Shown: in pieces, positions 1-64,000 of the stretch
How the letters are laid out: every line of letters starts with the position of its first letter
Numbering within the stretch: the stretch's first letter is position 1
IMG/VR virus record: IMGVR_UViG_3300033049_000066
Span: 229,279 to 293,278 of that record
From: a virus
DNA length: 64,000 nucleotides
Strand: one strand, 5' to 3'
The notes under the pieces: generated by a model
Seen by the model: only the letters and a program-made list of their open reading frames with translations
The model's database searches: none
What the model was told of the DNA's origin: nothing
Position numbers and translations under genes: made by a program

Positions 1-1610
1 ACCGGGTCACTTGGGGTAGTATTAGCAGCATAAAACAATTCACTCTGAGCTAACCAATCTGGGTCGCCAACAATATCTATTTCGCAATTTGCAATGTCTT
101 GCGGCGCGTACAATATGCTCGCCGCGTTTGCTGCTTGTTCTGTCTCTTTGTTCTCACTGCCTTGATCTGATTCGGTTGAGTTTGCTCGGTAGGATCTCTG
201 TGCGTTATAATTCGTTTGCTGTTTTGGGGCGGCCTCAGGGTTTTCCTTGTGCTTGTCAGTAAACGTAGTATAATAAAAAGTCTTGTAATCTTGCTTAAAA
301 TTTAGGACTTCTGTATTCTTACCTGTAAACCAGTAATCATATTCTTTATGGATTTTAAAACAGCTTGATGGATTAAAATCACTTGTATCAACAGTTGCGA
401 CGTCGTACACAGACACTACGTACGTAATCTTATACGACCATCGTTGACGCGTTTTATCAAAATTTAAAACTTCTATCCGGGGACGTATCTTAAACCATTT
501 TAGCAAATTTAAATTTGATTGTTTGAATATTGTAGATCCATCTTTGTTTGCGTCATTGGTTTTCTTGTATTGATTCGCAATGTACGAACTAGATCGTATA
601 GCTAAATCAATAAATTTTACAATTTTCATACCTGCGTTTGTCGCGTAGGTTTGAACTGTCTTGACTGCCTGAGCTGATCCGTTTGACATAAGGGCGAGGT
701 CAGACGATTTCGCTTGACCAAGGGTTCCGGACCGTTGTATAATTGGTGTGCCGGGTGCGAATGCTATTGCGTTGGCTATTTCAGGCGGCATTTCAATCGC
801 ATACCTATCAGCGTACTCGTAATTCTTATTTTTAGCTAATGTCGCTTGCTGCCTGTTGAGTGCTTGCATTAATCCTTGAGTTACAACACCATTGACGTTC
901 TTAGACGTTTCTCCATTGAGCAAATCAGTTAATGTATTACCTTGAAGGGCAAGATTGAACGGAATTGTACCGTGGACTTGTCCAAGGCCGACTTGAGTCT
1001 GTGGAGCAACACACTCACACGCATAAACTACTTTTGAACTCTCAACGCTGAACTGTATTTGACGAATCATAAATGGAATCCACTTTTCAGTGTACGCATC
1101 TCTGTCAGTTGTATCTACAAAGTTTGCGTTTCGTACTTGATTTCCTTTTTCGTCGTAACCGTAAAATCGCACCACCATCAAATACATCTGATTCACAGGA
1201 TTGAAATCTGTGTAACCTATATTTGCGGCGTAAGCTGACGAAGCGCGGTACAAGCGGTCCATGAATGTCAAACCCATTGGCTCAGTTACTGTAAATTTTA
1301 TTTCAAATGTGTTCTGCGGCCCACCTGTGCTTGTGCCGGCAATAAAACTCGAGAACTGTATGTCGTCTAGGTAGAAATCCTGTGTGAAGAATTTGTTCCG
1401 GATGGCTCCAAAATTGCCAGTTGTTGCTGTGCCTGCGTCAGAGCTTGCGCCACCGCTCTGTATTAACAATTCCATCCCGGTGACATCTTTTGCCTTAGTG
1501 GCAATCATATTTGCGTAGTGCTTAGGCGATTGCATATATATTGAGATGCCGTACGTCATGGTGCTAAAGGCACGGAACGGGTTTGGGATTGGCTTATTTA
1601 GTTCTGCCAT
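1..1610 (-). CDS. Large baseplate/virion structural protein (3' end outside window)
   Basis: An open frame of about 536 codons starts at the ATG at 1610 (MAELNKPIPNPF) and runs off the left edge without a stop, so the C-terminus is missing. No catalytic motif is visible. It is the last of three translationally coupled genes (TAATG junction with the gp53-like gene), which suggests a baseplate or hub component. The sequence resembles large structural proteins of aquatic T4-like phages, but I cannot assign a T4 gene number. Role inferred from context. Confidence 0.6.
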   Translation of the reverse strand, partial: MAELNKPIPNPFRAFSTMTYGISIYMQSPKHYANMIATKAKDVTGMELLIQSGGASSDAGTATTGNFGAIRNKFFTQDFYLDDIQFSSFIAGTSTGGPQNTFEIKFTVTEPMGLTFMDRLYRASSAYAANIGYTDFNPVNQMYLMVVRFYGYDEKGNQVRNANFVDTTDRDAYTEKWIPFMIRQIQFSVESSKVVYACECVAPQTQVGLGQVHGTIPFNLALQGNTLTDLLNGETSKNVNGVVTQGLMQALNRQQATLAKNKNYEYADRYAIEMPPEIANAIAFAPGTPIIQRSGTLGQAKSSDLALMSNGSAQAVKTVQTYATNAGMKIVKFIDLAIRSSSYIANQYKKTNDANKDGSTIFKQSNLNLLKWFKIRPRIEVLNFDKTRQRWSYKITYVVSVYDVATVDTSDFNPSSCFKIHKEYDYWFTGKNTEVLNFKQDYKTFYYTTFTDKHKENPEAAPKQQTNYNAQRSYRANSTESDQGSENKETEQAANAASILYAPQDIANCEIDIVGDPDWLAQSELFYAANTTPSDP

Positions 1611-1912
1611 TAGAATCCCAAATTATCCCGGAGTGTATCAATTGTAGGTACGTAAATTTCTGTGCCGACGCTAAAATCTAGCATGGGATTTTTTAGCGTA
1701 TTTGGATTGCGCTGGGCGAACACCCACCACAGTTCAGAATCTTCGTACAAGTCGTACGCTAGTAAATCTGGGCGGAGGTGATACGTCTGTGTTAGTGTAA
1801 CTTTAACATCACTGGATAATTTCGGTAATGGTCGATTTACCATTAAATCTAAATAGTAATCGTTAATTTGTGTTAGTGCGTATAAGCTCTTTTTTGAATA
1901 CTGTGCTGCCAT
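1610..1912 (-). CDS. 53: Baseplate wedge protein, gp53-like
   Basis: A 100-residue protein. The central segment (RPDLLAYDLYEDSELWWVFA, then a hydrophobic YVPT stretch) has the LysM-like pattern common in short gp53 and LysM baseplate proteins, which help join baseplate wedges. The start is taken as the ATG at 1912 (MAAQYSKK) because it overlaps the upstream stop as TAATG; a TTG six bases earlier is possible. It is shorter than T4 gp53 (about 196 residues), as in many aquatic relatives. The assignment rests on the motif and baseplate context. Confidence 0.6.
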   Translation of the reverse strand: MAAQYSKKSLYALTQINDYYLDLMVNRPLPKLSSDVKVTLTQTYHLRPDLLAYDLYEDSELWWVFAQRNPNTLKNPMLDFSVGTEIYVPTIDTLRDNLGF

Positions 1913-2925
1913 TACCAAAATCCTTTCTTGAGAAGTGTACCATTTGCGTATTCCTCTAAGCTAAATTCTTTACTAACTTGATCTCGCGTTTGAATTGGGA
2001 TCATTGTAAAATTAATAGTAATCTTAGTAGGCACATAAGTGGCTTTTGTGTATACATCACTGTATTTAATTTTTCTTGCGGCCTCGGCTCCTTTTTTCTT
2101 CCGGGTGCCGCCAGTAGTTAGGCCAAGTCCACGCATTCTATCCACGTTGCTAGTGCTCGAGGCTTTCAGCTCTATCTCAGTTGGATCTGTCCCAGGCGTT
2201 TCCCCACACGGAATATAATCTACATCGGTTGGCAAATTGTAATTCATCATTGTTATTGCGCAAGGGTGATTGTTAAATTGATATTCGCCAAGGCCGGTTA
2301 AGAATACAACCGGTGGCGGCATTCCTCGGTTCACTGAATCTTTTCCGTAAAACATCTTCGTTGCTGATCTTAAAAAATGTAAGGTTGCTAACATATAATT
2401 TGCTTCGTTTACGTCGTTTGCAGTAAATGTTGCTGTTATAATTAAATTCTGTGTGACACTGCCTGTATAAAAGTATCCTCGGTAGTTGCTGTGAGTTAAA
2501 TCGTAATTTTCGTAGTTAGCATTGTACTGCACTGCGATCTCAGGCGTGTACGGAAATATGATCCCATCGGTTGTTTGAAGTGGCGCAAGGATTCCAGGAT
2601 TGTCGGCGTTGTACAGGTACTTACTGTCGGGTCCGAGGTGCAAACGTACACGCCAGTCTGCTTCTTTGATAGCAAGTCTCTGAGCTTCTGCTTTGCGTTC
2701 TTCTTGAATCGCAAATTCTTCTCTTGATAATTCACCTGAGATATCAAGATCCGTTATTCCAGCTATATCTACATCCGCTGTGTCAGTATCGTCTTCAAGA
2801 AAGTCTACAGCTTCAAGAAAGTCTGCGTCATCTGGCTCTGCGTCGAAATCAGCCTTACTAACTGGCACTCCGTCTATTAAATAGATTATGTTAAAATCAT
2901 TATCAAGTTCAGTTGTCTTTGCCAT
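1912..2925 (-). CDS. Baseplate/tail-tube-associated structural protein
   Basis: The start is the ATG at 2925 (MAKTTELDND), because AAAGGAT lies just upstream and a late promoter lies at 2948-2955; the frame is open a further 34 codons upstream. The protein has about 337 residues: an acidic N-terminus (about 25-65), a short basic helix, and a beta-rich region with the motifs FPYTPEIAVQY, HSNYRGYFY and LTGLGEYQFNNHP. These motifs recur in aquatic T4-like phage proteins annotated as tube initiator or cap (gp48/gp54-type). First gene of a three-gene coupled baseplate operon. The class is fairly secure, the exact gp number is not. Confidence 0.55.
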   Translation of the reverse strand: MAKTTELDNDFNIIYLIDGVPVSKADFDAEPDDADFLEAVDFLEDDTDTADVDIAGITDLDISGELSREEFAIQEERKAEAQRLAIKEADWRVRLHLGPDSKYLYNADNPGILAPLQTTDGIIFPYTPEIAVQYNANYENYDLTHSNYRGYFYTGSVTQNLIITATFTANDVNEANYMLATLHFLRSATKMFYGKDSVNRGMPPPVVFLTGLGEYQFNNHPCAITMMNYNLPTDVDYIPCGETPGTDPTEIELKASSTSNVDRMRGLGLTTGGTRKKKGAEAARKIKYSDVYTKATYVPTKITINFTMIPIQTRDQVSKEFSLEEYANGTLLKKGFW

Positions 2926-2947
2926 AGTATATCCTTTTATATTCATA

Positions 2948-2955
2948 TATTTATG
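2948..2955 (-). promoter_or_regulatory. Late promoter element CATAAATA
   Basis: CATAAATA on the minus strand matches the T4 late consensus TATAAATA at 7 of 8 positions. It lies 22 nt upstream of the ATG at 2925, leaving room for the visible Shine-Dalgarno site, and would drive the baseplate operon. Confidence 0.6.
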
Positions 2956-2988
2956 GTGAGTCGTTATAACCCAATATAATAAAAGAGG

Positions 2989-3017
2989 TTGACATGTGAG
3001 TACATAGGTGCTATAAT
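2989..3017 (+). promoter_or_regulatory. Sigma70-type promoter for gp55
   Basis: TTGACA (2989-2994), a 17-bp spacer and TATAAT (3012-3017): a full consensus host promoter. Transcription should begin near 3024, just upstream of the AGAGGAG ribosome site of the late sigma gene, so gp55 is made early by host polymerase. Confidence 0.85.
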
Positions 3018-3046
3018 TAAAGCTCATTAAGCTAAAGAGGAGAATT

Positions 3047-5017
3047 ATGGCTAAACGGAAAAAGAATTATTTAAATAACAAGGATATGCTCAAGGAAATT
3101 CACCTTAGCAAAATATCATATTGTGCGTTTACTGACAAGGTAGAGGACAATCAACAAGATTTCATCGTGGAAAGTGCTGACGCGATCTTCGGTACGCAGA
3201 ATGTAGAGGTTAAGAAAGAAACCGAAACCTCAGCTGCGGTTTTTGAAGACATCCCGGTAATACAGCTTGCGAGAAAAGCTAGGGCAGCGAGACTTACAAA
3301 ATTAGAAATTCCAACTGCGGTAGAAGATATAGTTGACACAGATATTGTATTTCGTGTAATGACGAACGAACACATTCCACGAGTCCCCAAGAAAAAATCC
3401 AAGGCACTACTAGCAAAAGAAGCAAAGCAAGCGAAATCCGACGCGATTTTTGACGAGCTTATGGATGGCGACGAGGATGGCGACGCTCCTACACCCACCG
3501 GGCCTGAGGTTATCTTGATCCCAATGCGTGTAAATTTTCCACCGTTTTTCCATTACCGGTTGACGGATGAACCGGGTGAACTAAAACTTGTCGGCAAATC
3601 CCACTGGCGTGGTGACTTAGAAACAGGCAGTTTCAACAAGACCAAGGGGCAAACTACAAACAATCTTGCTATGATGTACATCAAGCTCTGTGAGCGGTAC
3701 GGCACTAGAGGCAATTGGAGAGGGTATTGTGTAGATCAGGCCACAGAGGCTCTCACAGACCGTGGGTGGTTATTTGAAAATGAGATTACCGAAAATGATA
3801 AAATTTTATCATATAATGGCTCGACTATGGTTTGGTCTAACATTAATTCTATGTTTCGGGATAATTACAGTGGATTAATGCATAAACTTACATCTCGTAG
3901 CATCGATTCACTAATCACACCAAGTCATAAAATTGTAACCGATAAGGGGTTACTAAAGATTGAATATCTCAAAGAATCAGACCGGGTCGTTGTAATGGGT
4001 GATGCTGTGCCTACGGAGTTTGAGAAAACATACACAGATCAACTAGTTGAATTAGCTGGATGGATCATAACAGAAGGTAATTATCAACCCAAAAAGAAAA
4101 TTGTTACGATTTATCAAAACGAAGGTTCTTATGCCGACCGCATACGTAAATGTTTACATAACTTAAATTACTCGTTTTCTGAACGCAAATCTTCGAAATC
4201 CGAGAATATTTCATTTGCTATTAAGAGGAAGTACTGGGATGAAATCACAAATCTATTACCTAACAAAAATCTAACTATGGATTTTATTTTAAAACTTACG
4301 TATAATCAACGTGAATTATTAGTTAAAACAATGGTGGATGGTGATGGACACAGACACGGATTATTAATGCGATATACTCAGAAAAATAAAGAACACATGG
4401 ATCATTTTCAAACGTTATGTGCGCTAATTGGGTTAAAATCAAATGTTCATTATGTCGAGAATAAAATGTCATTCGGTAAGCCGGTTAACTATTATGTAAC
4501 AAATGTGTTTTCAAAACGAGGAAACTACACACGTGGATCGGCTATCGACATGCACGGTGGGAAAGACAATGGGAGTAGACACGTCGGCAAGGGGAAATTT
4601 TTCCACCCCAACAAGCCCACGGTGCAGTACGATGGTACGGTATGGTGCCCGGAGACTGACTACGGTTGCTTCTTAGCTAGGCGTAACGGAAAAGTATATT
4701 TGACCGGAAATACGTACAACGATGAAATGCAGGGGCAGGCTTTACTCCAGCTTTCGCAAATTGGACTTCAGTTCAATGAGCTAAAATCGCAGAATCCATT
4801 TGCGTACTACACTGCCGCGGTCACGAACAGTTTTACCCGGGTCTTAAACATTGAGAAAAAGATGCAAAATATCCGAGACGATATCCTCGAGTCAAATGGG
4901 CTCACTCCTAGCTGGACAAGGCAATACGCGAATGATGCGAAAAAGATGCCCCAGTATGATTACAATCTAAATGATCCCAGGAAGAAAAAGGCCAAAGAAG
5001 AGGAACCTAAAACTTAG
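3047..5017 (+). CDS. 55: Late-transcription sigma factor gp55, interrupted by an intein
   Basis: The mature protein is the phage sigma factor that directs host RNA polymerase to late promoters. The 656-residue precursor has an N-extein (1-227), a LAGLIDADG intein (228-555) and a C-extein (556-656). The joined sequence ...NWRGY/TYNDEMQGQALLQL... matches the conserved GY-T region of T4 gp55, followed by a sigma-region-2-like segment (NPFAYYTAAVTNSFTRVL). After splicing it would be about 328 residues against 185 for T4, mainly through about 150 extra N-terminal residues. The C-terminus is basic and acidic (KKKAKEEEPKT), without the SLDFLYE-type clamp-binding tail of T4. AGAGGAG precedes the ATG. 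Confidence 0.88.
   Translation: MAKRKKNYLNNKDMLKEIHLSKISYCAFTDKVEDNQQDFIVESADAIFGTQNVEVKKETETSAAVFEDIPVIQLARKARAARLTKLEIPTAVEDIVDTDIVFRVMTNEHIPRVPKKKSKALLAKEAKQAKSDAIFDELMDGDEDGDAPTPTGPEVILIPMRVNFPPFFHYRLTDEPGELKLVGKSHWRGDLETGSFNKTKGQTTNNLAMMYIKLCERYGTRGNWRGYCVDQATEALTDRGWLFENEITENDKILSYNGSTMVWSNINSMFRDNYSGLMHKLTSRSIDSLITPSHKIVTDKGLLKIEYLKESDRVVVMGDAVPTEFEKTYTDQLVELAGWIITEGNYQPKKKIVTIYQNEGSYADRIRKCLHNLNYSFSERKSSKSENISFAIKRKYWDEITNLLPNKNLTMDFILKLTYNQRELLVKTMVDGDGHRHGLLMRYTQKNKEHMDHFQTLCALIGLKSNVHYVENKMSFGKPVNYYVTNVFSKRGNYTRGSAIDMHGGKDNGSRHVGKGKFFHPNKPTVQYDGTVWCPETDYGCFLARRNGKVYLTGNTYNDEMQGQALLQLSQIGLQFNELKSQNPFAYYTAAVTNSFTRVLNIEKKMQNIRDDILESNGLTPSWTRQYANDAKKMPQYDYNLNDPRKKKAKEEEPKT
3728..4711 (+). 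other. Intein with LAGLIDADG endonuclease inside gp55
   Basis: A 328-residue intein. It begins at Cys228 (CVDQATEALTDRGW) and ends ...RRNGKVYLTGN; the first C-extein residue is Thr556. The penultimate residue is Gly instead of the common His, seen in some phage inteins. Two LAGLIDADG-type helices are visible: LAGWIITEGNY and LLVKTMVDGDGHRH. Both acidic residues are kept, so homing activity is plausible. Insertion lies exactly within the most conserved gp55 motif. Confidence 0.88.
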
Positions 5018-5040
5018 CCCGACGGATATACTCTAAACAT

Positions 5041-5069
5041 TTGCGATTGTTGTTGTTTTATCGTATAAT
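5041..5069 (+). promoter_or_regulatory. Sigma70-type promoter upstream of gp47
   Basis: TTGCGA (5041-5046), 17-bp spacer, TATAAT (5064-5069). The start site would be near 5076, giving a leader of about 78 nt before the gp47 ATG. Likely drives gp47, the sulfotransferase and gp46. The rest of the 5018-5153 gap holds nothing else I recognise. Confidence 0.7.
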
Positions 5070-5153
5070 ATGTTTAGCGTATATTCACCAGCATGGAATA
5101 GATCCTAGCAACCGGCAGAGTTGTAGATGTACGTAAATGACGGATAATAATAA

Positions 5154-6167
5154 ATGAGTCAACTGTTTAAGAAGGCAATGATCTTCACTGATATACATTT
5201 TGGGCTAAAAAGTAATAGTCAGCAGCATAACAAAGATTGTGAAGACTTTGTGCAATGGGCAATAAAAACCGGCAAGGAGCATGGCTGCGAGACTGGCATG
5301 TTCTTGGGAGATTGGCATCATCATAGATCATCAATTAATTTGCAAACTCTAAACTACAGTTTACGAAGTCTGGAACGGTTAAATGATGAGTTTGATAATT
5401 TCTACTTTATTCCTGGCAATCATGATTTGTACTACCGCGACAAGCGTGATATACACGGCATTGAGTGGGCTAAACATCTTCCAAATATAACAATTTGCAA
5501 TGATTGGTTTCATCAAGATAATGTATCAATTGTTCCGTGGTTGGTCGGCGACGATTACAAAAAATTAATAAAAATAAAAGCCAAGTACATGTTCGGCCAC
5601 TTCGAGCTTCCGCACTTTAAAATGAATGCGTTAGTTGAGATGCCGGATACTGGCACTGTGAAAAGTTCGCAGTTAGCAAATGTCGAAAAGGTCTTTAGTG
5701 GGCATTTTCACATGAGGCAGGTTCGTGGCAATGTCACGTACATCGGCAATTGTTTCCCGCACAATTTTTCGGATGCTGGGGATGACCAGCGTGGGGTGAT
5801 GATTCTCGAGTGGGATAAGGAACCGAAATTTTTTGCCTGGCCTGATCAACCCCTATACAAGGTCGTGAATTTAAGTACGCTCCTTGACGATGCGGATTCT
5901 ATTCTCGGACCGAATATGCACGTGAAGGTCAATCTCGACATTGACGTCAGCTATGAAGAAGCAAATTTCATCAAGGAAACTTTCGTCGAGAAATATAAAC
6001 TGCGTGAAATTAGTTTGATTCCTTTGAAGGAACAAGAATTTGAAGACGATAATAATCAGGCTGTCTCGTTTAACAGTGTTGATACTATCATACACGAACA
6101 AATCGCCGCAATCGAAAGTGAGTTTTATAAAACTGGATTGCTAATGGAAATATATAACAACCTTTGA
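5154..6167 (+). CDS. 47: Recombination nuclease subunit gp47 (Mre11/SbcD-like)
   Basis: Metallophosphoesterase subunit of the gp46/gp47 nuclease, which resects DNA ends for recombination-dependent replication and host DNA degradation. The 337 residues carry the family motifs in order: D-x-H (TDIHFG, 12-17), GDW-H (52-55), GNHD (88-91), FGHFE (147-151) and GHFHMR (about 184). All metal ligands appear intact. The length matches T4 gp47 (339). Seven bases separate its stop from the sulfotransferase ATG, so the two are probably co-transcribed, with gp46 following. Confidence 0.93.
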   Translation: MSQLFKKAMIFTDIHFGLKSNSQQHNKDCEDFVQWAIKTGKEHGCETGMFLGDWHHHRSSINLQTLNYSLRSLERLNDEFDNFYFIPGNHDLYYRDKRDIHGIEWAKHLPNITICNDWFHQDNVSIVPWLVGDDYKKLIKIKAKYMFGHFELPHFKMNALVEMPDTGTVKSSQLANVEKVFSGHFHMRQVRGNVTYIGNCFPHNFSDAGDDQRGVMILEWDKEPKFFAWPDQPLYKVVNLSTLLDDADSILGPNMHVKVNLDIDVSYEEANFIKETFVEKYKLREISLIPLKEQEFEDDNNQAVSFNSVDTIIHEQIAAIESEFYKTGLLMEIYNNL

Positions 6168-6174
6168 GAAAACT

Positions 6175-6972
6175 ATGAACGAAAAAACAATACATTTTAT
6201 CGCTGGTTTACCACGTGCAGGTAGTACGCTACTCTGTAACATTTTAAATCAAAATCCAAGATTTCATGCTACAAGCACCTCGGGCATTTTAGACATTGTA
6301 CTCGCTATACGCAACCAATGGGAAAATGTTAACGAATTCCAAGCAACTCCAAATAAGCTCGGAAAAGACGCAGTAATGAAACCAATTTTACAAAATTACT
6401 ATTCAACAGTCGAGAGGCCGGTTGTATTTGACAAGTCGAGAGGATGGCCCGGGTATTTAGAACTTGCTGAACATTGTCTAGGCACAAAAGTCAAGATGAT
6501 TGTCCCGGTTCGTAGAGTCGTAGATATTCTCGCTTCGTTTGAAAAATTAACAAGAAACAATTCACGGACTTGGCAAATGCCGCAAGAGAAATCACACTTC
6601 TTTGAGATGCAGACGCTCGCTGGTAGGGCAGATGTTTGGATGAGAAACGATCAGCCTGTGGGCATTGCCTACAATCGCGTAAGAGATGCGATAGACAGGG
6701 GCTTTGGCGAACAACTACATTTTGTGGAATTTGAAAATTTAACCGCGCATCCTGAGGCTACAATGGCTGCTTTGTACGAGTTTCTCGGTGAGGTGTATTT
6801 TGCGCATGATTTTTTAAATGTTGAGCAAAGCACAAATGAGAACGATGACGTCCATGGTATCCCTGGACTCCACACGATCCGACAGGTAGTGAAGCCGTTT
6901 GACGTAGATGCTAAGAAAATCATCGGAGCGGATGCTTACAAGAAATACGAAAATGCGGAATTTTGGAGATAG
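6175..6972 (+). CDS. Sulfotransferase family protein
   Basis: A 265-residue protein with the PAPS-binding loop GLPRAGSTLL at residues 11-20 and a later VPVRRVVDILASF segment typical of the 3'-phosphate-binding region. Members transfer a sulfuryl group from PAPS to hydroxyl or amino acceptors; the acceptor here is unknown. It sits between gp47 and gp46, which are adjacent or nearly so in most T4-like genomes, and shares their operon. Sulfotransferase genes are known in some marine myoviruses. A role in modifying host surface glycans or virion proteins is speculative. Confidence 0.8.
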   Translation: MNEKTIHFIAGLPRAGSTLLCNILNQNPRFHATSTSGILDIVLAIRNQWENVNEFQATPNKLGKDAVMKPILQNYYSTVERPVVFDKSRGWPGYLELAEHCLGTKVKMIVPVRRVVDILASFEKLTRNNSRTWQMPQEKSHFFEMQTLAGRADVWMRNDQPVGIAYNRVRDAIDRGFGEQLHFVEFENLTAHPEATMAALYEFLGEVYFAHDFLNVEQSTNENDDVHGIPGLHTIRQVVKPFDVDAKKIIGADAYKKYENAEFWR

Positions 6973-6976
6973 ATAA

Positions 6977-9940
6977 TTGATTAAAATTAAAAGTTTGGTT
7001 GTAAAAAACTTTATGAGTATCGGAAACGCAAGTCAAGCCGTGGACTTTGACCGTGATGACTTGACCCTCGTTCTTGGGGAGAATCTTGATCTTGGGAGCA
7101 ATGGTGCGAGAAATGGTACCGGGAAGGCGCAACCGTTGTACTCAAAAATAAAAACACCCGGTGGCTGGGCTACAATGGGCGATATGGTCGTTGGGCAAGC
7201 CATCACCACACCTACCGGGGGCAGTGCTGAGGTCAGTGGCGTTTTCCCACAGGGTGAGGTAGAAACATACAGAATTCATTTTTCTGATGGTAGGCAAACA
7301 GATGCTTGCAAAGACCATCTGTGGAAAGTTTACTCGCACTCGTTTAAAGATAAATGGCAGGTTCTAACTACTGCTGAGTTAATTTCGCATACAGAAAAAT
7401 ATAAAAATCATAAAAATAAATCTACGTACTACAAATATGTTCCGTTGATTATCCCAGAAAATATTGCAGACATTAAGTTGCCATTTGATCCATATTTCCT
7501 TGGCGCGATGCTCGGAGACGGTGGCATGACCGTACACGGTATCGGGTTTACAACTGCTGATGACGAAATGTTTGAAAATATGAAACAGGTTCTGCCAGAA
7601 AATTATCAGATAACAAAAAATCATTATGATGACTACGGATATTCATTAAAATTTATTAATCGAAAAAAGTACAGCACATTACGACTAGGATTATCTGCGC
7701 TGAAGTTATACGGAACGAAATCAGCAACGAAATTTATTCCAGAAATATATAAAAATGCCTCCATTAATCAAAAAATAGAACTTATACAAGGGATAGTAGA
7801 CACCGACGGTTATGTCGCAAAGAAAAACGGGTCACTTTCTATTACAACCGTCAGCAAGCAAATGGCGGATGATATTCAAGAAATAATACAGTCTATTGGC
7901 GGGATCGCTAAAATAAAAATTAAAACGAACTGTGGGTATAAAAAAGACGGCATATTTATACCATGTCAGGACGCCTACACCGTTTGCATCACATACCATA
8001 CTCCAAAACTTTTAGCTCGACTTAGCCGGAAAAAAGATCTCTTACCGGGTGAGAATTATCAGTACAAAAATAGAAAATTAAGAATCGATCATATAGAATA
8101 TATTGGTAAGATTGAATCCCAATGTATTATGGTCGAACACTCAGATCACTTATACATTACAGACAATTATATTGTTACACATAATACGACGTTGATAAAC
8201 GCTCTGAGCTATGGGCTGTACGGCAGTGCGCTTTCTGAGATTCGCGTGAACAATCTTGTCAACAAAACTAACAGAAAAAATATGCTCGTGTCGGTTGAGT
8301 TCAGCATCGACGAGGCGCAGTACAGAATTGAAAGGGGCAGATCTCCAAATGTGCTGAAATTTTACAAAAATGATCTTGAGCAGAAGGATGAGGATGGTGC
8401 GCAGGGCGAGAACAGGGAAACGCAAAAAGAGATAAATGATCTACTGGGGCTGAGTCACGCGATGTTCAAACACGCTGTCGCGCTAAACACCTACACCACC
8501 CCGTTTCTGTCTCTCAAGAATGCTGACCAGAAAGATATTATCGAGGAGCTTCTCGGAATCACTGTCCTTACCGAGAAGGCCGAGGCACTGAAAGCGGTCA
8601 ACAAGATCACAAAGGATGGGGTCAAGGAAGAAGAATTCCGGCTTGAGACTATCATGAAGGCGAATCTGCGAATTGACGAACAGATTGAGGGGTTGAAGCG
8701 CCGGCAGCGGATGTGGCAGATCTCCCACAATAACACAGTAGATGGTTATACTTCAAAGATTGAAAAATTGATGGTGGTCGACATCGAAGACGAGATTGCT
8801 AAGCATAACCGCAATGCGAAAATCCGGGTTGATACTGACAAGAAAAACACCAAGGGCAAAGCAGCAGTTGACAAATTTAACGCTGAACTAAAAATTCAAA
8901 AGGATCGTGAGATTGCCGCCATTGACAAATTCAACTCTGCTGTGCTAGAATGTAATCGGTGGATCAAACAAATTGAAAATGATACAAAGGCCCAGGAGCG
9001 TCGGTCGCAAGCGTTACAAAGAGATATTGATTTACTAGAAGATCACAAGTGCCACGCCTGCGGGCAGGATCTCCATGATGAGACACAGGAAGCAAATATT
9101 GCGGCTAAGAAAACAGAATTAACAGAATGTGCAATGCAGATTCTATCTAATCAAACGCAGGATACAGAGCAGAAACTAAAACTTGCGGACCTTGGCTCAC
9201 CGCCGGTAACAAAAGAAGCTAAGAAAGCCAAAACGTTCAAAGAAGAGCAGTACAAGGGCAACCTCACTTTTTACAAAACCATCGACGAGGCTCACGGACA
9301 CAAGAGCTCGCTCGCTACGCTCACATCGCAGCTTGAAACCGCTGTAGACACTGCTGATCCGTACGTTGAACAAGTAGACGAAATGGTTGCTAGTGGGCTA
9401 GTTGAGGTCTCTTACGAATCTTTAAATCAGCTTGTCGAGCTACAAGAGCATCAGGCATTTCTACTAAAACTTTTAACGAGCAAAGATAGTTTCATTCGCA
9501 AGAAAATCATTGAGCAAAATTTAGCGTACTTGAATGGGCGGCTTACATATTACCTCACTGAAATCGGGCTTCCGCATCGTGTGCGGTTCATGTCGGATCT
9601 TAGCGTTGAGATTACAGACTTGGGCAGAGACCTGGACTTTGACAATTTGTCACGGGGTGAGAGGACTAGGCTGATTTTGTCTCTGTCTTGGGCGTTTAGG
9701 GATGTCTGGGAAAGTCTGTACAGCCACATCAACTTACTTTTTGTAGACGAGCTTGTCGACAATGGACTTGACACAAATGGCGTCGAAGCCGCTATTAAAA
9801 TTATGAAAAGTATGGCGAGGGAGCGTGGGAAAAGTGTTTGGCTGGTCTCGCACAGAGAAGAATTAATTAGCCGCGTGAATAACACAATGAAAGTGATTAA
9901 GAGCGGTGGCTACACTGAATACAGTAGCGAATTAGAATAG
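6977..9940 (+). CDS. 46: Recombination nuclease ATPase gp46 (Rad50/SbcC-like), interrupted by an intein
   Basis: SMC-like ATPase partner of gp47. The start is a TTG at 6977 with GGAG eight bases upstream; no ATG fits. The N-terminal lobe reaches Walker A (GARNGTGK/TT), which an intein (residues 51-403) splits between Lys and Thr. After it come coiled-coil arms (about 540-800), a zinc hook HKCHACGQD near residue 695, and a C-terminal lobe with the signature LSRGERTRLILSLS and Walker B LLFVDELVDNG. The spliced protein would be about 634 residues, slightly longer than T4 gp46 (560). ATPase activity requires splicing because the P-loop is broken. It ends directly against the convergent endonuclease VII-like gene. 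Confidence 0.92.
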   Translation: MIKIKSLVVKNFMSIGNASQAVDFDRDDLTLVLGENLDLGSNGARNGTGKAQPLYSKIKTPGGWATMGDMVVGQAITTPTGGSAEVSGVFPQGEVETYRIHFSDGRQTDACKDHLWKVYSHSFKDKWQVLTTAELISHTEKYKNHKNKSTYYKYVPLIIPENIADIKLPFDPYFLGAMLGDGGMTVHGIGFTTADDEMFENMKQVLPENYQITKNHYDDYGYSLKFINRKKYSTLRLGLSALKLYGTKSATKFIPEIYKNASINQKIELIQGIVDTDGYVAKKNGSLSITTVSKQMADDIQEIIQSIGGIAKIKIKTNCGYKKDGIFIPCQDAYTVCITYHTPKLLARLSRKKDLLPGENYQYKNRKLRIDHIEYIGKIESQCIMVEHSDHLYITDNYIVTHNTTLINALSYGLYGSALSEIRVNNLVNKTNRKNMLVSVEFSIDEAQYRIERGRSPNVLKFYKNDLEQKDEDGAQGENRETQKEINDLLGLSHAMFKHAVALNTYTTPFLSLKNADQKDIIEELLGITVLTEKAEALKAVNKITKDGVKEEEFRLETIMKANLRIDEQIEGLKRRQRMWQISHNNTVDGYTSKIEKLMVVDIEDEIAKHNRNAKIRVDTDKKNTKGKAAVDKFNAELKIQKDREIAAIDKFNSAVLECNRWIKQIENDTKAQERRSQALQRDIDLLEDHKCHACGQDLHDETQEANIAAKKTELTECAMQILSNQTQDTEQKLKLADLGSPPVTKEAKKAKTFKEEQYKGNLTFYKTIDEAHGHKSSLATLTSQLETAVDTADPYVEQVDEMVASGLVEVSYESLNQLVELQEHQAFLLKLLTSKDSFIRKKIIEQNLAYLNGRLTYYLTEIGLPHRVRFMSDLSVEITDLGRDLDFDNLSRGERTRLILSLSWAFRDVWESLYSHINLLFVDELVDNGLDTNGVEAAIKIMKSMARERGKSVWLVSHREELISRVNNTMKVIKSGGYTEYSSELE
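7127..8185 (+). other. Ala1-type LAGLIDADG intein in the gp46 Walker A motif
   Basis: A 353-residue intein starting with Ala51 (AQPLYSKIKTPGGWATMGD) and ending ...HLYITDNYIVTHN, followed by Thr404. The C-terminal His-Asn is present. The nucleophile at position 1 is Ala instead of Cys or Ser, as in KlbA-type inteins that skip the first acyl shift. Two LAGLIDADG helices, LGAMLGDGGM and IQGIVDTDGYV, keep their acidic residues. The insertion is exactly at GK/T of the P-loop. Confidence 0.88.
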
Positions 9941-10471
9941 CTACTTATAATAAAAGTTAGTAGTACTAAACTCCTCGAAGAGTTTACTCAAACCTTTTGT
10001 TAATTTACGAGATTTGGGATAAGGTGGTACTTTCTTTTTAGGATATTTTGCTTTGAAAAGTTTGATCATTTTATTATAGGATGATTTTTTAACTTTTTGA
10101 GCTTTAGGAACCTCGGATGGATGGATATAAACCTCCCCGTCTTCGGTATACGCACCGGCTTCTAAGTAGTCAGCTAAGTTGCGTAAAAATGTAGGAAGAT
10201 CGGTCGGGTGTTTGGATTCATCGGCCCCATAATAACGTTTCCAATTATTCGTTATTTTTCCTTCAATGGCATTTGCCCGGAACTCAATCGCATTGCGAAT
10301 TGTTCCTTTGTTAGGTGCGTAAGGCTCGGAATTTAGCTTATGTATATGATCTAACACGCATTTGTCGATAGGGATTTTAATCCCCAGTAATGGACAAACT
10401 TCGTTATTTTGTTTATGAAGTTTTTCTTTAAGGATCTTGATATCCTTGACTTTGAGCTCGACGTATTGCAT
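9941..10471 (-). CDS. 49: Recombination endonuclease VII-like protein (gp49 family, His-Me finger)
   Basis: A 176-residue protein. The segment CVLDHIHKLNSEPYAPNKGT followed by IRNAIEFRANAIEGKI parallels the endonuclease VII core (LDHDH..., KVRGLLCNLCNAAEG in T4 gp49), which resolves Holliday junctions and branches before packaging. The catalytic LDH is kept. The second zinc Cys pair of T4 is replaced (EFRAN), so metal structuring must differ. The tail is lysine-rich. A late element at 10478-10485 lies 6 nt before the ATG with no Shine-Dalgarno site, suggesting a leaderless transcript. The gene is convergent with gp46. Confidence 0.8.
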   Translation of the reverse strand: MQYVELKVKDIKILKEKLHKQNNEVCPLLGIKIPIDKCVLDHIHKLNSEPYAPNKGTIRNAIEFRANAIEGKITNNWKRYYGADESKHPTDLPTFLRNLADYLEAGAYTEDGEVYIHPSEVPKAQKVKKSSYNKMIKLFKAKYPKKKVPPYPKSRKLTKGLSKLFEEFSTTNFYYK

Positions 10472-10477
10472 TGTAAT

Positions 10478-10485
10478 TATTTATT
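10478..10485 (-). promoter_or_regulatory. Late promoter element AATAAATA
   Basis: AATAAATA on the minus strand, ending 6 nt before the ATG at 10471. By T4 late promoter geometry the start site falls at or next to the ATG. Confidence 0.5.
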
Positions 10486-10489
10486 GTGT

Positions 10490-11313
10490 AAAACGAACAC
10501 TAGAAAATTTTTAAGATGAGCGCAGCGGACTAAATATCAAGCACGTGGTAGATGCATAGAAATGGCATGCTACTTCTAGGATTTTTATTATGGACATTTT
10601 GACTATACGTCGAAGAAGTAAAACAGGTATAAGGTTGGTGGGCCGAGCGTAATTCCACCGTGCAAGTATTATGAAATGTACCGCTGCGCAAACGTCTTGC
10701 TGTTTAGGCGCCTCAAATTGACTACCCGAAAGGATGCTTTAAAGTGACGCGCCCATGTGCGATCAACTTTCAATTGTTGTAAATAGTAAGGAAATATGAA
10801 AATAATTCCGAGGCAAATAATTGTAAATTGCGAGATAACAGATGTCCTGTTTGCGAACAGAAACATGGCTTGCGAATGCAACTTGTCTAGTGAGATGGAT
10901 GCCATATTTGAATGGTGGAAGACCAATCAAACACCCATCTGCACATAACATCAGCTAGGTATAAGGCGGTTATGTGCGCGTTGAGCACTGCATGTAATGA
11001 GGTGATAGCAAAACCTACCTTTCTTAGTTAAGCGATTAGTGGACTAAGTGTTGTATTATACCTAGCGAACGTTCCATGCGTTTTAGTCGTCGTCTTTGGC
11101 GGCGTGGCACCTTGGCTCACTCTCCAATTCGAACTCATTCGCTAACGCTCAATCATATGCATTACTTCTATTTTAATTTGTGTTTACTAATATGAGTGTT
11201 GAAGCGATAGCGACAACACGAATAGATCTGCTTCAGATCTTCTATACTAAACTAATTGCTTAGAAACAAATGGAATGTCACGACCACGACTTGCGTTAAA
11301 AAGTTTATATTTT
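10490..11313. other. Gene-poor region of about 0.8 kb
   Basis: No frame longer than about 50 codons looks genuine apart from the small gene at 10796-10948. Very short frames with weak ribosome sites (for example from the ATG at 10590) cannot be supported. A small inverted repeat (AGATCTG, 3-nt loop, CAGATCT) lies at 11224-11240. I saw no tRNA fold and no terminator. The region could hold a non-coding RNA, remnants of displaced genes or a replication/recombination site. Confidence 0.4.
10796..10948 (+). CDS. Small Cys-containing hypothetical protein
   Basis: A 50-residue protein (MKIIPRQIIVNCEITDVLF...) ending in PICT. Support for coding: AAGGA five bases before the ATG, a TGTAAATA late-like element just upstream (about 10778-10785), and a plausible amino-acid composition. 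Four cysteines, two as CEC around residue 27, could bind a metal. It is the only convincing gene in the 0.8 kb gap. Function unknown. Confidence 0.5.
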   Translation: MKIIPRQIIVNCEITDVLFANRNMACECNLSSEMDAIFEWWKTNQTPICT

Positions 11314-11595
11314 CTAAAAAAACGGAAGGCCGGATTTTTGCGTGGTTTCGAGATTATCCTCTGCGATCTTTGTAATTAGCTTTCGTTCTGCCGAACTTAA
11401 ATTCATTGCGGTGTCGTACTGAATACCCCCACGCATAGCCCATGCATGATGTAAGCATTCTTTTCGTATAGCGAGGGATTCTTTTTCTAGTTGATCAACG
11501 AACTTGGATATTTGCTCAGAGTTTAAGATTGTTAGCTTTGATCGAAAAAAGATGTCATGTCTAACGTAAAGTGCTGATCGTACGTATGATTGCAA
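11314..11595 (-). CDS. 51: gp51-like tail/baseplate assembly protein, probably expressed by -1 frameshift from gp26
   Basis: The frame encodes FVDQLEKESLAIRKECLHHA, AWAMRGGIQYDTAMNLSS and ends TTQKSGLPFF, a signature of the small protein that follows gp26 in T4-like aquatic phages (gp51-type assembly factor). It overlaps gp26 by 64 nt in the -1 frame. The only ATG (11595) gives an N-terminus MQSYVRSALYVR that lies wholly within gp26 codons and lacks a ribosome site. Family-like sequence begins only after the slippery site at 11544-11550. It is therefore more likely translated as the C-terminal part of a gp26-gp51 fusion than from its own start. Confidence 0.7.
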   Translation of the reverse strand: MQSYVRSALYVRHDIFFRSKLTILNSEQISKFVDQLEKESLAIRKECLHHAWAMRGGIQYDTAMNLSSAERKLITKIAEDNLETTQKSGLPFF

Positions 11596-12434
11596 ACATG
11601 TGTATTTGGCTTAGTATCTTTGGCGCCTTCTTCATCATTATCTAGTACTTCATCTTTGATTAGCTCGGTACATTTAATTTTTAGAGGCTTAAGAATTTCT
11701 TTAGTCTTTTGTTCAATGACTGAGGCTTTGATCTTTTTGTACATAGAAGTTTCACAATTCTTTAAAAATTCTAATATATGTTCTTCTTTACTAACTGTAC
11801 ACTCTGGTGTTGTAATTGAGGCTATATTCTTCGCGAGCGTAGTGAGTGTGTACTCTGATACTTTTTTGAACGTGTCAGAGAGTAATTTAATTTGATCTTC
11901 TTCTTTTAGTGTAGAATCAACCAATAAGTGACTCAGCTTCTGCTCTTCAAACTGTAATTTATTGTTTTCGTTTAAATCTTTGTAAGTCATTGGCTTAAAT
12001 GCGATAGTTAAATCACCTATAACCATCACTTTACTGTAGTCAGTTGGTACAATTGAGTCAAGAACCACTCGTAAATCGACGTTGTACCCAGCAACATTAG
12101 CACAACTTGGGCATTTGGTTTCAATTTCCATATCATGGCCGAAGCTAGCGATTCTAATCGCGCACAGTACGGCGGTTAAGTCCGTTACCGGCATCGTCCA
12201 AGCATCTTTAATGGAAGGAATACAGCTTTCTATAACCTGTACGACCGCTGATCCATTGAACAAAGCGTCCGGGGTTTTATACGTTATCTCGTCAATCGCC
12301 GTCATGGGTAAAACCGGCACTTCACCAGTCTCAGGTAGATCAAGTTTTCCATCACCGTAACCTTCACCCTTGCTTGGTAATGCTAAGTGAATAGAGGCGG
12401 TTCTAAAGTACTGCGATAAAGGATTTTCGCTCAT
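11532..12434 (-). CDS. 26: gp26-like baseplate/tail assembly protein
   Basis: A 300-residue protein of the T4 baseplate protein family (gp26 type). Visible features: N-terminal PLSQYFRTASIHLALPSKGE, the zinc-like CPSCANVAGY motif at about 108-117 and a C-terminal CNHTYDQHFTLDMTSFF, typical of this family. T4 gp26 acts in hub assembly. The gene lies beside, and divergent from, the probable tape measure. Its last codons contain T TTT TTC in frame, ten bases before the stop, aligned for slippage into gp51. Confidence 0.8.
   Translation of the reverse strand: MSENPLSQYFRTASIHLALPSKGEGYGDGKLDLPETGEVPVLPMTAIDEITYKTPDALFNGSAVVQVIESCIPSIKDAWTMPVTDLTAVLCAIRIASFGHDMEIETKCPSCANVAGYNVDLRVVLDSIVPTDYSKVMVIGDLTIAFKPMTYKDLNENNKLQFEEQKLSHLLVDSTLKEEDQIKLLSDTFKKVSEYTLTTLAKNIASITTPECTVSKEEHILEFLKNCETSMYKKIKASVIEQKTKEILKPLKIKCTELIKDEVLDNDEEGAKDTKPNTHVCNHTYDQHFTLDMTSFFDQS
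11544..11550 (-). promoter_or_regulatory. Candidate -1 frameshift slippery heptamer T TTT TTC
   Basis: On the minus strand the gp26 frame reads TCT TTT TTC GAT CAA AGC TAA. The heptamer T TTT TTC fits X-XXY-YYZ. A one-base back-slip continues as CGA TCA AAG CTA ACA, which is exactly the gp51 frame. This is the arrangement used by lambda G/GT-type tail assembly chaperones. Confidence 0.6.
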
Positions 12435-12445
12435 TAAATTATTTC

Positions 12446-12453
12446 CATAAATA
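12446..12453 (+). promoter_or_regulatory. Late promoter element CATAAATA
   Basis: CATAAATA lies 58 nt upstream of the probable tape-measure ATG. On the opposite strand GGTAAATA (12465-12472) lies 30 nt upstream of gp26, so the divergent pair may be served by back-to-back late promoters. Confidence 0.5.
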
Positions 12454-12511
12454 GTTAGTACGTCTATTTACCAAAGACATAAACGGCGTATAAAATAATG
12501 GATAACAGTTA

Positions 12512-14461
12512 ATGGCAGACGAAACGCAAGAAGAAATTGAACAACGAGAAAAGATGGTTGAGGTTTTGCTTGAGCAGATTCGCGCTGGTGAAAAAAGCAT
12601 TGACGCAACATTAAAACGGTACTTAGCGGAAACCAAAACCGGTAAGGCCATTAGCGAAACTCACACTGCAACTACGAAACTTACTAAAGGATTCACGAGC
12701 TCAGCACAAGCACTTGCAGGCAGTACCGGCAATCTCAACGATCTCTCGTCAGTCGTCAGCGGGACCATTGGAGCGATTACAGGATTGCTAGGATCCATTC
12801 CGCTAGTCGGGCCGGTCATTGAGAAATTTGGTGATGTTGCTGCCGAGACAATGACATTTGCGATGGGGCAAATTCAAGCAGGATTTTCATCGTTTCAAGA
12901 ACTGTCAAAAGTAGGATTAATCGGCGCAAATGGCATCGACGGAATGTCACAGGCAATGCGAGACAGCAACATACCACTCGCGACCTTTTCAAAATTGCTA
13001 ACCACTAGCTCACAGGACTTAGGGTTCTTGTCATCATCCGCACTAGCCGGCAGCAAGAAATTTAGCAAATCGTTAGCGATTATGTCCGACGATGCTGGCA
13101 AACCACTACGTAGATTAGGGTTAAGCGTTGAAGAGATAGGCGAAACAATCATTGACTTCCAGGTGATGCAACGACGTCAAGGAATCCTCGGGCAGTTGAG
13201 CCAAGACCAGATAAAGAAAGGTACTGAAGAATACGCAAAAGAATTAGACTTAATCGCAAAATTAACTGGTAAGTCCAGAGCAGATGTACAGAAAGAACGC
13301 GAAGCAGCAATGAGTGATTCACGCTTTCGTGCTTCAACAGCTGAGATGGATAATAAAACACGCCAGAAGCACATGGACGTATTAGCACTGATGACCGACC
13401 CAGCGCAGAAACGTGCGTACATGGATAACGTCTCGGGCTTTACTAACACCGCAGCGGCCATACAGCAAGAAATCAATGGCATGGGCTCAACAATTCGGAA
13501 AGTAATTGATGATATCAACGGAGGGGGTAGCGCAAAAGATGCCTTCAATGCTATAATTTTACAGTCACGAGAAGTAACTAAAGTCGGCGGAATGCTCCAC
13601 CAGATGGCAAAAGTCATGGAATCTGATGGAAACCCGTTTGGTAGCTATGCTGATGCTGCCGACATGGGAGCAAGGGAATTAGTCACCACAGCTGATATTC
13701 TTAAGGCTCGCAATAAACTAATGGATACCGAGGGAACAAAAACTGATAAGATAGTTACGTCAATGATGGAATTACAAGAATCCACCGCCGCATTAAATAA
13801 TTTGTTCATCGGAACTGACGGAGCCATTGAGGTAATATCAATGTTTAGCAGCGTAATGCACAAGACAATCAAGTTCATTGAAGGCGAACTATTAGACAAG
13901 AGGAGTTTTACTGAAAAAACTGGCGAATGGTTCTCCGATTTCACTAGTGGGACCACAGTCGATAGCGTAATTAGTACAATGTCAAACCAGATAAATTCTG
14001 CCCTCGGCACTAATGATAGTCTAGGCAAGTATGTCGGCGGTAAAGTGCACGATGCGTTTGGTGACAAACCAAAATTTGCGAATGCGCCAGCCCGGGATTT
14101 CGAGTACGTTAACGGAGTTCCTGAATTCGCATCCCGCAGCCAAGGTGCCACCCCGTCTCCAATAACGCCGCAGGTAGCCCAAGTTGCCGCAGCAAGATCA
14201 ACCCCACAAGTTGATCCAATTGCCCTTCAACGCAGAATCCTAGCAAAAGAAAAAGAACTCGACGCTGGACTGAGTAAATTTAGAATTAAAGCTGAATCCG
14301 ATCTTTCAAAATCATTAAATGCGGATGAAAGAGCAGGCGGCCGAGAAATGATGTCAGAGCTAATGCAAATTCGTAACGAATTGAAGAAATTAAATAACAC
14401 CGCAACGAAGCAAAATCAAGGCATTGCAAATGTTGATAATTCGATTAAACGGGCCAGTTAA
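12512..14461 (+). CDS. Probable tail tape-measure / hub protein (gp29-like)
   Basis: A 649-residue protein with a charged N-terminal helix, then a glycine-rich hydrophobic stretch (about 85-115: SGTIGAITGLLGSIPLVGP) and long helical Ala/Ser/Gln-rich segments, typical of tape-measure proteins that set tail length and pass into the tube. It lies beside gp26/gp51, as tape measures lie beside their chaperones in many phages. T4 gp29 has 590 residues. No enzymatic motif is seen. Identification is by architecture and context. Confidence 0.55.
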   Translation: MADETQEEIEQREKMVEVLLEQIRAGEKSIDATLKRYLAETKTGKAISETHTATTKLTKGFTSSAQALAGSTGNLNDLSSVVSGTIGAITGLLGSIPLVGPVIEKFGDVAAETMTFAMGQIQAGFSSFQELSKVGLIGANGIDGMSQAMRDSNIPLATFSKLLTTSSQDLGFLSSSALAGSKKFSKSLAIMSDDAGKPLRRLGLSVEEIGETIIDFQVMQRRQGILGQLSQDQIKKGTEEYAKELDLIAKLTGKSRADVQKEREAAMSDSRFRASTAEMDNKTRQKHMDVLALMTDPAQKRAYMDNVSGFTNTAAAIQQEINGMGSTIRKVIDDINGGGSAKDAFNAIILQSREVTKVGGMLHQMAKVMESDGNPFGSYADAADMGARELVTTADILKARNKLMDTEGTKTDKIVTSMMELQESTAALNNLFIGTDGAIEVISMFSSVMHKTIKFIEGELLDKRSFTEKTGEWFSDFTSGTTVDSVISTMSNQINSALGTNDSLGKYVGGKVHDAFGDKPKFANAPARDFEYVNGVPEFASRSQGATPSPITPQVAQVAAARSTPQVDPIALQRRILAKEKELDAGLSKFRIKAESDLSKSLNADERAGGREMMSELMQIRNELKKLNNTATKQNQGIANVDNSIKRAS

Positions 14462-14484
14462 AAATACCAAAGATTGCATAACCC

Positions 14485-14492
14485 TATAAATA
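14485..14492 (+). promoter_or_regulatory. Late promoter TATAAATA upstream of gp20
   Basis: Perfect T4 late consensus TATAAATA, 18 nt before the portal ATG, with AAAGAGA between them as the ribosome site. Confidence 0.8.
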
Positions 14493-14510
14493 GTGTAAAG
14501 AGAATTAATT

Positions 14511-16235
14511 ATGGCAGATAAAAAGAATGCTGGTGGATGGAAGAAGTATTTTAAAGTAGCAGACACCTCAGGAACAATGAGTCCGATTAGTGGGCTTGGG
14601 AATATCAATGGGCAAGTTGGGTTTAAAAACTATCAGAGTAACTTACCAGAGGTGTACACCGGTCACCCTAATAGAATCGAACGTTACAATCAGTACGAAG
14701 CAATGGATATGGATAGCGAAGTTAACGCTTGCTTAGATATCATATCTGAATTTTCAACTCAAACAAACGAGCAGAACAATACCGCATTTGACTTCTTCTT
14801 TAATGAAACACCGACCGACAACGAAATTAACATTATTACTCAGCAACTTAATCAATGGGTGAAACTGAACGAATTTGATAAACGCATTTTTAAAATATTT
14901 CGCAATACAATTAAGTACGGCGATCAAGTTTTTATACGTGATCCAGAAACATTTAAATTATTTTGGGTTGAGACAAACAAAATTTCAAGAGTAATTGTAA
15001 ACGAAAGTGATGGTAAAAAGCCCGAGCAATACATTGTTCAAGACATAAATCCAAATTTCGAAAACTTAACAGTCGCAGCAAAAACAACAACTGATTTTCA
15101 ATCAGGTATGCCAAACCAAGGTTACACCGCGCCACAATCGTACACAATACCTGATCAACAAGGTGCGAGTACAGGTGGTCGTTTTTCAATGTCGCAGACA
15201 GAATCCGCTGTTGACGCAGAGCATATTGTACACATCAGCCTTACAGAAGGGCTAGACTACAACTGGCCTTTTGGACAATCAATACTTGAGCAAATATACA
15301 AAGTTTACAAACAAAAAGAATTACTTGAAGACGCTATTTTAATATATCGCATACAACGAGCACCGGAGCGCCGCATTTTTTATGTTGACACAGGCGATAT
15401 GCCAGCACATTTAGCAATGGGATTTGTTGAACGTATTAAGAACGAAATACACCAACGCAGAATACCAACACAGAGCGGTGGAGCAAACCAACTGGATGCG
15501 AGTTACAATCCAATTTCAATGAATGAAGATTACTTTTTCCCGCAAACCGCTGATGGACGTGGCTCGAGAGTAGAGACATTACCCGGTGGACAGAATCTGT
15601 CTGAGATCGACGACCTACGTTACTTCAACAACAAAATGGCACGTGGACTTCGAGTACCGTCAAGCTACCTACCAACTGGCCCAGATGACAGCCAAGGGAC
15701 ACTAAACGATGGACGCATGGGAACGGCACTGATCCAAGAATTCCGCTTCAATCAGTACTGCGAGAGAATACAAAATACTATCATCACGAAGCTAAACACA
15801 GAATTCAAGATGTTTTTACACTGGAGAGGCTTCAACATTGATTCCAAAATCTTCGACTTAAAATTTAACAACCCGCAAAACTTTGCTAGCTACAGACAAA
15901 CAGAGCTCGACGCCACGCGCCTTGGCAACTTCGGTGGTGTTACAGATATTCCTTACATGTCTAAGCGATTCGCCCTGAAACGCTACTTAGGGCTATCAGA
16001 AGCAGAGATGGTCGAGAACGAAAAAATGTGGCGCGAAGAAAATAACGTTCCAGATGAATCAGTTACTGGCGGCGCCGGTGATGACTTACGTGGTGTTGGT
16101 GTCACTCCTGGGGGAATGGACGCAGACTTGGGAGACCTAGATGATTTTGAAGGCGCCGACGAGCTTGACCTTGATCTCGACGGTGGCCCAGATGAAGCAG
16201 GTGCCGGAGCCGAGATAGATGTCGAAACGCCATAA
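14511..16235 (+). CDS. 20: Portal vertex protein gp20
   Basis: Dodecameric portal through which DNA is packaged and on which the prohead is built. The 574 residues include characteristic gp20 segments: RIERYNQYEAMDMDSEVNAC (about 62-81), FRNTIKYGDQVF, LTEGLDYNWPFGQSILEQIY, YRIQRAPERRIFYVDTG and MARGLRVPSSYLPTG. The C-terminus is a long acidic Asp/Gly/Glu tail (about 505-574). T4 gp20 has 524 residues. It heads the head-gene block. Confidence 0.95.
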   Translation: MADKKNAGGWKKYFKVADTSGTMSPISGLGNINGQVGFKNYQSNLPEVYTGHPNRIERYNQYEAMDMDSEVNACLDIISEFSTQTNEQNNTAFDFFFNETPTDNEINIITQQLNQWVKLNEFDKRIFKIFRNTIKYGDQVFIRDPETFKLFWVETNKISRVIVNESDGKKPEQYIVQDINPNFENLTVAAKTTTDFQSGMPNQGYTAPQSYTIPDQQGASTGGRFSMSQTESAVDAEHIVHISLTEGLDYNWPFGQSILEQIYKVYKQKELLEDAILIYRIQRAPERRIFYVDTGDMPAHLAMGFVERIKNEIHQRRIPTQSGGANQLDASYNPISMNEDYFFPQTADGRGSRVETLPGGQNLSEIDDLRYFNNKMARGLRVPSSYLPTGPDDSQGTLNDGRMGTALIQEFRFNQYCERIQNTIITKLNTEFKMFLHWRGFNIDSKIFDLKFNNPQNFASYRQTELDATRLGNFGGVTDIPYMSKRFALKRYLGLSEAEMVENEKMWREENNVPDESVTGGAGDDLRGVGVTPGGMDADLGDLDDFEGADELDLDLDGGPDEAGAGAEIDVETP

Positions 16236-16238
16236 ATA
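16231..16238 (+). promoter_or_regulatory. Late promoter element CATAAATA overlapping the gp20 stop
   Basis: CATAAATA overlaps the gp20 stop codon and ends 6 nt before the next ATG (16245), which has no Shine-Dalgarno site; this fits a leaderless transcript starting at that ATG. Confidence 0.5.
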
Positions 16239-16244
16239 AATACT

Positions 16245-16484
16245 ATGAACATACAAGACGTTGTACTACTATTAGAACTTGATGCGCCAATCCCAGGCAT
16301 GCAAGATGTTGGCGATGATCTCTCAACAAAATACGCAATGCGACAAACACGATTGACACTAAAACAGCTCAACAAGCTGCGGAAAATGAATGACATCCGT
16401 GAGTACGAAAAAGCCGCCAAATTGAAGAACGTCCGAGCACAGTACGGAAACGCAGATGACGGTGACGGAATGGATTCTTTTTAA
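16245..16484 (+). CDS. Small conserved head-block protein
   Basis: A 79-residue protein with a charged helix (TLKQLNKLRKMNDIREYEKA) and an acidic C-terminus ending DGDGMDSF. Similar small proteins occur between gp20 and gp21 in aquatic T4-like phages, where T4 has core genes 67 and 68. A minor prohead-core role is a guess from position. The start sits 6 nt after a late element. Confidence 0.55.
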   Translation: MNIQDVVLLLELDAPIPGMQDVGDDLSTKYAMRQTRLTLKQLNKLRKMNDIREYEKAAKLKNVRAQYGNADDGDGMDSF

Positions 16485-16485
16485 A

Positions 16486-16824
16486 ATGAAATCGACTGAA
16501 TTTATAACCGAATGGAAAAAGTACGATAAAGTTGACCCACTTTTGTCACAAGCTAGAAAAATAGCAACAGGCGAAATTAATAAACTTAGTAAAGAATTTC
16601 GCCTTCGGCGCAGGTGGTCTGAATGGACTGATGACAAGGTAGCTATCCAGTTTTGGCAACGTGACAATAATTATGACCCCAAGACTGTTACACTAACTCT
16701 AGAATACCAAAAATTATTAAGAAAGCTGTGTCGCCAGTTAATAAAGTCTCCGAATATTGCAAGCGCAAAGGTAACGCCAAACGCATTACACCGTCCCGAC
16801 ATTATAGTTACAGTTTCTTACTAG
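16486..16824 (+). CDS. Hypothetical head-block protein
   Basis: A 112-residue protein (MKSTEFITEWKKYDKVDPLL...) starting one base after the previous stop, so probably translationally coupled. It is rich in Lys, Arg and Trp in its middle (LRRRWSEWTDDKVAIQFWQR) with a helical C-terminal half. No family recognised. Position between gp20 and the prohead core gene suggests a head-morphogenesis role. A strong terminator follows. Confidence 0.55.
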   Translation: MKSTEFITEWKKYDKVDPLLSQARKIATGEINKLSKEFRLRRRWSEWTDDKVAIQFWQRDNNYDPKTVTLTLEYQKLLRKLCRQLIKSPNIASAKVTPNALHRPDIIVTVSY

Positions 16825-16847
16825 CACCTAGCACTAACATTTAAAAC

Positions 16848-16883
16848 AAAAGGTAATTTCGGTAAAGAATTACCTTTTTCTAC
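16848..16883 (+). terminator. Rho-independent terminator
   Basis: An 11-bp stem (AAAAGGTAATT, 16848-16858, with AATTACCTTTT, 16868-16878) and a 9-nt loop, followed by T-rich sequence in which TACCTTTTT is repeated three times (to about 16901). The repeats may give back-up pairing. Confidence 0.75.
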
Positions 16884-16982
16884 CTTTTTCTACCTTTTTT
16901 ACCTATTAAACACCTACTTTTCTCTTTTCTCTATTAAATACACGCATAAAGAATATATATATACCCTTTAGGAGATTCTAAA

Positions 16983-17744
16983 ATGGATAAATTTGAACAA
17001 CTTATAAAATACTCAAACAATGGTGAAGATGCGTTACTTAACGAACTTTTTCACGAAATTGTAGTTGAGAAATCTCGTGAAATATACGAGTCATTAATGG
17101 ATAGCGAAAATGAAATGGGCGGCGATTCAGCTGACGAACTTCTTAACGATATCACATCTGATGAAAACGGTATGCGCGAAGACGACGATCTAAACATGGA
17201 ACCAGAACTAGGTGCTGATGACGAACTAAACATGGAACCCGAAGTAGATGCTGATGAATTTGGTGGAGAAGAAGGCGAAGCTGATCTTGAAGATCGAGTC
17301 GTTGACTTAGAAGACCAACTAGATGCATTAATGGCTGAATTTGATTCTGTTATTGGTGGAGAAGAAGCTGAACTTGGTTCTGATGAACTTGGTGCAGAAG
17401 CAGGCGAAGAATTTGGTGCAGAAGCAGGCGAAAAATTTGGTGCTGAAGAAGAAAATATGGAAGGCCGTTTTAACGAAGCAGTGTCACTGACTAAAGTTAC
17501 AACAGGAATTGCTAATTCAACTGAACCAGAAGGCACAAATAAGCGTTCTATCAATGCTGACAACAGCGGTAAGAAAGGTGCAGTTGCAAAACCACACCAG
17601 ACTAACGGCGAAGAAGGCAATGTAGCAAACCCAACAGTTAAACCAGGCGACGGTACAACAGCGCCAAACGAAAGCAAAGTTAAAGAACCTAAGAAGAAGG
17701 GTGAAGACGGCGCAATCAACAAGAAAAGTTTAAGCGGTTCATAA
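16983..17744 (+). CDS. Acidic prohead core protein
   Basis: A 253-residue, strongly acidic, low-complexity protein: an N-terminal helix (DKFEQLIKYSNNGEDALLNE, FHEIVVEKSREIYESLM), then Glu/Asp-rich segments including near repeats of ELGAEAGEEFGAEAGE, and a Lys/Gly/Pro-rich tail ending KKSLSGS. It lies directly before the gp21 protease with TTTAGGAG as ribosome site. The composition and place match T4 core proteins gp67/gp68, scaffold components degraded by gp21. The precise counterpart is unclear. Confidence 0.65.
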   Translation: MDKFEQLIKYSNNGEDALLNELFHEIVVEKSREIYESLMDSENEMGGDSADELLNDITSDENGMREDDDLNMEPELGADDELNMEPEVDADEFGGEEGEADLEDRVVDLEDQLDALMAEFDSVIGGEEAELGSDELGAEAGEEFGAEAGEKFGAEEENMEGRFNEAVSLTKVTTGIANSTEPEGTNKRSINADNSGKKGAVAKPHQTNGEEGNVANPTVKPGDGTTAPNESKVKEPKKKGEDGAINKKSLSGS

Positions 17745-17753
17745 GGGCTTACG

Positions 17754-18386
17754 ATGAGTATCTTACAAGAATATTTAAATTATGACGCAGCTAATGTTGA
17801 GCTTCTCACTGAAGCCAACAGCAGCGGCGGCAAAGATTTATACATGAAGGGCATCTGCATTCAAGGCGATCAAAAAAACGCCAACCAACGCATTTACCCT
17901 GCAAGAGAAATCACAACAGCCGTTAAAACACTTAACGAACAAATCAACGGTGGCTATTCTGTCTTAGGCGAAATAGACCATCCGGAAGATTTAAAGATCA
18001 ATTTAGACCGCGTGTCGCACATGATTACAGAAATGTGGATGGAAGGCGCTAACGGTTACGGTAAGTTAAAGATACTTCCAACTCCGATGGGCAAAGTTAT
18101 TGAAACAATGCTACAGTCAAAAGTTAAATTAGGCGTTTCGTCTAGGGGAAGTGGTAATGTTAACGAAGCCACAGGACACGTCAGTGAATTTGAAATAATC
18201 ACTGTAGATATCGTAGCACAGCCATCTGCTCCGGAAGCGTATCCGACAGCTATATATGAAGGCATCATGAATATGAAAGGTGGCTTGAAGTTGTTAGGTA
18301 TTGCAGAAGACGCTTGCGAGAACAAACGTGTACAAAGATATTTGAAAGAAGGCGTAATTGCGTTAATTAAAGATTTAAAGATTTAA
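17754..18386 (+). CDS. 21: Prohead core protease gp21
   Basis: Serine protease that cleaves core and capsid proteins during head maturation. The 210 residues contain the catalytic His in GEIDHPED (His76), Ser in LGVSSRGSG (Ser129/130) and an acidic residue in TVDIVAQPSAPEAYP (about Asp152), all in family order. The length matches T4 gp21 (212). It ends KDLKI, and its stop overlaps the start of a GIY-YIG gene (TAATGA). Confidence 0.92.
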   Translation: MSILQEYLNYDAANVELLTEANSSGGKDLYMKGICIQGDQKNANQRIYPAREITTAVKTLNEQINGGYSVLGEIDHPEDLKINLDRVSHMITEMWMEGANGYGKLKILPTPMGKVIETMLQSKVKLGVSSRGSGNVNEATGHVSEFEIITVDIVAQPSAPEAYPTAIYEGIMNMKGGLKLLGIAEDACENKRVQRYLKEGVIALIKDLKI

Positions 18387-18982
18387 TGACAGAAGCGTTT
18401 GTATATAAGTGGACACAAATATCAACTAAGAAATGGTACATTGGGTCCAGAACAGCAAAAGGTTGTTCTATGCAAGATGGGTATATTTGCTCTAGTAGAA
18501 TTGTTAAACCTTTAATTTTAGAAAATGCAGTTGAATGGAATAGAGAAATACTAGCAGTTGGCACACCAGATAATATGCGCCAGCTCGAAAGTAAAATGCT
18601 ACAGCAGCTTGATGCAAAAAATGATCCGATGAGTTTTAACGAATCAAACGCAGATGGCAAATTTAGTACCGCGGGGATTGAACCGTGGAACAAAGATAAG
18701 AAAACGGGGCACACGCCGTGGAATAAAGGACTTGCTAAAGAGCTTCAGCCAGGATACGGATTGAAGCATACTAAAGAAAATAAAGAATTATTTAGTAAAA
18801 ATCAGCAAGGAGCGAGTAATTCTATGTATGGTGCTACGCCGTGGAATAAAGGTAATACAGGTAAGAAGTGGTTTAACAACGGCTCAATTGAAAAAACTTT
18901 TATACCAGGTAACGAATTGGAAAGTTTTGTTGTAGGAAGATTGACAAAACCCAATATGAGATCGAAAGATCTTAAAATTTAG
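18386..18982 (+). CDS. GIY-YIG homing endonuclease between gp21 and gp22
   Basis: A 198-residue free-standing homing nuclease. N-terminal GIY-YIG core VYKWTQISTKKWYIGSRT (6-23), a Glu-containing ELESKML-type segment, then several TPWNKG-type DNA-binding repeats and a C-terminal module KKWFNNGSIEKTFIPGNELE also seen in the HNH enzyme at 34283. It starts at the gp21 stop (TAATGA) and its last residues KDLKI repeat those of gp21, followed by the gp22 ribosome site, as if it entered at the gp21 3' end. Probably active. Confidence 0.85.
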   Translation: MTEAFVYKWTQISTKKWYIGSRTAKGCSMQDGYICSSRIVKPLILENAVEWNREILAVGTPDNMRQLESKMLQQLDAKNDPMSFNESNADGKFSTAGIEPWNKDKKTGHTPWNKGLAKELQPGYGLKHTKENKELFSKNQQGASNSMYGATPWNKGNTGKKWFNNGSIEKTFIPGNELESFVVGRLTKPNMRSKDLKI

Positions 18983-18993
18983 GAGACCACAAA

Positions 18994-20091
18994 ATGTTAG
19001 ATGCAATCAAACAATTGCTTGACAGTAACGTGATTAACGAAGATACCAGCTCAGAGATAATGGAAGCCTGGGATTCAAAGTTAACTGAGGCTCGCGACGA
19101 ATTACGTATTGAGTTACGTGAAGAATTTGCGCAGCGTTACAATCACGACAAGACAGTGATGGTGAAAGCTCTTGATAAAATGATGACTGAAGGTTTAACA
19201 GCTGAAATTGCTGAATTTGTCGAGGAGAAATCTGCACTTGCAGAAGATCGCGTTAAGTTCAACAAGAAAATGGCTGAAAACGGTGCTAAGTTCAATAACT
19301 TCATGACAGCTAAATTAGCTGAAGAAATTAAAGAACTCCGTAAAGATCGTCAGATACAAACAGAAGGCCTAAAGAAAGTTGAAAATTTCGTTGCTGAGAA
19401 ATTAGCAAAGGAAATTAACGAGTTTGCAACAGACAAACGTGACTTAGTGGAAACTAAAGTACGTCTTGTTGCTGAAGCTCGCACTCAACTAAACGCACTT
19501 AAGAAACGTTTCGTTACTGAAAGTGCTGCTAAGGTTAAGCAACATGTTTCATCAAGACTATCATCAGAGTTAACAGCATTACAAGAAGACATCAAAGCCG
19601 CTCGCGAGAATAGCTTTGGACGACGCATTTTTGAAGCTTATTCAACTGAGTTCACATCAACTCATCTGAACGAGAACGCAGAAATACGTAAATTGAAAGA
19701 TGCTTTAGAAGCTAAAGGAACAGAGTTAACAGAATCTGTAACTAGAGCTTCTAAGTTAAAAGCTCTCACTGAGAGTAAAACGAGAGAAATTCGTATGATT
19801 AAAGAAGGCAATCAGCGTGATGAGATGTTAACAGATTTGTTAGCACCACTGAACAAAGATAAGCGCGAAGTCATGCAAAATCTATTGGAAAGCGTTCAGA
19901 CAGGTCGTTTGACGAATGCTTTTGAAAAATATCTACCAGCGGTACTTGCTAATAAAGCTAAAGACACTGCTCCTTCTAAGAAGCGAGTAGTTACCGAAAG
20001 CCGTAAAGCTGTAACTGGGGATAAACGAGCTGCTAAAGTTGTAGTTGATAATAATATTATTGACATCAAGAAATTAGCTGGCTTAAAATAA
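18994..20091 (+). CDS. 22: Prohead scaffold protein gp22
   Basis: Major scaffold around which gp23 assembles; removed by gp21. The 365 residues are highly charged and almost entirely helical, with long Lys/Glu/Ala coiled-coil stretches. Location between gp21 and gp23 and the N-terminal LDAIKQLLDSNVINEDTSSE are typical. TAGGAG precedes the ATG. T4 gp22 has 269 residues, so this scaffold is longer. Confidence 0.88.
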   Translation: MLDAIKQLLDSNVINEDTSSEIMEAWDSKLTEARDELRIELREEFAQRYNHDKTVMVKALDKMMTEGLTAEIAEFVEEKSALAEDRVKFNKKMAENGAKFNNFMTAKLAEEIKELRKDRQIQTEGLKKVENFVAEKLAKEINEFATDKRDLVETKVRLVAEARTQLNALKKRFVTESAAKVKQHVSSRLSSELTALQEDIKAARENSFGRRIFEAYSTEFTSTHLNENAEIRKLKDALEAKGTELTESVTRASKLKALTESKTREIRMIKEGNQRDEMLTDLLAPLNKDKREVMQNLLESVQTGRLTNAFEKYLPAVLANKAKDTAPSKKRVVTESRKAVTGDKRAAKVVVDNNIIDIKKLAGLK

Positions 20092-20112
20092 GTGTAAATA
20101 GGAGATATAAAA

Positions 20113-21306
20113 ATGTCACAAGCACTATTAGAAAACCGTTGGGGTGAGACCAAAGAAGCATTGCTTGAAGGTCTTGACGGAACGAAACGTTCATCAATGA
20201 GCGTTATCTTAGAAAATACCCGTAACCACTTAGCAGAATCTGCTTCAAGTGGCGCTACTGCCGCTGGTAACGTTGCAACATTAAACCGTGTTATTTTACC
20301 AGTTATTCGACGTGTTATGCCTACCGTTATTGCTAACGAATTAGTAGGTGTTCAACCAATGAGTGGACCTGTTTCACAGATTCACACACTTCGCGTTCGT
20401 TACGGTGAAACATTAACTGACGGTTCTGCCGCAGCTACTAACGTTGCACCAGGTGATGAAGCTTTATCACCATTCAAAATTGCTCAGGCTTACTCAGCTG
20501 GTAATGGCGCAGCATCACAAGCTAACTATACAGCAGCAGCAACAGCTGGAATGGAAGGCACAGGTGGACGTTCAATAAGCGTACAGATCCTGAAGCAGGC
20601 AGTTGAAGCTAAAACTCGTAAGTTACAAGCACGTTGGACTTTCGAATCAGCACAAGACGCACAGTCTATGCATGGCATCGACGTAGAAGCAGAAATCATG
20701 GCAGCATTAGCGCAAGAAATTACCGCTGAAATTGACCAAGAAATTCTTCTTTCTTTACGTTCACTTGCTAGCACAGAAGAAACTTACAACCAGGCAGCAG
20801 TGTCAGGTACAGCTACATTTGTAGGTGACGAACACGCGGCTCTTGCAGTATTGATCAATCGTACTGCTAATAAGATCGCTCAGCGTACACGTCGTGGTGC
20901 AGGTAACTATGCAGTTGTTTCACCAGCAGCATTAACAGTACTTCAATCAGCTACTACCTCTGCTTTTGCACGTACAACTGAAGGTACTTTTGAAGCACCT
21001 ACAAACACTAAGTTTGTTGGTACTCTTAACTCAGCAATGAAAGTTTACGTTGACAGCTATGCTGCTGACAGTTCGCCAGTACTTGTTGGTTATAAAGGTT
21101 CAAGTGAATCAGACGCACCAGCGTTCTATTGTCCTTACATACCTTTAATGAGTTCAGGTGTTGTACTTGATCCAAGTACGTTTGAACCAGTTGTTAGCTT
21201 CATGACCAGATATGGTTATGTTGAGCTTACAAATACTGCTTCATCTTTCGGCAACGCTGGAGATTATCTCGGAGAAGTGGCCATTTCTAACCTTAGCTTC
21301 CAGTAA
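20113..21306 (+). CDS. 23: Major capsid protein gp23
   Basis: HK97-fold capsid protein. The 397 residues include the N-terminal LLENRWGETKEALLEGLDGT, then VILPVIRRVMPTVIANELVG, QPMSGPVSQIHTLRVRYGE, ARWTFESAQDAQSMHGIDVE and FVGTLNSAMKVYVDSYA, all hallmarks of T4-like gp23. It is shorter than T4 gp23 (521), like compact versions in aquatic phages. TAGGAGATATAAAAATG is the ribosome site, with TGTAAATA (20093-20100) as a possible degenerate late element. A strong terminator follows. Confidence 0.95.
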   Translation: MSQALLENRWGETKEALLEGLDGTKRSSMSVILENTRNHLAESASSGATAAGNVATLNRVILPVIRRVMPTVIANELVGVQPMSGPVSQIHTLRVRYGETLTDGSAAATNVAPGDEALSPFKIAQAYSAGNGAASQANYTAAATAGMEGTGGRSISVQILKQAVEAKTRKLQARWTFESAQDAQSMHGIDVEAEIMAALAQEITAEIDQEILLSLRSLASTEETYNQAAVSGTATFVGDEHAALAVLINRTANKIAQRTRRGAGNYAVVSPAALTVLQSATTSAFARTTEGTFEAPTNTKFVGTLNSAMKVYVDSYAADSSPVLVGYKGSSESDAPAFYCPYIPLMSSGVVLDPSTFEPVVSFMTRYGYVELTNTASSFGNAGDYLGEVAISNLSFQ

Positions 21307-21350
21307 GCTAACAAAGAAATAAAACTTTACTTAGGTAAATGTTAAATTAA

Positions 21351-21377
21351 AATACGCTCTTCGGAGCGTATTTTTTT
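21351..21377 (+). terminator. Terminator after the capsid gene
   Basis: 9-bp stem AATACGCTC/GAGCGTATT closed by a TTCG tetraloop (21360-21363) and followed by T5. Confidence 0.9.
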
Positions 21378-21442
21378 GGCTAGTAAAAGGTTGACTTTAT
21401 GTCGTACTTGTGATAACATGAATATAAAAGTGAAATACTACT

Positions 21443-22040
21443 ATGCAACCTTATACATACATACTTACTAAAACATATACCAACTAACACCTTTTACTAT
21501 GGTGTACGTTATCAAAACGTCAAGAAGAAAATTCCCATTGCTAAAGATTTGTGGGTAAAGTATTTTACAAGTAGTCCAAAAATCAAAAGTTTAATTACAG
21601 AATACGGTGCCGATAGCTTTGAATTTGAGATCCGCAAAATATTTAAAACCCCTGAGCGAGCTACTGCCTGGGAAGCAAAAGTACTCAAGCGGATGAAAGT
21701 GTTAGAAAACAGAAAATGGATTAACGCAAATATCGCCGGGCACATTATGCCTACAGCTGAATCAAATAAGAAGATAAGTGACTTTCACAAAGGAAAGCCA
21801 AAATCCGCAGAACACAGACGTAAGATTAGCGAATCTGTAACAGGAACAACAAAACCGCCTCGGCATGAATGGTTGCAGAATCGCCCCGCTGAACTCATCA
21901 TTGCGCTAATAACCGCCCTTCAAAAAGATAAATTAACATGCTGGAATTTAATAAAAGATCCTGATATCCGGAAACAAAAAGCCTTCGAACACGAAATGGG
22001 CCGGTGTCAGCTGATGGTTGATCGTCTGCAAAAAATATAA
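21443..22040 (+). pseudogene. GIY-YIG homing endonuclease with a frameshift near its N-terminus
   Basis: The ATG at 21443 opens MQPYTYILTK and stops at 21485. One base fewer in the A4 run at 21470-21473 would join it to KHIPTNTFYYGVRYQN and the following open frame to 22040, restoring a canonical GIY-YIG module (YTYIL...FYYGVRY) of about 198 residues. The rest contains DLWVKYFTSSPKIKSLITEY, ATAWEAKVLKRM (catalytic Glu region) and a NUMOD3-like segment (KISDFHKGKPKSAEHRRKIS). Either a decayed gene, a sequencing error or programmed frameshifting. It follows the gp23 terminator. Confidence 0.75.
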
Positions 22041-22124
22041 TGTCTGTCCTAGGTGAAATAGCTCGATGCAATGCTGCCGAAGCCGAGCCTAGCAATCCTA
22101 TCACCATCAATGATTCTTATCGAT

Positions 22125-22328
22125 TCACCTCGCTTGCAATCCAATCCAGATGATCACCGTGTCGAAGGCGGCCTCTGCCTCTGGTGACGCCTCTGAGAAA
22201 ATCTTGTCACCTAAGATGTAATTATAATTCGCAAAATCAAGCTGCTTGAAATTCGTCGGGATATTGAGCAACGGACGCCACCTCTTGCCGGCATACCACG
22301 TATCTTTCTTGGCCTTCCTCTGTATCAT
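22125..22328 (-). CDS. Small hypothetical protein
   Basis: A 67-residue protein starting MIQRKAKKDTWYAGKRWRPL, aromatic and basic at the N-terminus and acidic towards the end (SEASPEAEAAFDTVI). Its ATG overlaps the stop of the upstream small gene as ATGA, supporting a real two-gene operon. No family recognised. Confidence 0.5.
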   Translation of the reverse strand: MIQRKAKKDTWYAGKRWRPLLNIPTNFKQLDFANYNYILGDKIFSEASPEAEAAFDTVIIWIGLQAR

Positions 22329-22516
22329 TTGTTGAGCTCCTCCCAGACCCTTGCACCTGCAAAGGCAGTGCAAAAATCTTCACTCCACGCAGTGTACAGA
22401 ACATCATCAATTTTAAAATTGAGGTGATTAAAATCTGTGATCCTTGGTAAAAAGTACCGAGGAACCGGCGTCCAGTAATTTGGACTACCATTGTCAATGT
22501 TTATATAATATATCAT
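22325..22516 (-). CDS. Small hypothetical protein
   Basis: A 63-residue protein (MIYYINIDNGSPNYWTPVPR...) rich in aromatic residues, likely a small beta-containing fold. Ends in ATGA overlap with the next gene. No obvious Shine-Dalgarno site. Unknown function; one of few minus-strand genes in this region. Confidence 0.5.
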   Translation of the reverse strand: MIYYINIDNGSPNYWTPVPRYFLPRITDFNHLNFKIDDVLYTAWSEDFCTAFAGARVWEELNK

Positions 22517-22548
22517 ATTTTTACCACTAGCATCCTATGTCCAATTAC

Positions 22549-22582
22549 CCGAGCTCTGCTCGGTTGCCTTCTAAGAAGGCAA
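22549..22582. other. Two adjacent perfect hairpins
   Basis: CCGAGC-TCT-GCTCGG (22549-22563) is followed with no gap by TTGCCTTC-TAA-GAAGGCAA (22564-22582). No T tract follows on either strand, so a simple terminator is unlikely. The pair separates the minus operon from the plus-strand small-gene operon and could block read-through or protect an RNA end. Confidence 0.6.
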
Positions 22583-22611
22583 GGCGTGTAATCGTTCTAC
22601 GCTTGCATAGT

Positions 22612-22701
22612 ATGAGTATAACAGGTAAAATCGCAAAAGTCAATGATATTTCTGTATTTAGAGCAAATTACTCTAAATGGTTGCGAACTTACTATAAATA
22701 A
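22612..22701 (+). CDS. Possible 29-residue peptide
   Basis: A frame reading MSITGKIAKVNDISVFRANY... and ending YYK. It lacks a Shine-Dalgarno site, contains a small hairpin (TTTAGAG/CTCTAAA), and its stop overlaps the late element at 22693. Weakly supported. Confidence 0.25.
   Translation: MSITGKIAKVNDISVFRANYSKWLRTYYK
22693..22700 (+). promoter_or_regulatory. Late promoter TATAAATA
   Basis: Perfect late consensus 45 nt upstream of the small gene at 22746, at the head of the micro-protein operon. Confidence 0.7.
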
Positions 22702-22745
22702 GTTAAGCTAGTGCTGTAAACAGACACAGCAAGAAGCGCGAAATT

Positions 22746-22898
22746 ATGAAAGATAAAGCATCCGATAAAATATGGAATAATCTTAAAAAAGAATACTTGA
22801 CCATTGAGCAAAAAAAAGCTATAATACAAGAACATTATATGCATATTGCTAATGATTCTATAGCAGCGGTACGTATTTTTCTTAAGACTCAAAAATAA
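22746..22898 (+). CDS. Small hypothetical protein, first of micro-protein operon
   Basis: A 50-residue, helical, lysine-rich protein (MKDKASDKIWNNLKKEYLTI...). It follows a perfect late promoter and has AGCGCGAA but only a weak ribosome site. It does not carry the K-Y-G-S motif of the genes behind it. Unknown function. Confidence 0.5.
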   Translation: MKDKASDKIWNNLKKEYLTIEQKKAIIQEHYMHIANDSIAAVRIFLKTQK

Positions 22899-22913
22899 GA
22901 TAACGGTTTAAAA

Positions 22914-23099
22914 ATGTTAACATCATACCAGGAAAAAGTTAAGTTACTAATGATATTAAAGTACGGCAGCTTAGAGCTAGCCTTTTTATCTGACGCTAAA
23001 TTTGATAAAACTGAAACCATTATTCTTAGGGACTATTTGTCAATTAAGGTACATCAGAGCAACTCCAAGATATATTACCCGGAAGAAAACAATGAGTGA
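22914..23099 (+). CDS. KYGS-family micro-protein 1
   Basis: A 61-residue protein; residues 6-24 (QEKVKLLMILKYGSLELAF) carry the motif shared by the next five genes: hydrophobic helix, K-Y-G-S, two residues, A-F. Then an acidic Thr/Glu segment and a divergent tail. Its end overlaps the next start by 8 nt (ATGAGTGA). Function unknown; the family appears to have arisen by tandem duplication. Confidence 0.65.
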   Translation: MLTSYQEKVKLLMILKYGSLELAFLSDAKFDKTETIILRDYLSIKVHQSNSKIYYPEENNE

Positions 23100-23271
23100 A
23101 ACCGAGACATTCATGATATTAAAATACGGCAGCATTGCCGAAGCCTTTCGCGAGTACATTTGTCTAACCGAAGACGAAAAAAAGCTAATTCCGACGGACG
23201 AATATGAAATACTAATGGAATATGAATACGAATTGCACCCATTTAACTCCACGCCATTTGAGCCAAAATGA
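23092..23271 (+). CDS. KYGS-family micro-protein 2
   Basis: A 59-residue protein, motif TFMILKYGSIAEAFREYI at about 6-23, followed by LTEDEKK and a Glu/Tyr-rich tail. The start at 23092 is preferred over an upstream in-frame ATG because it gives the family N-terminus (MSETETF) and a normal overlap. Ends in ATGA overlap with the next gene. Confidence 0.65.
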   Translation: MSETETFMILKYGSIAEAFREYICLTEDEKKLIPTDEYEILMEYEYELHPFNSTPFEPK

Positions 23272-23459
23272 ATACACAGACCTTCCTCGCCCTTAAATTT
23301 GGTAGCCTGTTTCGAGCATATCGATATTGGCTTGGAGATGTGAGATTGCGTACAACAATCGATCTCACTGCGGAACAACATTCAATCATGAACATCTATT
23401 TCGAGGACCTTAGCGTCAGCGAAAGAATACGACTTTATAGAAGAGACTGGAAAACCTAA
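23268..23459 (+). CDS. KYGS-family micro-protein 3
   Basis: A 63-residue protein: MNTQTFLALKFGSLFRAYRY carries the family motif as K-F-G-S-x-x-x-A-Y. Then a basic stretch and DLTAEQHSIMNIYFEDL, the second conserved helix. Joined to its neighbours by ATGA upstream and TAATG downstream, indicating coupled translation. Confidence 0.65.
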   Translation: MNTQTFLALKFGSLFRAYRYWLGDVRLRTTIDLTAEQHSIMNIYFEDLSVSERIRLYRRDWKT

Positions 23460-23638
23460 TGCAAACGTTTAACTACTACCGAACAAAATTGTACCTGCGC
23501 ATCACCTATGGAAGCGAAGAGGACATTCAAGAAGCAGGTAAGAACCACGAGGACGAGTCCAAGCGGACCCTAATCGCCACCTTCCTAGCCGAGGCCGCTA
23601 AACGAAATGACAGCATCAAATTCTCAAGAAAACGTTAA
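23459..23638 (+). CDS. KYGS-family micro-protein 4 (divergent)
   Basis: A 59-residue protein starting at TAATG. The motif is degenerate: LYLRITYGSEEDIQEAG. The second half (RTLIATFLAEAAKRND) aligns with the second helix of the family. It overlaps the next gene by 32 nt. Codons here are more GC-rich at third positions than in its neighbours. Confidence 0.55.
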   Translation: MQTFNYYRTKLYLRITYGSEEDIQEAGKNHEDESKRTLIATFLAEAAKRNDSIKFSRKR

Positions 23639-23831
23639 ATTATTTCTGATCCTCCGTCACGGCTCAGTTCAGTCAGCATTCATAAAATGGATGATATACG
23701 AAGACCTTGACCTCTTTAGTAAGGAAGAAAACGCCCTGCTTGAAGCACTTTTTGCGGACTACTATCCAAATTTACTTCGCGCAAAAAATCCCATGCTTCA
23801 AAAACAGAATCAAAAAGAGGTTGACAAATGA
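23607..23831 (+). CDS. KYGS-family micro-protein 5
   Basis: A 74-residue protein with ENVKLFLILRHGSVQSAF (8-25), matching micro-protein 1 closely (EKVKLLMILKYGSLELAF), then LFSKEENALLEALFADYYPN. ATGA overlap with the next gene. Two helices separated by a short acidic linker are predicted by eye. Confidence 0.65.
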   Translation: MTASNSQENVKLFLILRHGSVQSAFIKWMIYEDLDLFSKEENALLEALFADYYPNLLRAKNPMLQKQNQKEVDK

Positions 23832-24088
23832 CAAAACGTATGCTAAAATATAAGCTTAACAACGCTCTCAAAAGAAGCAGACTATTCTCAACCAATTCAA
23901 CCTCTAGGATGAAAATAATGACACTAGAACAAGACCATCTTATTACACTGCTGCGCATAAAATATGGTGATATCGACGTCGTAACTGGTATGTGGTTGTA
24001 TAATGATCCGGAACTTAGTCCTGAAGAACTCGCGGCAGTTGATGCTTGGCTAAATTCCGATGAAAAAGAGGTTGACATCTTGGGCTAG
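23828..24088 (+). CDS. KYGS-family micro-protein 6
   Basis: An 86-residue protein. It has a basic N-terminal extension (MTKRMLKYKLNNALKRSR) and then the family core LITLLRIKYGDIDVVTGMWL with Asp in place of Ser, followed by LSPEELAAVDAWLNSDEKE. Translation may also start at the internal MTLEQDH, which would give the usual family length. Last gene of the overlapping series; an early promoter overlaps its end. Confidence 0.6.
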   Translation: MTKRMLKYKLNNALKRSRLFSTNSTSRMKIMTLEQDHLITLLRIKYGDIDVVTGMWLYNDPELSPEELAAVDAWLNSDEKEVDILG

Positions 24089-24100
24089 TTGTCGTATAAT
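24072..24100 (+). promoter_or_regulatory. Sigma70-type promoter with conserved downstream leader
   Basis: TTGACA (24072-24077), 17 bp, TATAAT (24095-24100), then AACAGTTAGATAACGAGCAA. The same downstream leader (AACAGTTAGATAA) follows four minus-strand promoters at 39.7-41.8 kb, so this is a fifth copy of that module. Confidence 0.85.
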
Positions 24101-24138
24101 ATATATATAACAGTTAGATAACGAGCAAAGGTATAGAT

Positions 24139-24450
24139 ATGTCAGCAAGTAAAACTATTATTAAAGAACTCCGGAAAGAAATCAGGGAATTATCAAATAA
24201 ACTCGAGGATTCGGAGAAGCATTTAGTTAGGCAAAAGCGACATATTCAAAGAATGGAGACTGCACATCTCGTAAAACTGTCGGATCTAAATTCACGAACA
24301 AATATCATAGCAAGTCGCCTGCGTTATAACTTTTCAAAAGAACTGACTTGGATGGCACTAGTCGATGACGGAGAATCGGTCTTCAGGATAATTCAAGAGG
24401 TTATTACTCAGCTTCGCGATACAGCTCATCCAAGCCAAGTTAACAGATAG
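24139..24450 (+). CDS. Small coiled-coil protein
   Basis: A 103-residue protein; residues about 5-50 form a charged heptad-like helix (KELRKEIRELSNKLEDSEKH). The C-terminal half includes RLRYNFSKELTWMALV. It is the first gene behind the early promoter at 24072, with CAAAGGTATAGATATG as ribosome site. Unknown function. Confidence 0.6.
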   Translation: MSASKTIIKELRKEIRELSNKLEDSEKHLVRQKRHIQRMETAHLVKLSDLNSRTNIIASRLRYNFSKELTWMALVDDGESVFRIIQEVITQLRDTAHPSQVNR

Positions 24451-24454
24451 AATT

Positions 24455-24564
24455 CGAACAACAAACAACAAACAACAAACAACAACAAACAACAAACAAC
24501 AACAAACAACAAACAACAACAAACAACAACAAACAACAACAAACAACAACAAACAACAACAAAC
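24455..24564 (+). repeat. CAA/CAAA microsatellite in a gene leader
   Basis: About 110 bases composed almost only of CAA and CAAA units (AACAACAAACAAC pattern), placed between a coiled-coil gene and the ATG at 24572. C/A-only RNA is unstructured. No Shine-Dalgarno site lies between the repeat and the next ATG. It could be a replication-slippage tract or an unstructured ribosome entry leader. Confidence 0.9.
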
Positions 24565-24571
24565 ATATATT

Positions 24572-24856
24572 ATGAAGTCAATACCAAAGTTCGAAAACCT
24601 AAATAAAGGTGGGGTACCGCTCGGGACATTATCTGTCTTTTCGTCCGACACTATATCATCAAAACCTCTAAGTAGCAAAGATCTCGTATGGGATCGATTG
24701 CAAAACGGAATCACACCAAAACCGGACTGGTCAGCAATAAGTATGACCCAGGCAATGTCCCGATTAAATCAGGCAATGCGAAAAGCTAAACCCACAGTGG
24801 AATTTTTTGTCAAAAAATCGCGTGACTACGAGCAAAATGGGATTGCTGATGATTGA
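24572..24856 (+). CDS. Hypothetical protein
   Basis: A 94-residue protein starting 8 bases after the CAA repeat, without a Shine-Dalgarno site. It contains SSKDLVWDRLQNGITPKPDW (about 34-53), similar to the SKTQAKVWDRL motif of the two genes at 26124 and 26282. The C-terminal part is a charged helix. Unknown function. Confidence 0.55.
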   Translation: MKSIPKFENLNKGGVPLGTLSVFSSDTISSKPLSSKDLVWDRLQNGITPKPDWSAISMTQAMSRLNQAMRKAKPTVEFFVKKSRDYEQNGIADD

Positions 24857-24933
24857 ATGAACACAGATTACAAAAAGTTGGAATCACCATATCCGAGTAA
24901 ATACTATAACCATTGAATACGTAGAATAGAATT

Positions 24934-25284
24934 ATGATATTACCAAAGAAATTGTTTGAGAAAATAGAATTTTTTGAACACTCAATTGACCAGAGCTGCG
25001 GCCCTGTTGAAGTCAGTGACAAATTTATCCTACATTTCAGGGACTGGTGGCGCCGGAAAAAAGTGATAAAAATTAATCGTATCATTGAACATTACAACGC
25101 AGATGACGGATCATTTGTTCATAGATCGACACCCGGCGCAGCAGATTTATATAACCAATTAAACGACTGGGCAATATCAACTTTTGAAGAAAAGCTTACT
25201 AGCATATCAAGAAAGTATAAAACTCACAACAATGATAATATAATTGAGTTGAATCCAAAACCGGCCAACTTAGATGATGAGTAA
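24934..25284 (+). CDS. Hypothetical protein
   Basis: A 116-residue protein (MILPKKLFEKIEFFEHSIDQ...) with a basic Trp-rich segment FRDWWRRKKVIKINRIIEHY and a long C-terminal helix. It overlaps the next gene by 11 nt. Mostly helical; no recognised family. A 19-codon frame at about 24857 in the preceding gap is too short to support. Confidence 0.55.
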   Translation: MILPKKLFEKIEFFEHSIDQSCGPVEVSDKFILHFRDWWRRKKVIKINRIIEHYNADDGSFVHRSTPGAADLYNQLNDWAISTFEEKLTSISRKYKTHNNDNIIELNPKPANLDDE

Positions 25285-25588
25285 AAGACGTAAGCGTAGA
25301 CAGCGCGGTAAGCGCATCGAAGAGCGAAAACTAGCTCTTAAAGTTTGGGTGAGGCTACAACGGAGACAAGGCCCTTCGGAAATGCCACCAGCCCCGCACT
25401 GGCTTAGACATTTCTCGTCCGTAGCACAAGAGCTTCACACTCTTGTAGTCGATCAGAATTCGTTAGAATATGAAACCACAACACGGGAAATCGCATACCG
25501 ACGAAAGAAAGATACCGCCGCTAAAAAAAGAAGAAGAACATATATTAAAAACGTTTATCTAGCAAAACACAAGCCCGTAATAGAATGA
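25274..25588 (+). CDS. Highly basic hypothetical protein
   Basis: A 104-residue protein beginning MMSKRRKRRQRGKRIEERKL with a second basic block (RRKKDTAAKKRRRTYIKN). Nucleic-acid or ribosome binding is likely from charge alone (inference). Ends in ATGA overlap with the next gene. Confidence 0.6.
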   Translation: MMSKRRKRRQRGKRIEERKLALKVWVRLQRRQGPSEMPPAPHWLRHFSSVAQELHTLVVDQNSLEYETTTREIAYRRKKDTAAKKRRRTYIKNVYLAKHKPVIE

Positions 25589-25851
25589 AAGAATCCAAAA
25601 TACAGATAACCCAACGCAAGATACGCAATGCGGTCCGTCGCCACAAAGATCGTGAAGCTGCCGCAGTATGGAAAAAGCTCACAGCATCCGAACCCAGGTC
25701 AATTGAGCATTACTTTAGCGAATTTAATGCTGCGGTCAAGTTGTCTTACAAGACACAACGACAACATCGAGAAAATAACTTATTAAAAACTGCCACGGGC
25801 TTAACAGCTACGACAATATCAACAGATGAGGTCCAAGATGGAAAAAAGTGA
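25585..25851 (+). CDS. Basic helical hypothetical protein
   Basis: An 88-residue protein (MKESKIQITQRKIRNAVRRH...) related in character to its upstream neighbour: both have a W-x-R/K-L segment followed by a PRSIEHYFSEFNAAV-like motif (PPAPHWLRHFSSVAQEL upstream), suggesting distant paralogy. Overlaps the next gene. Confidence 0.55.
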   Translation: MKESKIQITQRKIRNAVRRHKDREAAAVWKKLTASEPRSIEHYFSEFNAAVKLSYKTQRQHRENNLLKTATGLTATTISTDEVQDGKK

Positions 25852-26131
25852 GATAATCTACGAGAGCGTGTGCCGCGACGTGATTCAATGCGAGCACTAT
25901 ATCGCGTGGGAATTTTATTCCGAGACGAATGACGATGAACGGTACTACGAATCCAACCTCACCTGTCATTCGTGTCAGCTAGTAGGGCAATCGTACAACA
26001 TAACCGAGTACAATGAATTCTGCCCCAATCAGAAAATTCTCAACAAGTATCACGACCGCCGCGTGATTGAAATCATAGCCCACGAGAAAAAGTGCGCAGA
26101 AGAAAAAATGTGGAAAATACTAAATGAGTAA
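25838..26131 (+). CDS. Hypothetical protein with Cys cluster
   Basis: A 97-residue acidic and aromatic protein. The start at 25838 (MEKSEIIYESVCRDVIQCEH) is chosen over the ATG at 25826 because it keeps overlap with the previous gene short. Cysteines in LTCHSCQLVG and EYNEFCPNQ could form a zinc site. Overlaps the next start by 8 nt. Confidence 0.55.
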   Translation: MEKSEIIYESVCRDVIQCEHYIAWEFYSETNDDERYYESNLTCHSCQLVGQSYNITEYNEFCPNQKILNKYHDRRVIEIIAHEKKCAEEKMWKILNE

Positions 26132-26285
26132 ACTTAGCAAAACTCAAGCAAAAGTTTGGGATCGCTTGATAAATCAGCCAGTCCCACCACGACCAACGTA
26201 CCCAACCGCAGGTACCAAGTACCACAATACAAAAACCAACCGGCTGCACATCTACAATGGCAAACAATGGATAGAGATAACGTGA
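26124..26285 (+). CDS. Small protein with SKTQAKVW motif, copy 1
   Basis: A 53-residue protein: MSKLSKTQAKVWDRL, a Pro-rich linker, then TNRLHIYNGKQWIEIT. The second half resembles the short HIYNGKQW beta motif common in phage structural proteins. The first 15 residues are nearly identical in protein and DNA to the next gene, so the pair arose by partial duplication. Ends in GTGA overlap. Confidence 0.6.
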   Translation: MSKLSKTQAKVWDRLINQPVPPRPTYPTAGTKYHNTKTNRLHIYNGKQWIEIT

Positions 26286-26464
26286 GTAAGAACCTTAGCA
26301 AAACTCAAGCAAAAGTTTGGGAGAGACTGAACGCCAAGCCCACCTCGCTCGCAGATAAAGAAATTGAGATGATCCGCCGCTACATAAAATCCGACGAAGT
26401 ATTACAGTCCGCGAAGATGACGCTAGACATAGAACTACTCCTGGCAGACCGAAACAAAAATTAA
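26282..26464 (+). CDS. Small protein with SKTQAKVW motif, copy 2
   Basis: A 60-residue protein with GTG start overlapping the upstream stop (GTGA). The N-terminus MSKNLSKTQAKVWERL matches copy 1; the rest is unrelated and helical (ADKEIEMIRRYIKSDEVLQS). Likely a small helical regulator or binding protein; function unknown. Confidence 0.6.
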   Translation: MSKNLSKTQAKVWERLNAKPTSLADKEIEMIRRYIKSDEVLQSAKMTLDIELLLADRNKN

Positions 26465-26483
26465 GTACTAATTCAATTTTCTT

Positions 26484-26491
26484 CATAAATA
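26484..26491 (+). promoter_or_regulatory. Late promoter element CATAAATA
   Basis: CATAAATA 85 nt upstream of the first fibre-block gene, in the gap between the early small genes and the structural genes. Confidence 0.55.
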
Positions 26492-26576
26492 AGACATACG
26501 CTAGAATAATCTAGTTTATGCGGATCCAACCGCGTAGCCCTTAGAACGGCAATTCTTAAACAAAGGAGAAATTCAA

Positions 26577-27128
26577 ATGGGACGACCAATCAACAAACGA
26601 TACTTGGGTGAGCCAACTGTCACAGGTAACGAAATTAAAGTACAATTTTTCAACGGCACAGCTTCAGTAAATGGCTGGATCGTCAAGCAGCTAGGCGCTA
26701 AAAAGTTTCGCTGCACAGATGGTACAGACACAGCAGATTGTCTGTTAGTTGACAAACTAGCAGCAGCTCTGATAGCTGGTGAAATGTCAATTAGTGTACG
26801 AGACGACAGCGCCGCAGTTAAGCAGATCGTTAAAATCGCTGGACGTAAAGTGACACTTGGGTCAGGCGAAAGCATTCCTTGGGACTTTAGCAGTTCAACA
26901 AGTGACGAACGTGTCGAAGTTGAAGAAGGTGGCGACCAATCAGCTCTGACAATTAGCATTCTTGACGCAACCGCTGGTGTAACGTACGCAATCGCAGTAC
27001 CAGGAACCACAGATTTCACACTACTTGGCGCAGCAGACAGCACAGCAGCAACCGAGTTTGAAATGAATGATGTTACTCCAGAAGGTACCGGAACTGTAAC
27101 AGCAGTCGAAGATACATTCGGTCTATAA
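26577..27128 (+). CDS. Virion structural protein with fibre-type repeat
   Basis: A 183-residue protein: N-terminal MGRPINKRYLG, a beta-rich head found in aquatic myovirus structural proteins, then near residue 135 a module YAIAVPGTTDFTLLGAADS that recurs in the next two genes. AAAGGAG precedes the ATG, and a terminator follows, so it is transcribed as a single gene. Probably a tail-fibre or decoration component. Confidence 0.6.
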   Translation: MGRPINKRYLGEPTVTGNEIKVQFFNGTASVNGWIVKQLGAKKFRCTDGTDTADCLLVDKLAAALIAGEMSISVRDDSAAVKQIVKIAGRKVTLGSGESIPWDFSSSTSDERVEVEEGGDQSALTISILDATAGVTYAIAVPGTTDFTLLGAADSTAATEFEMNDVTPEGTGTVTAVEDTFGL

Positions 27129-27146
27129 TTTTTAATTAAGTTAGTT

Positions 27147-27170
27147 AAAAAACCCCATCTGGGGTTTTTT
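27147..27170. terminator. Bidirectional-looking terminator
   Basis: Stem AAAAAACCCC/GGGGTTTTTT with ATCT loop; T6 lies on both strands' 3' sides, so it could act in either direction. Confidence 0.88.
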
Positions 27171-27206
27171 AATGACCAAAAACTCTAATTAGGAATATTT
27201 AATTTG

Positions 27207-27214
27207 GATAAATA
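27207..27214 (+). promoter_or_regulatory. Late promoter element GATAAATA
   Basis: GATAAATA 21 nt before the fibre gene ATG at 27236, with TATGGAGC as ribosome site between. Confidence 0.65.
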
Positions 27215-27235
27215 ACAGTATATGGAGCATAACGA

Positions 27236-28372
27236 ATGAGTTTAAAAAAGCGATTTACAGGTGATCTAACCATCGAGTCAGTGGACTCTGGTAATACCTT
27301 TGTAATGAAAGAAGGTGGCGGAGTTAGCCTAACGGTCAGCACACCTGTTATAGCCGTTACGTCTATGGTTATCGGAACACAATACCGAATTATAACCTTA
27401 GGCACAACAGATTTCACGACACTTGGCTCTTCACTAGTTACCTCTGGTAGTTTTACTGTAGGTGAAGAATATATAATTTCCGTACCCGGGACAACGGATT
27501 TCACGCTCATCGGCGCAGCTGATAGCGTAGCTGGGACAGTGTTCACGGCGACCGGACCAGGCATTGGTGATGGCACCGCACTTGAGACAGTGTTCACAGC
27601 AACCGCAGTAGGAGCAGGCACAGGCACAGTTAAGTCAATTGTTGCAGTAGTTATAGATGGAGACTTAACAGTCCTTGGTACATCGACGTCAATCCAGTCA
27701 GTTAACACTGATATCGTCGACAATACAATAATATTGAACTCTGGAGAAACTGGACCTGGCGTATCCGCCGGTACCGCAGGCATAGAAATTGATCGAGGTG
27801 ATGGTATATCAGCAGGAGAAACCCCAGCTGGTTTGCGCTTTAACGAAGGATCAGACAGATGGGAACTAAATAATGGTGATGGAACCTGGGATGAAATTGA
27901 TTCCGGCGCAGCAGGATTTAATCTCGTTAGTGACTTATCACCCCAGCTTGGTGGCGACTTAGATGTCAACGGTTCTGCAATTACAAATGATAGCGGACCA
28001 GTAAACATTACAACAACTACGTCCGGCGATATAAATTTAACGTCAGTGGACGCGGCTGTAATAACAGGAACAACCGCAACGACAGTCACGTCACCGGGAC
28101 TAACAACATTGAGCTCGTCAGCTGCCGATATTGAAATTACCGCAGCAACCGAGCTTACATTCGCCGCTGGTACATTTTTAAAAGTTGATCACAACTTGTC
28201 GATGCTAATCGAGTCAATACCGGCAGTGAATCCAGGACTATTACCAAATTATAATACACTATCGGCAGGCGTAGTAGGCCCGGGCGGATCAGGATTATAT
28301 TTTGTAAATAATACAATAACAGACGAACTAGTTTCAAAGAAACGAGCTATAGCATATAGCATAATATTTTAA
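27236..28372 (+). CDS. Tail-fibre-like structural protein
   Basis: A 378-residue beta-rich, Thr/Ser/Gly-rich protein. Residues about 40-140 hold two copies of the Y-x-I-x(3)-GTTDFT-x-x-G module (YRIITLGTTDFTTLG; YIISVPGTTDFTLIGAADS). Then VIDGDLTVLGTSTSIQSVNT and NTIILNSGETGPGVSAGTAG, motifs of trimeric fibre shafts and chaperone-like ends in marine phages. Probably an adsorption-structure subunit. Confidence 0.65.
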   Translation: MSLKKRFTGDLTIESVDSGNTFVMKEGGGVSLTVSTPVIAVTSMVIGTQYRIITLGTTDFTTLGSSLVTSGSFTVGEEYIISVPGTTDFTLIGAADSVAGTVFTATGPGIGDGTALETVFTATAVGAGTGTVKSIVAVVIDGDLTVLGTSTSIQSVNTDIVDNTIILNSGETGPGVSAGTAGIEIDRGDGISAGETPAGLRFNEGSDRWELNNGDGTWDEIDSGAAGFNLVSDLSPQLGGDLDVNGSAITNDSGPVNITTTTSGDINLTSVDAAVITGTTATTVTSPGLTTLSSSAADIEITAATELTFAAGTFLKVDHNLSMLIESIPAVNPGLLPNYNTLSAGVVGPGGSGLYFVNNTITDELVSKKRAIAYSIIF

Positions 28373-28383
28373 AGGGTTAATAC

Positions 28384-29004
28384 ATGGCAATTCAAACATC
28401 AACAGTCGGGCTAACAGTGTCGACAGTAACTTATACAAGCACAAATGAGACTGCAATAACGTTCATGTCTCTTTGTAATTTTAGCGGGGTACCAGTAACA
28501 GTTGATATTCACATTGTGCCATCTGGTGGGATTAGCAACAATGCGAATAAAATAATTAGCTCACTTGAGATTGCGTCCGACGACACCTATATTATGTATG
28601 AAGGCAATGAAAAATTAGTACTTGGGAATAGCGACGGAGTGGTGGTTGTGGCACCAGGTGCAATCGCTGACCCAATCGCAGTAACAGCAATATCCGCAAA
28701 CGGAGAGTACCAAATTGTGACACTTGGCTCCACAAATTACATTGCGATCGGAGCCACGCAGATTACTACAACTAATTTTGTCCCTGGGACCGTGTATATA
28801 ATTGACGCAGTAGGCGACACAGATTTCACACTTATTGGAGCCGGTAGCAACTCGGTTGGTGAAGTATTCACTGCGACAGGAATAGGCGATGGCACAACCG
28901 GCACCGCACTTGAAGCCGTGTTTACAGCAAGTGCGGCTGGCACAGGAACTGGCACAGTAAGAGCGGCACTGGTTACCGTAGTGACGAGTTACATAGAGGT
29001 TTAA
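28384..29004 (+). CDS. Fibre-block structural protein
   Basis: A 206-residue protein. The N-terminal half is a beta-sandwich-like module (TFMSLCNFSGVPVTVDIHIV), related in pattern to the protein at 32046. The C-terminal half has two fibre repeats (YQIVTLGSTNYIAIGA; YIIDAVGDTDFTLIGAGS) ending FTATGIGDGTTGTALEAVF. Ribosome site AAAGGG. Part of the fibre operon. Confidence 0.6.
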   Translation: MAIQTSTVGLTVSTVTYTSTNETAITFMSLCNFSGVPVTVDIHIVPSGGISNNANKIISSLEIASDDTYIMYEGNEKLVLGNSDGVVVVAPGAIADPIAVTAISANGEYQIVTLGSTNYIAIGATQITTTNFVPGTVYIIDAVGDTDFTLIGAGSNSVGEVFTATGIGDGTTGTALEAVFTASAAGTGTGTVRAALVTVVTSYIEV

Positions 29005-29005
29005 C

Positions 29006-29383
29006 ATGGGATATTTTATTAAACAATCCGGTGATGTTACTTATAATCCAGGAACTAACAACATGGAATATAATAACGGCACGGATAATGTAGTAATTGC
29101 CAAAACTGGTGCAGTGCCGCCGGTGGTAGACACATTTCTGACCGCAGGTGCCAGCGCAGGCCCGTACTCAATCACTGTTGACTACACCACCGGCATCTAC
29201 GCAACCGATTCAAATAACCCAGCGTACATGCTTGTTTTTATTGACAGCGTGTACCAAGAACCGACAAATGCGTACACTGTAACCGGTAACACAATTACAT
29301 TTACATCGACTCCGTCAGATGGATTAACTGTTACAGTTTTACATGGAATGTATAGCACAGATGTTCCGAACGCAAATTTATAA
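29006..29383 (+). CDS. Small fibre-block structural protein
   Basis: A 125-residue protein: YNPGTNNMEYNNGTDNVVI at the N-terminus, then ITVDYTTGIY, YMLVFIDSVYQEPTNAYTVT and ITFTSTPSDGLTVTVLHG, a pattern common in short phage fibre-associated beta proteins. It begins one base after the previous stop with GAGG as ribosome site. Exact role unknown. Confidence 0.55.
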   Translation: MGYFIKQSGDVTYNPGTNNMEYNNGTDNVVIAKTGAVPPVVDTFLTAGASAGPYSITVDYTTGIYATDSNNPAYMLVFIDSVYQEPTNAYTVTGNTITFTSTPSDGLTVTVLHGMYSTDVPNANL

Positions 29384-29400
29384 ATGAGGAATAACAAATA

Positions 29401-32022
29401 ATGGCCATTAATTACATCAAAGGTGAATCACTAGCTGCAAATTTATTGCGCGGTGGAGTTGACCTAGCTGTTGAAACAGATTTACTCTATGTTGATGTAG
29501 CCAACGGACGCATTGGTATACAAAATGCAACACCAGGAACAACACTTGACATCACAGGAACAGTATCTGCGATGGCAGTCGTAACACCGATTGTAACCGT
29601 CGGCAACGTTATTATTAGCAACAACAATATTACAACCTCCATAGATGACTTAACCCTTACTTCAGCAACCACAAATGTTTCCTTACTTGGTGACCTAACA
29701 TTTAACGCTCCAGTTAGCGACATAACTGGTCAAGGTGATCTAGATAATTTAAACAATCAATCCGCACTTACAATAGTCACAACACTAGTTGATACACCGT
29801 ATTACCTGGGCAACGCAAGAGATGCAGTGTCTATAGGCTCGGACAGCGTAATCGCCGCAGCTAGCAGCCTGTATCTCACCCCAGACGGCTTGACAATATT
29901 TTATGTTGACAACAGCGGTGCTGGTACAATCCCAGTGGATGTGTACCAATCAACACTTGGTGTAGCCTTTGATTTATCAACAGCTGGTGTACCATCATTT
30001 ACAACGATTACAGGCGGCGCAATAACAGAAGCTGCCCATGCCGTTACTTTTAATATAAACGGCTTGGAAATGTATATTTCAAAATATACAAACGCTGGCG
30101 TTGATACGATAGTAGAAAAATTTACCCTTAGCTTAGCATTTGATTTATCATCGACAGTGACTTACATAGGAAATATTGTGTTAGGCGCTGGTGATGCGTT
30201 TAACTTTGCGCCAACATATTCCGCAGATGGATTAAAAGCTTACAACGCAGCCATTGACACCGCCGGCATATTTATTAATGAATACGATCTTAGCCCAGCA
30301 TATGATTTAACAACCGCTGTTTTTAATGGCAACTTTGATATCTCAACTGAGATAGTTAACACCACAAATTACATTACGACAGCCATGTCAACAGATGGAT
30401 TTACTGTATTTGCAGCGCAATATGCGGCGACAAATAACGTACTAGTAAGCTATGCATTAGGCACCGCACTTGATATTACAACCGCAGTTGAGCTACAAAC
30501 AGTTACCCCAGCAACAACCGCCGAAGTACAAGGCATATGGTTCCCATCAGATGGATTTAATTTTTACTGGCTAGACGATGACGGTGTGCTACTTCAATTT
30601 GATAGTACAAACAAATCCCCAAACACGACATCCACGGCGCTTAATTTCAGCGGCGCAGGAAAACTTATTACAACGGATGACGGAGTACAGATAAGTGGGC
30701 AGCTAATTTTACCAGGATATGCTACTGCGAGTATACCAGCTACAACTATAGCAGGCGGTCTGATTTACGACACAGATACAAACTCATTGAAAGTTTACAA
30801 CGGCAATGACTGGACAGCAATTGCTGGAGGCGGCAGTGGTGGCGGCAGTGGTGGCGGTATGCAAGGATGGAATTTGTCCACCGCAACAAACGCATCAAAG
30901 TCATTTTCAGTAGCAGGTCAGTTAGGTGAACCCACAGATTTAGCTATAAGTGAAGACGGTACAAAAGTTTATATTACAGATTTTGATGGCGTAGCGCCAG
31001 GGGTGTATCAGTATAATTTGACCACAGCTTGGGATTTTAGCACCGCATCGTACTCGGGCAATTTCGCCTCGACAATCGGCAACGGGGATTTCCCACTGTC
31101 CATAGCGTTCAATCGCAGCGGAACAAAAATGTTCATCGGGTCTACGAATGAAGTACATCAGCACACTTTGTCCCCGGCATGGGAACTTAGCGGCGCGAAC
31201 CCGGATCTAATCTCGTACACAATCGGCGCAGGTGTCGCAGCATCTGCGATAGCGTTCAACCCAGCCGGCACGGTGTTGCTCGTGCTAGACGACACAACAC
31301 GGACCGTCACCCAACATACTATGACATTACCGTACGACGTGGAAAATGCGGTAGCATCAGGGCTAAGCGGAGATGTTTTTGGCACAGTTAATAGTGGAGC
31401 ACGTGGGCTTAGTCTTAGTCCAGATGGTTACAAGATGTACGTCTCAGATGGACCAAATGAAGAAGTATACGAGTACCAGCTCACCACAGCACACGATCCA
31501 TCCACCTTAGTCTACACCAATCGGGCCCTAAGCACCACGGCCATCGACGGAGACATAGGCGGGATATTTTTTAGATACGACGGAAACAGACTGTACATGG
31601 TAGGCACCACCACCGACGCAGCCTATCAGTTCGACTTAGCATGGCACGACGAATACAGCCTCGCCACACAAGATTACGTAGACACCACATCCGTTAGCAT
31701 CGCGGGTGATGCTATGACCGGTGCACTAACAACCACCGGTGGTGTTGACTCACTAACAACCGCAACGACCGTAGTAAACGTAGCCGCAGCAGCAGCGCCG
31801 ACAGTCGGTCAAGTACTTACAGCAACCTCGGACTCACTTGCGACATGGCAAGATGCAGCAGGCGGCGACCCAGCCTCAGAGACCGTATCTGGAACAATTG
31901 AAATAGCAACACAGATAGAAGTTGATACCGGCACTGATGCGGTCCGTGCGGTGACACCAGCAACGCTACAAAAGAAAGCCGAAGAAACAGCAATGATAAT
32001 GTCTGTAGTATTTGGGATATAA
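29401..32022 (+). CDS. Large tail-fibre protein with beta-propeller-like repeats
   Basis: An 873-residue protein. N-terminal fibre motif (MAINYIKGESLAANLLRGGV; RIGIQNATPGTTLDITG). Residues about 130-410 and 490-730 hold repeated blade-like units (YQSTLGVAFDLST, FTLSLAFDLSS, YDLSPAYDLTT, YNLTTAWDFSTAS), separated by a GGGSGGGSGGG linker near residue 480. The C-terminus has ATQIEVDTGTDAVRAVTPAT, typical of phage fibre proteins. Likely a receptor-binding or shaft component in which the repeats bind surface polymers. Confidence 0.7.
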   Translation: MAINYIKGESLAANLLRGGVDLAVETDLLYVDVANGRIGIQNATPGTTLDITGTVSAMAVVTPIVTVGNVIISNNNITTSIDDLTLTSATTNVSLLGDLTFNAPVSDITGQGDLDNLNNQSALTIVTTLVDTPYYLGNARDAVSIGSDSVIAAASSLYLTPDGLTIFYVDNSGAGTIPVDVYQSTLGVAFDLSTAGVPSFTTITGGAITEAAHAVTFNINGLEMYISKYTNAGVDTIVEKFTLSLAFDLSSTVTYIGNIVLGAGDAFNFAPTYSADGLKAYNAAIDTAGIFINEYDLSPAYDLTTAVFNGNFDISTEIVNTTNYITTAMSTDGFTVFAAQYAATNNVLVSYALGTALDITTAVELQTVTPATTAEVQGIWFPSDGFNFYWLDDDGVLLQFDSTNKSPNTTSTALNFSGAGKLITTDDGVQISGQLILPGYATASIPATTIAGGLIYDTDTNSLKVYNGNDWTAIAGGGSGGGSGGGMQGWNLSTATNASKSFSVAGQLGEPTDLAISEDGTKVYITDFDGVAPGVYQYNLTTAWDFSTASYSGNFASTIGNGDFPLSIAFNRSGTKMFIGSTNEVHQHTLSPAWELSGANPDLISYTIGAGVAASAIAFNPAGTVLLVLDDTTRTVTQHTMTLPYDVENAVASGLSGDVFGTVNSGARGLSLSPDGYKMYVSDGPNEEVYEYQLTTAHDPSTLVYTNRALSTTAIDGDIGGIFFRYDGNRLYMVGTTTDAAYQFDLAWHDEYSLATQDYVDTTSVSIAGDAMTGALTTTGGVDSLTTATTVVNVAAAAAPTVGQVLTATSDSLATWQDAAGGDPASETVSGTIEIATQIEVDTGTDAVRAVTPATLQKKAEETAMIMSVVFGI

Positions 32023-32025
32023 ATA
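32018..32025 (+). promoter_or_regulatory. Late promoter TATAAATA
   Basis: Perfect TATAAATA overlapping the stop codon of the large fibre gene, 20 nt before the ATG at 32046, with AAGGAATT as ribosome site. Confidence 0.7.
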
Positions 32026-32045
32026 ACATAACAAGGAATTAAATA

Positions 32046-32372
32046 ATGGCGAACACACTTAAAAACGCAGGACAACTGATTGGTGCAACAAGCACGACAA
32101 TATATACAGTGCCTGCAGCGACGACCGCAGTAGTACATGCGGCATGGTTCGCAAACTTACACGCATCAAATCAGCTAACCATCACCGTTACGTGGACTGA
32201 TTTGTCAGACGCGTCGACAGTACATACAATATTAAATAACGTGCCTATCCCAGTAAATGATACGCTTATCTTTGATAAGCCAATAAACTTAGAGACAGGT
32301 GATATTTTATCAGCCCTTTGTAGTTCGGCAAACGATGTGGAAGCGACTGTAGCGTTGATGGAGATTACATAA
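32046..32372 (+). CDS. Small beta-sandwich fibre-associated protein
   Basis: A 108-residue protein: TTIYTVPAATTAVVHAAWFA, then LTITVTWTDLSDAST and PINLETGDILSALCSSANDV. Such proteins are common next to fibres in aquatic myoviruses and probably form a capping domain. Its stop overlaps the next start (TAATG). Confidence 0.6.
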   Translation: MANTLKNAGQLIGATSTTIYTVPAATTAVVHAAWFANLHASNQLTITVTWTDLSDASTVHTILNNVPIPVNDTLIFDKPINLETGDILSALCSSANDVEATVALMEIT

Positions 32373-33379
32373 TGTCACTGGTATCGGGAACTAATTATAG
32401 CAAGACAGTGGTCGGCGGAGCAAGGAACGCAATCATCAATGGAAACTTTGATATATGGCAACGCGGAACCTCATTTGCTGCAATTGCCGGAAATGCATAC
32501 TCAGCTGATAGATTTCAGTATGAAAAGAACGGTGCAATGATACATACCGTATCGAGAAGTACTGACGTACCAACCTACGCTGAAAGTGGTGTTCTAAGCA
32601 ATTATTCATATCTAGCTGATGTTACGACAGTAGATACGTCAATTGCTGCAGGTGATCATTGTTTCATTGAATATACTCTAGAAGGATACGATTACGCGCG
32701 GATAGCAGGTGGTGATGCTACGTTATCATTTTGGGTCAAGGCCGCAAAGACAGGAATCCATTGTGTTGGCCTTAGAAATTCTGTAGCTGACAGAAGTTAC
32801 ATAAGTGAGTACACAATTATTGCGGCTGATACTTGGGAAAAGAAAATCATAACTGTACCACTAACAGAAACTGGCGGAACTTGGAATTACACAACTGGAA
32901 GAGGATTGCAAATTGTTTTCATGCTTGCTGTCGGTACAACATTTCAAACCACAAAAGACGCATGGCAAACAGGTAATTTCTTAGGCACTGCAAATCATGT
33001 CAACGAAGTTGACAATGTCGCAAATAATTTTAGAATAGCCCAAGTTCAACTTGAAAAAGGGGAAGCCGCCACGCCATTTGAATTTCGCGCATTTAGTGAT
33101 GAACTAGGAAAGTGCCAAAGATACTACGAATCAGGAACCAGGCATATTGTTCATCCTGGTATGGTCAACGGCACAACTACAACAGCAGGAACCATTAGTG
33201 TCAAATTTAACACACCGAAGCGGGCCACCCCGACGATTTCGTATGCAACACTTAATACCACCACCACCGGCACCTTCCAGTTAGATGACGAAAATGGATT
33301 TGAGGTCATAAATCTTACAGCAGATGGGAGCAGCTCAATAGCCAGGATCAACAGCTGGTCAGCAGATGCGGAATTATAA
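32372..33379 (+). CDS. Tail-fibre tip / carbohydrate-binding-like protein
   Basis: A 335-residue protein. RNAIINGNFDIWQRGTSFAA (17-36) begins a jelly-roll domain found in many phage receptor-binding proteins; ATLSFWVKAAKTGIHCVGLR, NFRIAQVQLEKGEAATPFEF and KCQRYYESGTRH follow. This layout suggests a receptor-recognition subunit binding cell-surface polysaccharide. Translationally coupled to the preceding small beta protein. Confidence 0.65.
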   Translation: MSLVSGTNYSKTVVGGARNAIINGNFDIWQRGTSFAAIAGNAYSADRFQYEKNGAMIHTVSRSTDVPTYAESGVLSNYSYLADVTTVDTSIAAGDHCFIEYTLEGYDYARIAGGDATLSFWVKAAKTGIHCVGLRNSVADRSYISEYTIIAADTWEKKIITVPLTETGGTWNYTTGRGLQIVFMLAVGTTFQTTKDAWQTGNFLGTANHVNEVDNVANNFRIAQVQLEKGEAATPFEFRAFSDELGKCQRYYESGTRHIVHPGMVNGTTTTAGTISVKFNTPKRATPTISYATLNTTTTGTFQLDDENGFEVINLTADGSSSIARINSWSADAEL

Positions 33380-33405
33380 GGAAACTGCACCAACGAAATC
33401 TAACT

Positions 33406-33413
33406 GATAAATA
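33406..33413 (+). promoter_or_regulatory. Late promoter element GATAAATA
   Basis: GATAAATA 23 nt before the ATG at 33437; TAGGATA serves as ribosome site. Confidence 0.6.
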
Positions 33414-33436
33414 GTGTTAAATAATAGGATAAAAAT

Positions 33437-33844
33437 ATGAAATATAAATTAGAAGCCAATGGCGTTAAAAATAACGAAACCGGTGCAATTATTCCAAACT
33501 CGACAGAAAATCGGGATTGGGTAGAATATCTAGCATGGGTAGCCGACGGTAACACCCCAGACGCAGAATTCACAGCTGAAGAAATTGAGGCCAAACGAAT
33601 TCTCACTATCAAAGCGACAGCGGGATCAAAGATCGTTGAGATAATGCCTGAATGGCGTCAAAGAAATAATCTAGCGAGAATGCTTGAGATAATTTCAACC
33701 GCTGTTGATTTAACTAAACTATCAGCTCTGGATCTTGACGAAATCGCAGCAGCCCAGATTCAATGGAATGACGTGAAGGTAATCCGTACAAAATCTAACG
33801 ATGCTGAAAAGGATGGCACAGCAGCAGATAAAATAAACTGGTAG
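33437..33844 (+). CDS. Tail-fibre assembly-type protein
   Basis: A 135-residue protein: YKLEANGVKNNETGAIIPNS, then RDWVEYLAWVADGNTPDAEF, a short domain found at the N-terminus of many phage fibre-assembly or fibre-attached proteins, followed by a helical region with EIMPEWRQRNNLARMLE. It closes the fibre block. A chaperone or collar role is inferred. Confidence 0.6.
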   Translation: MKYKLEANGVKNNETGAIIPNSTENRDWVEYLAWVADGNTPDAEFTAEEIEAKRILTIKATAGSKIVEIMPEWRQRNNLARMLEIISTAVDLTKLSALDLDEIAAAQIQWNDVKVIRTKSNDAEKDGTAADKINW

Positions 33845-33848
33845 TAAT

Positions 33849-34286
33849 TTATTTAATATATAAATCTTTTAGTGTGTTTATGCGCTTAAAAATATCATCA
33901 ATTTTTATAGTAGCCCACAAGCCAGGGTGAAGCGGCCTCGGAATAATATCTGAATCAATCCAAGCGTACCCGACGTGTTCGTGATTTAGTACCGGGGTAA
34001 ATTCTTCTTCTACTAGACAATAAAAAGTATGGAAGACAAAGAAGTCCCCCTTCGCAGTGAATTTTTCAATGGGAATAAGTTTTATCGTCTCGGGCATGAA
34101 ACCCATTTCCTCACGACACTCACGTTCTATAGCGTCAAGGAGCGTTTCCCCAACCTCAATCTTGCCACCCGGCAAAGACCAGTGCCCCTTATATTTTCGA
34201 TCATTTCGCATCAGGTACAAGTGCCGGTTAGTAGCTTGGCTATAGAACCATACCCCCACCGCTTCAATGTGATTTCTGCGATTCAT
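33849..34286 (-). CDS. Nudix hydrolase
   Basis: A 145-residue pyrophosphohydrolase. The Nudix box is complete: G41-x5-E47-x7-R55-E56-C-R-E59-E60-M-G62 (GETLLDAIERECREEMGF). SLPGGK precedes it. Nudix enzymes cleave nucleoside diphosphate derivatives such as modified dNTPs, NAD(P)H, ADP-ribose or RNA caps; the substrate cannot be told here. Its ATG overlaps the stop of the HNH gene (ATGA), so it is probably expressed with it. Confidence 0.9.
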   Translation of the reverse strand: MNRRNHIEAVGVWFYSQATNRHLYLMRNDRKYKGHWSLPGGKIEVGETLLDAIERECREEMGFMPETIKLIPIEKFTAKGDFFVFHTFYCLVEEEFTPVLNHEHVGYAWIDSDIIPRPLHPGLWATIKIDDIFKRINTLKDLYIK

Positions 34287-35218
34287 GAGTCACCTTTATT
34301 TTTCCATAATCTACCAAGTAAAAAGTCCTGTGGTTCGGTTCCTGGAATACATCGTGTATTAATTGATCCATTATTGTACCATTTTTGTTTACTGAGCGTG
34401 GATGCTATTTTTTTATTAATATTAGAATTTCGGTTAACTGCAATTTCTTTCATTTTGTTTGAGAATTTTAATTTACTTTCATCATTCTGATCATTTCTTG
34501 TTTGCTGTCTTTTTTGTTTTATTTTGGATTTTTCATTTGATGATTTATTATTATGTGTTATGATTCTTTTATTAATAATAGATTCTTTTTCTATAGGTGA
34601 TTTATTTTTCCATGCTTCCTTTCGCTTATTGGAAATAACGGTTTTTTCTATTTGTGATCTGTTTGTAGCTTGATCCTTGGATCTTTGCGCATGTATTTCT
34701 TTTTCTTCTTTGGGTTTATTATTCCAAATTTCTTTAAACTTACGGGCATATTCATCCTTTCCATATTGGGATTTATTCTCCCAATTAATTTTATGTGAGT
34801 TAGATGCCCTTTTAAAAATCGCATCTTTCTCGTCTTGAGATTTATTTGCCCATTGTTTTTTGGTTTGGTTAGATTTATGAATATTTAACTCTTTTTTAAT
34901 TTTGGCGAACACTCTGGCGGTGATCATGGATTGATATCTATTCTGGCGCGGGTCCGCCCTCATCATTGAAAGTGCGTTTATCATAGCATATTTGGATTTA
35001 TTTGTTATCATTTTTGTTAATAGCCAATGGCAAATAAAATGTTCCCTATGTGTTAAATGTACTCCATTCCAGTTATGTTTGAATAAATTTTTATATTCTG
35101 GGCACAAAGATTTTGGAAGAACATGATGATGCTCGGTTTCGTTAGCAATCTTAACATCGTTTGCTCTGTATATAATATTAAAGTACCATCTTGTGTATTT
35201 GTTATTTAAAAATTGCAT
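34283..35218 (-). CDS. HNH homing endonuclease with tandem basic repeats
   Basis: A 311-residue protein. The N-terminal HNH-like core runs EHHHVLPKSLCPEYKNLF...HLTHREHFICHWLLTKM (about 31-75). From about 115 to 245 there are roughly six repeats of about 20 residues built on W-x-N-K-S-x-x-E-K, probably DNA-contacting helices. The C-terminal module KWYNNGSINTRCIPGTEPQ matches that of the GIY-YIG enzyme at 18386. It lies between gp15 and a Nudix gene. A late element ends 5 nt before its ATG, with no ribosome site. Confidence 0.82.
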   Translation of the reverse strand: MQFLNNKYTRWYFNIIYRANDVKIANETEHHHVLPKSLCPEYKNLFKHNWNGVHLTHREHFICHWLLTKMITNKSKYAMINALSMMRADPRQNRYQSMITARVFAKIKKELNIHKSNQTKKQWANKSQDEKDAIFKRASNSHKINWENKSQYGKDEYARKFKEIWNNKPKEEKEIHAQRSKDQATNRSQIEKTVISNKRKEAWKNKSPIEKESIINKRIITHNNKSSNEKSKIKQKRQQTRNDQNDESKLKFSNKMKEIAVNRNSNINKKIASTLSKQKWYNNGSINTRCIPGTEPQDFLLGRLWKNKGDS

Positions 35219-35223
35219 ACCGC

Positions 35224-35231
35224 TATTTATG
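35224..35231 (-). promoter_or_regulatory. Late promoter element CATAAATA
   Basis: CATAAATA on the minus strand with a 5-nt gap to the ATG at 35218: predicted leaderless start. Confidence 0.6.
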
Positions 35232-35240
35232 CGATAACAA

Positions 35241-36620
35241 TTAAAATATTAAATTCCAATCACCACCGCTGTAAACGCCCTCGTAACTTCTTGTCCAAGC
35301 CCCAATGGTGTATTTGAATTGTACACTTGTAGTTAAATTTGAAACGTACTGCGGTGTCGCACCGTCAGGATCGGCAACGTCATGTGCCTGGGCCGAGAAC
35401 GCAACAGACCACCCAGCGCCGTCGTACACAATAATATCATTCTCGTTAGCTACAACATCACCCCAGGCCGAAGCAAATACAGGATTCACCCCATCCCCGA
35501 TAGCGTCCGTAAGCAGGTAACGATCTCCTGTAGCAAGCCCTGTTAACGGCCCAGACTCAATTGGATTTATTACAGCAGTTACAGGATCAAGTGTATTCGT
35601 CGGTAGCGTATCAGTATCAACATTAAATAGTAGCAAGCTGGAATCTGATGGGTGATATGAAATTGTGCCAATGACGTCAGGGCGATCAGGAGCCTCCAGG
35701 CGAATCTGTGAAATGCCGCTGTTCAACGTGCCGTACTCATCTATCACAGCATGCCACGACAAATCATCCGCTTTAGGATCCGGAATCAATCCGATGTTGC
35801 CATCATCCCCGGGGACATTGCCATCTAAGATGCGTATCTGATTGCCCAGTAGCAAAATTTGATAACCATGCGGTGTGATTTTCAGCCTTGTTCCGAGAAG
35901 AATATCGTCACTGTCGATGGCATCAACGTACTGTCCAACGTCGTCGTAGATGCTAGCAATGACCTTGTGTATTACGCCTTCCTTGGTAACTCGAGCCGGC
36001 GGGCTAATCCATATCGGTAATGTAAATTTCAATGTAGCAATGTCGATCGCCCCATCATTATTTGGAATTGATCTTGACGACCAGTTCGTGTCGTCAATAT
36101 CAACGACACTGAGGCTAGTCCAATCAAGATAATTGTCGGTGCTCTGTATTTCAAATGACGGGTTAAAAAGTACTAAAATTTGTTCAAGTAATTGTAGCTT
36201 CATGTCGGTGCTAGAAGTCCACGCATCTAATTTGAGACTCAAACTGTACGGAACCGGCATCGGTCTCTCAATGTCAAAGGCATTGCCCTGGACCATTTCG
36301 AAAGTTTGTGTATCTTCATCCCAAGCTCGTTGTTTTACATTTTTTCTGTCAACGTGGTACGGTTCCTGCATTCGAGGCCGATCATATTTTAGCCCATCAA
36401 TATAAAAAGACATCAGCGGTGCACTCGGCATGCTGTTTGCTGAGGCATCCGCTAAGATAGTAGTAGCCTGTCGCGTCGCATCCCCGTATCGTATCGGAAC
36501 CCGCACTAGTACTGGTTGGTTGTTGCTGTCGAGCCCACCGACCACCTCGAAGTTGCTAAACATTCTAGCAAATTGTACTAAAAATCTTCGTATCTGCCCA
36601 TCGTAAAAATATGTACTCAT
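35241..36620 (-). CDS. 15: Tail sheath stabiliser/terminator gp15
   Basis: Hexameric ring protein capping the sheath and joining tail to head. FYDGQIRRFLVQFARMFSNF and VLVRVPIRYGDATRQ match the start of T4 gp15 (FYNSSFRRYATLM..., FIRVPITYAS), and VPYSLSLKLDAWTSSTDMKL with LLEQILVLFNPSFEI matches its middle. At 459 residues it is longer than T4 gp15 (272), owing to a C-terminal beta-rich extension after about residue 235. Downstream partner of gp14. Confidence 0.82.
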   Translation of the reverse strand: MSTYFYDGQIRRFLVQFARMFSNFEVVGGLDSNNQPVLVRVPIRYGDATRQATTILADASANSMPSAPLMSFYIDGLKYDRPRMQEPYHVDRKNVKQRAWDEDTQTFEMVQGNAFDIERPMPVPYSLSLKLDAWTSSTDMKLQLLEQILVLFNPSFEIQSTDNYLDWTSLSVVDIDDTNWSSRSIPNNDGAIDIATLKFTLPIWISPPARVTKEGVIHKVIASIYDDVGQYVDAIDSDDILLGTRLKITPHGYQILLLGNQIRILDGNVPGDDGNIGLIPDPKADDLSWHAVIDEYGTLNSGISQIRLEAPDRPDVIGTISYHPSDSSLLLFNVDTDTLPTNTLDPVTAVINPIESGPLTGLATGDRYLLTDAIGDGVNPVFASAWGDVVANENDIIVYDGAGWSVAFSAQAHDVADPDGATPQYVSNLTTSVQFKYTIGAWTRSYEGVYSGGDWNLIF

Positions 36621-36623
36621 AAT

Positions 36624-37985
36624 TTAATTGTCCTTGTCCGGCCTCAAAAGTTCTGAGAGGGACTGTCTGCTTGGAATATCGCCTCTGTCTGTCGTGCTGA
36701 TCATATCGGTGTTGTTCACAAATTGGCTACGCTGTGTCTCACCATTCAGATACAAATCAGTGCGCACATCATCCTCAATCTTGATCCACGTCGTCCCATC
36801 ATATCTAAAAAGTCTGTTGGGCTTGTAGTCTAGTCGGAGTACGTGCTCTCCAATGTCAGGGTTAACTGGAAATGATGTGCCTGGGGTAACGGGCCAACCG
36901 TTTGGTGCGAGACCATCACCTATCAGATAACCCAATCTCAATTTGTTACAATTTGCGCCACTAAAATCTGCGGTAGATACTGCGAGCTGGTCGACAGTTA
37001 CATTGTCAAGATCAGCAGTGACACCAGGATTGTATGTACTCGCATCAACTGTTATACCCGAGTCCACCGTGATAACGATACTGTCTGCCGAAAGGCTAAG
37101 AGTGGTAGTGTCTGCTGTTGGCGTACTGCCATCAGCCGTGAGCCCATCCTCCGCCGCCGTTATCACCCCAGCATCTGCGGTAATGCCGACAATCTTCACC
37201 GGTTCCTGATTCTCATCATATGAGATAACGTAGAATTTGCTTACATCGTACCCACTCTGTGGAACCTCGACCTCAGCCTGCTCGAGAATCGCGTCGTTAA
37301 TATCAAGATTTTTGTTATGCTGCGACATATAGTCCGCCAACGACCCCGCCCCATTTCCTTTCCCATCATCCCCATCGATCCCGCCTGTGGTGTCGATGTA
37401 GCCTTCAAGAATATCGTTGTATTCCTGGGTGGCAACCAGCGGTACTGCTTTCACCCGCCATAGATGCGGCATCCACGTTTGACTGAACCCTTCACTGGCG
37501 AAAGAAGCATCATTGATGACGTAAAATTTCGGCAGTGCTTTGGGTATTGATTGATCGAGCGGATGGAAGTCTCGCAAATTAGGTATTTCAAGCACGTCAC
37601 CATTCATTAGCTTACGACCGAGATAATCAATCATATCATTGTAGTGGAACGTGATGAATAACGTATCATTTTGCATGAATAAGCCAAATTGGCTTAAATC
37701 AAAATCTATATCCTGTGTACGATACACCCCGCGCTGTACGTAGACATCGTCTGCGTACTTGCGATTACGATTTTCAAGCAATAGCAAATCTTCTATGAAC
37801 AGAGGATTCGTCTCGTCGTATGTTGGGATAGTAGCATCCCCAGACGGTTCAGCTGTGGTTTTCGGTCCGAGATACTTGTGGATGTGTATATCTAACCCGC
37901 CCACAGTATATTGCTCTCGAATTATATTATCGAGAAACTTAAAATCGTTAGTTTTGTCTTGGCGCCACAATGACAGTCTTGGCAT
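36624..37985 (-). CDS. 14: Neck protein gp14
   Basis: A 453-residue protein: MPRLSLWRQDKTNDFKFLDN, LFIEDLLLLENRNRKYADDV, GLFMQNDTLFITFHYND and MNGDVLEIPNLRDFHPLDQ match gp14 of aquatic T4-like phages. A Thr/Ala/Asp-rich beta insertion (about 260-345) separates this from a conserved end. gp14 works with gp13 in the neck that joins head and tail. It lies 3 bases from gp15. T4 gp14 has 256 residues. Confidence 0.75.
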   Translation of the reverse strand: MPRLSLWRQDKTNDFKFLDNIIREQYTVGGLDIHIHKYLGPKTTAEPSGDATIPTYDETNPLFIEDLLLLENRNRKYADDVYVQRGVYRTQDIDFDLSQFGLFMQNDTLFITFHYNDMIDYLGRKLMNGDVLEIPNLRDFHPLDQSIPKALPKFYVINDASFASEGFSQTWMPHLWRVKAVPLVATQEYNDILEGYIDTTGGIDGDDGKGNGAGSLADYMSQHNKNLDINDAILEQAEVEVPQSGYDVSKFYVISYDENQEPVKIVGITADAGVITAAEDGLTADGSTPTADTTTLSLSADSIVITVDSGITVDASTYNPGVTADLDNVTVDQLAVSTADFSGANCNKLRLGYLIGDGLAPNGWPVTPGTSFPVNPDIGEHVLRLDYKPNRLFRYDGTTWIKIEDDVRTDLYLNGETQRSQFVNNTDMISTTDRGDIPSRQSLSELLRPDKDN

Positions 37986-38006
37986 ATTATATTCCTGCGT
38001 TTCATG

Positions 38007-38014
38007 TATTTATG
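38007..38014 (-). promoter_or_regulatory. Late promoter element CATAAATA for gp14-gp15
   Basis: CATAAATA on the minus strand, 21 nt upstream of the gp14 ATG at 37985. Confidence 0.65.
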
Positions 38015-38053
38015 CAGAAATCTATTGTACGGTTTTAAGTTACTGAGATATAG

Positions 38054-38329
38054 TTAAACTTCACCGGGCAGAATGTTCTCAATAATTTCTTTTAACTCAG
38101 GATGATAATCAATCTTGTACGTCACATCACTCGGGTGTAACGACCATCTACTGTGCACAATTTTGTCACCCTCGGGGATATCATCGTAGACAATGTGGAC
38201 ACGATAGACCCCATTCCCGATGATGACGCGCCATTGATTTTGCGTCTTCGTTCGCTCACCCCCGCACCAGCAGTGATATCTCACATAGCCCTTGAGCTTA
38301 CAAATCACAATAAATTCTGAGAGTGTCAT
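38054..38329 (-). CDS. KLKG-family small protein 1
   Basis: A 91-residue protein beginning MTLSEFIVICKLKGYVRYHC. The N-terminal motif (L-x-x-F-I-x-x-x-K-L-K-G) is shared with the next two upstream genes. The rest is beta-rich (WRVIIGNGVYRVHIVYDDI) with an acidic tail. Its ATG directly abuts the stop of the upstream paralogue. Unknown function. Confidence 0.6.
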   Translation of the reverse strand: MTLSEFIVICKLKGYVRYHCWCGGERTKTQNQWRVIIGNGVYRVHIVYDDIPEGDKIVHSRWSLHPSDVTYKIDYHPELKEIIENILPGEV

Positions 38330-38596
38330 TCAATCTCGCATGAGGATAGCAGTAATAATTTTTTCCAGTGACGCCGAATCGTCGACGATATTGCCGGACG
38401 ATATGCGCTCAATTAGCATCGCACTGAGAATGATAGTTTCACCTTTAGATTGGTAGTACTGAATGACCGCACTGTGCGATTCGGTGGCTATGCGGATGTA
38501 GAATTTTGTACATGGACCGTTGCAGGTTGGTAATTCGCTATGATGTTGGACCATCCCTTTAAGTTTGCATACTAAAATAAAATCAAGCAATGTCAT
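38330..38596 (-). CDS. KLKG-family small protein 2
   Basis: An 88-residue protein, MTLLDFILVCKLKGMVQHHS, nearly the same N-terminus as its downstream neighbour. Contains TCNGPCTKFYIRIATESH and ends with a helix (LEKIITAILMRD) like the other (LKEIIENIL). The start overlaps the upstream stop by one base (TGATG). Confidence 0.6.
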   Translation of the reverse strand: MTLLDFILVCKLKGMVQHHSELPTCNGPCTKFYIRIATESHSAVIQYYQSKGETIILSAMLIERISSGNIVDDSASLEKIITAILMRD

Positions 38597-38910
38597 CAGG
38601 CGGGTATGAACTGATTTTGCAAATCGCTTATTTTAGCTTTTTTGATAAAAACCGTTGATTTCCGGCCATTGAAGCCAGTGAATAAAACATCCGCATACAC
38701 AAGCGCAAATTTAGACTTACCTTTTGCGTTACTGGTATAACGGTATATTATTTGACTGTGCATATTCCCATAGCGCGGCAAATCTCGGACTTCTAATTTG
38801 CATATAACGTTCCTGTTGTGTGAATCATATATCTCGTCGCTGGATATAATGGATTCATTGTGTATCATCCCTTTGAGTTTCCAAAACGTTAGCATATTTT
38901 CAAATTTCAT
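38596..38910 (-). CDS. KLKG-family small protein 3
   Basis: A 104-residue protein, MKFENMLTFWKLKGMIHNES, carrying the same K-L-K-G-M motif. The middle is beta-rich and basic. Preceded by the recurrent ribosome module GGAAGAAAGATTATG. First of three coupled paralogues. Confidence 0.6.
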   Translation of the reverse strand: MKFENMLTFWKLKGMIHNESIISSDEIYDSHNRNVICKLEVRDLPRYGNMHSQIIYRYTSNAKGKSKFALVYADVLFTGFNGRKSTVFIKKAKISDLQNQFIPA

Positions 38911-38941
38911 AATCTTTCTTCCGTTGCGTGTTATTCAAGCG

Positions 38942-39121
38942 TTATGTGTGGTCATCGGCCATTTTGCTTATCGTTCGCATACAGCAATTTAATTCATTAA
39001 CTTTGTCCTGTAGTTCAGTTATTTTGTCCCATGTTTTTTCGATAGCGCATACCTCCCACTTACCATCCGGAGTTGTTCTGTATACTAATCTTCCACCTAT
39101 CATTTTTTCTTCATAATACAT
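38942..39121 (-). CDS. Small early protein
   Basis: A 59-residue protein starting MYYEEKMIGGRLVYRTTPDG, with a C-terminal heptad helix (ITELQDKVNELNCCMRTISK). The start at 39121 is preferred to the ATG at 39133 because GGAGG lies five bases upstream. It overlaps the end of a 20-codon frame (39111-39173), suggesting coupled translation. Unknown function. Confidence 0.5.
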   Translation of the reverse strand: MYYEEKMIGGRLVYRTTPDGKWEVCAIEKTWDKITELQDKVNELNCCMRTISKMADDHT

Positions 39122-39173
39122 ACTGACCTCCATTTTTTTCTGCTGCTGCTGTGTTGAATATTTTGTGTACCAT
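39111..39173 (-). CDS. Possible 20-residue leader peptide
   Basis: MVHKIFNTAAAEKNGGQYVL starts at the ribosome module GGAAGAAAGATTATG and ends inside the next gene. The Shine-Dalgarno site of that gene is embedded in it, as in coupled leader peptides. Confidence 0.35.
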   Translation of the reverse strand: MVHKIFNTAAAEKNGGQYVL

Positions 39174-39206
39174 AATCTTTCTTCCTTTGCGTGTTATTCA
39201 AAGTCG

Positions 39207-39395
39207 TTATATTCTTTTCATGTTCGCCAGATATATCTTCCCGCGCTTATCGCCAGTATCAATTTCGATAGTCCCATATGGCTCGTATTCTTTAGCTTCG
39301 TCAGGCGTTAAGAATCTAGCCGATTTGCCACAAAAAGCATCAGCAAAAAATTGCTCGGTTTTTTTCTTCTTTTTCTCTATTTCATCATTAACCAT
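39207..39395 (-). CDS. Small charged early protein
   Basis: A 62-residue protein starting MVNDEIEKKKKKTEQFFADA. The start at 39395 is chosen for GGAG six bases upstream. Lysine-rich N-terminus and a short beta end (GTIEIDTGDKRGKIYLANMK). A 14-codon frame (39397-39441) with the standard ribosome module precedes it. Unknown function. Confidence 0.5.
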   Translation of the reverse strand: MVNDEIEKKKKKTEQFFADAFCGKSARFLTPDEAKEYEPYGTIEIDTGDKRGKIYLANMKRI

Positions 39396-39396
39396 A

Positions 39397-39441
39397 TCAT
39401 TCTCCAAATAAAAATATAAAAATATAACAAGCAAATTTCAT
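39397..39441 (-). CDS. Possible 14-residue leader peptide
   Basis: MKFACYIFIFLFGE is hydrophobic. It begins at the repeated GGAAGAAAGATTATG module and contains the Shine-Dalgarno site of the gene at 39395 in its last codons. Confidence 0.3.
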   Translation of the reverse strand: MKFACYIFIFLFGE

Positions 39442-39470
39442 AATCTTTCTTCCTTTGCGTGTTTCAAGCG

Positions 39471-39668
39471 TTATAAACTCACATTAATACAACCGTCATT
39501 TTTTAATCCGTTGTACTCACTAGGTTCTTCAATGTCTATTGTTGGGTTATTGACATCTCCGTAATTTTTCTCAACGTAATTTATAATTTCGTCCCGACTA
39601 GGTGTCTCACCATCAAATATAATTAAAATAGTGTTGTCTCCATAATCCTTACTTGACTCATACATCAT
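39471..39668 (-). CDS. Small early protein
   Basis: A 65-residue acidic protein (MMYESSKDYGDNTILIIFDG...) with NYGDVNNPTIDIEEPSEYNG. It is the first gene behind the promoter module at 39705-39733, with GGAAAGATTATG as ribosome site. Unknown function. Confidence 0.55.
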   Translation of the reverse strand: MMYESSKDYGDNTILIIFDGETPSRDEIINYVEKNYGDVNNPTIDIEEPSEYNGLKNDGCINVSL

Positions 39669-39704
39669 AATCTTTCCTTTGCTCTTTATCTAACTGTTAT
39701 ATAC

Positions 39705-39733
39705 ATTATATGACATATAACGCCAAAGGTCAA
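39705..39733 (-). promoter_or_regulatory. Early promoter module 1 (minus strand)
   Basis: TTGACC (39728-39733), 17 bp, TATAAT (39705-39710), then AACAGTTAGATAA and the ribosome module. Near-identical to modules at 40980, 41379 and 41727. An A/T-rich tract (GATTATTTTA type) upstream may act as an UP element. Confidence 0.85.
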
Positions 39734-39810
39734 CCTCTAATTGCGGTTATTTAAGATTATTTTAGGGCTGTTTTACTATGATTTACTGGTACTGCTACGT
39801 GAATGCCGGC

Positions 39811-39873
39811 CAAAAACGCCGCTAAAAACCAGTATTCTTATATAAATCAATAACTTACCAATATATTACTCTG
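39811..39873. repeat. 63-bp direct repeat, left copy
   Basis: Matches 41872-41934 with three mismatches over 63 bases in the same orientation. The two copies flank the minus-strand small-gene island. Each contains TATAAATCAATGACTTAC (ATAACTTAC in this copy), which also occurs singly at about 39894-39914 and 41945-41965. Confidence 0.85.
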
Positions 39874-39902
39874 ATTTAATAAATGCTAGAACCTTATATA
39901 AA

Positions 39903-40250
39903 TCAATGACTTACTAGAGCAGCTCTCGGGGATTCCCCGATCACCTGCTTTCCGTGCCTGTACCACTCCTTCGTGCCATCAGCTAGTTCAACAGCCGGCC
40001 CGCCTATTCTGTGTAGTTTACCGTATCTGTACCACCACGTAGCACCATTTGTAAGTGCCATAGCCGGGCCGCCTATTCTGTGTAATTTTCCATTTTGGTA
40101 CCAAAATTTGTCACCATTTGCGTACTCGATAGCAGGCCCATCTTCTCTGTGTGATTTTCCATTTTGGTACCAAAATTTGTCACCATCTTTGTCAACACGA
40201 ATATCGTACTTTAAGCGATTGAATGTTTCTTGTGCTGTACCTTCAATCAC
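39903..40250 (-). CDS. MORN-like repeat protein
   Basis: About 115 residues with a GTG start at 40250 (AAGGAT seven bases upstream), overlapping the preceding stop by 8 nt. It consists of four repeats of about 22 residues with the core W-Y-x-x-G-K-x-H-R-x-x-G-P-A (for example FWYQNGKLHRIGGPA). Such repeats form beta-hairpin ladders and occur in many phage and bacterial accessory proteins; binding partners unknown. Confidence 0.65.
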   Translation of the reverse strand: MIEGTAQETFNRLKYDIRVDKDGDKFWYQNGKSHREDGPAIEYANGDKFWYQNGKLHRIGGPAMALTNGATWWYRYGKLHRIGGPAVELADGTKEWYRHGKQVIGESPRAALVSH

Positions 40251-40518
40251 GAGCAAAATCCTTCATAGCTTCGTGATAATCACTAGCAAAATCCTTCATA
40301 GCTTCGTGATACGCATCTTCATCTTCGTAGCCACCATCAGCGTAGATTTTGTAAGCAGCGAAGTGAGCCTCAGCCTCTTCCACCACTCGCTTCATTTCCT
40401 CAATAGTAAAAGAAACAGTAACCTCTTCCCCGCAGTATCCACCCGGAACAGCCACCTCAATCTCACCGTAAGAATCCACCTCAACGTTAAACATCACCTT
40501 TCTGTTGTATTCTATCAT
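40243..40518 (-). CDS. Small acidic early protein with internal repeat
   Basis: A 91-residue protein: MIEYNRKVMFNVEVDSYGEI, a helix MKRVVEEAEAHFAAYK, then a duplicated segment YHEAMKDFA near the C-terminus (a 33-bp tandem DNA repeat at about 40253-40312). TAGGAGA precedes the ATG. Unknown function. Confidence 0.6.
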   Translation of the reverse strand: MIEYNRKVMFNVEVDSYGEIEVAVPGGYCGEEVTVSFTIEEMKRVVEEAEAHFAAYKIYADGGYEDEDAYHEAMKDFASDYHEAMKDFARD

Positions 40519-40526
40519 GCTATCTC

Positions 40527-40745
40527 CTACAAAATGTCGTCTATTGCGCGTATCACTTCATCGTACGCAAATTCCTTGCCATCATCTACCGCACGTTCTT
40601 CGTCCGACCCGTACAAAAACTGATCGGTAACACGGTACCGAGCCTCTTCACACTCAGCTCGTAGTTTTAGCAAGTTTGCTTCAAAATACTCGGCTCTCGC
40701 TTTGTATACGCTAAATTCTTCCATTGTAAAAGTTGCTTTTGGCAT
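40527..40745 (-). CDS. Small helical early protein
   Basis: A 72-residue protein (MPKATFTMEEFSVYKARAEY...) that is almost fully helical and acidic. Its stop codon overlaps the Shine-Dalgarno site of the next gene (TAGGAGA). Part of the operon from promoter module 2. Confidence 0.55.
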   Translation of the reverse strand: MPKATFTMEEFSVYKARAEYFEANLLKLRAECEEARYRVTDQFLYGSDEERAVDDGKEFAYDEVIRAIDDIL

Positions 40746-40754
40746 AATATTCTC

Positions 40755-40943
40755 TTAAAAGTTGCGTACGAATTCAATTTCGCTAAGCTTGAATGTTTTG
40801 TAACAAAATGAGCCCTGAAACGGCATATTCATGTTGCTAACACGTACGGTACCTTTAACAATATCAGTATCCATTACACGTGCAAATTCGTTCATATGTC
40901 CTTTTTTAAACTTCTTAATGCGTACTATATCCATTATATCCAT
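40755..40943 (-). CDS. Small early protein
   Basis: A 62-residue protein starting MDIMDIVRIKKFKKGHMNEF, basic at the N-terminus, beta-rich after. First gene of the four-gene operon behind promoter module 2, with GGAAAGATTATG as ribosome site. Confidence 0.55.
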   Translation of the reverse strand: MDIMDIVRIKKFKKGHMNEFARVMDTDIVKGTVRVSNMNMPFQGSFCYKTFKLSEIEFVRNF

Positions 40944-40979
40944 AATCTTTCCTTTGCTTGTTATCTAACTGTTATATAC

Positions 40980-41008
40980 ATTATATGACAAGTAGCGCCA
41001 AAGGTCAA
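40980..41008 (-). promoter_or_regulatory. Early promoter module 2 (minus strand)
   Basis: TTGACC (41003-41008), 17 bp, TATAAT (40980-40985), then AACAGTTAGATAAC. Upstream lie three tandem GATTATTTTA units (about 41029-41058), a possible UP element. Confidence 0.85.
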
Positions 41009-41092
41009 CCTCTATTTGCAGATATTTAAGATTATTTTAGATTATTTTAGATTATTTAAGGGCTCTCTTGGACACGATGACGGTTTATAGAC

Positions 41093-41124
41093 GCAAGTGC
41101 CGATGTTATAACATCGGCACTTGC
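41093..41124. repeat. 32-bp perfect palindrome
   Basis: GCAAGTGCCGATGTTA followed directly by its exact reverse complement, with no spacer. No T tract follows on either strand. It lies between the end of the 41336 gene and promoter module 2. It could be a dimer-protein operator, a cruciform, or a processing hairpin ending the upstream transcript. Confidence 0.9.
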
Positions 41125-41174
41125 ATCACGGTTTGGTTGATTCTATTATGCTATTTCCTACGAAATATCGTTTA

Positions 41175-41336
41175 CTACCTTACTAACTCGTAACTATCAT
41201 ATTCTTCTTCATTTATGAAGAAGTATTCTTCGTTACCATCAGTAGTTATTACCACAATGTGACTGTCGTGAACCTCTGTAACTATTAGTTCTTCACCACT
41301 GTCTATATATCTAATTGTGTTGTTTGTTTTGAACAT
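41175..41336 (-). CDS. Small acidic early protein
   Basis: A 53-residue protein: MFKTNNTIRYIDSGEELIVT, then VHDSHIVVITTDGNEEYFFI and a Glu/Tyr-rich end. GTAGGAGA seven bases upstream gives a strong ribosome site, behind promoter module 3. Small beta fold likely; unknown function. Confidence 0.6.
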   Translation of the reverse strand: MFKTNNTIRYIDSGEELIVTEVHDSHIVVITTDGNEEYFFINEEEYDSYELVR

Positions 41337-41378
41337 TCGTTTTCTCCTACGAAATATTGTTATCTAACTGTTATATAC

Positions 41379-41407
41379 ATTATATGACAAGTAGCGCCAA
41401 AGGTCAA
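41379..41407 (-). promoter_or_regulatory. Early promoter module 3 (minus strand)
   Basis: TTGACC (41402-41407), 17 bp, TATAAT (41379-41384), then AACAGTTAGATAAC. Confidence 0.85.
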
Positions 41408-41431
41408 CCTCTAATTGCGGTTATTAGCAAA

Positions 41432-41689
41432 TTATTCGTAATTTTCGCTTAAAATCTGTTCATTTGCTTCATTTAGCGCAATAGGAACAATTTTTACATG
41501 ATGTTCACTAATGCGCATGTGATATGTGCTAAAAGGCTTATTATATTTCTCAATAAATAACGCCAGTTCCTTCTCGGCCGTTTTGACCTTGTTGAAAATG
41601 CCGACAATGCTTGTCGTAGACCCATAATTGCCAGATCGGCCCGGAATTGATGCGATTATCATGTAACCTGTTGATGTAAAATGATTCAT
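41432..41689 (-). CDS. Small early protein
   Basis: An 85-residue protein (MNHFTSTGYMIIASIPGRSG...) with a helix KVKTAEKELALFIEKYNKPF and a C-terminal VKIVPIALNEANEQIL. The layout, a beta strand then a helix that handles adjacent strands, resembles small SPOR/RRM-like folds, but no family can be named. Single gene behind module 4. Confidence 0.55.
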   Translation of the reverse strand: MNHFTSTGYMIIASIPGRSGNYGSTTSIVGIFNKVKTAEKELALFIEKYNKPFSTYHMRISEHHVKIVPIALNEANEQILSENYE

Positions 41690-41726
41690 AATCTTTCCTT
41701 TCTCTCGTTATCTAACTGTTATATAC

Positions 41727-41755
41727 ATTATATGACATATAGCGCCAAAGGTCAA
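41727..41755 (-). promoter_or_regulatory. Early promoter module 4 (minus strand)
   Basis: TTGACC (41750-41755), 17 bp, TATAAT (41727-41732), then AACAGTTAGATAACGAG, matching the plus-strand copy at 24072. Confidence 0.85.
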
Positions 41756-41871
41756 CCTCTAATTGCGGTTATTAGCAAATTAAATTTAACTGTGCTAAGT
41801 CGTTGATTTTAAAATAATGCTGTTTTGTGGTGTTTTATACTATATAGTGTATCAACACGCACGATAAGAAA

Positions 41872-41934
41872 CAAAAACGCCGTTAAAAACCACTATTCTT
41901 ATATAAATCAATGACTTACCAATATATTACTCTG
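41872..41934. repeat. 63-bp direct repeat, right copy
   Basis: Second copy of the 39811-39873 repeat (three mismatches). It lies upstream of the promoter for the 42092 gene and closes the small-gene island. Confidence 0.85.
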
Positions 41935-42029
41935 CATAGTAACTCTATATAAATCAATGACTTACACCATTCTGCCGTCTTTCCTGGATAAGTGTATATA
42001 TAATAAAGTACAGAAGATAAAAATAAAGG

Positions 42030-42058
42030 TAGACATTTAGGATTACTTGTCGTATAAT
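42030..42058 (+). promoter_or_regulatory. Sigma70-type promoter
   Basis: TAGACA (42030-42035), 17 bp, TATAAT (42053-42058); drives the gene at 42092. It shares TTGTCGTATAAT with the promoter at 24072. Confidence 0.8.
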
Positions 42059-42091
42059 AGTAATACAAATTAGGAACTAGGAGTTCATAGC

Positions 42092-43282
42092 ATGGCAAAA
42101 GCAAAAACAAAAGCAAATAGAGCACGAGTTAACGGAACAGCACCATTGAATCCATCAGCTGACACATTACGCATTGGATTTGATAACGCAAAATACGTTG
42201 GGCACGAGCCGCTTTGGAACGAAGTTGCTTTGACTGAGGAAAATCGCCAGTCACATTTAGCAAACGGGTTCAACTGGTACAATCACAGCTTCAATCATAA
42301 AGACGCTAGAGTATTCCTAGCAGAATTCCTTACAGTGAACAAGCGCATGGATGAAGCTAAGAAGGTTAAACGTGCGAAAGATTACGCATTTCCGAACGCA
42401 TTGGGTTGGATGGCACGTATGACAATGATGGGTTGGGAACTCGACGCACTAGAAACTGAACGTGTCGAAGGCGCAATTACAAAAGCAATCGCATCTGTTG
42501 TCGCAAAAGTAGAAGTTGAAGACAGTGAAAAGCCAGCTAAAGCAAAATTTAATATTCAAGAGCTTATGCGCGAAAAGTCAGCAGCAGCCGGCGGCGAGCT
42601 TGAAGGCATGCTAGATGATTACATTGCCAATGGCGCATTGTCAAAGCACGGCCTGAAGCCAATTGACGTACTTAAAACAGCAAATATCTTACCAGCACAT
42701 GCAGGCGTTGAAATTGCGCACTGGACAGGCGTACTAGCTGAACTAAAAGAAGCAAAAGCTGGTAAAGATGCTGATTTAACTGAAGCTTACAGCAGCTACA
42801 ACAAAATTCAGCTACGAAACATCATGAAATTTGTTGAACTTATTATATCTGATTACAATGGTTACGTCGCATTTAAAAAGTCAACGAAGAAAGTACGTAA
42901 GAAAAAAGTTAAAACTCCTGAGCAGCTTGCGTTCAAGCTGAAATTTCTTGCTACTGACAAAGATTTGAAGCTTACGAGCATCAAACCAGCTAAAATCATC
43001 GGCACAAAAGAGCTATTCGCTTATGATGTTAAGAAACGCAAACTAATGTATTTCGTAGCAGATGAATATGCAGGCGAGCTTACTATTAAAAATAACACAA
43101 TAGTTGGCTTTGATGTAATGAAGTCAGTACAGAAGACCGTACGTAAACCAGCAGAACAGCTCAAAGGATTTACGTCAGCAAGCCGTCCAAATACCCGCAA
43201 ACTATTCAAGGATACTAAGTCCGTAGAAGTAAAAGTAAGCGGTCGATTTAATGAAAACATTGTAATACTGAAATGTTTCTAA
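42092..43282 (+). CDS. Conserved T4-like phage hypothetical protein
   Basis: A 396-residue protein. The N-terminus is basic and disordered; residues about 20-110 contain FDNAKYVGHEPLWNE and FNWYNHSFNHKDARVFLAEF; the C-terminal half contains KKVRKKKVKTPEQLAFKLKF, IIGTKELFAYDVKKRKLMYF and a Lys/Arg-rich end with GRFNENIVILKCF. Similar proteins of about 400 residues occur in aquatic T4-like phages without assigned function. Basic character suggests nucleic-acid binding. Strong TAGGAG ribosome site and host-type promoter: early gene. Confidence 0.75.
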   Translation: MAKAKTKANRARVNGTAPLNPSADTLRIGFDNAKYVGHEPLWNEVALTEENRQSHLANGFNWYNHSFNHKDARVFLAEFLTVNKRMDEAKKVKRAKDYAFPNALGWMARMTMMGWELDALETERVEGAITKAIASVVAKVEVEDSEKPAKAKFNIQELMREKSAAAGGELEGMLDDYIANGALSKHGLKPIDVLKTANILPAHAGVEIAHWTGVLAELKEAKAGKDADLTEAYSSYNKIQLRNIMKFVELIISDYNGYVAFKKSTKKVRKKKVKTPEQLAFKLKFLATDKDLKLTSIKPAKIIGTKELFAYDVKKRKLMYFVADEYAGELTIKNNTIVGFDVMKSVQKTVRKPAEQLKGFTSASRPNTRKLFKDTKSVEVKVSGRFNENIVILKCF

Positions 43283-43296
43283 CTAGGAGTAACACA

Positions 43297-43509
43297 ATGA
43301 AGATCTACATGCTATTATTCAGCACTGCTATGCTAATGTCCTGTGACCACCGCCTTGGTCCAGTTGAAATTTTAACAGCACAAGAAAAATGTAAGAGCAA
43401 TAATGGCATCTCGTACCTTAAGGTTGAGTCTCACTATTATGATGTTATCTGTAAGAATGGTGCAACATTTCCAACCTTGCCCACCTCCATCATTCGCAAA
43501 GCACAATGA
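43297..43509 (+). CDS. Small lipoprotein
   Basis: A 70-residue protein whose first 16 residues MKIYMLLFSTAMLMSC form a lipoprotein signal peptide with lipobox L-M-S-C. The mature part has two more cysteines and a mixed fold. CTAGGAG precedes the ATG. Likely anchored in the host envelope. Phage lipoproteins act in superinfection exclusion or as outer-membrane spanin subunits; which applies is unknown. Ends in ATGA overlap with a small membrane protein. Confidence 0.7.
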   Translation: MKIYMLLFSTAMLMSCDHRLGPVEILTAQEKCKSNNGISYLKVESHYYDVICKNGATFPTLPTSIIRKAQ

Positions 43510-43619
43510 AAGTCAACGAACGATACCAATACAATAAGAGCGACATGAATGTCGCTCTATTCGCCGGGATAGTAATCGGCGCACTTATTGCAATCCTATT
43601 AAATGTAATTTTTTGTTAA
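43506..43619 (+). CDS. Small single-pass membrane protein
   Basis: A 37-residue protein: a polar N-terminus MKVNERYQYNKSDMNVALF, then a hydrophobic helix (AGIVIGALIAILLNVIFC). It overlaps the lipoprotein stop as ATGA. A 10-bp stem with a 2-nt loop (43537-43558) lies in its coding sequence. Probably an inner-membrane peptide. Confidence 0.6.
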   Translation: MKVNERYQYNKSDMNVALFAGIVIGALIAILLNVIFC

Positions 43620-43628
43620 GGAATACTA

Positions 43629-44027
43629 ATGATTAGCTCAATGAAAGCTACAATTAAAAGATGGTTCAATTGGACCACTCCAGAGAAACGCTTCGCTACA
43701 GCATTTTGGCTGGGGGTCTTGTTCAACACATTTATAATGTTGTTTCTTCAGGACTATAGGGGCAAGGAAGCGTACATTGCCTACGTTGCCGAGAACTGGA
43801 CGAATATACACTGGGCAGTTTGGATCCCGCTGATCATCGGCGTTCTGCTACTATACAATCGCAACCGGCAAAAATTTGAAAAGGAAATGGCTTGGATGCT
43901 AATTAAAAATCCAATGAAGGTAAATGTTGAGGCAGATGCCGCAAAACCAAACGTTACTAGCTCACGCTGGTGGAATACTCCGCCACCCCGACCCCCCCCA
44001 CCCCCGACCCCACCACCGAAGAAATAA
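43629..44027 (+). CDS. Two-helix membrane protein with proline-rich tail
   Basis: A 132-residue protein with hydrophobic segments at about 25-42 (AFWLGVLFNTFIMLFL) and 62-77 (AVWIPLIIGVLLLYN), a basic helix, and a C-terminal TPPPRPPPPPTPPPKK. AAGGA serves as ribosome site. The proline tail could span the periplasm or bind a partner. Third of three adjacent envelope proteins; role unknown. Confidence 0.6.
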   Translation: MISSMKATIKRWFNWTTPEKRFATAFWLGVLFNTFIMLFLQDYRGKEAYIAYVAENWTNIHWAVWIPLIIGVLLLYNRNRQKFEKEMAWMLIKNPMKVNVEADAAKPNVTSSRWWNTPPPRPPPPPTPPPKK

Positions 44028-44043
44028 TTCAGAGGATTAAGCT

Positions 44044-44565
44044 ATGAGCGAAACAAAAAGATTTAGTCTAGTAGTATACGACGGAATAAATTTATTCCGT
44101 GACGGAACGTGGACTAAATTAGAGTTCAAGACAGTTGAAGAAGGCCAAGAGGTTATTGGATTCCTAGAGACACTAAATGATGAGCAAGTGGATCAATGGA
44201 TTAGATTACAATCGTACATGAATGGCTCACACATGTCATTTAATCGACTAAAATATAACACGTCATACAGCGGCCAAACTACAAATCACAACACTCGAAC
44301 AATGAAAGATGGGAAATGGAAGGAAACTCCAAATTCCGGCAGCGAGTGTATCCAAGCAGTGAATTTCTTCGACGTACAATGGTCTAATTGCCCGATAGAA
44401 GTTGCAGATGAAGTACGGCAATTATGGCGAGATGTTGAGTACGGTAACGATGCTTACTTTTACGACTGGGAGGATGCTGACCCAGATACGGAAAATTATC
44501 CAGTAATTAAAAAGTATTTAAAATCACGTGGCATTACTGAATGCCACATACATTGGTGGTGGTAA
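44044..44565 (+). CDS. Hypothetical protein
   Basis: A 173-residue protein (MSETKRFSLVVYDGINLFRD...) with an acidic, aromatic C-terminal half (YFYDWEDADPDTENYPVIKK, ECHIHWWW). GAGG precedes the ATG. Just upstream of ClpS in the same operon. No recognised family. Confidence 0.6.
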   Translation: MSETKRFSLVVYDGINLFRDGTWTKLEFKTVEEGQEVIGFLETLNDEQVDQWIRLQSYMNGSHMSFNRLKYNTSYSGQTTNHNTRTMKDGKWKETPNSGSECIQAVNFFDVQWSNCPIEVADEVRQLWRDVEYGNDAYFYDWEDADPDTENYPVIKKYLKSRGITECHIHWWW

Positions 44566-44567
44566 TC

Positions 44568-44894
44568 ATGAGCAGAGAAGAGCTACAGAACGAGTTCGAT
44601 GACGTATTAGATCGCGAAAAGGAAGAAGAGAGAACAAAGCCCCCGAAGCAACATCAGGTGTTCATCATGAACGATGATTATAGTACCTGGCCGTTTGTGA
44701 TTGAATGCTTGATGAAATTCTTTGGGCAAACAGCGGAGCAAGCGGAAAGAACCACAACGACTATCCACACAAAAGGCAAAGGTCTCGCAGGCACCTACAC
44801 AAAAGACATTGCCGAGACGAAAGCCCGAGCTATGAATGAATACGCACAAACCAATGGCATGCCGCTACATGCTGAAACTGAGGAAGCACCATGA
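44568..44894 (+). CDS. clpS: ClpS-like protease adaptor
   Basis: A 108-residue homologue of ClpS, which delivers N-degron substrates to ClpAP. The alignment is clear over the whole domain: KPPKQHQVFIMNDDYSTWPF, VIECLMKFF, IHTKGKGLAGTYTKDIAETK, EYAQTNGMPL. Conserved binding residues Asn35, Asp36, Asp37 and His67 (E. coli N34, D35, D36, H66) are kept. The pocket residues equivalent to E. coli Met40 and Met62 are Trp41 and a Thr, suggesting altered N-terminal residue preference. The start at 44568 gives the normal family length. Coupled to the next gene (ATGA). Confidence 0.9.
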   Translation: MSREELQNEFDDVLDREKEEERTKPPKQHQVFIMNDDYSTWPFVIECLMKFFGQTAEQAERTTTTIHTKGKGLAGTYTKDIAETKARAMNEYAQTNGMPLHAETEEAP

Positions 44895-45196
44895 AGAGAG
44901 TAACCGTACTAGCAACAATTTTGATCGTCTTGTCTGTGGGGATGAATATCTTTACTTATTATGAGAAATCTCTGCCCATTGAGTGGCAAGGCGACCTACA
45001 GTATACATACCCGGGTATGTTTGCCGGCACAGCGTTGATCGTCAGACCCCCAGGCACCGAAGGACTAGCGATTGTAGATATGGATCAAGCAGTCTTCTTT
45101 GTTACAGAATTTGGAGATCCGATGAACTGTGCTGTGCTTAGCCTACGCACGCCAAGCGGCACTCTCCATGGCGAGTGCGTAGAAGGTCATAAATAG
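44891..45196 (+). CDS. Membrane-anchored or secreted hypothetical protein
   Basis: A 101-residue protein. Residues about 4-22 (VTVLATILIVLSVGMNIFTY) form a signal anchor, followed by a beta-rich domain (TALIVRPPGTEGLAIVDMDQ; NCAVLSLRTPSGTLHGECVE) with two cysteines. ATGA overlap with ClpS implies joint expression. Unknown function. Confidence 0.6.
   Translation: MKRVTVLATILIVLSVGMNIFTYYEKSLPIEWQGDLQYTYPGMFAGTALIVRPPGTEGLAIVDMDQAVFFVTEFGDPMNCAVLSLRTPSGTLHGECVEGHK
45188..45195 (+). promoter_or_regulatory. Late promoter element CATAAATA for gp13
   Basis: CATAAATA overlapping the end of the previous early gene, 24 nt before the gp13 ATG. Confidence 0.65.
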
Positions 45197-45219
45197 TTTA
45201 AACTCAGCGAGAAAACTAT

Positions 45220-45969
45220 ATGGCAAATTTACAAGATATGAAAAAGGGTGTATTTGATTACGCTTCTGCAATGCTAGGTTCAGGAATGATAGATTTATCC
45301 CTTGACCCTATTCATTACGAAACAGCCTACGCACGAGCACTTGGCGTCTATCGCCAACGTGCGCAAAATGCGTATGAAGAATCGTATGTCTGGATTGACC
45401 TCGCTCAAGGAGAATCGGATTATACCTTGCCGCAAGAAGTTACTGAGGTCCGACAGGTATTTCGTAGAACGTTTGGATCCGTTGGCGGAGATTCAGCATT
45501 TGATCCGTTTAGCTCGGCAGTCATCAACACCTATGTATTGAACCTGGGCGGCACCGGCGGCCTAGCAACGTGGGAGATGTACACGCAGAAGTTAGAACTG
45601 GCCGCAAGAATGTTTGGTGGCTTTATGAATTTCACCTTCAACCCCAGCACTAAGCGAATCAAATTCGTGAGAAATATCACAGCAAGCGGAGAAACGGTTT
45701 TACTCTGGACCTACAACATGAAACCTGAAATCCAGCTGCTTACAGAATTGCAAATCTCACAGTGGATGAAAGACTACACCTACGCAAACTGTAAGTACAT
45801 GGAAGGCGAAGCCCGTGAAAAGTTTCAAACCATCGCCGGCCCAAATGGCGGAACTAGCCTCAACGGCTCCCAGCTAAAATCTGAAGCTCAGGCGCACATG
45901 GAACGTCTTGAAGACGACTTGAAGAAATACGTAGATGGCAGCGATCCAATTTCCTGGGTAATCGGCTAA
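45220..45969 (+). CDS. 13: Neck protein gp13
   Basis: A 249-residue neck component that binds portal and tail. LDPIHYETAYARALGVYRQR, YVWIDLAQGESDYTLPQEV and EVRQVFRRTFG match gp13 of aquatic T4-like phages, with AHMERLEDDLKKYVDGSDPI at the end. T4 gp13 has 309 residues. It is on the plus strand 7 kb from gp14/gp15 on the minus strand, although these are adjacent in T4. Confidence 0.75.
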   Translation: MANLQDMKKGVFDYASAMLGSGMIDLSLDPIHYETAYARALGVYRQRAQNAYEESYVWIDLAQGESDYTLPQEVTEVRQVFRRTFGSVGGDSAFDPFSSAVINTYVLNLGGTGGLATWEMYTQKLELAARMFGGFMNFTFNPSTKRIKFVRNITASGETVLLWTYNMKPEIQLLTELQISQWMKDYTYANCKYMEGEAREKFQTIAGPNGGTSLNGSQLKSEAQAHMERLEDDLKKYVDGSDPISWVIG

Positions 45970-45976
45970 CTAAAAT

Positions 45977-46005
45977 TTGACAAACCTGTTTAACTATAGT
46001 ATACT
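45977..46005 (+). promoter_or_regulatory. Sigma70-type promoter abutting the exonuclease ATG
   Basis: TTGACA (45977-45982), 17 bp, TATACT (46000-46005). The next ATG is at 46012, seven bases after the -10 box, where transcription should start: a leaderless mRNA, unless the inner Met9 is used. Confidence 0.75.
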
Positions 46006-46011
46006 ATACAA

Positions 46012-46545
46012 ATGCTACAAAAATATACTGACCTAATGATAGATATAGAGACGATTGACGTCTTGCCGACCTCCGCAATTCTTACAATCGGAGCACAGGG
46101 ATTTAACCCTTTTAGCGACAAATTCACCGACGTTACATTTTACAAACGATTAACACTTGAATCCCAAGCTGATCGTACCATTGACGACGGCACAGTTGCG
46201 TGGTGGGGGAACCAATCTGCCGACGCACAAGAAGAGGCCCTTAGTGATGGCGATGACAGAGTTGATATTAAACCCGCCCTGCAAGAATTATCAAAAATCG
46301 CGTGGAAACATAAGCGAATCTGGGCAAATGGAATTACATTCGACATGGTAATTCTTGAAAATGCGATGCGACAGTACGGCGTCAATTGCCCCTGGAAATT
46401 CTGGCAAGTTTTAGACGCAAGAACCATCTACAAACTAACCAACGCAAAGCCACTAGGCAACAATCACAACGCTCTCGCAGATTGCGTGAATCAAATCGAC
46501 ACACTACAGCAGTCGATCCAGCAACTTGGCATTACAAAGATTTAA
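46012..46545 (+). CDS. DEDDh 3'-5' exonuclease
   Basis: A 177-residue exonuclease of the DnaQ/RNase T-like fold. Catalytic residues in order: Asp11 and Glu13 (MIDIET), Asp111 (WANGITFDMVILENA), His152 and Asp157 (HNALAD). The compact form resembles the phage and bacterial exoribonuclease group related to T4 DexA. It may degrade host or phage nucleic acids. No Shine-Dalgarno site lies before the ATG. Convergent with the zinc-ribbon gene (4-nt overlap). Confidence 0.85.
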   Translation: MLQKYTDLMIDIETIDVLPTSAILTIGAQGFNPFSDKFTDVTFYKRLTLESQADRTIDDGTVAWWGNQSADAQEEALSDGDDRVDIKPALQELSKIAWKHKRIWANGITFDMVILENAMRQYGVNCPWKFWQVLDARTIYKLTNAKPLGNNHNALADCVNQIDTLQQSIQQLGITKI

Positions 46546-46892
46546 TTATCGGGAGTTAACCCCAAGTCCTTAGCCCAGGGCATATCTTGTTTCTCGACCG
46601 CAACCGCACAATTCAAACAAATCGATCTCAGATTAGTACGCTGAGTATTTTTTAAGTCACCGTCAACATAGTAAACTATAATCTGTTTACCCCACCTCGC
46701 CTTGAAGTGGCACTTGTCACACTCTGTCTTTTTCTTGTAGCCAGTTTTCGTCCAGTTCGGAATAGCAGCCTTCACCCCACGTCCTGTGCGAATACAATTG
46801 TCACACTTGGACCGATAATACGTTTTACCATTGCGTTTATAGTTGATGCTGGCGTGTCTTTGGTTGCAAGCCGCACATATCGGTCGTTTCAT
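46542..46892 (-). CDS. Zinc-ribbon / HNH-like protein
   Basis: A 116-residue protein from the ATG at 46892 (MKRPICAACNQRHASINYK). Cys pairs: CAAC, CDNC, CDKC and CLNC, with VYYVDGDLKNTQRTNLRSIC, the layout of an HNH-type nuclease or treble-clef DNA-binding protein. T4-like phages carry similar small proteins, some considered mobile. GATAAATA ends 5 nt before the ATG and no ribosome site is present. Nuclease activity unproven. Confidence 0.65.
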   Translation of the reverse strand: MKRPICAACNQRHASINYKRNGKTYYRSKCDNCIRTGRGVKAAIPNWTKTGYKKKTECDKCHFKARWGKQIIVYYVDGDLKNTQRTNLRSICLNCAVAVEKQDMPWAKDLGLTPDN

Positions 46893-46897
46893 GCAGG

Positions 46898-46905
46898 TAT
46901 TTATC
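46898..46905 (-). promoter_or_regulatory. Late promoter element GATAAATA
   Basis: GATAAATA on the minus strand, 5 nt from the ATG at 46892: predicted leaderless start. Confidence 0.55.
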
Positions 46906-47011
46906 TCGCAGTTCTTTCCAAAGGTGAAAAACCCGGCCGATAAGTGACTGTAATATGAAGATTCAAATAAATAGAAGCAAAGAGACAGATTCAATCAAAT
47001 TAGGAGATTAG

Positions 47012-47680
47012 ATGTTAACATACTTTACAATATATAAAGTCAGCAATTTACTCAATGGGAAATTTTATATCGGACAGCATCAAACTACAGATTTACAAGA
47101 TACCTATTTAGGTAGCGGAACGTCGGTAGTAAGGGCTATTAAAAAGTATGGTCGGCTGAACTTTTCTAAGGAAGTTTTATTTGTATTTGATAATTTTGAT
47201 GAAATGAATAACAAGGAAATTGAAATGGTTACTGAGGGATTAATTAAACATCCACTATGTTACAATCAAGTAATAGGCGGACAAGGTGATAATTCCAAAT
47301 CATTAAAGGAATACGTTAGAACTCCAGCGCATTGTGCTGCGTTAAGCAAAGCGAAGCTAGGTAGAACGCAAGATCCGCTAGTCGTTGAAAGACGAGCAAA
47401 AACTTGTAAAGCAAATCGAGCTAAAATGTCTCAAGAAGAGCGAAATGCACGATTTGGTCAGTGTGGTGAAGCTAATGGATTTTATAATAAACAGCATACA
47501 GCAGATTCAAAACAAAAAATAAGAGATACAATCGGAGATAGCAGAAAAGGAAAGTACAATGCTAACGCCAGATCAATTACTATAGACAATATAGCATATC
47601 AGACTCATAAAGAATGTATGCAACAACTTGGGCTATCGAAGCGAAAGCTCAAAAAATTAAAGAAATCTTTGGGAATTTAA
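47012..47680 (+). CDS. GIY-YIG homing endonuclease upstream of the sheath gene
   Basis: A 222-residue Seg-like nuclease: FTIYKVSNLLNGKFYIGQHQ (5-24), IKKYGRLNFSKEVLF, EMNNKEIEMVTEGLI (catalytic Glu region), then a NUMOD3-like segment (FYNKQHTADSKQKIRDTI) and a C-terminal NUMOD1-like helix (TIDNIAYQTHKECMQQLG). All core residues are present. AGGAGATTAG precedes the ATG. It sits 28 bases before gp18. Confidence 0.88.
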   Translation: MLTYFTIYKVSNLLNGKFYIGQHQTTDLQDTYLGSGTSVVRAIKKYGRLNFSKEVLFVFDNFDEMNNKEIEMVTEGLIKHPLCYNQVIGGQGDNSKSLKEYVRTPAHCAALSKAKLGRTQDPLVVERRAKTCKANRAKMSQEERNARFGQCGEANGFYNKQHTADSKQKIRDTIGDSRKGKYNANARSITIDNIAYQTHKECMQQLGLSKRKLKKLKKSLGI

Positions 47681-47708
47681 GAATGAATAATATTAAGGAG
47701 AGAAAAAA

Positions 47709-50700
47709 ATGTTAGTATCACCAGGAGTTGAGGTCACAATTATAGACGAAAGTCAGTACACTTCAGCAGGACAAAATACAGTACCGTACATCTTGTTAGC
47801 TACAGCGGAAAATAAATTAACCCCAGCTGGCACAGGAATTGCATCGGGTACATTAGCATCGGCATTAGGCGATGTTTATTTAATTACAAGTCAACGCGAA
47901 CTTGTTAACACATTTGGTAATCCAAACTTTGTTAAAACATCCGGCGGTGACGCAATACACGGTTATGAACTAAACGAGTACGGCTTAATGGCTGCTTACT
48001 CCGTCTTAGGAGCAACTAACCGAGCATACGTCCAACGTGTTGATGTTGACCTAGCAGAAATTGAAGCTTCTGTAGTACGCCCAATAGGTGCGGCGAGCGA
48101 GGGTACATATTGGTTTGATTTAGCTGAATCAGTTTATGGTTTGTTTGTATGGAACGCGACCGCGAATACCTTTACAAACGTCGAGCCTCTTGTTATTACT
48201 GATAACGCTGACTTAGTCTCAGATGGTGGCGTGCCACTAGCAAGCATAGGAACAGTAGATTCATATGCGATTGTCACAACTGATTCAAATAATACAGTAT
48301 ACTGGAAGAACTATGCTAATGTATGGGTAGTTGTCGGATCCGACGCATGGAAATTAACTACTCCTGTTACTGTCGGAACCACAACTCCGTCAGCAGCAGT
48401 CACTGCCGGTGCGTTTGATGTTATTACAGTAACTACACCAGGCCCTACTACAATCACCGTAACTGGGCTTGCCTCATTTGCACTTCAAGTAGCTGAAATT
48501 GTTGGTCAATTACCGGCAGAAGTTTCTGCATTCATCAAAGATGGAGCAATAGCATTTGCAACTTCCGACGCAACGTTAGAAATTAATAACCCAACTACTA
48601 CAACACTAACCGAGCTTGGGATTACAGCCGCAGTTTACAACTCATCTACAATGGCACACGATACTCACATTAATGTACCACGTTGGAGAGCAACAGATAC
48701 AACGCCTCGCCCAACCGGTTCAATGTGGCAGAAGACAACTTCAGTCAATAATGGCTTATCGGTAGTTGTTAAACGTTATAATTCAGTTACTGCCACATTT
48801 GACGTACAGTCAGCACCTGCTTACCTTGACGACGTAGCGGCAAACGCTGCTCTAGACCCAGGCACAGGCGGATCTGCTATACCAAGCGGTGACACTTATG
48901 TACAGTACGATGTCAACGAAGATAATAGTGCTACACTGAAATTATTTAGACGCACTGGCGGCACAACTTCTGTTACTGGCACCAATGGCACAATTGCTTT
49001 ACCGTTAGTATTTGCGATAGGCGATGCTTTTACAATCCAAGCAAGCCTAAAAAATAATGATACATTGCCAGCAGCAGTAACAGTCACCTTAACAGGTACT
49101 ACAGCAGCAGATTTTGTAGCAGACTTAGCAGCAGCCGGCGTAACAAATGTCGCATCATCTGTTACAGCAACCGGTCGTATTACAATTGAACACACTGCCG
49201 GCGGCGTAATTGTACTTAATGATACAACTAATGCTCCGATAGCAAACATCGGTATTACTGATGCACTTGACAATGTTCGTTTAAATGCCGCAGGTGATTT
49301 AGTACTTAGTAACTGGAACTTCTTAACTTACACAGCAGAAGCCACAGTGCCTGGGCAAGATCCTTTGAACGACACACGCTGGTACTATTCAGCAATTGAT
49401 CAAATTGACATTATGATCCACGAAGGTGGCTCTTGGATCGGATATAAGAATGCTACTACCGACATACGTGGGCATGACTTATCCCTTACTAATCCAACCG
49501 GTCCGATTGTTAGTGCAACTGCCCCGGTTCTTCAAACAGATGATACAGATCTTGAACTTGGTGACTTGTGGCTTGATACAAGCGACTTGGAAAATTATCC
49601 AGTAATACGTCGTTGGGAAGCCGATGTAAACTCTGTAGAAAGTTGGACATTAATTGACAACGCTGATCAAACATCTACTAACGGCATATTATTTGAAGAT
49701 GCACGTTGGGGTTTAACTGGTGAAGAAGATATAGCAGCTGGCGATTTTATAGCAATTACTGATTTATTGCTTAGCAATCAGCTTGATCCAGATGCGCCAG
49801 ATTCAACACTATACCCAGATGGCATGTTACTTTGGAATACACGACGCAGCGGTTACAACGTTAAAGAATATCGCGTTAACTACTTCAACGGTACGGACTT
49901 CGATCTTTCGTCATTGCCTAACATTCATCCGAACGCTTGGGTTACAGTATCCGGCAAGAAAGATGACGGAAGCGCAAACTTTGGTCGACTAGCCCAACGT
50001 AGTTTGATAGTTGAAGCAATGAAAGCTGCGATCGATACAAACACAGACATCCGTGAAGAACAACGCCAATTCAACCTTATCGCAGTACCTGGATATCCAG
50101 AGCTAATACCGAACATGGTTGCGTTAAACAATGAACGTTCAAATACAGCATTTGTAGTCGGTGATTCACCACTGCGCCTAGCTAATAACGGAACAGACAT
50201 TGCTAAATGGGCATCTAACAACGACGGACTTGGTGTTTCGACCAATGACGGACTTGCAAGTAACGATGAGTATTTAGGTGTTTTCTATCCAAGTGGTAGA
50301 ACTAACGACTTAACTGGAACTTCAATTATTGTGCCTCCAAGTCACATGATACTTCGTACCATTATACACAGCGACGAACAAGCCTATCCGTGGCTCGCAC
50401 CAGCTGGAACACGCCGAGGTCAAGTTGACAACGCAGACGCAATTGGTTATGTTGACGCAGTTACTGGTGAATTCCAGCAGATGTCTACACGCCAAGGAGT
50501 ACGTGATGTGCTTTACACTAATAACGTAAATCCAATCACATTCATTCCAGGTTCAGGCATTGTTAACTTCGGTAACAAAACTACCAAGTCTGGTTCAGCA
50601 CTTGATCGTATTAATGTATCACGTTTAGTATCGTTTATTCGTGTACAAGCTGATGCAATTGCGAAACAATTTGTATTTGAACCTAACGACAAACTAACAC

Positions 50701-50918
50701 GTGATGAAATCAAAGGTCAGATGGAACGTATGCTAAATGATTTAGTTGCAAAACGTGGTGTATACGATTATATAGTAGTTTGTGATAAGAGTAACAATAC
50801 AAATACTCGCATTGATCGCAACGAACTTTGGGTTGACATAGCAATAGAGCCAGTCAAAGCTGCTGAATTTATTTACGTCCCAATTCGCATACAGAATACG
50901 GGCGACATTAGCGGTTAA
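47709..50918 (+). CDS. 18: Tail sheath protein gp18
   Basis: Contractile sheath subunit of 1069 residues. N-terminal MLVSPGVEVTIIDESQYTSA and the C-terminal region (SRLVSFIRVQADAIAKQFVF, EPVKAAEFIYVPIRIQNTGD) are canonical; ERSNTAFVVGDSPLRL and NVNPITFIPGSGIVNFGNKT lie between. T4 gp18 has 659 residues; the extra length comes from Thr/Ala/Asp-rich beta domains in the middle (about 130-620), likely exposed on the tail surface. AAGGAGAG ribosome site. Followed by a strong terminator. Confidence 0.93.
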   Translation: MLVSPGVEVTIIDESQYTSAGQNTVPYILLATAENKLTPAGTGIASGTLASALGDVYLITSQRELVNTFGNPNFVKTSGGDAIHGYELNEYGLMAAYSVLGATNRAYVQRVDVDLAEIEASVVRPIGAASEGTYWFDLAESVYGLFVWNATANTFTNVEPLVITDNADLVSDGGVPLASIGTVDSYAIVTTDSNNTVYWKNYANVWVVVGSDAWKLTTPVTVGTTTPSAAVTAGAFDVITVTTPGPTTITVTGLASFALQVAEIVGQLPAEVSAFIKDGAIAFATSDATLEINNPTTTTLTELGITAAVYNSSTMAHDTHINVPRWRATDTTPRPTGSMWQKTTSVNNGLSVVVKRYNSVTATFDVQSAPAYLDDVAANAALDPGTGGSAIPSGDTYVQYDVNEDNSATLKLFRRTGGTTSVTGTNGTIALPLVFAIGDAFTIQASLKNNDTLPAAVTVTLTGTTAADFVADLAAAGVTNVASSVTATGRITIEHTAGGVIVLNDTTNAPIANIGITDALDNVRLNAAGDLVLSNWNFLTYTAEATVPGQDPLNDTRWYYSAIDQIDIMIHEGGSWIGYKNATTDIRGHDLSLTNPTGPIVSATAPVLQTDDTDLELGDLWLDTSDLENYPVIRRWEADVNSVESWTLIDNADQTSTNGILFEDARWGLTGEEDIAAGDFIAITDLLLSNQLDPDAPDSTLYPDGMLLWNTRRSGYNVKEYRVNYFNGTDFDLSSLPNIHPNAWVTVSGKKDDGSANFGRLAQRSLIVEAMKAAIDTNTDIREEQRQFNLIAVPGYPELIPNMVALNNERSNTAFVVGDSPLRLANNGTDIAKWASNNDGLGVSTNDGLASNDEYLGVFYPSGRTNDLTGTSIIVPPSHMILRTIIHSDEQAYPWLAPAGTRRGQVDNADAIGYVDAVTGEFQQMSTRQGVRDVLYTNNVNPITFIPGSGIVNFGNKTTKSGSALDRINVSRLVSFIRVQADAIAKQFVFEPNDKLTRDEIKGQMERMLNDLVAKRGVYDYIVVCDKSNNTNTRIDRNELWVDIAIEPVKAAEFIYVPIRIQNTGDISG

Positions 50919-50937
50919 TAACTAACGCTATACATTT

Positions 50938-50960
50938 AAGAGGGCTTCGGCCCTTTTATT
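50938..50960 (+). terminator. Terminator after the sheath gene
   Basis: 8-bp stem AAGAGGGC/GCCCTTTT (one G-T pair) with TTCG loop, then ATTTT. Confidence 0.85.
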
Positions 50961-50987
50961 TTGGAGAAAAATTCACGTCAACAAGAT

Positions 50988-50995
50988 GATAAATA
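50988..50995 (+). promoter_or_regulatory. Late promoter element GATAAATA for gp19
   Basis: GATAAATA 32 nt before the gp19 ATG, with ATAGGAGAC as ribosome site. Confidence 0.65.
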
Positions 50996-51027
50996 ACAGT
51001 AAGATATAATCAATAGGAGACAATATA

Positions 51028-51645
51028 ATGTCAGTATCCAGTCTTACAAAAATGACCACTCCGTTAGCGAGTGACCAAAGCGCAACAAGCCAGGGCTTGT
51101 TAATGCCTAAACTTTCGTATCGCTTTCGGGTGGTATTTGAAAACTTAGGTGTCTCAACTCCTCGCACAGAGTTAACAAAACAGGTTAAAGACTTTACACG
51201 TCCGAATCCTACTTTTGACCAAACCATAATTGATGTTTATAACTCAAGGATTAAACTAGCAGGAAAACCAAATTGGTCAGACGTGACATGTAATTTACGT
51301 GACGATGCATCAGGTTCAGTTTCTAAGTTAATTGGCGAGCAGATGCAGAAGCAATTCGATTTCATGGAACAGGCGTCAGCATCGTCCGGGATCGATTACA
51401 AATTTACTACACGCTTAGAGATGCTTGACGGCGGAAACGGAGCACACGAAGTAACAGTTCTTGAGACTTGGGAAATGTATGGTTGTTACTTAACGGGTGT
51501 TAACTACGGAACAGTAGATTACTCAAGCAGTGAGCCAATCATGCTTGCGATGAGTATTTCATTCGACAACGCAGTTCAAACTCCAGATAATACCGGTATC
51601 GGCGCAGCAATTGGTCGTACGCTTGGAAATAACGTTACAGGTTAA
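51028..51645 (+). CDS. 19: Tail tube protein gp19
   Basis: A 205-residue tube subunit. PKLSYRFRVVFENLGVSTPR, LTKQVKDFTRPNPTFDQTII and LETWEMYGCYLTGVNYGTVD are typical of gp19, as is the ending EPIMLAMSISFDNAVQTPD. T4 gp19 has 163 residues. It directly follows the sheath gene, as usual. Confidence 0.92.
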   Translation: MSVSSLTKMTTPLASDQSATSQGLLMPKLSYRFRVVFENLGVSTPRTELTKQVKDFTRPNPTFDQTIIDVYNSRIKLAGKPNWSDVTCNLRDDASGSVSKLIGEQMQKQFDFMEQASASSGIDYKFTTRLEMLDGGNGAHEVTVLETWEMYGCYLTGVNYGTVDYSSSEPIMLAMSISFDNAVQTPDNTGIGAAIGRTLGNNVTG

Positions 51646-51651
51646 TAGGCC

Positions 51652-52785
51652 ATGAGCGGCTTAGATAGTTTAAGTAAGAAATTTGGAGCCTCGTCACTAA
51701 GTGATTTAGCAAGCCAAATTACCGATGGCTTCTTTGGTGATGCTGGATATCTAAAGGATTATTCTCACGCGTCAAAGCTGATGCGCCCAAACGGGTTAGC
51801 ATTGGCGCCGAAGCAAAAGTTTCTATTCCATGTTTATTTCAATCTAACAAATCCGGGTTTGTTAAAATCAGCAACTGACAAAGCCCTTGTTGGTGCGCTG
51901 GTGAAGACAGTGCAGCTACCATCTTTCAAACTAGACACAGAAGAGCATATCCAGTACAACAGAAAACGCTTAGTTCATAACAGAATTAAATATGACCCCA
52001 TTACAATAAAACTTCATGACGATGGCGAAGGGCATGTGCTTGATATGTGGACAAATTACTATCAGTACTACTTTGCTGATTCACAGTACAGTTACTCCGA
52101 GGGAATTCCGACCGACCGAGGTCCAAACGGCCGCACGAACTACAATCAGCGAGACTTGTACGCAAAAGAAAGAATCAATCAAATAGCCGGCTGGGGTAAG
52201 ACCGTAACTAGCCCTCAGTCAAATGGGGATAAGCCAGCTTTCTTCAAAGATATTAAAATTTATGGGTTCAACCGCGGCGCATACGTCCTCTATACACTAA
52301 TAAATCCAGTGATTACAGCATGGGATCATGACACGTATGACTACGCCGACAGCACTGGAGTCATGGAGCACACCGTGACGCTACAGTACGAGGCAGTAAA
52401 ATATGCGGATAGTACAGCAGTAGATGAGAACGTCAAGGGCTTCGGACTAGAATCACGTTACGATCAAGAACCGGGCGCACTAGGACCAGGCAGCACAACC
52501 TCATTGTTCGGCACCGGCGGCCTGACCGACACAGGCGGATCAATCATAAGTGATTTGTCGCAAGGGAACTTAAAAGGAGCACTGTCCGCAGCACAAAAAC
52601 TTGGCTCATCTGCTAGGACATTTGGGAGCATTGACAATTTAAAAAACGTGGTAACTGGCGACGGCATCGGCGCCATTAAAGGCGAATTTCTAAGAGCAAT
52701 TGATTCAAAGCCAAGGCTGGAAGATTCATTCCCTACACCAAACACCGGAAATTCAAGTGCCACTCCGAAGAAATCCGAAGGATAA
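51652..52785 (+). CDS. Tail-tube-fold structural protein (gp19 paralogue)
   Basis: A 377-residue protein. The core (LAPKQKFLFHVYFNLTNPGL; VKTVQLPSFKLDTEEHIQYN; HTVTLQYEAVKY) follows the tube-fold pattern of gp19-like proteins, with a glycine- and serine-rich C-terminal third. It starts six bases after gp19. It may be a tube initiator, a tube terminator or a baseplate-tube adaptor (gp48/gp54-type). The class is likely, the exact role open. Confidence 0.6.
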   Translation: MSGLDSLSKKFGASSLSDLASQITDGFFGDAGYLKDYSHASKLMRPNGLALAPKQKFLFHVYFNLTNPGLLKSATDKALVGALVKTVQLPSFKLDTEEHIQYNRKRLVHNRIKYDPITIKLHDDGEGHVLDMWTNYYQYYFADSQYSYSEGIPTDRGPNGRTNYNQRDLYAKERINQIAGWGKTVTSPQSNGDKPAFFKDIKIYGFNRGAYVLYTLINPVITAWDHDTYDYADSTGVMEHTVTLQYEAVKYADSTAVDENVKGFGLESRYDQEPGALGPGSTTSLFGTGGLTDTGGSIISDLSQGNLKGALSAAQKLGSSARTFGSIDNLKNVVTGDGIGAIKGEFLRAIDSKPRLEDSFPTPNTGNSSATPKKSEG

Positions 52786-52788
52786 ACT

Positions 52789-53157
52789 ATGGCAACTAGC
52801 ACAAGCACAATAAATAATCCGGAATTTAGTGATGCGAATATACCACGAGCGATCGTTCGTGATAACTTATTACCTTTGCCGGTCGGCCCTGAATACGATT
52901 ACGTGCTGAGCATTTTTAAGAGCATAATGAAAGACGAAACTGCGGCTAAGAGCTTCGCACAATCGCTATACACTGTATCGCAATTAACTGGAATTTATGT
53001 CGTTACACTGCTTGAGGCACTTGACACCACAGACGAAATCTCGTTGACAACGGCCATGGCGTTTTACCTGAACGGAATCAACTCGCCAACAACACTTTAC
53101 GGGGTAAAAAATTTAATTATACCTAATTTCTATGCTGGACGCAACGTGCTGAGCTAA
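52789..53157 (+). CDS. Conserved virion-module hypothetical protein
   Basis: A 122-residue, mainly helical protein (SIFKSIMKDETAAKSFAQSL; GIYVVTLLEALDTTDEISLT; FYLNGINSPTTLYGV). Similar short proteins lie between tube and gp4 genes in aquatic T4-like phages. Start three bases after the preceding stop. Function unknown; an assembly role is likely by position. Confidence 0.6.
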   Translation: MATSTSTINNPEFSDANIPRAIVRDNLLPLPVGPEYDYVLSIFKSIMKDETAAKSFAQSLYTVSQLTGIYVVTLLEALDTTDEISLTTAMAFYLNGINSPTTLYGVKNLIIPNFYAGRNVLS

Positions 53158-53159
53158 CC

Positions 53160-53606
53160 ATGCGCAGAGGAAGCAATAAGTTTTCACAGGGGGTTTACAC
53201 GCCTCGCAATCCAAACAAGTACACCGGCAAGGGAAAAATCATCTACAGAAGTTCGTGGGAAAACCACTTCTGCATATTTTGTGACACCAACAATCACATA
53301 CTTGAGTGGGCAAGTGAGGCGATCCGTATTCCTTACCGCCATCCGCTCACCGGAAAGCAAACTACGTACGTTCCAGATTTTTTAATAAGATATCGAACTA
53401 AAAATAATAAAATCATCACTGAGCTTATTGAAATCAAGCCCGCTGGTCAAGCATCTTTGCGAGAAGGAATGAATCAGAATCAACGAGCTACAGTAGCGGT
53501 AAATAAGATGAAATGGGCTGCTGCCTCGAAATGGGCCAAGGCAAATGGCATAATCTTTCGGATTCTTACGGAACATGATTTGTTTGCTGCAACAAAAAAA
53601 CGATAA
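53160..53606 (+). CDS. 4: Head completion protein gp4
   Basis: A 148-residue protein needed to finish DNA-filled heads. The motifs GKIIYRSSWENHFCIFCDTN, VPDFLIRY and ELIEIKPAGQ follow the TnsA/PD-(D/E)xK nuclease-like pattern of gp4 (PDFL...EIKP). T4 gp4 has about 150 residues. It lies two bases after its neighbour and upstream of the terminase genes. Confidence 0.88.
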   Translation: MRRGSNKFSQGVYTPRNPNKYTGKGKIIYRSSWENHFCIFCDTNNHILEWASEAIRIPYRHPLTGKQTTYVPDFLIRYRTKNNKIITELIEIKPAGQASLREGMNQNQRATVAVNKMKWAAASKWAKANGIIFRILTEHDLFAATKKR

Positions 53607-53638
53607 CTCAACTTTCTAATTCTACACAGCATGAACTA

Positions 53639-53646
53639 GCTAAATA
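53639..53646 (+). promoter_or_regulatory. Late promoter element GCTAAATA
   Basis: GCTAAATA ends 5 nt before the ATG at 53652 (small terminase): predicted leaderless start. Confidence 0.5.
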
Positions 53647-53651
53647 TGTGT

Positions 53652-54134
53652 ATGACACAACGACTTGCAGAATTATTTGATTTACCCCCCGACGAACCTA
53701 AGGTTAAAGAGCCCAAGGCAGAAGAGCCTAGTACTGAGATAATAACTACAGAGGCACTAACCAATCTTGAAAAGATTGATCAAGCACTTCCTTCAATCAA
53801 AGGACTAGACTCTAGCGATAAAGAAATGGACGACATTGCTGACTTAGCAATTGACAGTTACAAGGATCTAATGGATTTAGGTATGAACGTCGAGGCTAGA
53901 GTAGCCTCAGAGATACTAAGTTCAGCAAGTCAATTCCTTGGCCACGCGATTACAGCGAAAAACGCAAAAATAAATAAAAAATTAAAGATGCTTGATCTCT
54001 TGCTGAAGAAAGCTAAGCTTGATCAAGACACCGGTACCGATGACACCACACCCGGCGAAGGTAAGATGCTTGATCGCAACGAACTACTAGCTGAGGTCTT
54101 GCAAGCTGCTAAAGATAATGACAAAACAGATTAA
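53652..54134 (+). CDS. 16: Terminase small subunit gp16
   Basis: A 160-residue DNA-recognition subunit of the packaging motor. MTQRLAELFDLPPDEPK, an acidic linker, and long helices (DDIADLAIDSYKDLMDLGMN; KINKKLKMLDLLLKKAKL) match gp16. T4 gp16 has 164 residues. The second ATG (53652) is preferred because it fits both family starts and the late promoter geometry. The large subunit follows 4.5 kb downstream, not directly as in T4. Confidence 0.85.
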   Translation: MTQRLAELFDLPPDEPKVKEPKAEEPSTEIITTEALTNLEKIDQALPSIKGLDSSDKEMDDIADLAIDSYKDLMDLGMNVEARVASEILSSASQFLGHAITAKNAKINKKLKMLDLLLKKAKLDQDTGTDDTTPGEGKMLDRNELLAEVLQAAKDNDKTD

Positions 54135-54137
54135 AAC

Positions 54138-54145
54138 GATAAATA
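54138..54145 (+). promoter_or_regulatory. Late promoter element GATAAATA
   Basis: GATAAATA, 28 nt before the ATG at 54174. Confidence 0.55.
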
Positions 54146-54173
54146 TATACAAATATTGCGAGTGAAACAATTT

Positions 54174-54767
54174 ATGAAAACACTAAACGAATACCTAACT
54201 GCATCTAAGAAACAATACATTTACCGTGTTAAAGTTGCAGGTGAATTTCCTAAGGAAACTTACGAGAAGTTTAAGTTAGCACTGGATATGTACCAAGTAG
54301 ATAATTGTACGGCACCCAAAACAACTCCCGTACAAGAACAACCATTTGATTTTCCCGGTCTAACAAATCAAGAAGTTAACATCTTTGATGTTACTCTAAA
54401 CTATCCAGCAAACAGCGAGCAGATCGCAGAACTTGCTAAACTATCAGGAATTGCTTTGCCAAATCTTGTAGTGATTCTTAGAGACTTTGACGAAAGCAGG
54501 AAAGCAGAAGCAGAAGGGTTTGAAGATGGCACACGTCTTGAAACACCTGAATATCCCGAGCAGACTAAGGAACAGAAAGCAGCTAGTGACGCATACGCAG
54601 ATAGCTACAAAACAGCCGCAAGAGAATTTGCAGGTGATGTAAATACAAAATTTGAAATTGCAGGTGAAAAGACACCAGCAGCAAAATTCACAACAGACGA
54701 AGCAGAAGGTAAAGACAGTCCCCTGTCAAAAGTTGCGCGTCAAGAACTAAAGGACATACTAAAATGA
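54174..54767 (+). CDS. Conserved structural-module protein
   Basis: A 197-residue protein: MKTLNEYLTASKKQYIYRVK, VAGEFPKETYEKFKLAL, then FDVTLNYPANSEQIAELAKL and an acidic helical end. Similar proteins occur in aquatic T4-like phages near packaging genes. The ATG at 54174 gives the family-like start; an in-frame TTG lies 18 bases earlier. Coupled by ATGA to the next gene. Function unknown. Confidence 0.6.
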   Translation: MKTLNEYLTASKKQYIYRVKVAGEFPKETYEKFKLALDMYQVDNCTAPKTTPVQEQPFDFPGLTNQEVNIFDVTLNYPANSEQIAELAKLSGIALPNLVVILRDFDESRKAEAEGFEDGTRLETPEYPEQTKEQKAASDAYADSYKTAAREFAGDVNTKFEIAGEKTPAAKFTTDEAEGKDSPLSKVARQELKDILK

Positions 54768-57124
54768 GAGACACAAAACTTTATAAAATCTTAGAAAATT
54801 TCGACAAGATTGATTCAGCAGCCGATAAATTGACTCCTATCACAGAAAATTACGACGAAATTCATAACATCTTAAATCGATTATCTGATTCAGGTAAGCA
54901 ATTAATTGCTCAAGGCGACGCAAACATCGATGAGTTACTAACAGGTGAGTACACCGATGTGGCTGGGATTGACATGAGAGCTGATATTCGCATATTGCGC
55001 AAAGCTTCACGTCAACTACAGCAACAAGGAAATCTTAACCGAGACCAAATATTAAATATACTTCATAATTCAATTGATGATGCGCTGACTGATGTCACCG
55101 AAACTCAAACCACCGTACAGACCATGGGTAACAAAATAAAAGTTACTACAGATGGTGATACTACAGAATACGACGACGCTGAAACTGCCAAGGCAATGAT
55201 GGGCGACGACGAATTTACAACCGAGAGCGACAATGCTGAACCATCACTTGCTTTTAACGCTGGTGCAGATGCTGCCAACGCAGGAAAAGATCTACGTGAT
55301 ATAAATGTTGCTTTCTACCCAGAAGCCGATCGCAATGATTTCATTGCTGGATACGAGAGTGTACCTACCGTAGCAGTGACAGAAGGCGGCCTAGGTGGAG
55401 ATATGTGGGATTCAGCAGCAGATGAGCTGGATCTTGCCGACTACGGCGACAACGACTTTTCAGTAAGAGATGAACCACCAGCAGAATTTGGCATCAGCGA
55501 TGATGAATGGATGATTAGTGACTTAGATGAAGAAATTGAAGCAGACTTCGATTCTGATTTAAGTTCCGGTTACCCAGGAGACAACGATGATGACGCAGAG
55601 CTAGCGACTTTTGACAGCGAAGATGAATCGCATCGTAAACGTTTGCAACGCGGCACCCCAGTTGTTTTAAGCCCGGATTTATTTGCCGACAAGAACAGCA
55701 ACAGGCGCGGTGTCTTTATAAATCGTAGCCCAAGCGGTCACTACGGTACTGTAATACGTGATTTTGATCACAAAGAAGTTAAAGTTCATCTTAGTGATAT
55801 TGTATCCGCAGATTTAGTAAACAATTCAGTCTACGAAGAATACGGGATCAACCTTGAATCTATGCTAGCTGAAGATAAAATTAAGTTTAGTGATTTAAAG
55901 GTCGGTCAGAAATTTAAGAAACCTAACAATTCTGAATTAGTGTTAACAAAAACAAAAACTAATAAATTTAAAAAGAATCTTACTAAGCCACAAGGCGGAG
56001 CGGTACATTTTAGTATTTCTCCAGACGCTGAGGTTATAGCTGAAGATATTACAATGACCCAAACAACTAACCTAGACCACCCAGAAAACGATACAACTAC
56101 AGTGACAGCAGTAGGCCAAGACGCTGGTGACGACTTAGCGGCGCTTATGACGAACGCAGGGCTAAACAGCACATCGGGATACTCCGCAGCAGTTGAACCT
56201 GAGGTAGTTGACACAGGCGAGCCACTAGAAATGCAAGGTATGCTCGACATGATGGACGCACCTGAGATGACACAAGAAGCTTACGGTGATCCAACTTACA
56301 ACGCTGACTTATTTCCAACACCCGACCCTGAGGACTTTGAACCATCAAACGCAGAATTAGATGCGATTGAAGCCGACCCAGAGATGTTTGAAGCCGAAGG
56401 GCAAGCAACATTAGCTAACATTGACCCAGCATTAGCAGCCGACATAATTGGCGGCTTGGATATAGCGCAGGTGCTAAGTCACAATTCGCACAGAGCCTCA
56501 CAGAAGGACCTCGACATACTTGAACGAGAATATTCAGATGTAGCTGCGAAATACGGCTTAGACGAGTTTTTATCTTCAGACGCAATACTTGATAGATTAG
56601 AATCTGCTATCTTTGATTTGTTTGGTGGTAACGATGCACCAGTAGTTGAAGATGCGCAGCCAGTATACTCACTTGATAGCTTGTTATCTAATTTTGATGA
56701 GAGTGAAGTTTTAGCATGGTTAGGAGATGACGGCAATCAGGCTATTGATGTTGCGCTAGTTGCTAAATACGGCACCGATAAAGAAAGTGCCGGGGACTTA
56801 TTTAATTGGTTATACAATCGTTATGGTAAAATAATTTCCGATTACGCAAAAGAGAATTTTGGAGCACACTTAGGTGAAGAACGCGATCAGGAATACACAA
56901 ACACCCCAGGTGAACTTGAAGCTGGTGTAGACGTAGTTACACATGGCTTGAGCGGTGGACTTAACCGACGTAAGAATTCTTACAAGCTAGCAGCTGGTGG
57001 TGACAATCCAATGAAGCGTCCAGTAACTGAAAACAAGTCATCGAAGATTGTAAATGAACACGAAAGTGTTGATAACTTTTTAAATATGTACAAAGTGTTT
57101 AAACATAAAGGCGAAAAGAAATAA
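54764..57124 (+). CDS. Large acidic virion-associated protein
   Basis: A 786-residue, strongly acidic protein beginning MRDTKLYKILENFDKID. A middle domain (RGTPVVLSPDLFADKNSNRR; YGTVIRDFDHKEVKVHLSDI) is a small beta barrel; the rest is Asp/Glu-rich linkers and helical segments. The C-terminus (SSKIVNEHESVDNFLNMYKV) is typical of proteins packaged in aquatic myovirus heads. It has no recognised enzyme motif. Candidate internal or capsid-associated protein. Confidence 0.55.
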   Translation: MRDTKLYKILENFDKIDSAADKLTPITENYDEIHNILNRLSDSGKQLIAQGDANIDELLTGEYTDVAGIDMRADIRILRKASRQLQQQGNLNRDQILNILHNSIDDALTDVTETQTTVQTMGNKIKVTTDGDTTEYDDAETAKAMMGDDEFTTESDNAEPSLAFNAGADAANAGKDLRDINVAFYPEADRNDFIAGYESVPTVAVTEGGLGGDMWDSAADELDLADYGDNDFSVRDEPPAEFGISDDEWMISDLDEEIEADFDSDLSSGYPGDNDDDAELATFDSEDESHRKRLQRGTPVVLSPDLFADKNSNRRGVFINRSPSGHYGTVIRDFDHKEVKVHLSDIVSADLVNNSVYEEYGINLESMLAEDKIKFSDLKVGQKFKKPNNSELVLTKTKTNKFKKNLTKPQGGAVHFSISPDAEVIAEDITMTQTTNLDHPENDTTTVTAVGQDAGDDLAALMTNAGLNSTSGYSAAVEPEVVDTGEPLEMQGMLDMMDAPEMTQEAYGDPTYNADLFPTPDPEDFEPSNAELDAIEADPEMFEAEGQATLANIDPALAADIIGGLDIAQVLSHNSHRASQKDLDILEREYSDVAAKYGLDEFLSSDAILDRLESAIFDLFGGNDAPVVEDAQPVYSLDSLLSNFDESEVLAWLGDDGNQAIDVALVAKYGTDKESAGDLFNWLYNRYGKIISDYAKENFGAHLGEERDQEYTNTPGELEAGVDVVTHGLSGGLNRRKNSYKLAAGGDNPMKRPVTENKSSKIVNEHESVDNFLNMYKVFKHKGEKK

Positions 57125-57125
57125 G

Positions 57126-57467
57126 ATGAGAGCAGATGAGTTTGTCACAGAAACAAAGCGTGGCAAGGTACTTGACGCAGTGTCAAAAGTCAGCCCGGGC
57201 AGTTCGTTCACAGCGGATGGTGGGATTGACTTGTATCGAGCAGCACAGCTCATAGCACGATTACCGGGTGACATCGGTGACCTCGACCCGTACAGTTTCG
57301 TAACAGGCCGGCCAATGATTGTTACTTACACTAAAGAAGAACAAACGATGGTTAAAGACGCATTCAAAGCAATGGGTATTGATTATCATGAAGAACTACA
57401 CACCGGAAGCGAAGAGCCCGCCGGTGTCAATACAACGAGCCCGACACAAGGATTTAAAGGATATTAA
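57126..57467 (+). CDS. Small virion-module protein
   Basis: A 113-residue protein, MRADEFVTETKRGKVLDAVS at the N-terminus (a start shared by several virion proteins of aquatic phages), then GIDLYRAAQLIARLPGDIGD and TYTKEEQTMVKDAFKAMGID. One base separates it from the preceding stop. Unknown function. Confidence 0.55.
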   Translation: MRADEFVTETKRGKVLDAVSKVSPGSSFTADGGIDLYRAAQLIARLPGDIGDLDPYSFVTGRPMIVTYTKEEQTMVKDAFKAMGIDYHEELHTGSEEPAGVNTTSPTQGFKGY

Positions 57468-57468
57468 A

Positions 57469-57867
57469 ATGAACGAAATAAATCAACTTAAGAACTTAGT
57501 TGAGAGCCTTAGCAATATCGGAGTGGATAATCAAGGTACAGTCGAACTGCCAAAAGATACAGTAGACCGAATACTTGAGGCTTTAGAAGCTGGAATACAC
57601 GCAATAGAGAACCAAGATAGCGATCAGCAATTTGCAGTTACCTCCATGCATTCAGCGCTAAAGCTAATAGACCCACACCACACATATAACGAGTCAGCTA
57701 GCGTAATCGAAGCAGGTACAGATTTTAACCAAGCAGCTCGTATTGAAAAAGTGCAGGGTTTAGAATTCAACCAAGCAGAAAAATTAATTTTTAATTGGGT
57801 AAAAGCCGGTGTTATAAATGTTAGGAATTTCTCAGAATTAATTAAGGCAAACAGAGACGTATTTTAA
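57469..57867 (+). CDS. Helical virion-module protein, MNEINQLK copy 1
   Basis: A 132-residue helical protein. Its start region (AAAGGATATTAAAATG plus codons for MNEINQLK) is duplicated before the gene at 57953. ALEAGIHAIENQDSDQQFAV and LEFNQAEKLIFNWVKAGVIN are helices. The ATG at 57469 is favoured by the AAAGGA site. Confidence 0.55.
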   Translation: MNEINQLKNLVESLSNIGVDNQGTVELPKDTVDRILEALEAGIHAIENQDSDQQFAVTSMHSALKLIDPHHTYNESASVIEAGTDFNQAARIEKVQGLEFNQAEKLIFNWVKAGVINVRNFSELIKANRDVF

Positions 57868-57870
57868 AGA

Positions 57871-57905
57871 TAACCTCTTCGGACGCTAGGCGTTAAGGCC
57901 GCGCC
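57871..57905 (+). repeat. 35-bp intergenic element, copy 1
   Basis: TAACCTCTTCGGACGCTAGG and the following CGTTAAGGCCGCG are repeated with a few changes at 58474-58508. Each contains a GGCGTTAnGGCC core. Possibly a structured RNA end or recombination relic. Confidence 0.6.
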
Positions 57906-57952
57906 CAGCGTTAACACAACGCAAGGATTTAAAGGATTTAAAGGATATTAAA

Positions 57953-58354
57953 ATGAACGAAATAAATCAACTTAAAAGTTTAATGGAATCAATAACACAA
58001 CTGTCAGAATCATCAGCTGGCAGAATGAAGAATGCTGACTTTGTCAAAATGTACCCAAATTTGCCACTAACTTGGTCTATTTTTGTAGATACCACGTCTA
58101 GAACAACTAGTACAAATGATGTAGGTGAAAGTATTGTTGATCTATCTACGTATGCTCCAGACGGTACGTATGATGTATTTTTTAATAATGCGCTAACAGA
58201 TGGCATTATCGTAAACGATGGCGTGTTTGTTATTAAACCAACGGTTGATTCAATTAAGGCAGCAGTCGACGCCGCAAGATATACTGGCAACTCCATTGAA
58301 AAATTAGAGTGGGACCCAAAGGTTAAAATCTTTCGTCTCACAATGGGATCATAG
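57953..58354 (+). CDS. Virion-module protein, MNEINQLK copy 2
   Basis: A 133-residue protein with the same first residues (MNEINQLKSLMES) and the same upstream DNA as copy 1, but an unrelated beta-rich body (VKMYPNLPLTWSIFVDTTSR; FVIKPTVDSIKAAVDA). Suggests transfer of an expression/N-terminal segment onto a different gene. Its stop lies in a 21-bp inverted repeat that also holds the next start. Confidence 0.55.
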   Translation: MNEINQLKSLMESITQLSESSAGRMKNADFVKMYPNLPLTWSIFVDTTSRTTSTNDVGESIVDLSTYAPDGTYDVFFNNALTDGIIVNDGVFVIKPTVDSIKAAVDAARYTGNSIEKLEWDPKVKIFRLTMGS

Positions 58355-58367
58355 CAGAATTTCTGCT

Positions 58368-58484
58368 ATGGATAATTTAACCATCGCAGTTTTAGCCTGG
58401 GCCGCAGTCACCGCAACGACTGTTATTGTACTATGGTATCAATCTAGGACTCTCGTAAAATCTAAAAAAAGAATAACCTCTTAG
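58368..58484 (+). CDS. Small single-pass membrane protein
   Basis: A 38-residue protein MDNLTIAVLAWAAVTATTVI..., hydrophobic helix at about 5-23, then a basic tail (RTLVKSKKRITS). Its ATG is the right arm end of a perfect inverted repeat (58350-58370), which would hide the start codon in a hairpin. Unknown function. Confidence 0.5.
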   Translation: MDNLTIAVLAWAAVTATTVIVLWYQSRTLVKSKKRITS

Positions 58485-58508
58485 GACGGTTAGGCGTTAC
58501 GGCCGCGG
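58474..58508 (+). repeat. 35-bp intergenic element, copy 2
   Basis: Second copy of the 57871-57905 element; it overlaps the stop of the small membrane protein gene. Confidence 0.6.
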
Positions 58509-58547
58509 TACTGAATTCGCTACTCAATCCGCACAGTAGAGTAAAAT

Positions 58548-58574
58548 AGCAGTCCTTGGGCTGCTTTTTATTTT
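58548..58574 (+). terminator. Terminator upstream of gp17
   Basis: 8-bp stem AGCAGTCC/GGGCTGCT (one G-T pair), TT loop, then TTTTATTTT. Confidence 0.8.
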
Positions 58575-58592
58575 CCATCTATTCAAAATTCG

Positions 58593-58600
58593 GTTAAATA
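58593..58600 (+). promoter_or_regulatory. Late promoter GTTAAATA(CTATT) for gp17
   Basis: GTTAAATACTATT immediately followed by ATG. The extended T4 late consensus is TATAAATACTATT with transcription starting just after, so the start site falls on the A of the ATG. Confidence 0.6.
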
Positions 58601-58605
58601 CTATT

Positions 58606-60183
58606 ATGAGCAAAAATCTCGATGGCGTGCTGGTCAAACGACCGCATAGTAAAACACATTACGATGAAAATCACGTTAGATGTTTCGCACGATGCGTTAA
58701 CCCACTCACGGGCCCGTTGTATTTTCTTACAAATTTTTTCTACATTCAACATCCGATCCAAGGTAGATTAAAATACAGTCCGTATGAGTTTCAAAAAGGC
58801 TTAATCGACAGCTATGTAAATCATAGATTCAGTATCAATCTTCTTAGCAGACAAACAGGCAAGACGACGACCGCAGCAGGATATCTACTGTGGTACGCGA
58901 TGTTCAGACCCGACAGCACCATTCTTATCGCAGCGCACAAGTACAGCGGCGTACAAGAAATTATGCAGCGTATACGCTATGCGTATGAACTATGCCCGGA
59001 TCATATAAGGGCAGGTGTAACATCGTACAATAAGGGATCAATGGAGTTTGACAATGGTTCACGCATAGTCGCGCAAGCAACGACAGAAAACACCGGACGT
59101 GGTATGTCTATTACATTATTGTACTTAGACGAATTCGCATTCGTAAGGCCGAACATTGCGAAAGAATTCTGGACTTCAATCTCCCCGACACTGTCAACAG
59201 GTGGTGGGGCAATTATCACAAGCACGCCGAACAGCGATGAAGATCAATTTGCGTTACTGTGGAAGGGCGCCAACAAAACTGAGGACGCATTTGGAAATCA
59301 GACAGAACTGGGCGTCAACGGATTCAAGGCATTTTCAGCGGACTGGAAGCAACACCCGGACCGCGATGAACAGTGGGCCGATGATGAACGTGGCCGCATA
59401 GGAGATGAACGCTTCCGACGTGAGCACTTGAATGAATTCTTAATCTTTGACGAAACACTAATCGCCGCAACTACACTGATTGACATGGAGGGGATCGAAC
59501 CCATCCGCAAATCAGGGCAAGTGCGCTGGTACTCAGAGCCCAAGCCAGGGATGATATACACCGTGGCACTTGACCCAAGCCTTGGCACCGGGGGCGATCC
59601 CGCAGCTATACAGGTATTTGAAGCAAACACAACAAAGCAAGTCGCGGAGTGGAAGCATAACAAAACTCCGATACCCATGCAGATTCGTGTATTTGCAGAT
59701 ATTATCAATGAAGTTGCGGAGAAATGTAAGAATATGAATAACGTGTACTTCAGCATAGAAAACAACACAATAGGTGAGGCAGCACTCATCAGTATTGATG
59801 AGTACGGCGAGCAAAATCTTCACGGCGTATTTCTAAGCGAGCCAAGAAAAACCAGAGGCAGCCGCTCCTCACGCTCACGCAAGGGATTCAATACCACAAA
59901 CAGATCCAAGCTATCAGCATGTGCAAAAGTTAAAACACTAGTTGAGAAAAAATCAATGACAATAAGTAGCAAACCACTCATCACAGAATTTAAGCACTTT
60001 GTAGCACACGGAGCAAGTTTCGCAGCAAAACCCGGAGAGACCGACGATTTAGTGATGGCCTTACTGTTAACGGTGCGTATGTTTGCAGTTCTTAAAGACT
60101 ATCACAAGGAACTTACAAATCAATTGCGTGACTACAGCGATGATATAGTTGCACCTATGCCGTTTATATCAATGATAAGCTAA
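58606..60183 (+). CDS. 17: Terminase large subunit gp17
   Basis: Packaging ATPase and headful nuclease, 525 residues. Walker A SRQTGKTT (81-88), Walker B LLYLDEFAFV (171-180, Asp175-Glu176), coupling motif SPTLSTGGGAIITSTPN, then RNase H-like nuclease with ALDPSLGTGGDPAAIQVF (about 323), SIENNTIGEAALISI and DDLVMALLLTV. All key acids are kept. T4 gp17 has 610 residues; the N-terminus here is shorter. It has no Shine-Dalgarno site. Confidence 0.95.
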   Translation: MSKNLDGVLVKRPHSKTHYDENHVRCFARCVNPLTGPLYFLTNFFYIQHPIQGRLKYSPYEFQKGLIDSYVNHRFSINLLSRQTGKTTTAAGYLLWYAMFRPDSTILIAAHKYSGVQEIMQRIRYAYELCPDHIRAGVTSYNKGSMEFDNGSRIVAQATTENTGRGMSITLLYLDEFAFVRPNIAKEFWTSISPTLSTGGGAIITSTPNSDEDQFALLWKGANKTEDAFGNQTELGVNGFKAFSADWKQHPDRDEQWADDERGRIGDERFRREHLNEFLIFDETLIAATTLIDMEGIEPIRKSGQVRWYSEPKPGMIYTVALDPSLGTGGDPAAIQVFEANTTKQVAEWKHNKTPIPMQIRVFADIINEVAEKCKNMNNVYFSIENNTIGEAALISIDEYGEQNLHGVFLSEPRKTRGSRSSRSRKGFNTTNRSKLSACAKVKTLVEKKSMTISSKPLITEFKHFVAHGASFAAKPGETDDLVMALLLTVRMFAVLKDYHKELTNQLRDYSDDIVAPMPFISMIS

Positions 60184-60233
60184 TGCGATGTTTTAATTTA
60201 CAGTCGTTTGATTTATATTAAAACTATTTCTAA

Positions 60234-60241
60234 GGTAAATA
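60234..60241 (+). promoter_or_regulatory. Late promoter element GGTAAATA
   Basis: GGTAAATA with 5 nt to the ATG at 60247: predicted leaderless start. Confidence 0.5.
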
Positions 60242-60246
60242 CAACT

Positions 60247-62799
60247 ATGAATAACGTAGCAGATAAATTATACAACATACTCGGCACTAAATTTAACAAT
60301 ACAGACATTAAAACACTAAGCGCATCCGGCAAAGAAACTACCGATATGGAAGAAATTCAAATGTTTAGTTTTGATTTTCTTGTTGATTCACGTAATTACG
60401 GACCGGTCGTATTATTATTAAGCGCAACAGACAACCTTGAAGTCTACTACGGCGACAACACAAGTAAATCCCTTGATAGAGACGCGAAGAAAAAATGGGA
60501 GAACTTAATTGAACATTTGAGTACTTTTGCGCGTACAAATAGATTAGGGTTTAGTTTGAAACACACCTCAGATTTAAAATACGATTTATCAAATATCGCA
60601 GATATTACAGAAAGCTACAGGAATATTTTTGAAGGATATTACGGAACCAGGAAGACTAGCTACAGCCCACAAGGCAACGCCAAAATTATCATAAAACATA
60701 CTAAGGCAATCAGCGAAGGCGAGAAAAGGTTTCGTAATATATCTTCACTTTTTATTGAAAATGCTGACGGCGAGCGTTTTAAACTTCCATTCACTAAGCT
60801 AGCAGGCGCAAGGGCAATGGCACGTCACGTAACAGAAGGCGGCAACCCTTACGATTTATTCGGCGTTCACATCTCAGAGATGGTCAAAGATATCAACACG
60901 CTGGGCGGATTTGTTAGGCGCTCTAAGATGTACGAAGGCAACGACGACGCAATGGCAATGGTCGAAACTGGACGCTCTCACTACACTGAAATGCGTAAAG
61001 GCCTCAAGAGAATAGCAGGTGTACGTGGATACAAAACATACAAAGAAAGCTGGGAACCCTCAGCAATCACAGAACAAGATTTAGACACATCAAAAATTAG
61101 GGGCCTGTTCACTGAAAAGAAAGTTAATCAACGCACAGAAGATGCATTACCACTGCTAGCACGTCTACAACAAATGGCAGAAGCACAAAATCAATCCGAC
61201 CTTCCGAGAGATGAACTAAGCAAACACAGAGAAGATCACGGTGAAGAACCTGACACCAACGACGAAGGCGCGACTTATGAATTTCACCCATTCGACATTG
61301 AGCAACGTGATTCAGACAAATGGCATGCTGATCGTTACGCTGAATATTATGAAGAAACTAACAAACAGGACCCAAAAATGAAGCAAATGAATGAGCAGTA
61401 TGAAGAACAGCGTACAAAAATTATAGTAGACTTTCTCACAGCAGAAGGCCACCGCGGAAGTTTTAGTACGATGACACTAACTAATGTCATGGCTAAGGCA
61501 GGTTACCGCATGGAACTCAATCAACTGGAAAAATTCTTAGGGACACTAGCCGACCAAGGCATAATACGGAGCACTGGCACTTCGAGTGGTTTTGGAAGCA
61601 CACCGTCTACGACATGGAAGCTAGGTGGCGGAAGCCCTGCGCAATATGAAGAACAGCGTACAAAAATTATAGTAGATTTTCTCACAAAAGAAGGTCATCG
61701 CGGAAGTTTTAGTACATTGACACTAACTAATGTCATGACTAAGGCAGGACATCGCATGGAACTCAACCAACTGGAAAAATTCTTAGGAACACTAGCTGAT
61801 CAAAACATAATACAGAGCACTGGCACTTCAACTGGTTTTGGAAGCACGCCATCTACGACATGGAAGCTAGGTGGCGGCGGTATGAAGACGGAGGGAGAAG
61901 ATAACGTTAGCCCACCAACAGAAGAAGATAACAAAACAAAAGACTACGGAATGATAACTTGTTCAACATGCGGCGGTAGCGGCATGGTTGAACGTAGTTG
62001 GTGCCCAGAATGTGATGGATTTGGTCTAGTAACGCCTAACGCTGCCGAAGAGGCTGAAATGAAGGAAGTAACAGAATTTACACAATGGGCAGAGACCATA
62101 GTTGAAGGAACGTGGGCATTTGCTGATACCCCAGACGCACTAGCAGAGCTTAAAGAGTTTATGGCGACAGAACGACCCGTTGGAATCGATGCAATGAATG
62201 CGACCACAGCACTTTACAATATATTAGGCAATGACGAATTGTTTGATCTTTTAGCAGAGATAGCTGAAGAAAACCCAGAATCCGACGCACGTATAGCAGT
62301 TAAAACTTATATTGAAGGCGTATACAGAAATTTAGACAGCTACAATGAAAGTGATCAGTTAAATATTGTTAACATGTATAATACTATTATCGGCGAAAAG
62401 ATGTACCCGCACGAAGTTGACGAAAATTGCGCAATGGACTTAGACATTGATGATGAAACACAATTAAATGCTAGCCACAATAAAGCAATGGACGACTACA
62501 TACAAAAAGAAGACGTTGACGACGAGTATCCATCTGAGATGGCGAGAGCGAGAGCGAGAGCTAGCGCAAGAACAAGAGCTATGAGTGGTCGAGAAGATTC
62601 CGGAGCGTATTATCATGTAACAGGTGAGCCCGGGCACAAAGGAACATACGCAAACGACATGGACAAGATGTCCGATCCAACCGGCGATGACGACGAATAT
62701 GAATATGACGATATGAAGTCCGGCACAAGCAGCAAATTAGATGAGTCTACTGATTTAGTGAAGTTGATGTCTCGTACAAACTTCTTACTTAACAGATAA
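60247..62799 (+). CDS. Large virion-associated protein with repeated domain and DnaJ-type zinc motif
   Basis: About 850 residues. The start at 60247 (MNNVADKLYNILGTKFNN) is chosen over an upstream non-ATG start. The N-terminal 280 residues resemble large proteins next to gp17 in aquatic T4-like phages. Two copies of a domain of about 75 residues follow (EEQRTKIIVDFLTAEGHRGS; LNQLEKFLGTLADQ; STPSTTWKLGGG), winged-helix-like by pattern. Then TCSTCGGSGMVERSWCPECD, a DnaJ-like zinc motif, and an acidic C-terminus with an Ala/Arg repeat (MARARARASARTRAMSGRE). Unknown role; probably packaged or structural. Confidence 0.6.
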   Translation: MNNVADKLYNILGTKFNNTDIKTLSASGKETTDMEEIQMFSFDFLVDSRNYGPVVLLLSATDNLEVYYGDNTSKSLDRDAKKKWENLIEHLSTFARTNRLGFSLKHTSDLKYDLSNIADITESYRNIFEGYYGTRKTSYSPQGNAKIIIKHTKAISEGEKRFRNISSLFIENADGERFKLPFTKLAGARAMARHVTEGGNPYDLFGVHISEMVKDINTLGGFVRRSKMYEGNDDAMAMVETGRSHYTEMRKGLKRIAGVRGYKTYKESWEPSAITEQDLDTSKIRGLFTEKKVNQRTEDALPLLARLQQMAEAQNQSDLPRDELSKHREDHGEEPDTNDEGATYEFHPFDIEQRDSDKWHADRYAEYYEETNKQDPKMKQMNEQYEEQRTKIIVDFLTAEGHRGSFSTMTLTNVMAKAGYRMELNQLEKFLGTLADQGIIRSTGTSSGFGSTPSTTWKLGGGSPAQYEEQRTKIIVDFLTKEGHRGSFSTLTLTNVMTKAGHRMELNQLEKFLGTLADQNIIQSTGTSTGFGSTPSTTWKLGGGGMKTEGEDNVSPPTEEDNKTKDYGMITCSTCGGSGMVERSWCPECDGFGLVTPNAAEEAEMKEVTEFTQWAETIVEGTWAFADTPDALAELKEFMATERPVGIDAMNATTALYNILGNDELFDLLAEIAEENPESDARIAVKTYIEGVYRNLDSYNESDQLNIVNMYNTIIGEKMYPHEVDENCAMDLDIDDETQLNASHNKAMDDYIQKEDVDDEYPSEMARARARASARTRAMSGREDSGAYYHVTGEPGHKGTYANDMDKMSDPTGDDDEYEYDDMKSGTSSKLDESTDLVKLMSRTNFLLNR

Positions 62800-62824
62800 A
62801 ACAATACAATACTACAGTGTTTTT

Positions 62825-62849
62825 AAAACGGCGAAAGTCGTTTTATTTT
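62825..62849 (+). terminator. Terminator upstream of gp32
   Basis: 8-bp stem AAAACGGC/GTCGTTTT (one G-T pair) with GAAA loop, then ATTTT. Confidence 0.8.
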
Positions 62850-62863
62850 GGCTATCATTTCTG

Positions 62864-62892
62864 TTGCAATTTTCTGCTAAATGTTGTATAAT
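62864..62892 (+). promoter_or_regulatory. Sigma70-type promoter for gp32
   Basis: TTGCAA (62864-62869), 17 bp, TATAAT (62887-62892). Leader of about 160 nt to gp32. Confidence 0.8.
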
Positions 62893-62946
62893 ACGTATGT
62901 GGTTACAAAAATAAGAATTAAAAATTCCCAGTAACACACCAAAGAC

Positions 62947-62954
62947 GATAAATA
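62947..62954 (+). promoter_or_regulatory. Late promoter element GATAAATA in the gp32 leader
   Basis: GATAAATA within the gp32 leader, allowing late expression as well. A 15-codon frame starts 5 nt downstream (MLQRREGLVVLGNIL), possibly a leader peptide. Confidence 0.45.
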
Positions 62955-63057
62955 ATCGTATGCTACAACGCCGCGAAGGTTTAGTAGTATTAGGAAATAT
63001 TCTATAAGCCCGCGAAGGGTTAGGTAGATTCAGGACATAAATTAGGAGAAAACTATC

Positions 63058-64000
63058 ATGGCCTCATTAGCAGATATTCGAGCTCGCTTAGCAGCTCAAG
63101 ACACAAAAAAATCATCATCATTCACAGACGGCGAAGGCCCGGTATACCCACATTGGACAATTGACGAAGGACAGACTGCCATCGTGCGTTTTCTAAATGA
63201 CAACGATCCAACGAACACATTCTTTTGGGTTGAACGCGCAATGTTTAAATTTCCGTTCAAAGGAGTAAAGGGTGACCCAACAGCATCACAGAATACAATC
63301 GTTCAAGTGCCCTGCATGGAAATGTACGGCGAGAAAGATGCTGTCCTGGACGAAGTCCGAGGCTGGTTCAAAGATACCTCAATGGAAGAAATGGGACGTA
63401 AATACTGGAAGAAACGTACATATATTTTTCAAGGTTTTGTACGTAGCGATCCAAAAGGTGCGGCCGGTCCAGAGAACCCAATCCGTCGCTTCATGATTAG
63501 CCCACAGATTTTCACGCTAATTAAAAGCAGCTTAATGGATCCAGAAATTGAATATTCGCCAACCGACGTAAACAAAGGTTTAGATTTTAGAATTGCTAAG
63601 CAAGAAAAAGGTGGATATGCGGATTACACAAACTCAAGTTGGGCTCGCAAAGAAACAGCGTTAACCGACGAAGAAACCGCAGCCATCGCAAAATATGGCT
63701 TAAATAATCTTGTTGAGTTGCTACCACCTAAGCCTACCACTGAAGTGCAGGCTGTCATTCGTGAAATGTTTGAAGCTTCTGTTGACGGCGAACCCTATGA
63801 TCCTGAACGTTGGGCATCATACTACACTCCAAAGGGCATCTCAAAAGTTGACAACGCAGCAGCCGTTATAGTACCAGCAGCACCAGCAGCCGAAGCAGCA
63901 CCAGCAGCCGAAGCAGCACCAGCAGCCGAAGCAGCACCAGCAGCCGAAGCAGCACCAGCAGCCGAAGCAGCACCAGCAGCCGAAGCAGCACCAGTTGTCG
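63058..64000 (+). CDS. 32: Single-stranded DNA-binding protein gp32 (3' end outside window)
   Basis: Replication and recombination ssDNA-binding protein. 314 codons are in the window. N-terminal cooperativity region MASLADIRARLAAQDTKK, then the OB-type core (EGPVYPHWTIDEGQTAIVRF; FVRSDPKGAAGPENPIRRFM; KGLDFRIAKQEKGGYADYTN). The zinc-binding Cys/His set of T4 gp32 is absent. From about 63875 the tail is a tandem APAAEA repeat (18-bp unit, six or more copies) leading out of the window, probably before an acidic end. TTAGGAG precedes the ATG. Confidence 0.92.
   Translation, partial: MASLADIRARLAAQDTKKSSSFTDGEGPVYPHWTIDEGQTAIVRFLNDNDPTNTFFWVERAMFKFPFKGVKGDPTASQNTIVQVPCMEMYGEKDAVLDEVRGWFKDTSMEEMGRKYWKKRTYIFQGFVRSDPKGAAGPENPIRRFMISPQIFTLIKSSLMDPEIEYSPTDVNKGLDFRIAKQEKGGYADYTNSSWARKETALTDEETAAIAKYGLNNLVELLPPKPTTEVQAVIREMFEASVDGEPYDPERWASYYTPKGISKVDNAAAVIVPAAPAAEAAPAAEAAPAAEAAPAAEAAPAAEAAPAAEAAPVV
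63875..63992 (+). repeat. 18-bp tandem repeat in gp32
   Basis: GCAGCACCAGCAGCCGAA repeats at least six times in frame, encoding APAAEA units. It continues nearly to the window end and is prone to slippage. Confidence 0.9.

Follow-up and report, generated by a model that had tools for sequence, protein, structure and literature searches.

The gp26-like gene and its surroundings

The locus lies in a stretch of 64,000 nucleotides (the window), which covers positions 229,279 to 293,278 of a virus record of 293,278 bases in IMG/VR (IMGVR_UViG_3300033049_000066). It comprises a gp26-like gene that carries a slippery heptamer near its end, a second reading frame that stays open beyond the stop codon of this gene, and a divergently transcribed neighbour (Table 1). 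Other genes of the source record encode a portal of the T4 type (PF07230, E = 6.9e-102), a prohead protease, and a gp46-like protein, and the nearest named relatives by the gp26-like gene are Sinorhizobium phage Phosso, Agrobacterium phage Atu_ph07, and the RaK2/121Q group. The source virus is best classed as a T4-like jumbophage.

Table 1. Features of the gp26-like locus, in coordinates of the window
Feature	Coordinates	Strand	Basis
gp26-like short chaperone (TAC-N), 0-frame ORF, 300 aa	11532..12434	-	PF12322 T4_baseplate / PHROG 150 baseplate hub
Slippery heptamer T TTT TTC (X XXY YYZ in 0 frame)	11544..11550	-	Conserved in relatives
0-frame stop TAA of the short form	11532..11534	-	Read from sequence
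-1 frame extension (TAC-C), 76 residues after the slip, RSKLTILNSEQ...KSGLPFF, helical	11314..11550	-	Open frame, codon-position entropy, AlphaFold
Putative tape measure, 649 aa, divergently transcribed neighbour	12512..14461	+	Position and RaK2 annotation (putative identity)

The gp26-like protein matches PF12322 with an E value of 1.4e-12 and 48.2 bits (cut-off 24.5), which places its N part in this family, and PHROG 150 with an E value of 1.6e-15; it is encoded by the only PF12322 gene in the 293-kb record. We modelled the short form and the extension with AlphaFold as two separate chains. The model of the gp26-like protein resembles predicted T4-like baseplate hub assembly proteins (best E value 2.8e-23, TM-score 0.82), and no solved structure in the PDB, solved tail assembly chaperones included, matched it at E ≤ 0.001. 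With low TM-scores but a probability of 1.0, it also matched uncharacterised predicted proteins of about 500-690 aa from other jumbophages (Erwinia Special G, RSF1, phiEaH2, RP12, and Klebsiella Eowyn); judging from the models, it is possible that these serve as tail chaperones there.

The initial annotation had placed the gp26-like gene next to a probable tape measure gene. On the one hand, the position of the ORF at 12512-14461 agrees with this, its product has a glycine-rich hydrophobic stretch and is fast evolving, and its RaK2 counterpart is annotated as similar to tape measure. On the other hand, this ORF is on the opposite strand, as its relatives always are with respect to gp26 (54 loci found by tblastn), and its product matched no family, tape-measure families included, in Pfam, PHROG, and further family searches; thus, we use the name tape measure for it as a putative one. 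Scans of the divergent intergenic region for sigma-70 and late-promoter-like sequences gave no clear excess over chance.

Two other genes of the window deserve a mention. The gp46/SbcC-like gene (6977-9940, plus strand) contains an insertion that keeps the frame and bears homing endonuclease domains (LAGLIDADG/Hom_end) at residues ~265-339; it is most likely an intein. The ORF at 9941-10471 (minus strand) has a weak match to endonuclease VII (T4 gp49-like; E = 5e-4, below the Pfam cut-off), and an endonuclease VII gene is found near the corresponding place in RaK2, 121Q, CBB, and GAP32.

Conservation of the slippery heptamer

On the minus strand, the gp26-like gene ends with GAC ATG ACA TCT TTT TTC GAT CAA AGC TAA. 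The in-frame heptamer had been described as lying ten bases before the stop; it is where it was said to be (11550-11544), with a spacing of nine bases. A slip by one base yields TTT TTT CGA TCA AAG CTA ACA and enters the downstream frame as proposed, and this frame remains open to 11314. The overlap of 64 nt with the gp26 gene (mechanical ORF 11595-11314) and the fusion of about 373 residues (297 + 76 = 373) were likewise borne out. The heptamer alone is unremarkable, because the window contains 27 copies of it against 28.3 +/- 5.3 expected by chance; what stands out is its conservation in relatives.

A search of IMG/VR with the gp26-like protein yielded 80 loci with 43-67% identity, and together with the window all 81 sequences have the heptamer in frame. 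In these 81 sequences it starts 10-19 bases before the gp26 stop; over the close relatives as a whole, the distance from its start to the stop is 10-25 nt. Both the type of stop codon (TAA, TAG, or TGA) and the residues between the heptamer and the stop vary among relatives, whereas the heptamer is constant. The -1 frame is open for 71-74 codons beyond the stop in all loci but two, and both of these are contig ends.

For a synonymous-codon test, we took 55 sequences less than 90% identical over the extension and 80 columns of gp26 in which the amino acid is conserved and a synonymous choice exists. The commonest codon had a mean share of 56% over these columns and reached 100% in only two of them, which are the two Phe codons of the heptamer (TTT in 55 of 55 sequences and TTC in 55 of 55); elsewhere in the gene, Phe is encoded by 293 TTT and 164 TTC codons. 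The base preceding the two Phe codons is T in all 55 sequences, although the residue to which it belongs changes. Coding for Arg in the -1 frame partly fixes the C of the second Phe codon, an explanation that fits less easily for the first Phe codon and the preceding T. Because the sequences are related, the product of the codon frequencies should not be read as a probability. The difference from the remaining 78 columns can nonetheless be read directly. The heptamer singled out by the initial annotation is kept while synonymous codons around it vary.

The same T TTT TTC is present in the named jumbophages Phosso, Atu_ph07, RaK2, 121Q, SCTP-2, Vibrio 2.275.O, PA5oct, CBB, Munch, GAP32, and Hallingskeid, and the variant T TTT TTT is found at the junction in jumbophages XacN1 and CM1. 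In the uncultured phage LR756511 (595 kb), G GGT TTT TTC is located ~70 bases before the stop, and the extension is more divergent.

The -1 frame and its alternative explanations

The extension is 76 residues long in the window, a length shared by all complete IMG/VR relatives, and 71-77 residues long in Phosso, Atu_ph07, RaK2, and 121Q, and the -1 frame is open in every relative with a long enough contig. It evidently evolves as a protein in the -1 frame, under selection: past the gp26 stop, entropy at codon positions 1, 2, and 3 of this frame is 0.84, 0.51, and 1.49, respectively. The AlphaFold model of the extension is a confident helical domain with four helices (pLDDT 86). The window extension had no matches in PHROGs (PHROG 634 included), Pfam, or NCBIfam, and a fold search with its model returned nothing informative.

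Could the extension be a small gene in its own right, with a start codon of its own or with ribosomes reinitiating after termination at the gp26 stop? A separate short CDS is indeed annotated at the junction in the S-PM2, KVP40, 121Q, Phosso, and SCTP-2 records; there is an ATG at the junction in Phosso, Atu_ph07, and 121Q, and in Phosso and Atu_ph07 it overlaps the gp26 stop as ATGA, which suits this reading. In the window, however, the only start in the -1 frame before the middle of the extension is a TTG at 11595, inside the gp26 gene (the next one is an ATG at slip+114), and this TTG has no Shine-Dalgarno match of at least 4 nt at the spacing tested, in agreement with the earlier statement that the downstream frame lacks a ribosome site. 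Nor are relatives with a separate gene and a good ribosome site, which the initial annotation had named as contrary evidence, the general case: 38 of 85 loci have no ATG, GTG, or TTG between the opening of the -1 frame and slip+30, and a start with a 4-nt or better Shine-Dalgarno match was found in only 7 of the 85. In two loci (L056 and L057), the heptamer is the very point at which the -1 frame opens. Independent translation therefore cannot be the general explanation. A separate gene would also leave the strict synonymous fixation of the heptamer unexplained, and the conserved residues begin at FFR, right at the slip. We therefore consider a separate gene very improbable.

Slightly less probable still is a shift at the level of the RNA, with the polymerase instead of the ribosome slipping on the six T. 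In favour of this, the site consists of a T run, which has seven T in some relatives, but six T is short for bacterial polymerase slippage, and the following C, the codon phase, and the preceding T are all conserved, which fits slippage of two tRNAs. Furthermore, related phages are described with poly-T ribosomal sites in the Adele paper (PMC12846349). Finally, a chance overlap, or a sequencing or assembly indel splitting one gene, would agree with the unexceptional frequency of the heptamer in the window but is refuted by the comparison, in which over 90 sequences of different phages are split at one and the same codon, and its probability is negligible.

Comparative sequence analysis shows a conserved slippery site, a selected -1 frame that lacks an independent start, and an N part homologous to T4 gp26 and gp51, and we consider it highly probable that ribosomal -1 frameshifting produces a short and a long form from the gp26-like gene. 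Most ribosomes would terminate at 11532 and release the gp26-like protein of 300 residues. A smaller share, holding tRNA-Phe in both the P and the A site over UUU UUC, would move back by one base to UUU UUU and continue with CGA; the 76 helical residues gained in this way would give a protein of 373 residues, the counterpart of T4 gp51.

A stimulator common to the whole group was not found among upstream SD-like sequences and downstream structures. An SD-like stimulator upstream of the heptamer was present in 0 of 59 sequences, the window has no stable RNA structure downstream of the slip (z = -0.17), and no consensus downstream RNA structure was found among relatives. Relatives do fold downstream more stably than control stretches (mean z of -1.62 vs. 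-0.11, over 100 nt), and in many of them CCTC, located after the slip, could base-pair with a complementary GAGG-type motif ~55 or 75 nt farther downstream. Within the set L001-L080, GCCTC after the slip (at slip+14) is accompanied by a GAGGC-type complement at slip+68 or +89 in 42 of 45 loci; this pairing could be a stimulatory stem, and both motifs are also coding.

Tail chaperones of T4-like phages with and without the frameshift

T4 gp26 and gp51, which PMC3004832 lists as chaperones of hub assembly, are paralogues: PF12322 matches the full length of both (E = 8.8e-64 and 3.9e-52, respectively). T4 gp51 carries an additional C-terminal part that matches PHROG 634; it thus consists of a gp26-like part and a C-terminal tail weakly resembling the jumbophage extensions. 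In T4, the two forms come from two genes on opposite strands without a slippery site: gp26 of the T4 type ends with E-F-F encoded as TTC TTT, or otherwise, and lacks the heptamer, and gp51 of this type holds its tail in frame. The record studied here has a different arrangement, in which one PF12322 gene with a slippery site would serve for both forms. Two PF12322 genes are present in T4 and in two further genomes (G008 and G010), whereas jumbophages and other T4-like phages in which the family was detected have one (SCTP-2 fell below the threshold in this count). In the T4-type record G009, gp51 is split into two PF12322 matches in different frames. In a profile comparison by hhalign, jumbophage extensions showed weak similarity to the tails of T4-like gp51 (probability 46%, E = 2e-4), compared with a maximum of 3% in 30 column-shuffled controls.

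The initial annotation had a gp26/gp51 pair using a strategy like that of lambda G/GT. The frameshift is supported by relatives, but what follows the slip corresponds to only the C-terminal ~50-75 residues of "gp51", that is, to its tail. Because T4 gp51 is a full-length gp26 paralogue plus a tail, it is the frameshift product, not the downstream frame alone, that would be its counterpart.

The layout seen in the window is common to other T4-like phages: the cyanophages S-PM2 and P-SSM2 as well as PhiW-14 and KVP40 have it with TTTTTTC, and Cr30, phiM12, and HTVC008M with TTTTTTT. The extension in these seven phages is shorter (roughly 55-65 residues). In KVP40 and S-PM2, the gene order is tail tube, gp26, extension, as in lambda. 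In Rhodothermus phage RM378, the PF12322 gene ends with TCC TTT TTT TGG and the extension is in the +1 (= -2) frame, not in -1; this junction is a different shift or a sequence error. The extension is named "gp51" in the S-PM2 record, and the KVP40 record notes a similarity to 40 C-terminal residues of T4 gp51. In the public records of 121Q, Phosso, Atu_ph07, S-PM2, KVP40, and RaK2, it is a separate small gene, truncated, or missed.

The slippery site of phage lambda is GGGAAAG, as opposed to UUUUUUC here; no sequence similarity between lambda and the window was seen, and the window gene is not co-linear with the putative tape measure gene. The lambda gpG/gpGT system nevertheless resembles what is proposed for the window: near its tape measure gene, a short product is made together with a version extended by -1 frameshifting at a low level. 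The tape measure protein is bound by gpG and gpGT, and the tube protein by the T part (PMC5009743). The tail assembly chaperones of T4-like phages were treated by Vladimirov, Gautam and Davidson (2022, Virology 566:9-15), cited by the PRFect (PMC10885494) and Adele (PMC12846349) papers. As relayed there, some T4-like phages have poly-T -1 sites and others have separate genes for the short and long forms. The PF12322-type short form, the C-terminally extended long form, and the poly-T -1 site are as in the window, which differs in its longer gp26 (300 aa) and extension (76 residues) and in having the putative tape measure gene on the opposite strand. According to these accounts, the locus is a further example of the TAC-N/TAC-NC pair (the lambda G/GT logic), which was described in T4-like phages in 2022, and not a new phenomenon.

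We infer the production of the fusion, the ratio of short to long form, the chaperone function, and its partners; a tail chaperone role for the short and long pair is likely. Coating of the tape measure protein is the probable task of the short form (TAC-N). The less abundant long form (TAC-NC) probably brings in subunits of the tail tube as well, which would start tube polymerisation.

The locus extends the rule of -1 frameshift chaperones in T4-like phages to many environmental and enterobacterial jumbophages. This single rule lets annotators repair many records in which the long form is now omitted or misdrawn, and it marks the neighbouring ORF (12512..14461) as a likely tape measure. It also presents a natural experiment, with one gene and a slippery site in most lineages and two genes without it in T4. 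The chances are about even that all of the T4-like supergroup, the giant branch included (possibly as far as LR756511), inherited the cassette from its ancestor, that a gene duplication took the place of the cassette in the T4 branch alone, and that the giant branch put the chaperone and putative tape measure genes on opposite strands. If so, with these genes on opposite strands, their stoichiometry would be set across two transcripts.
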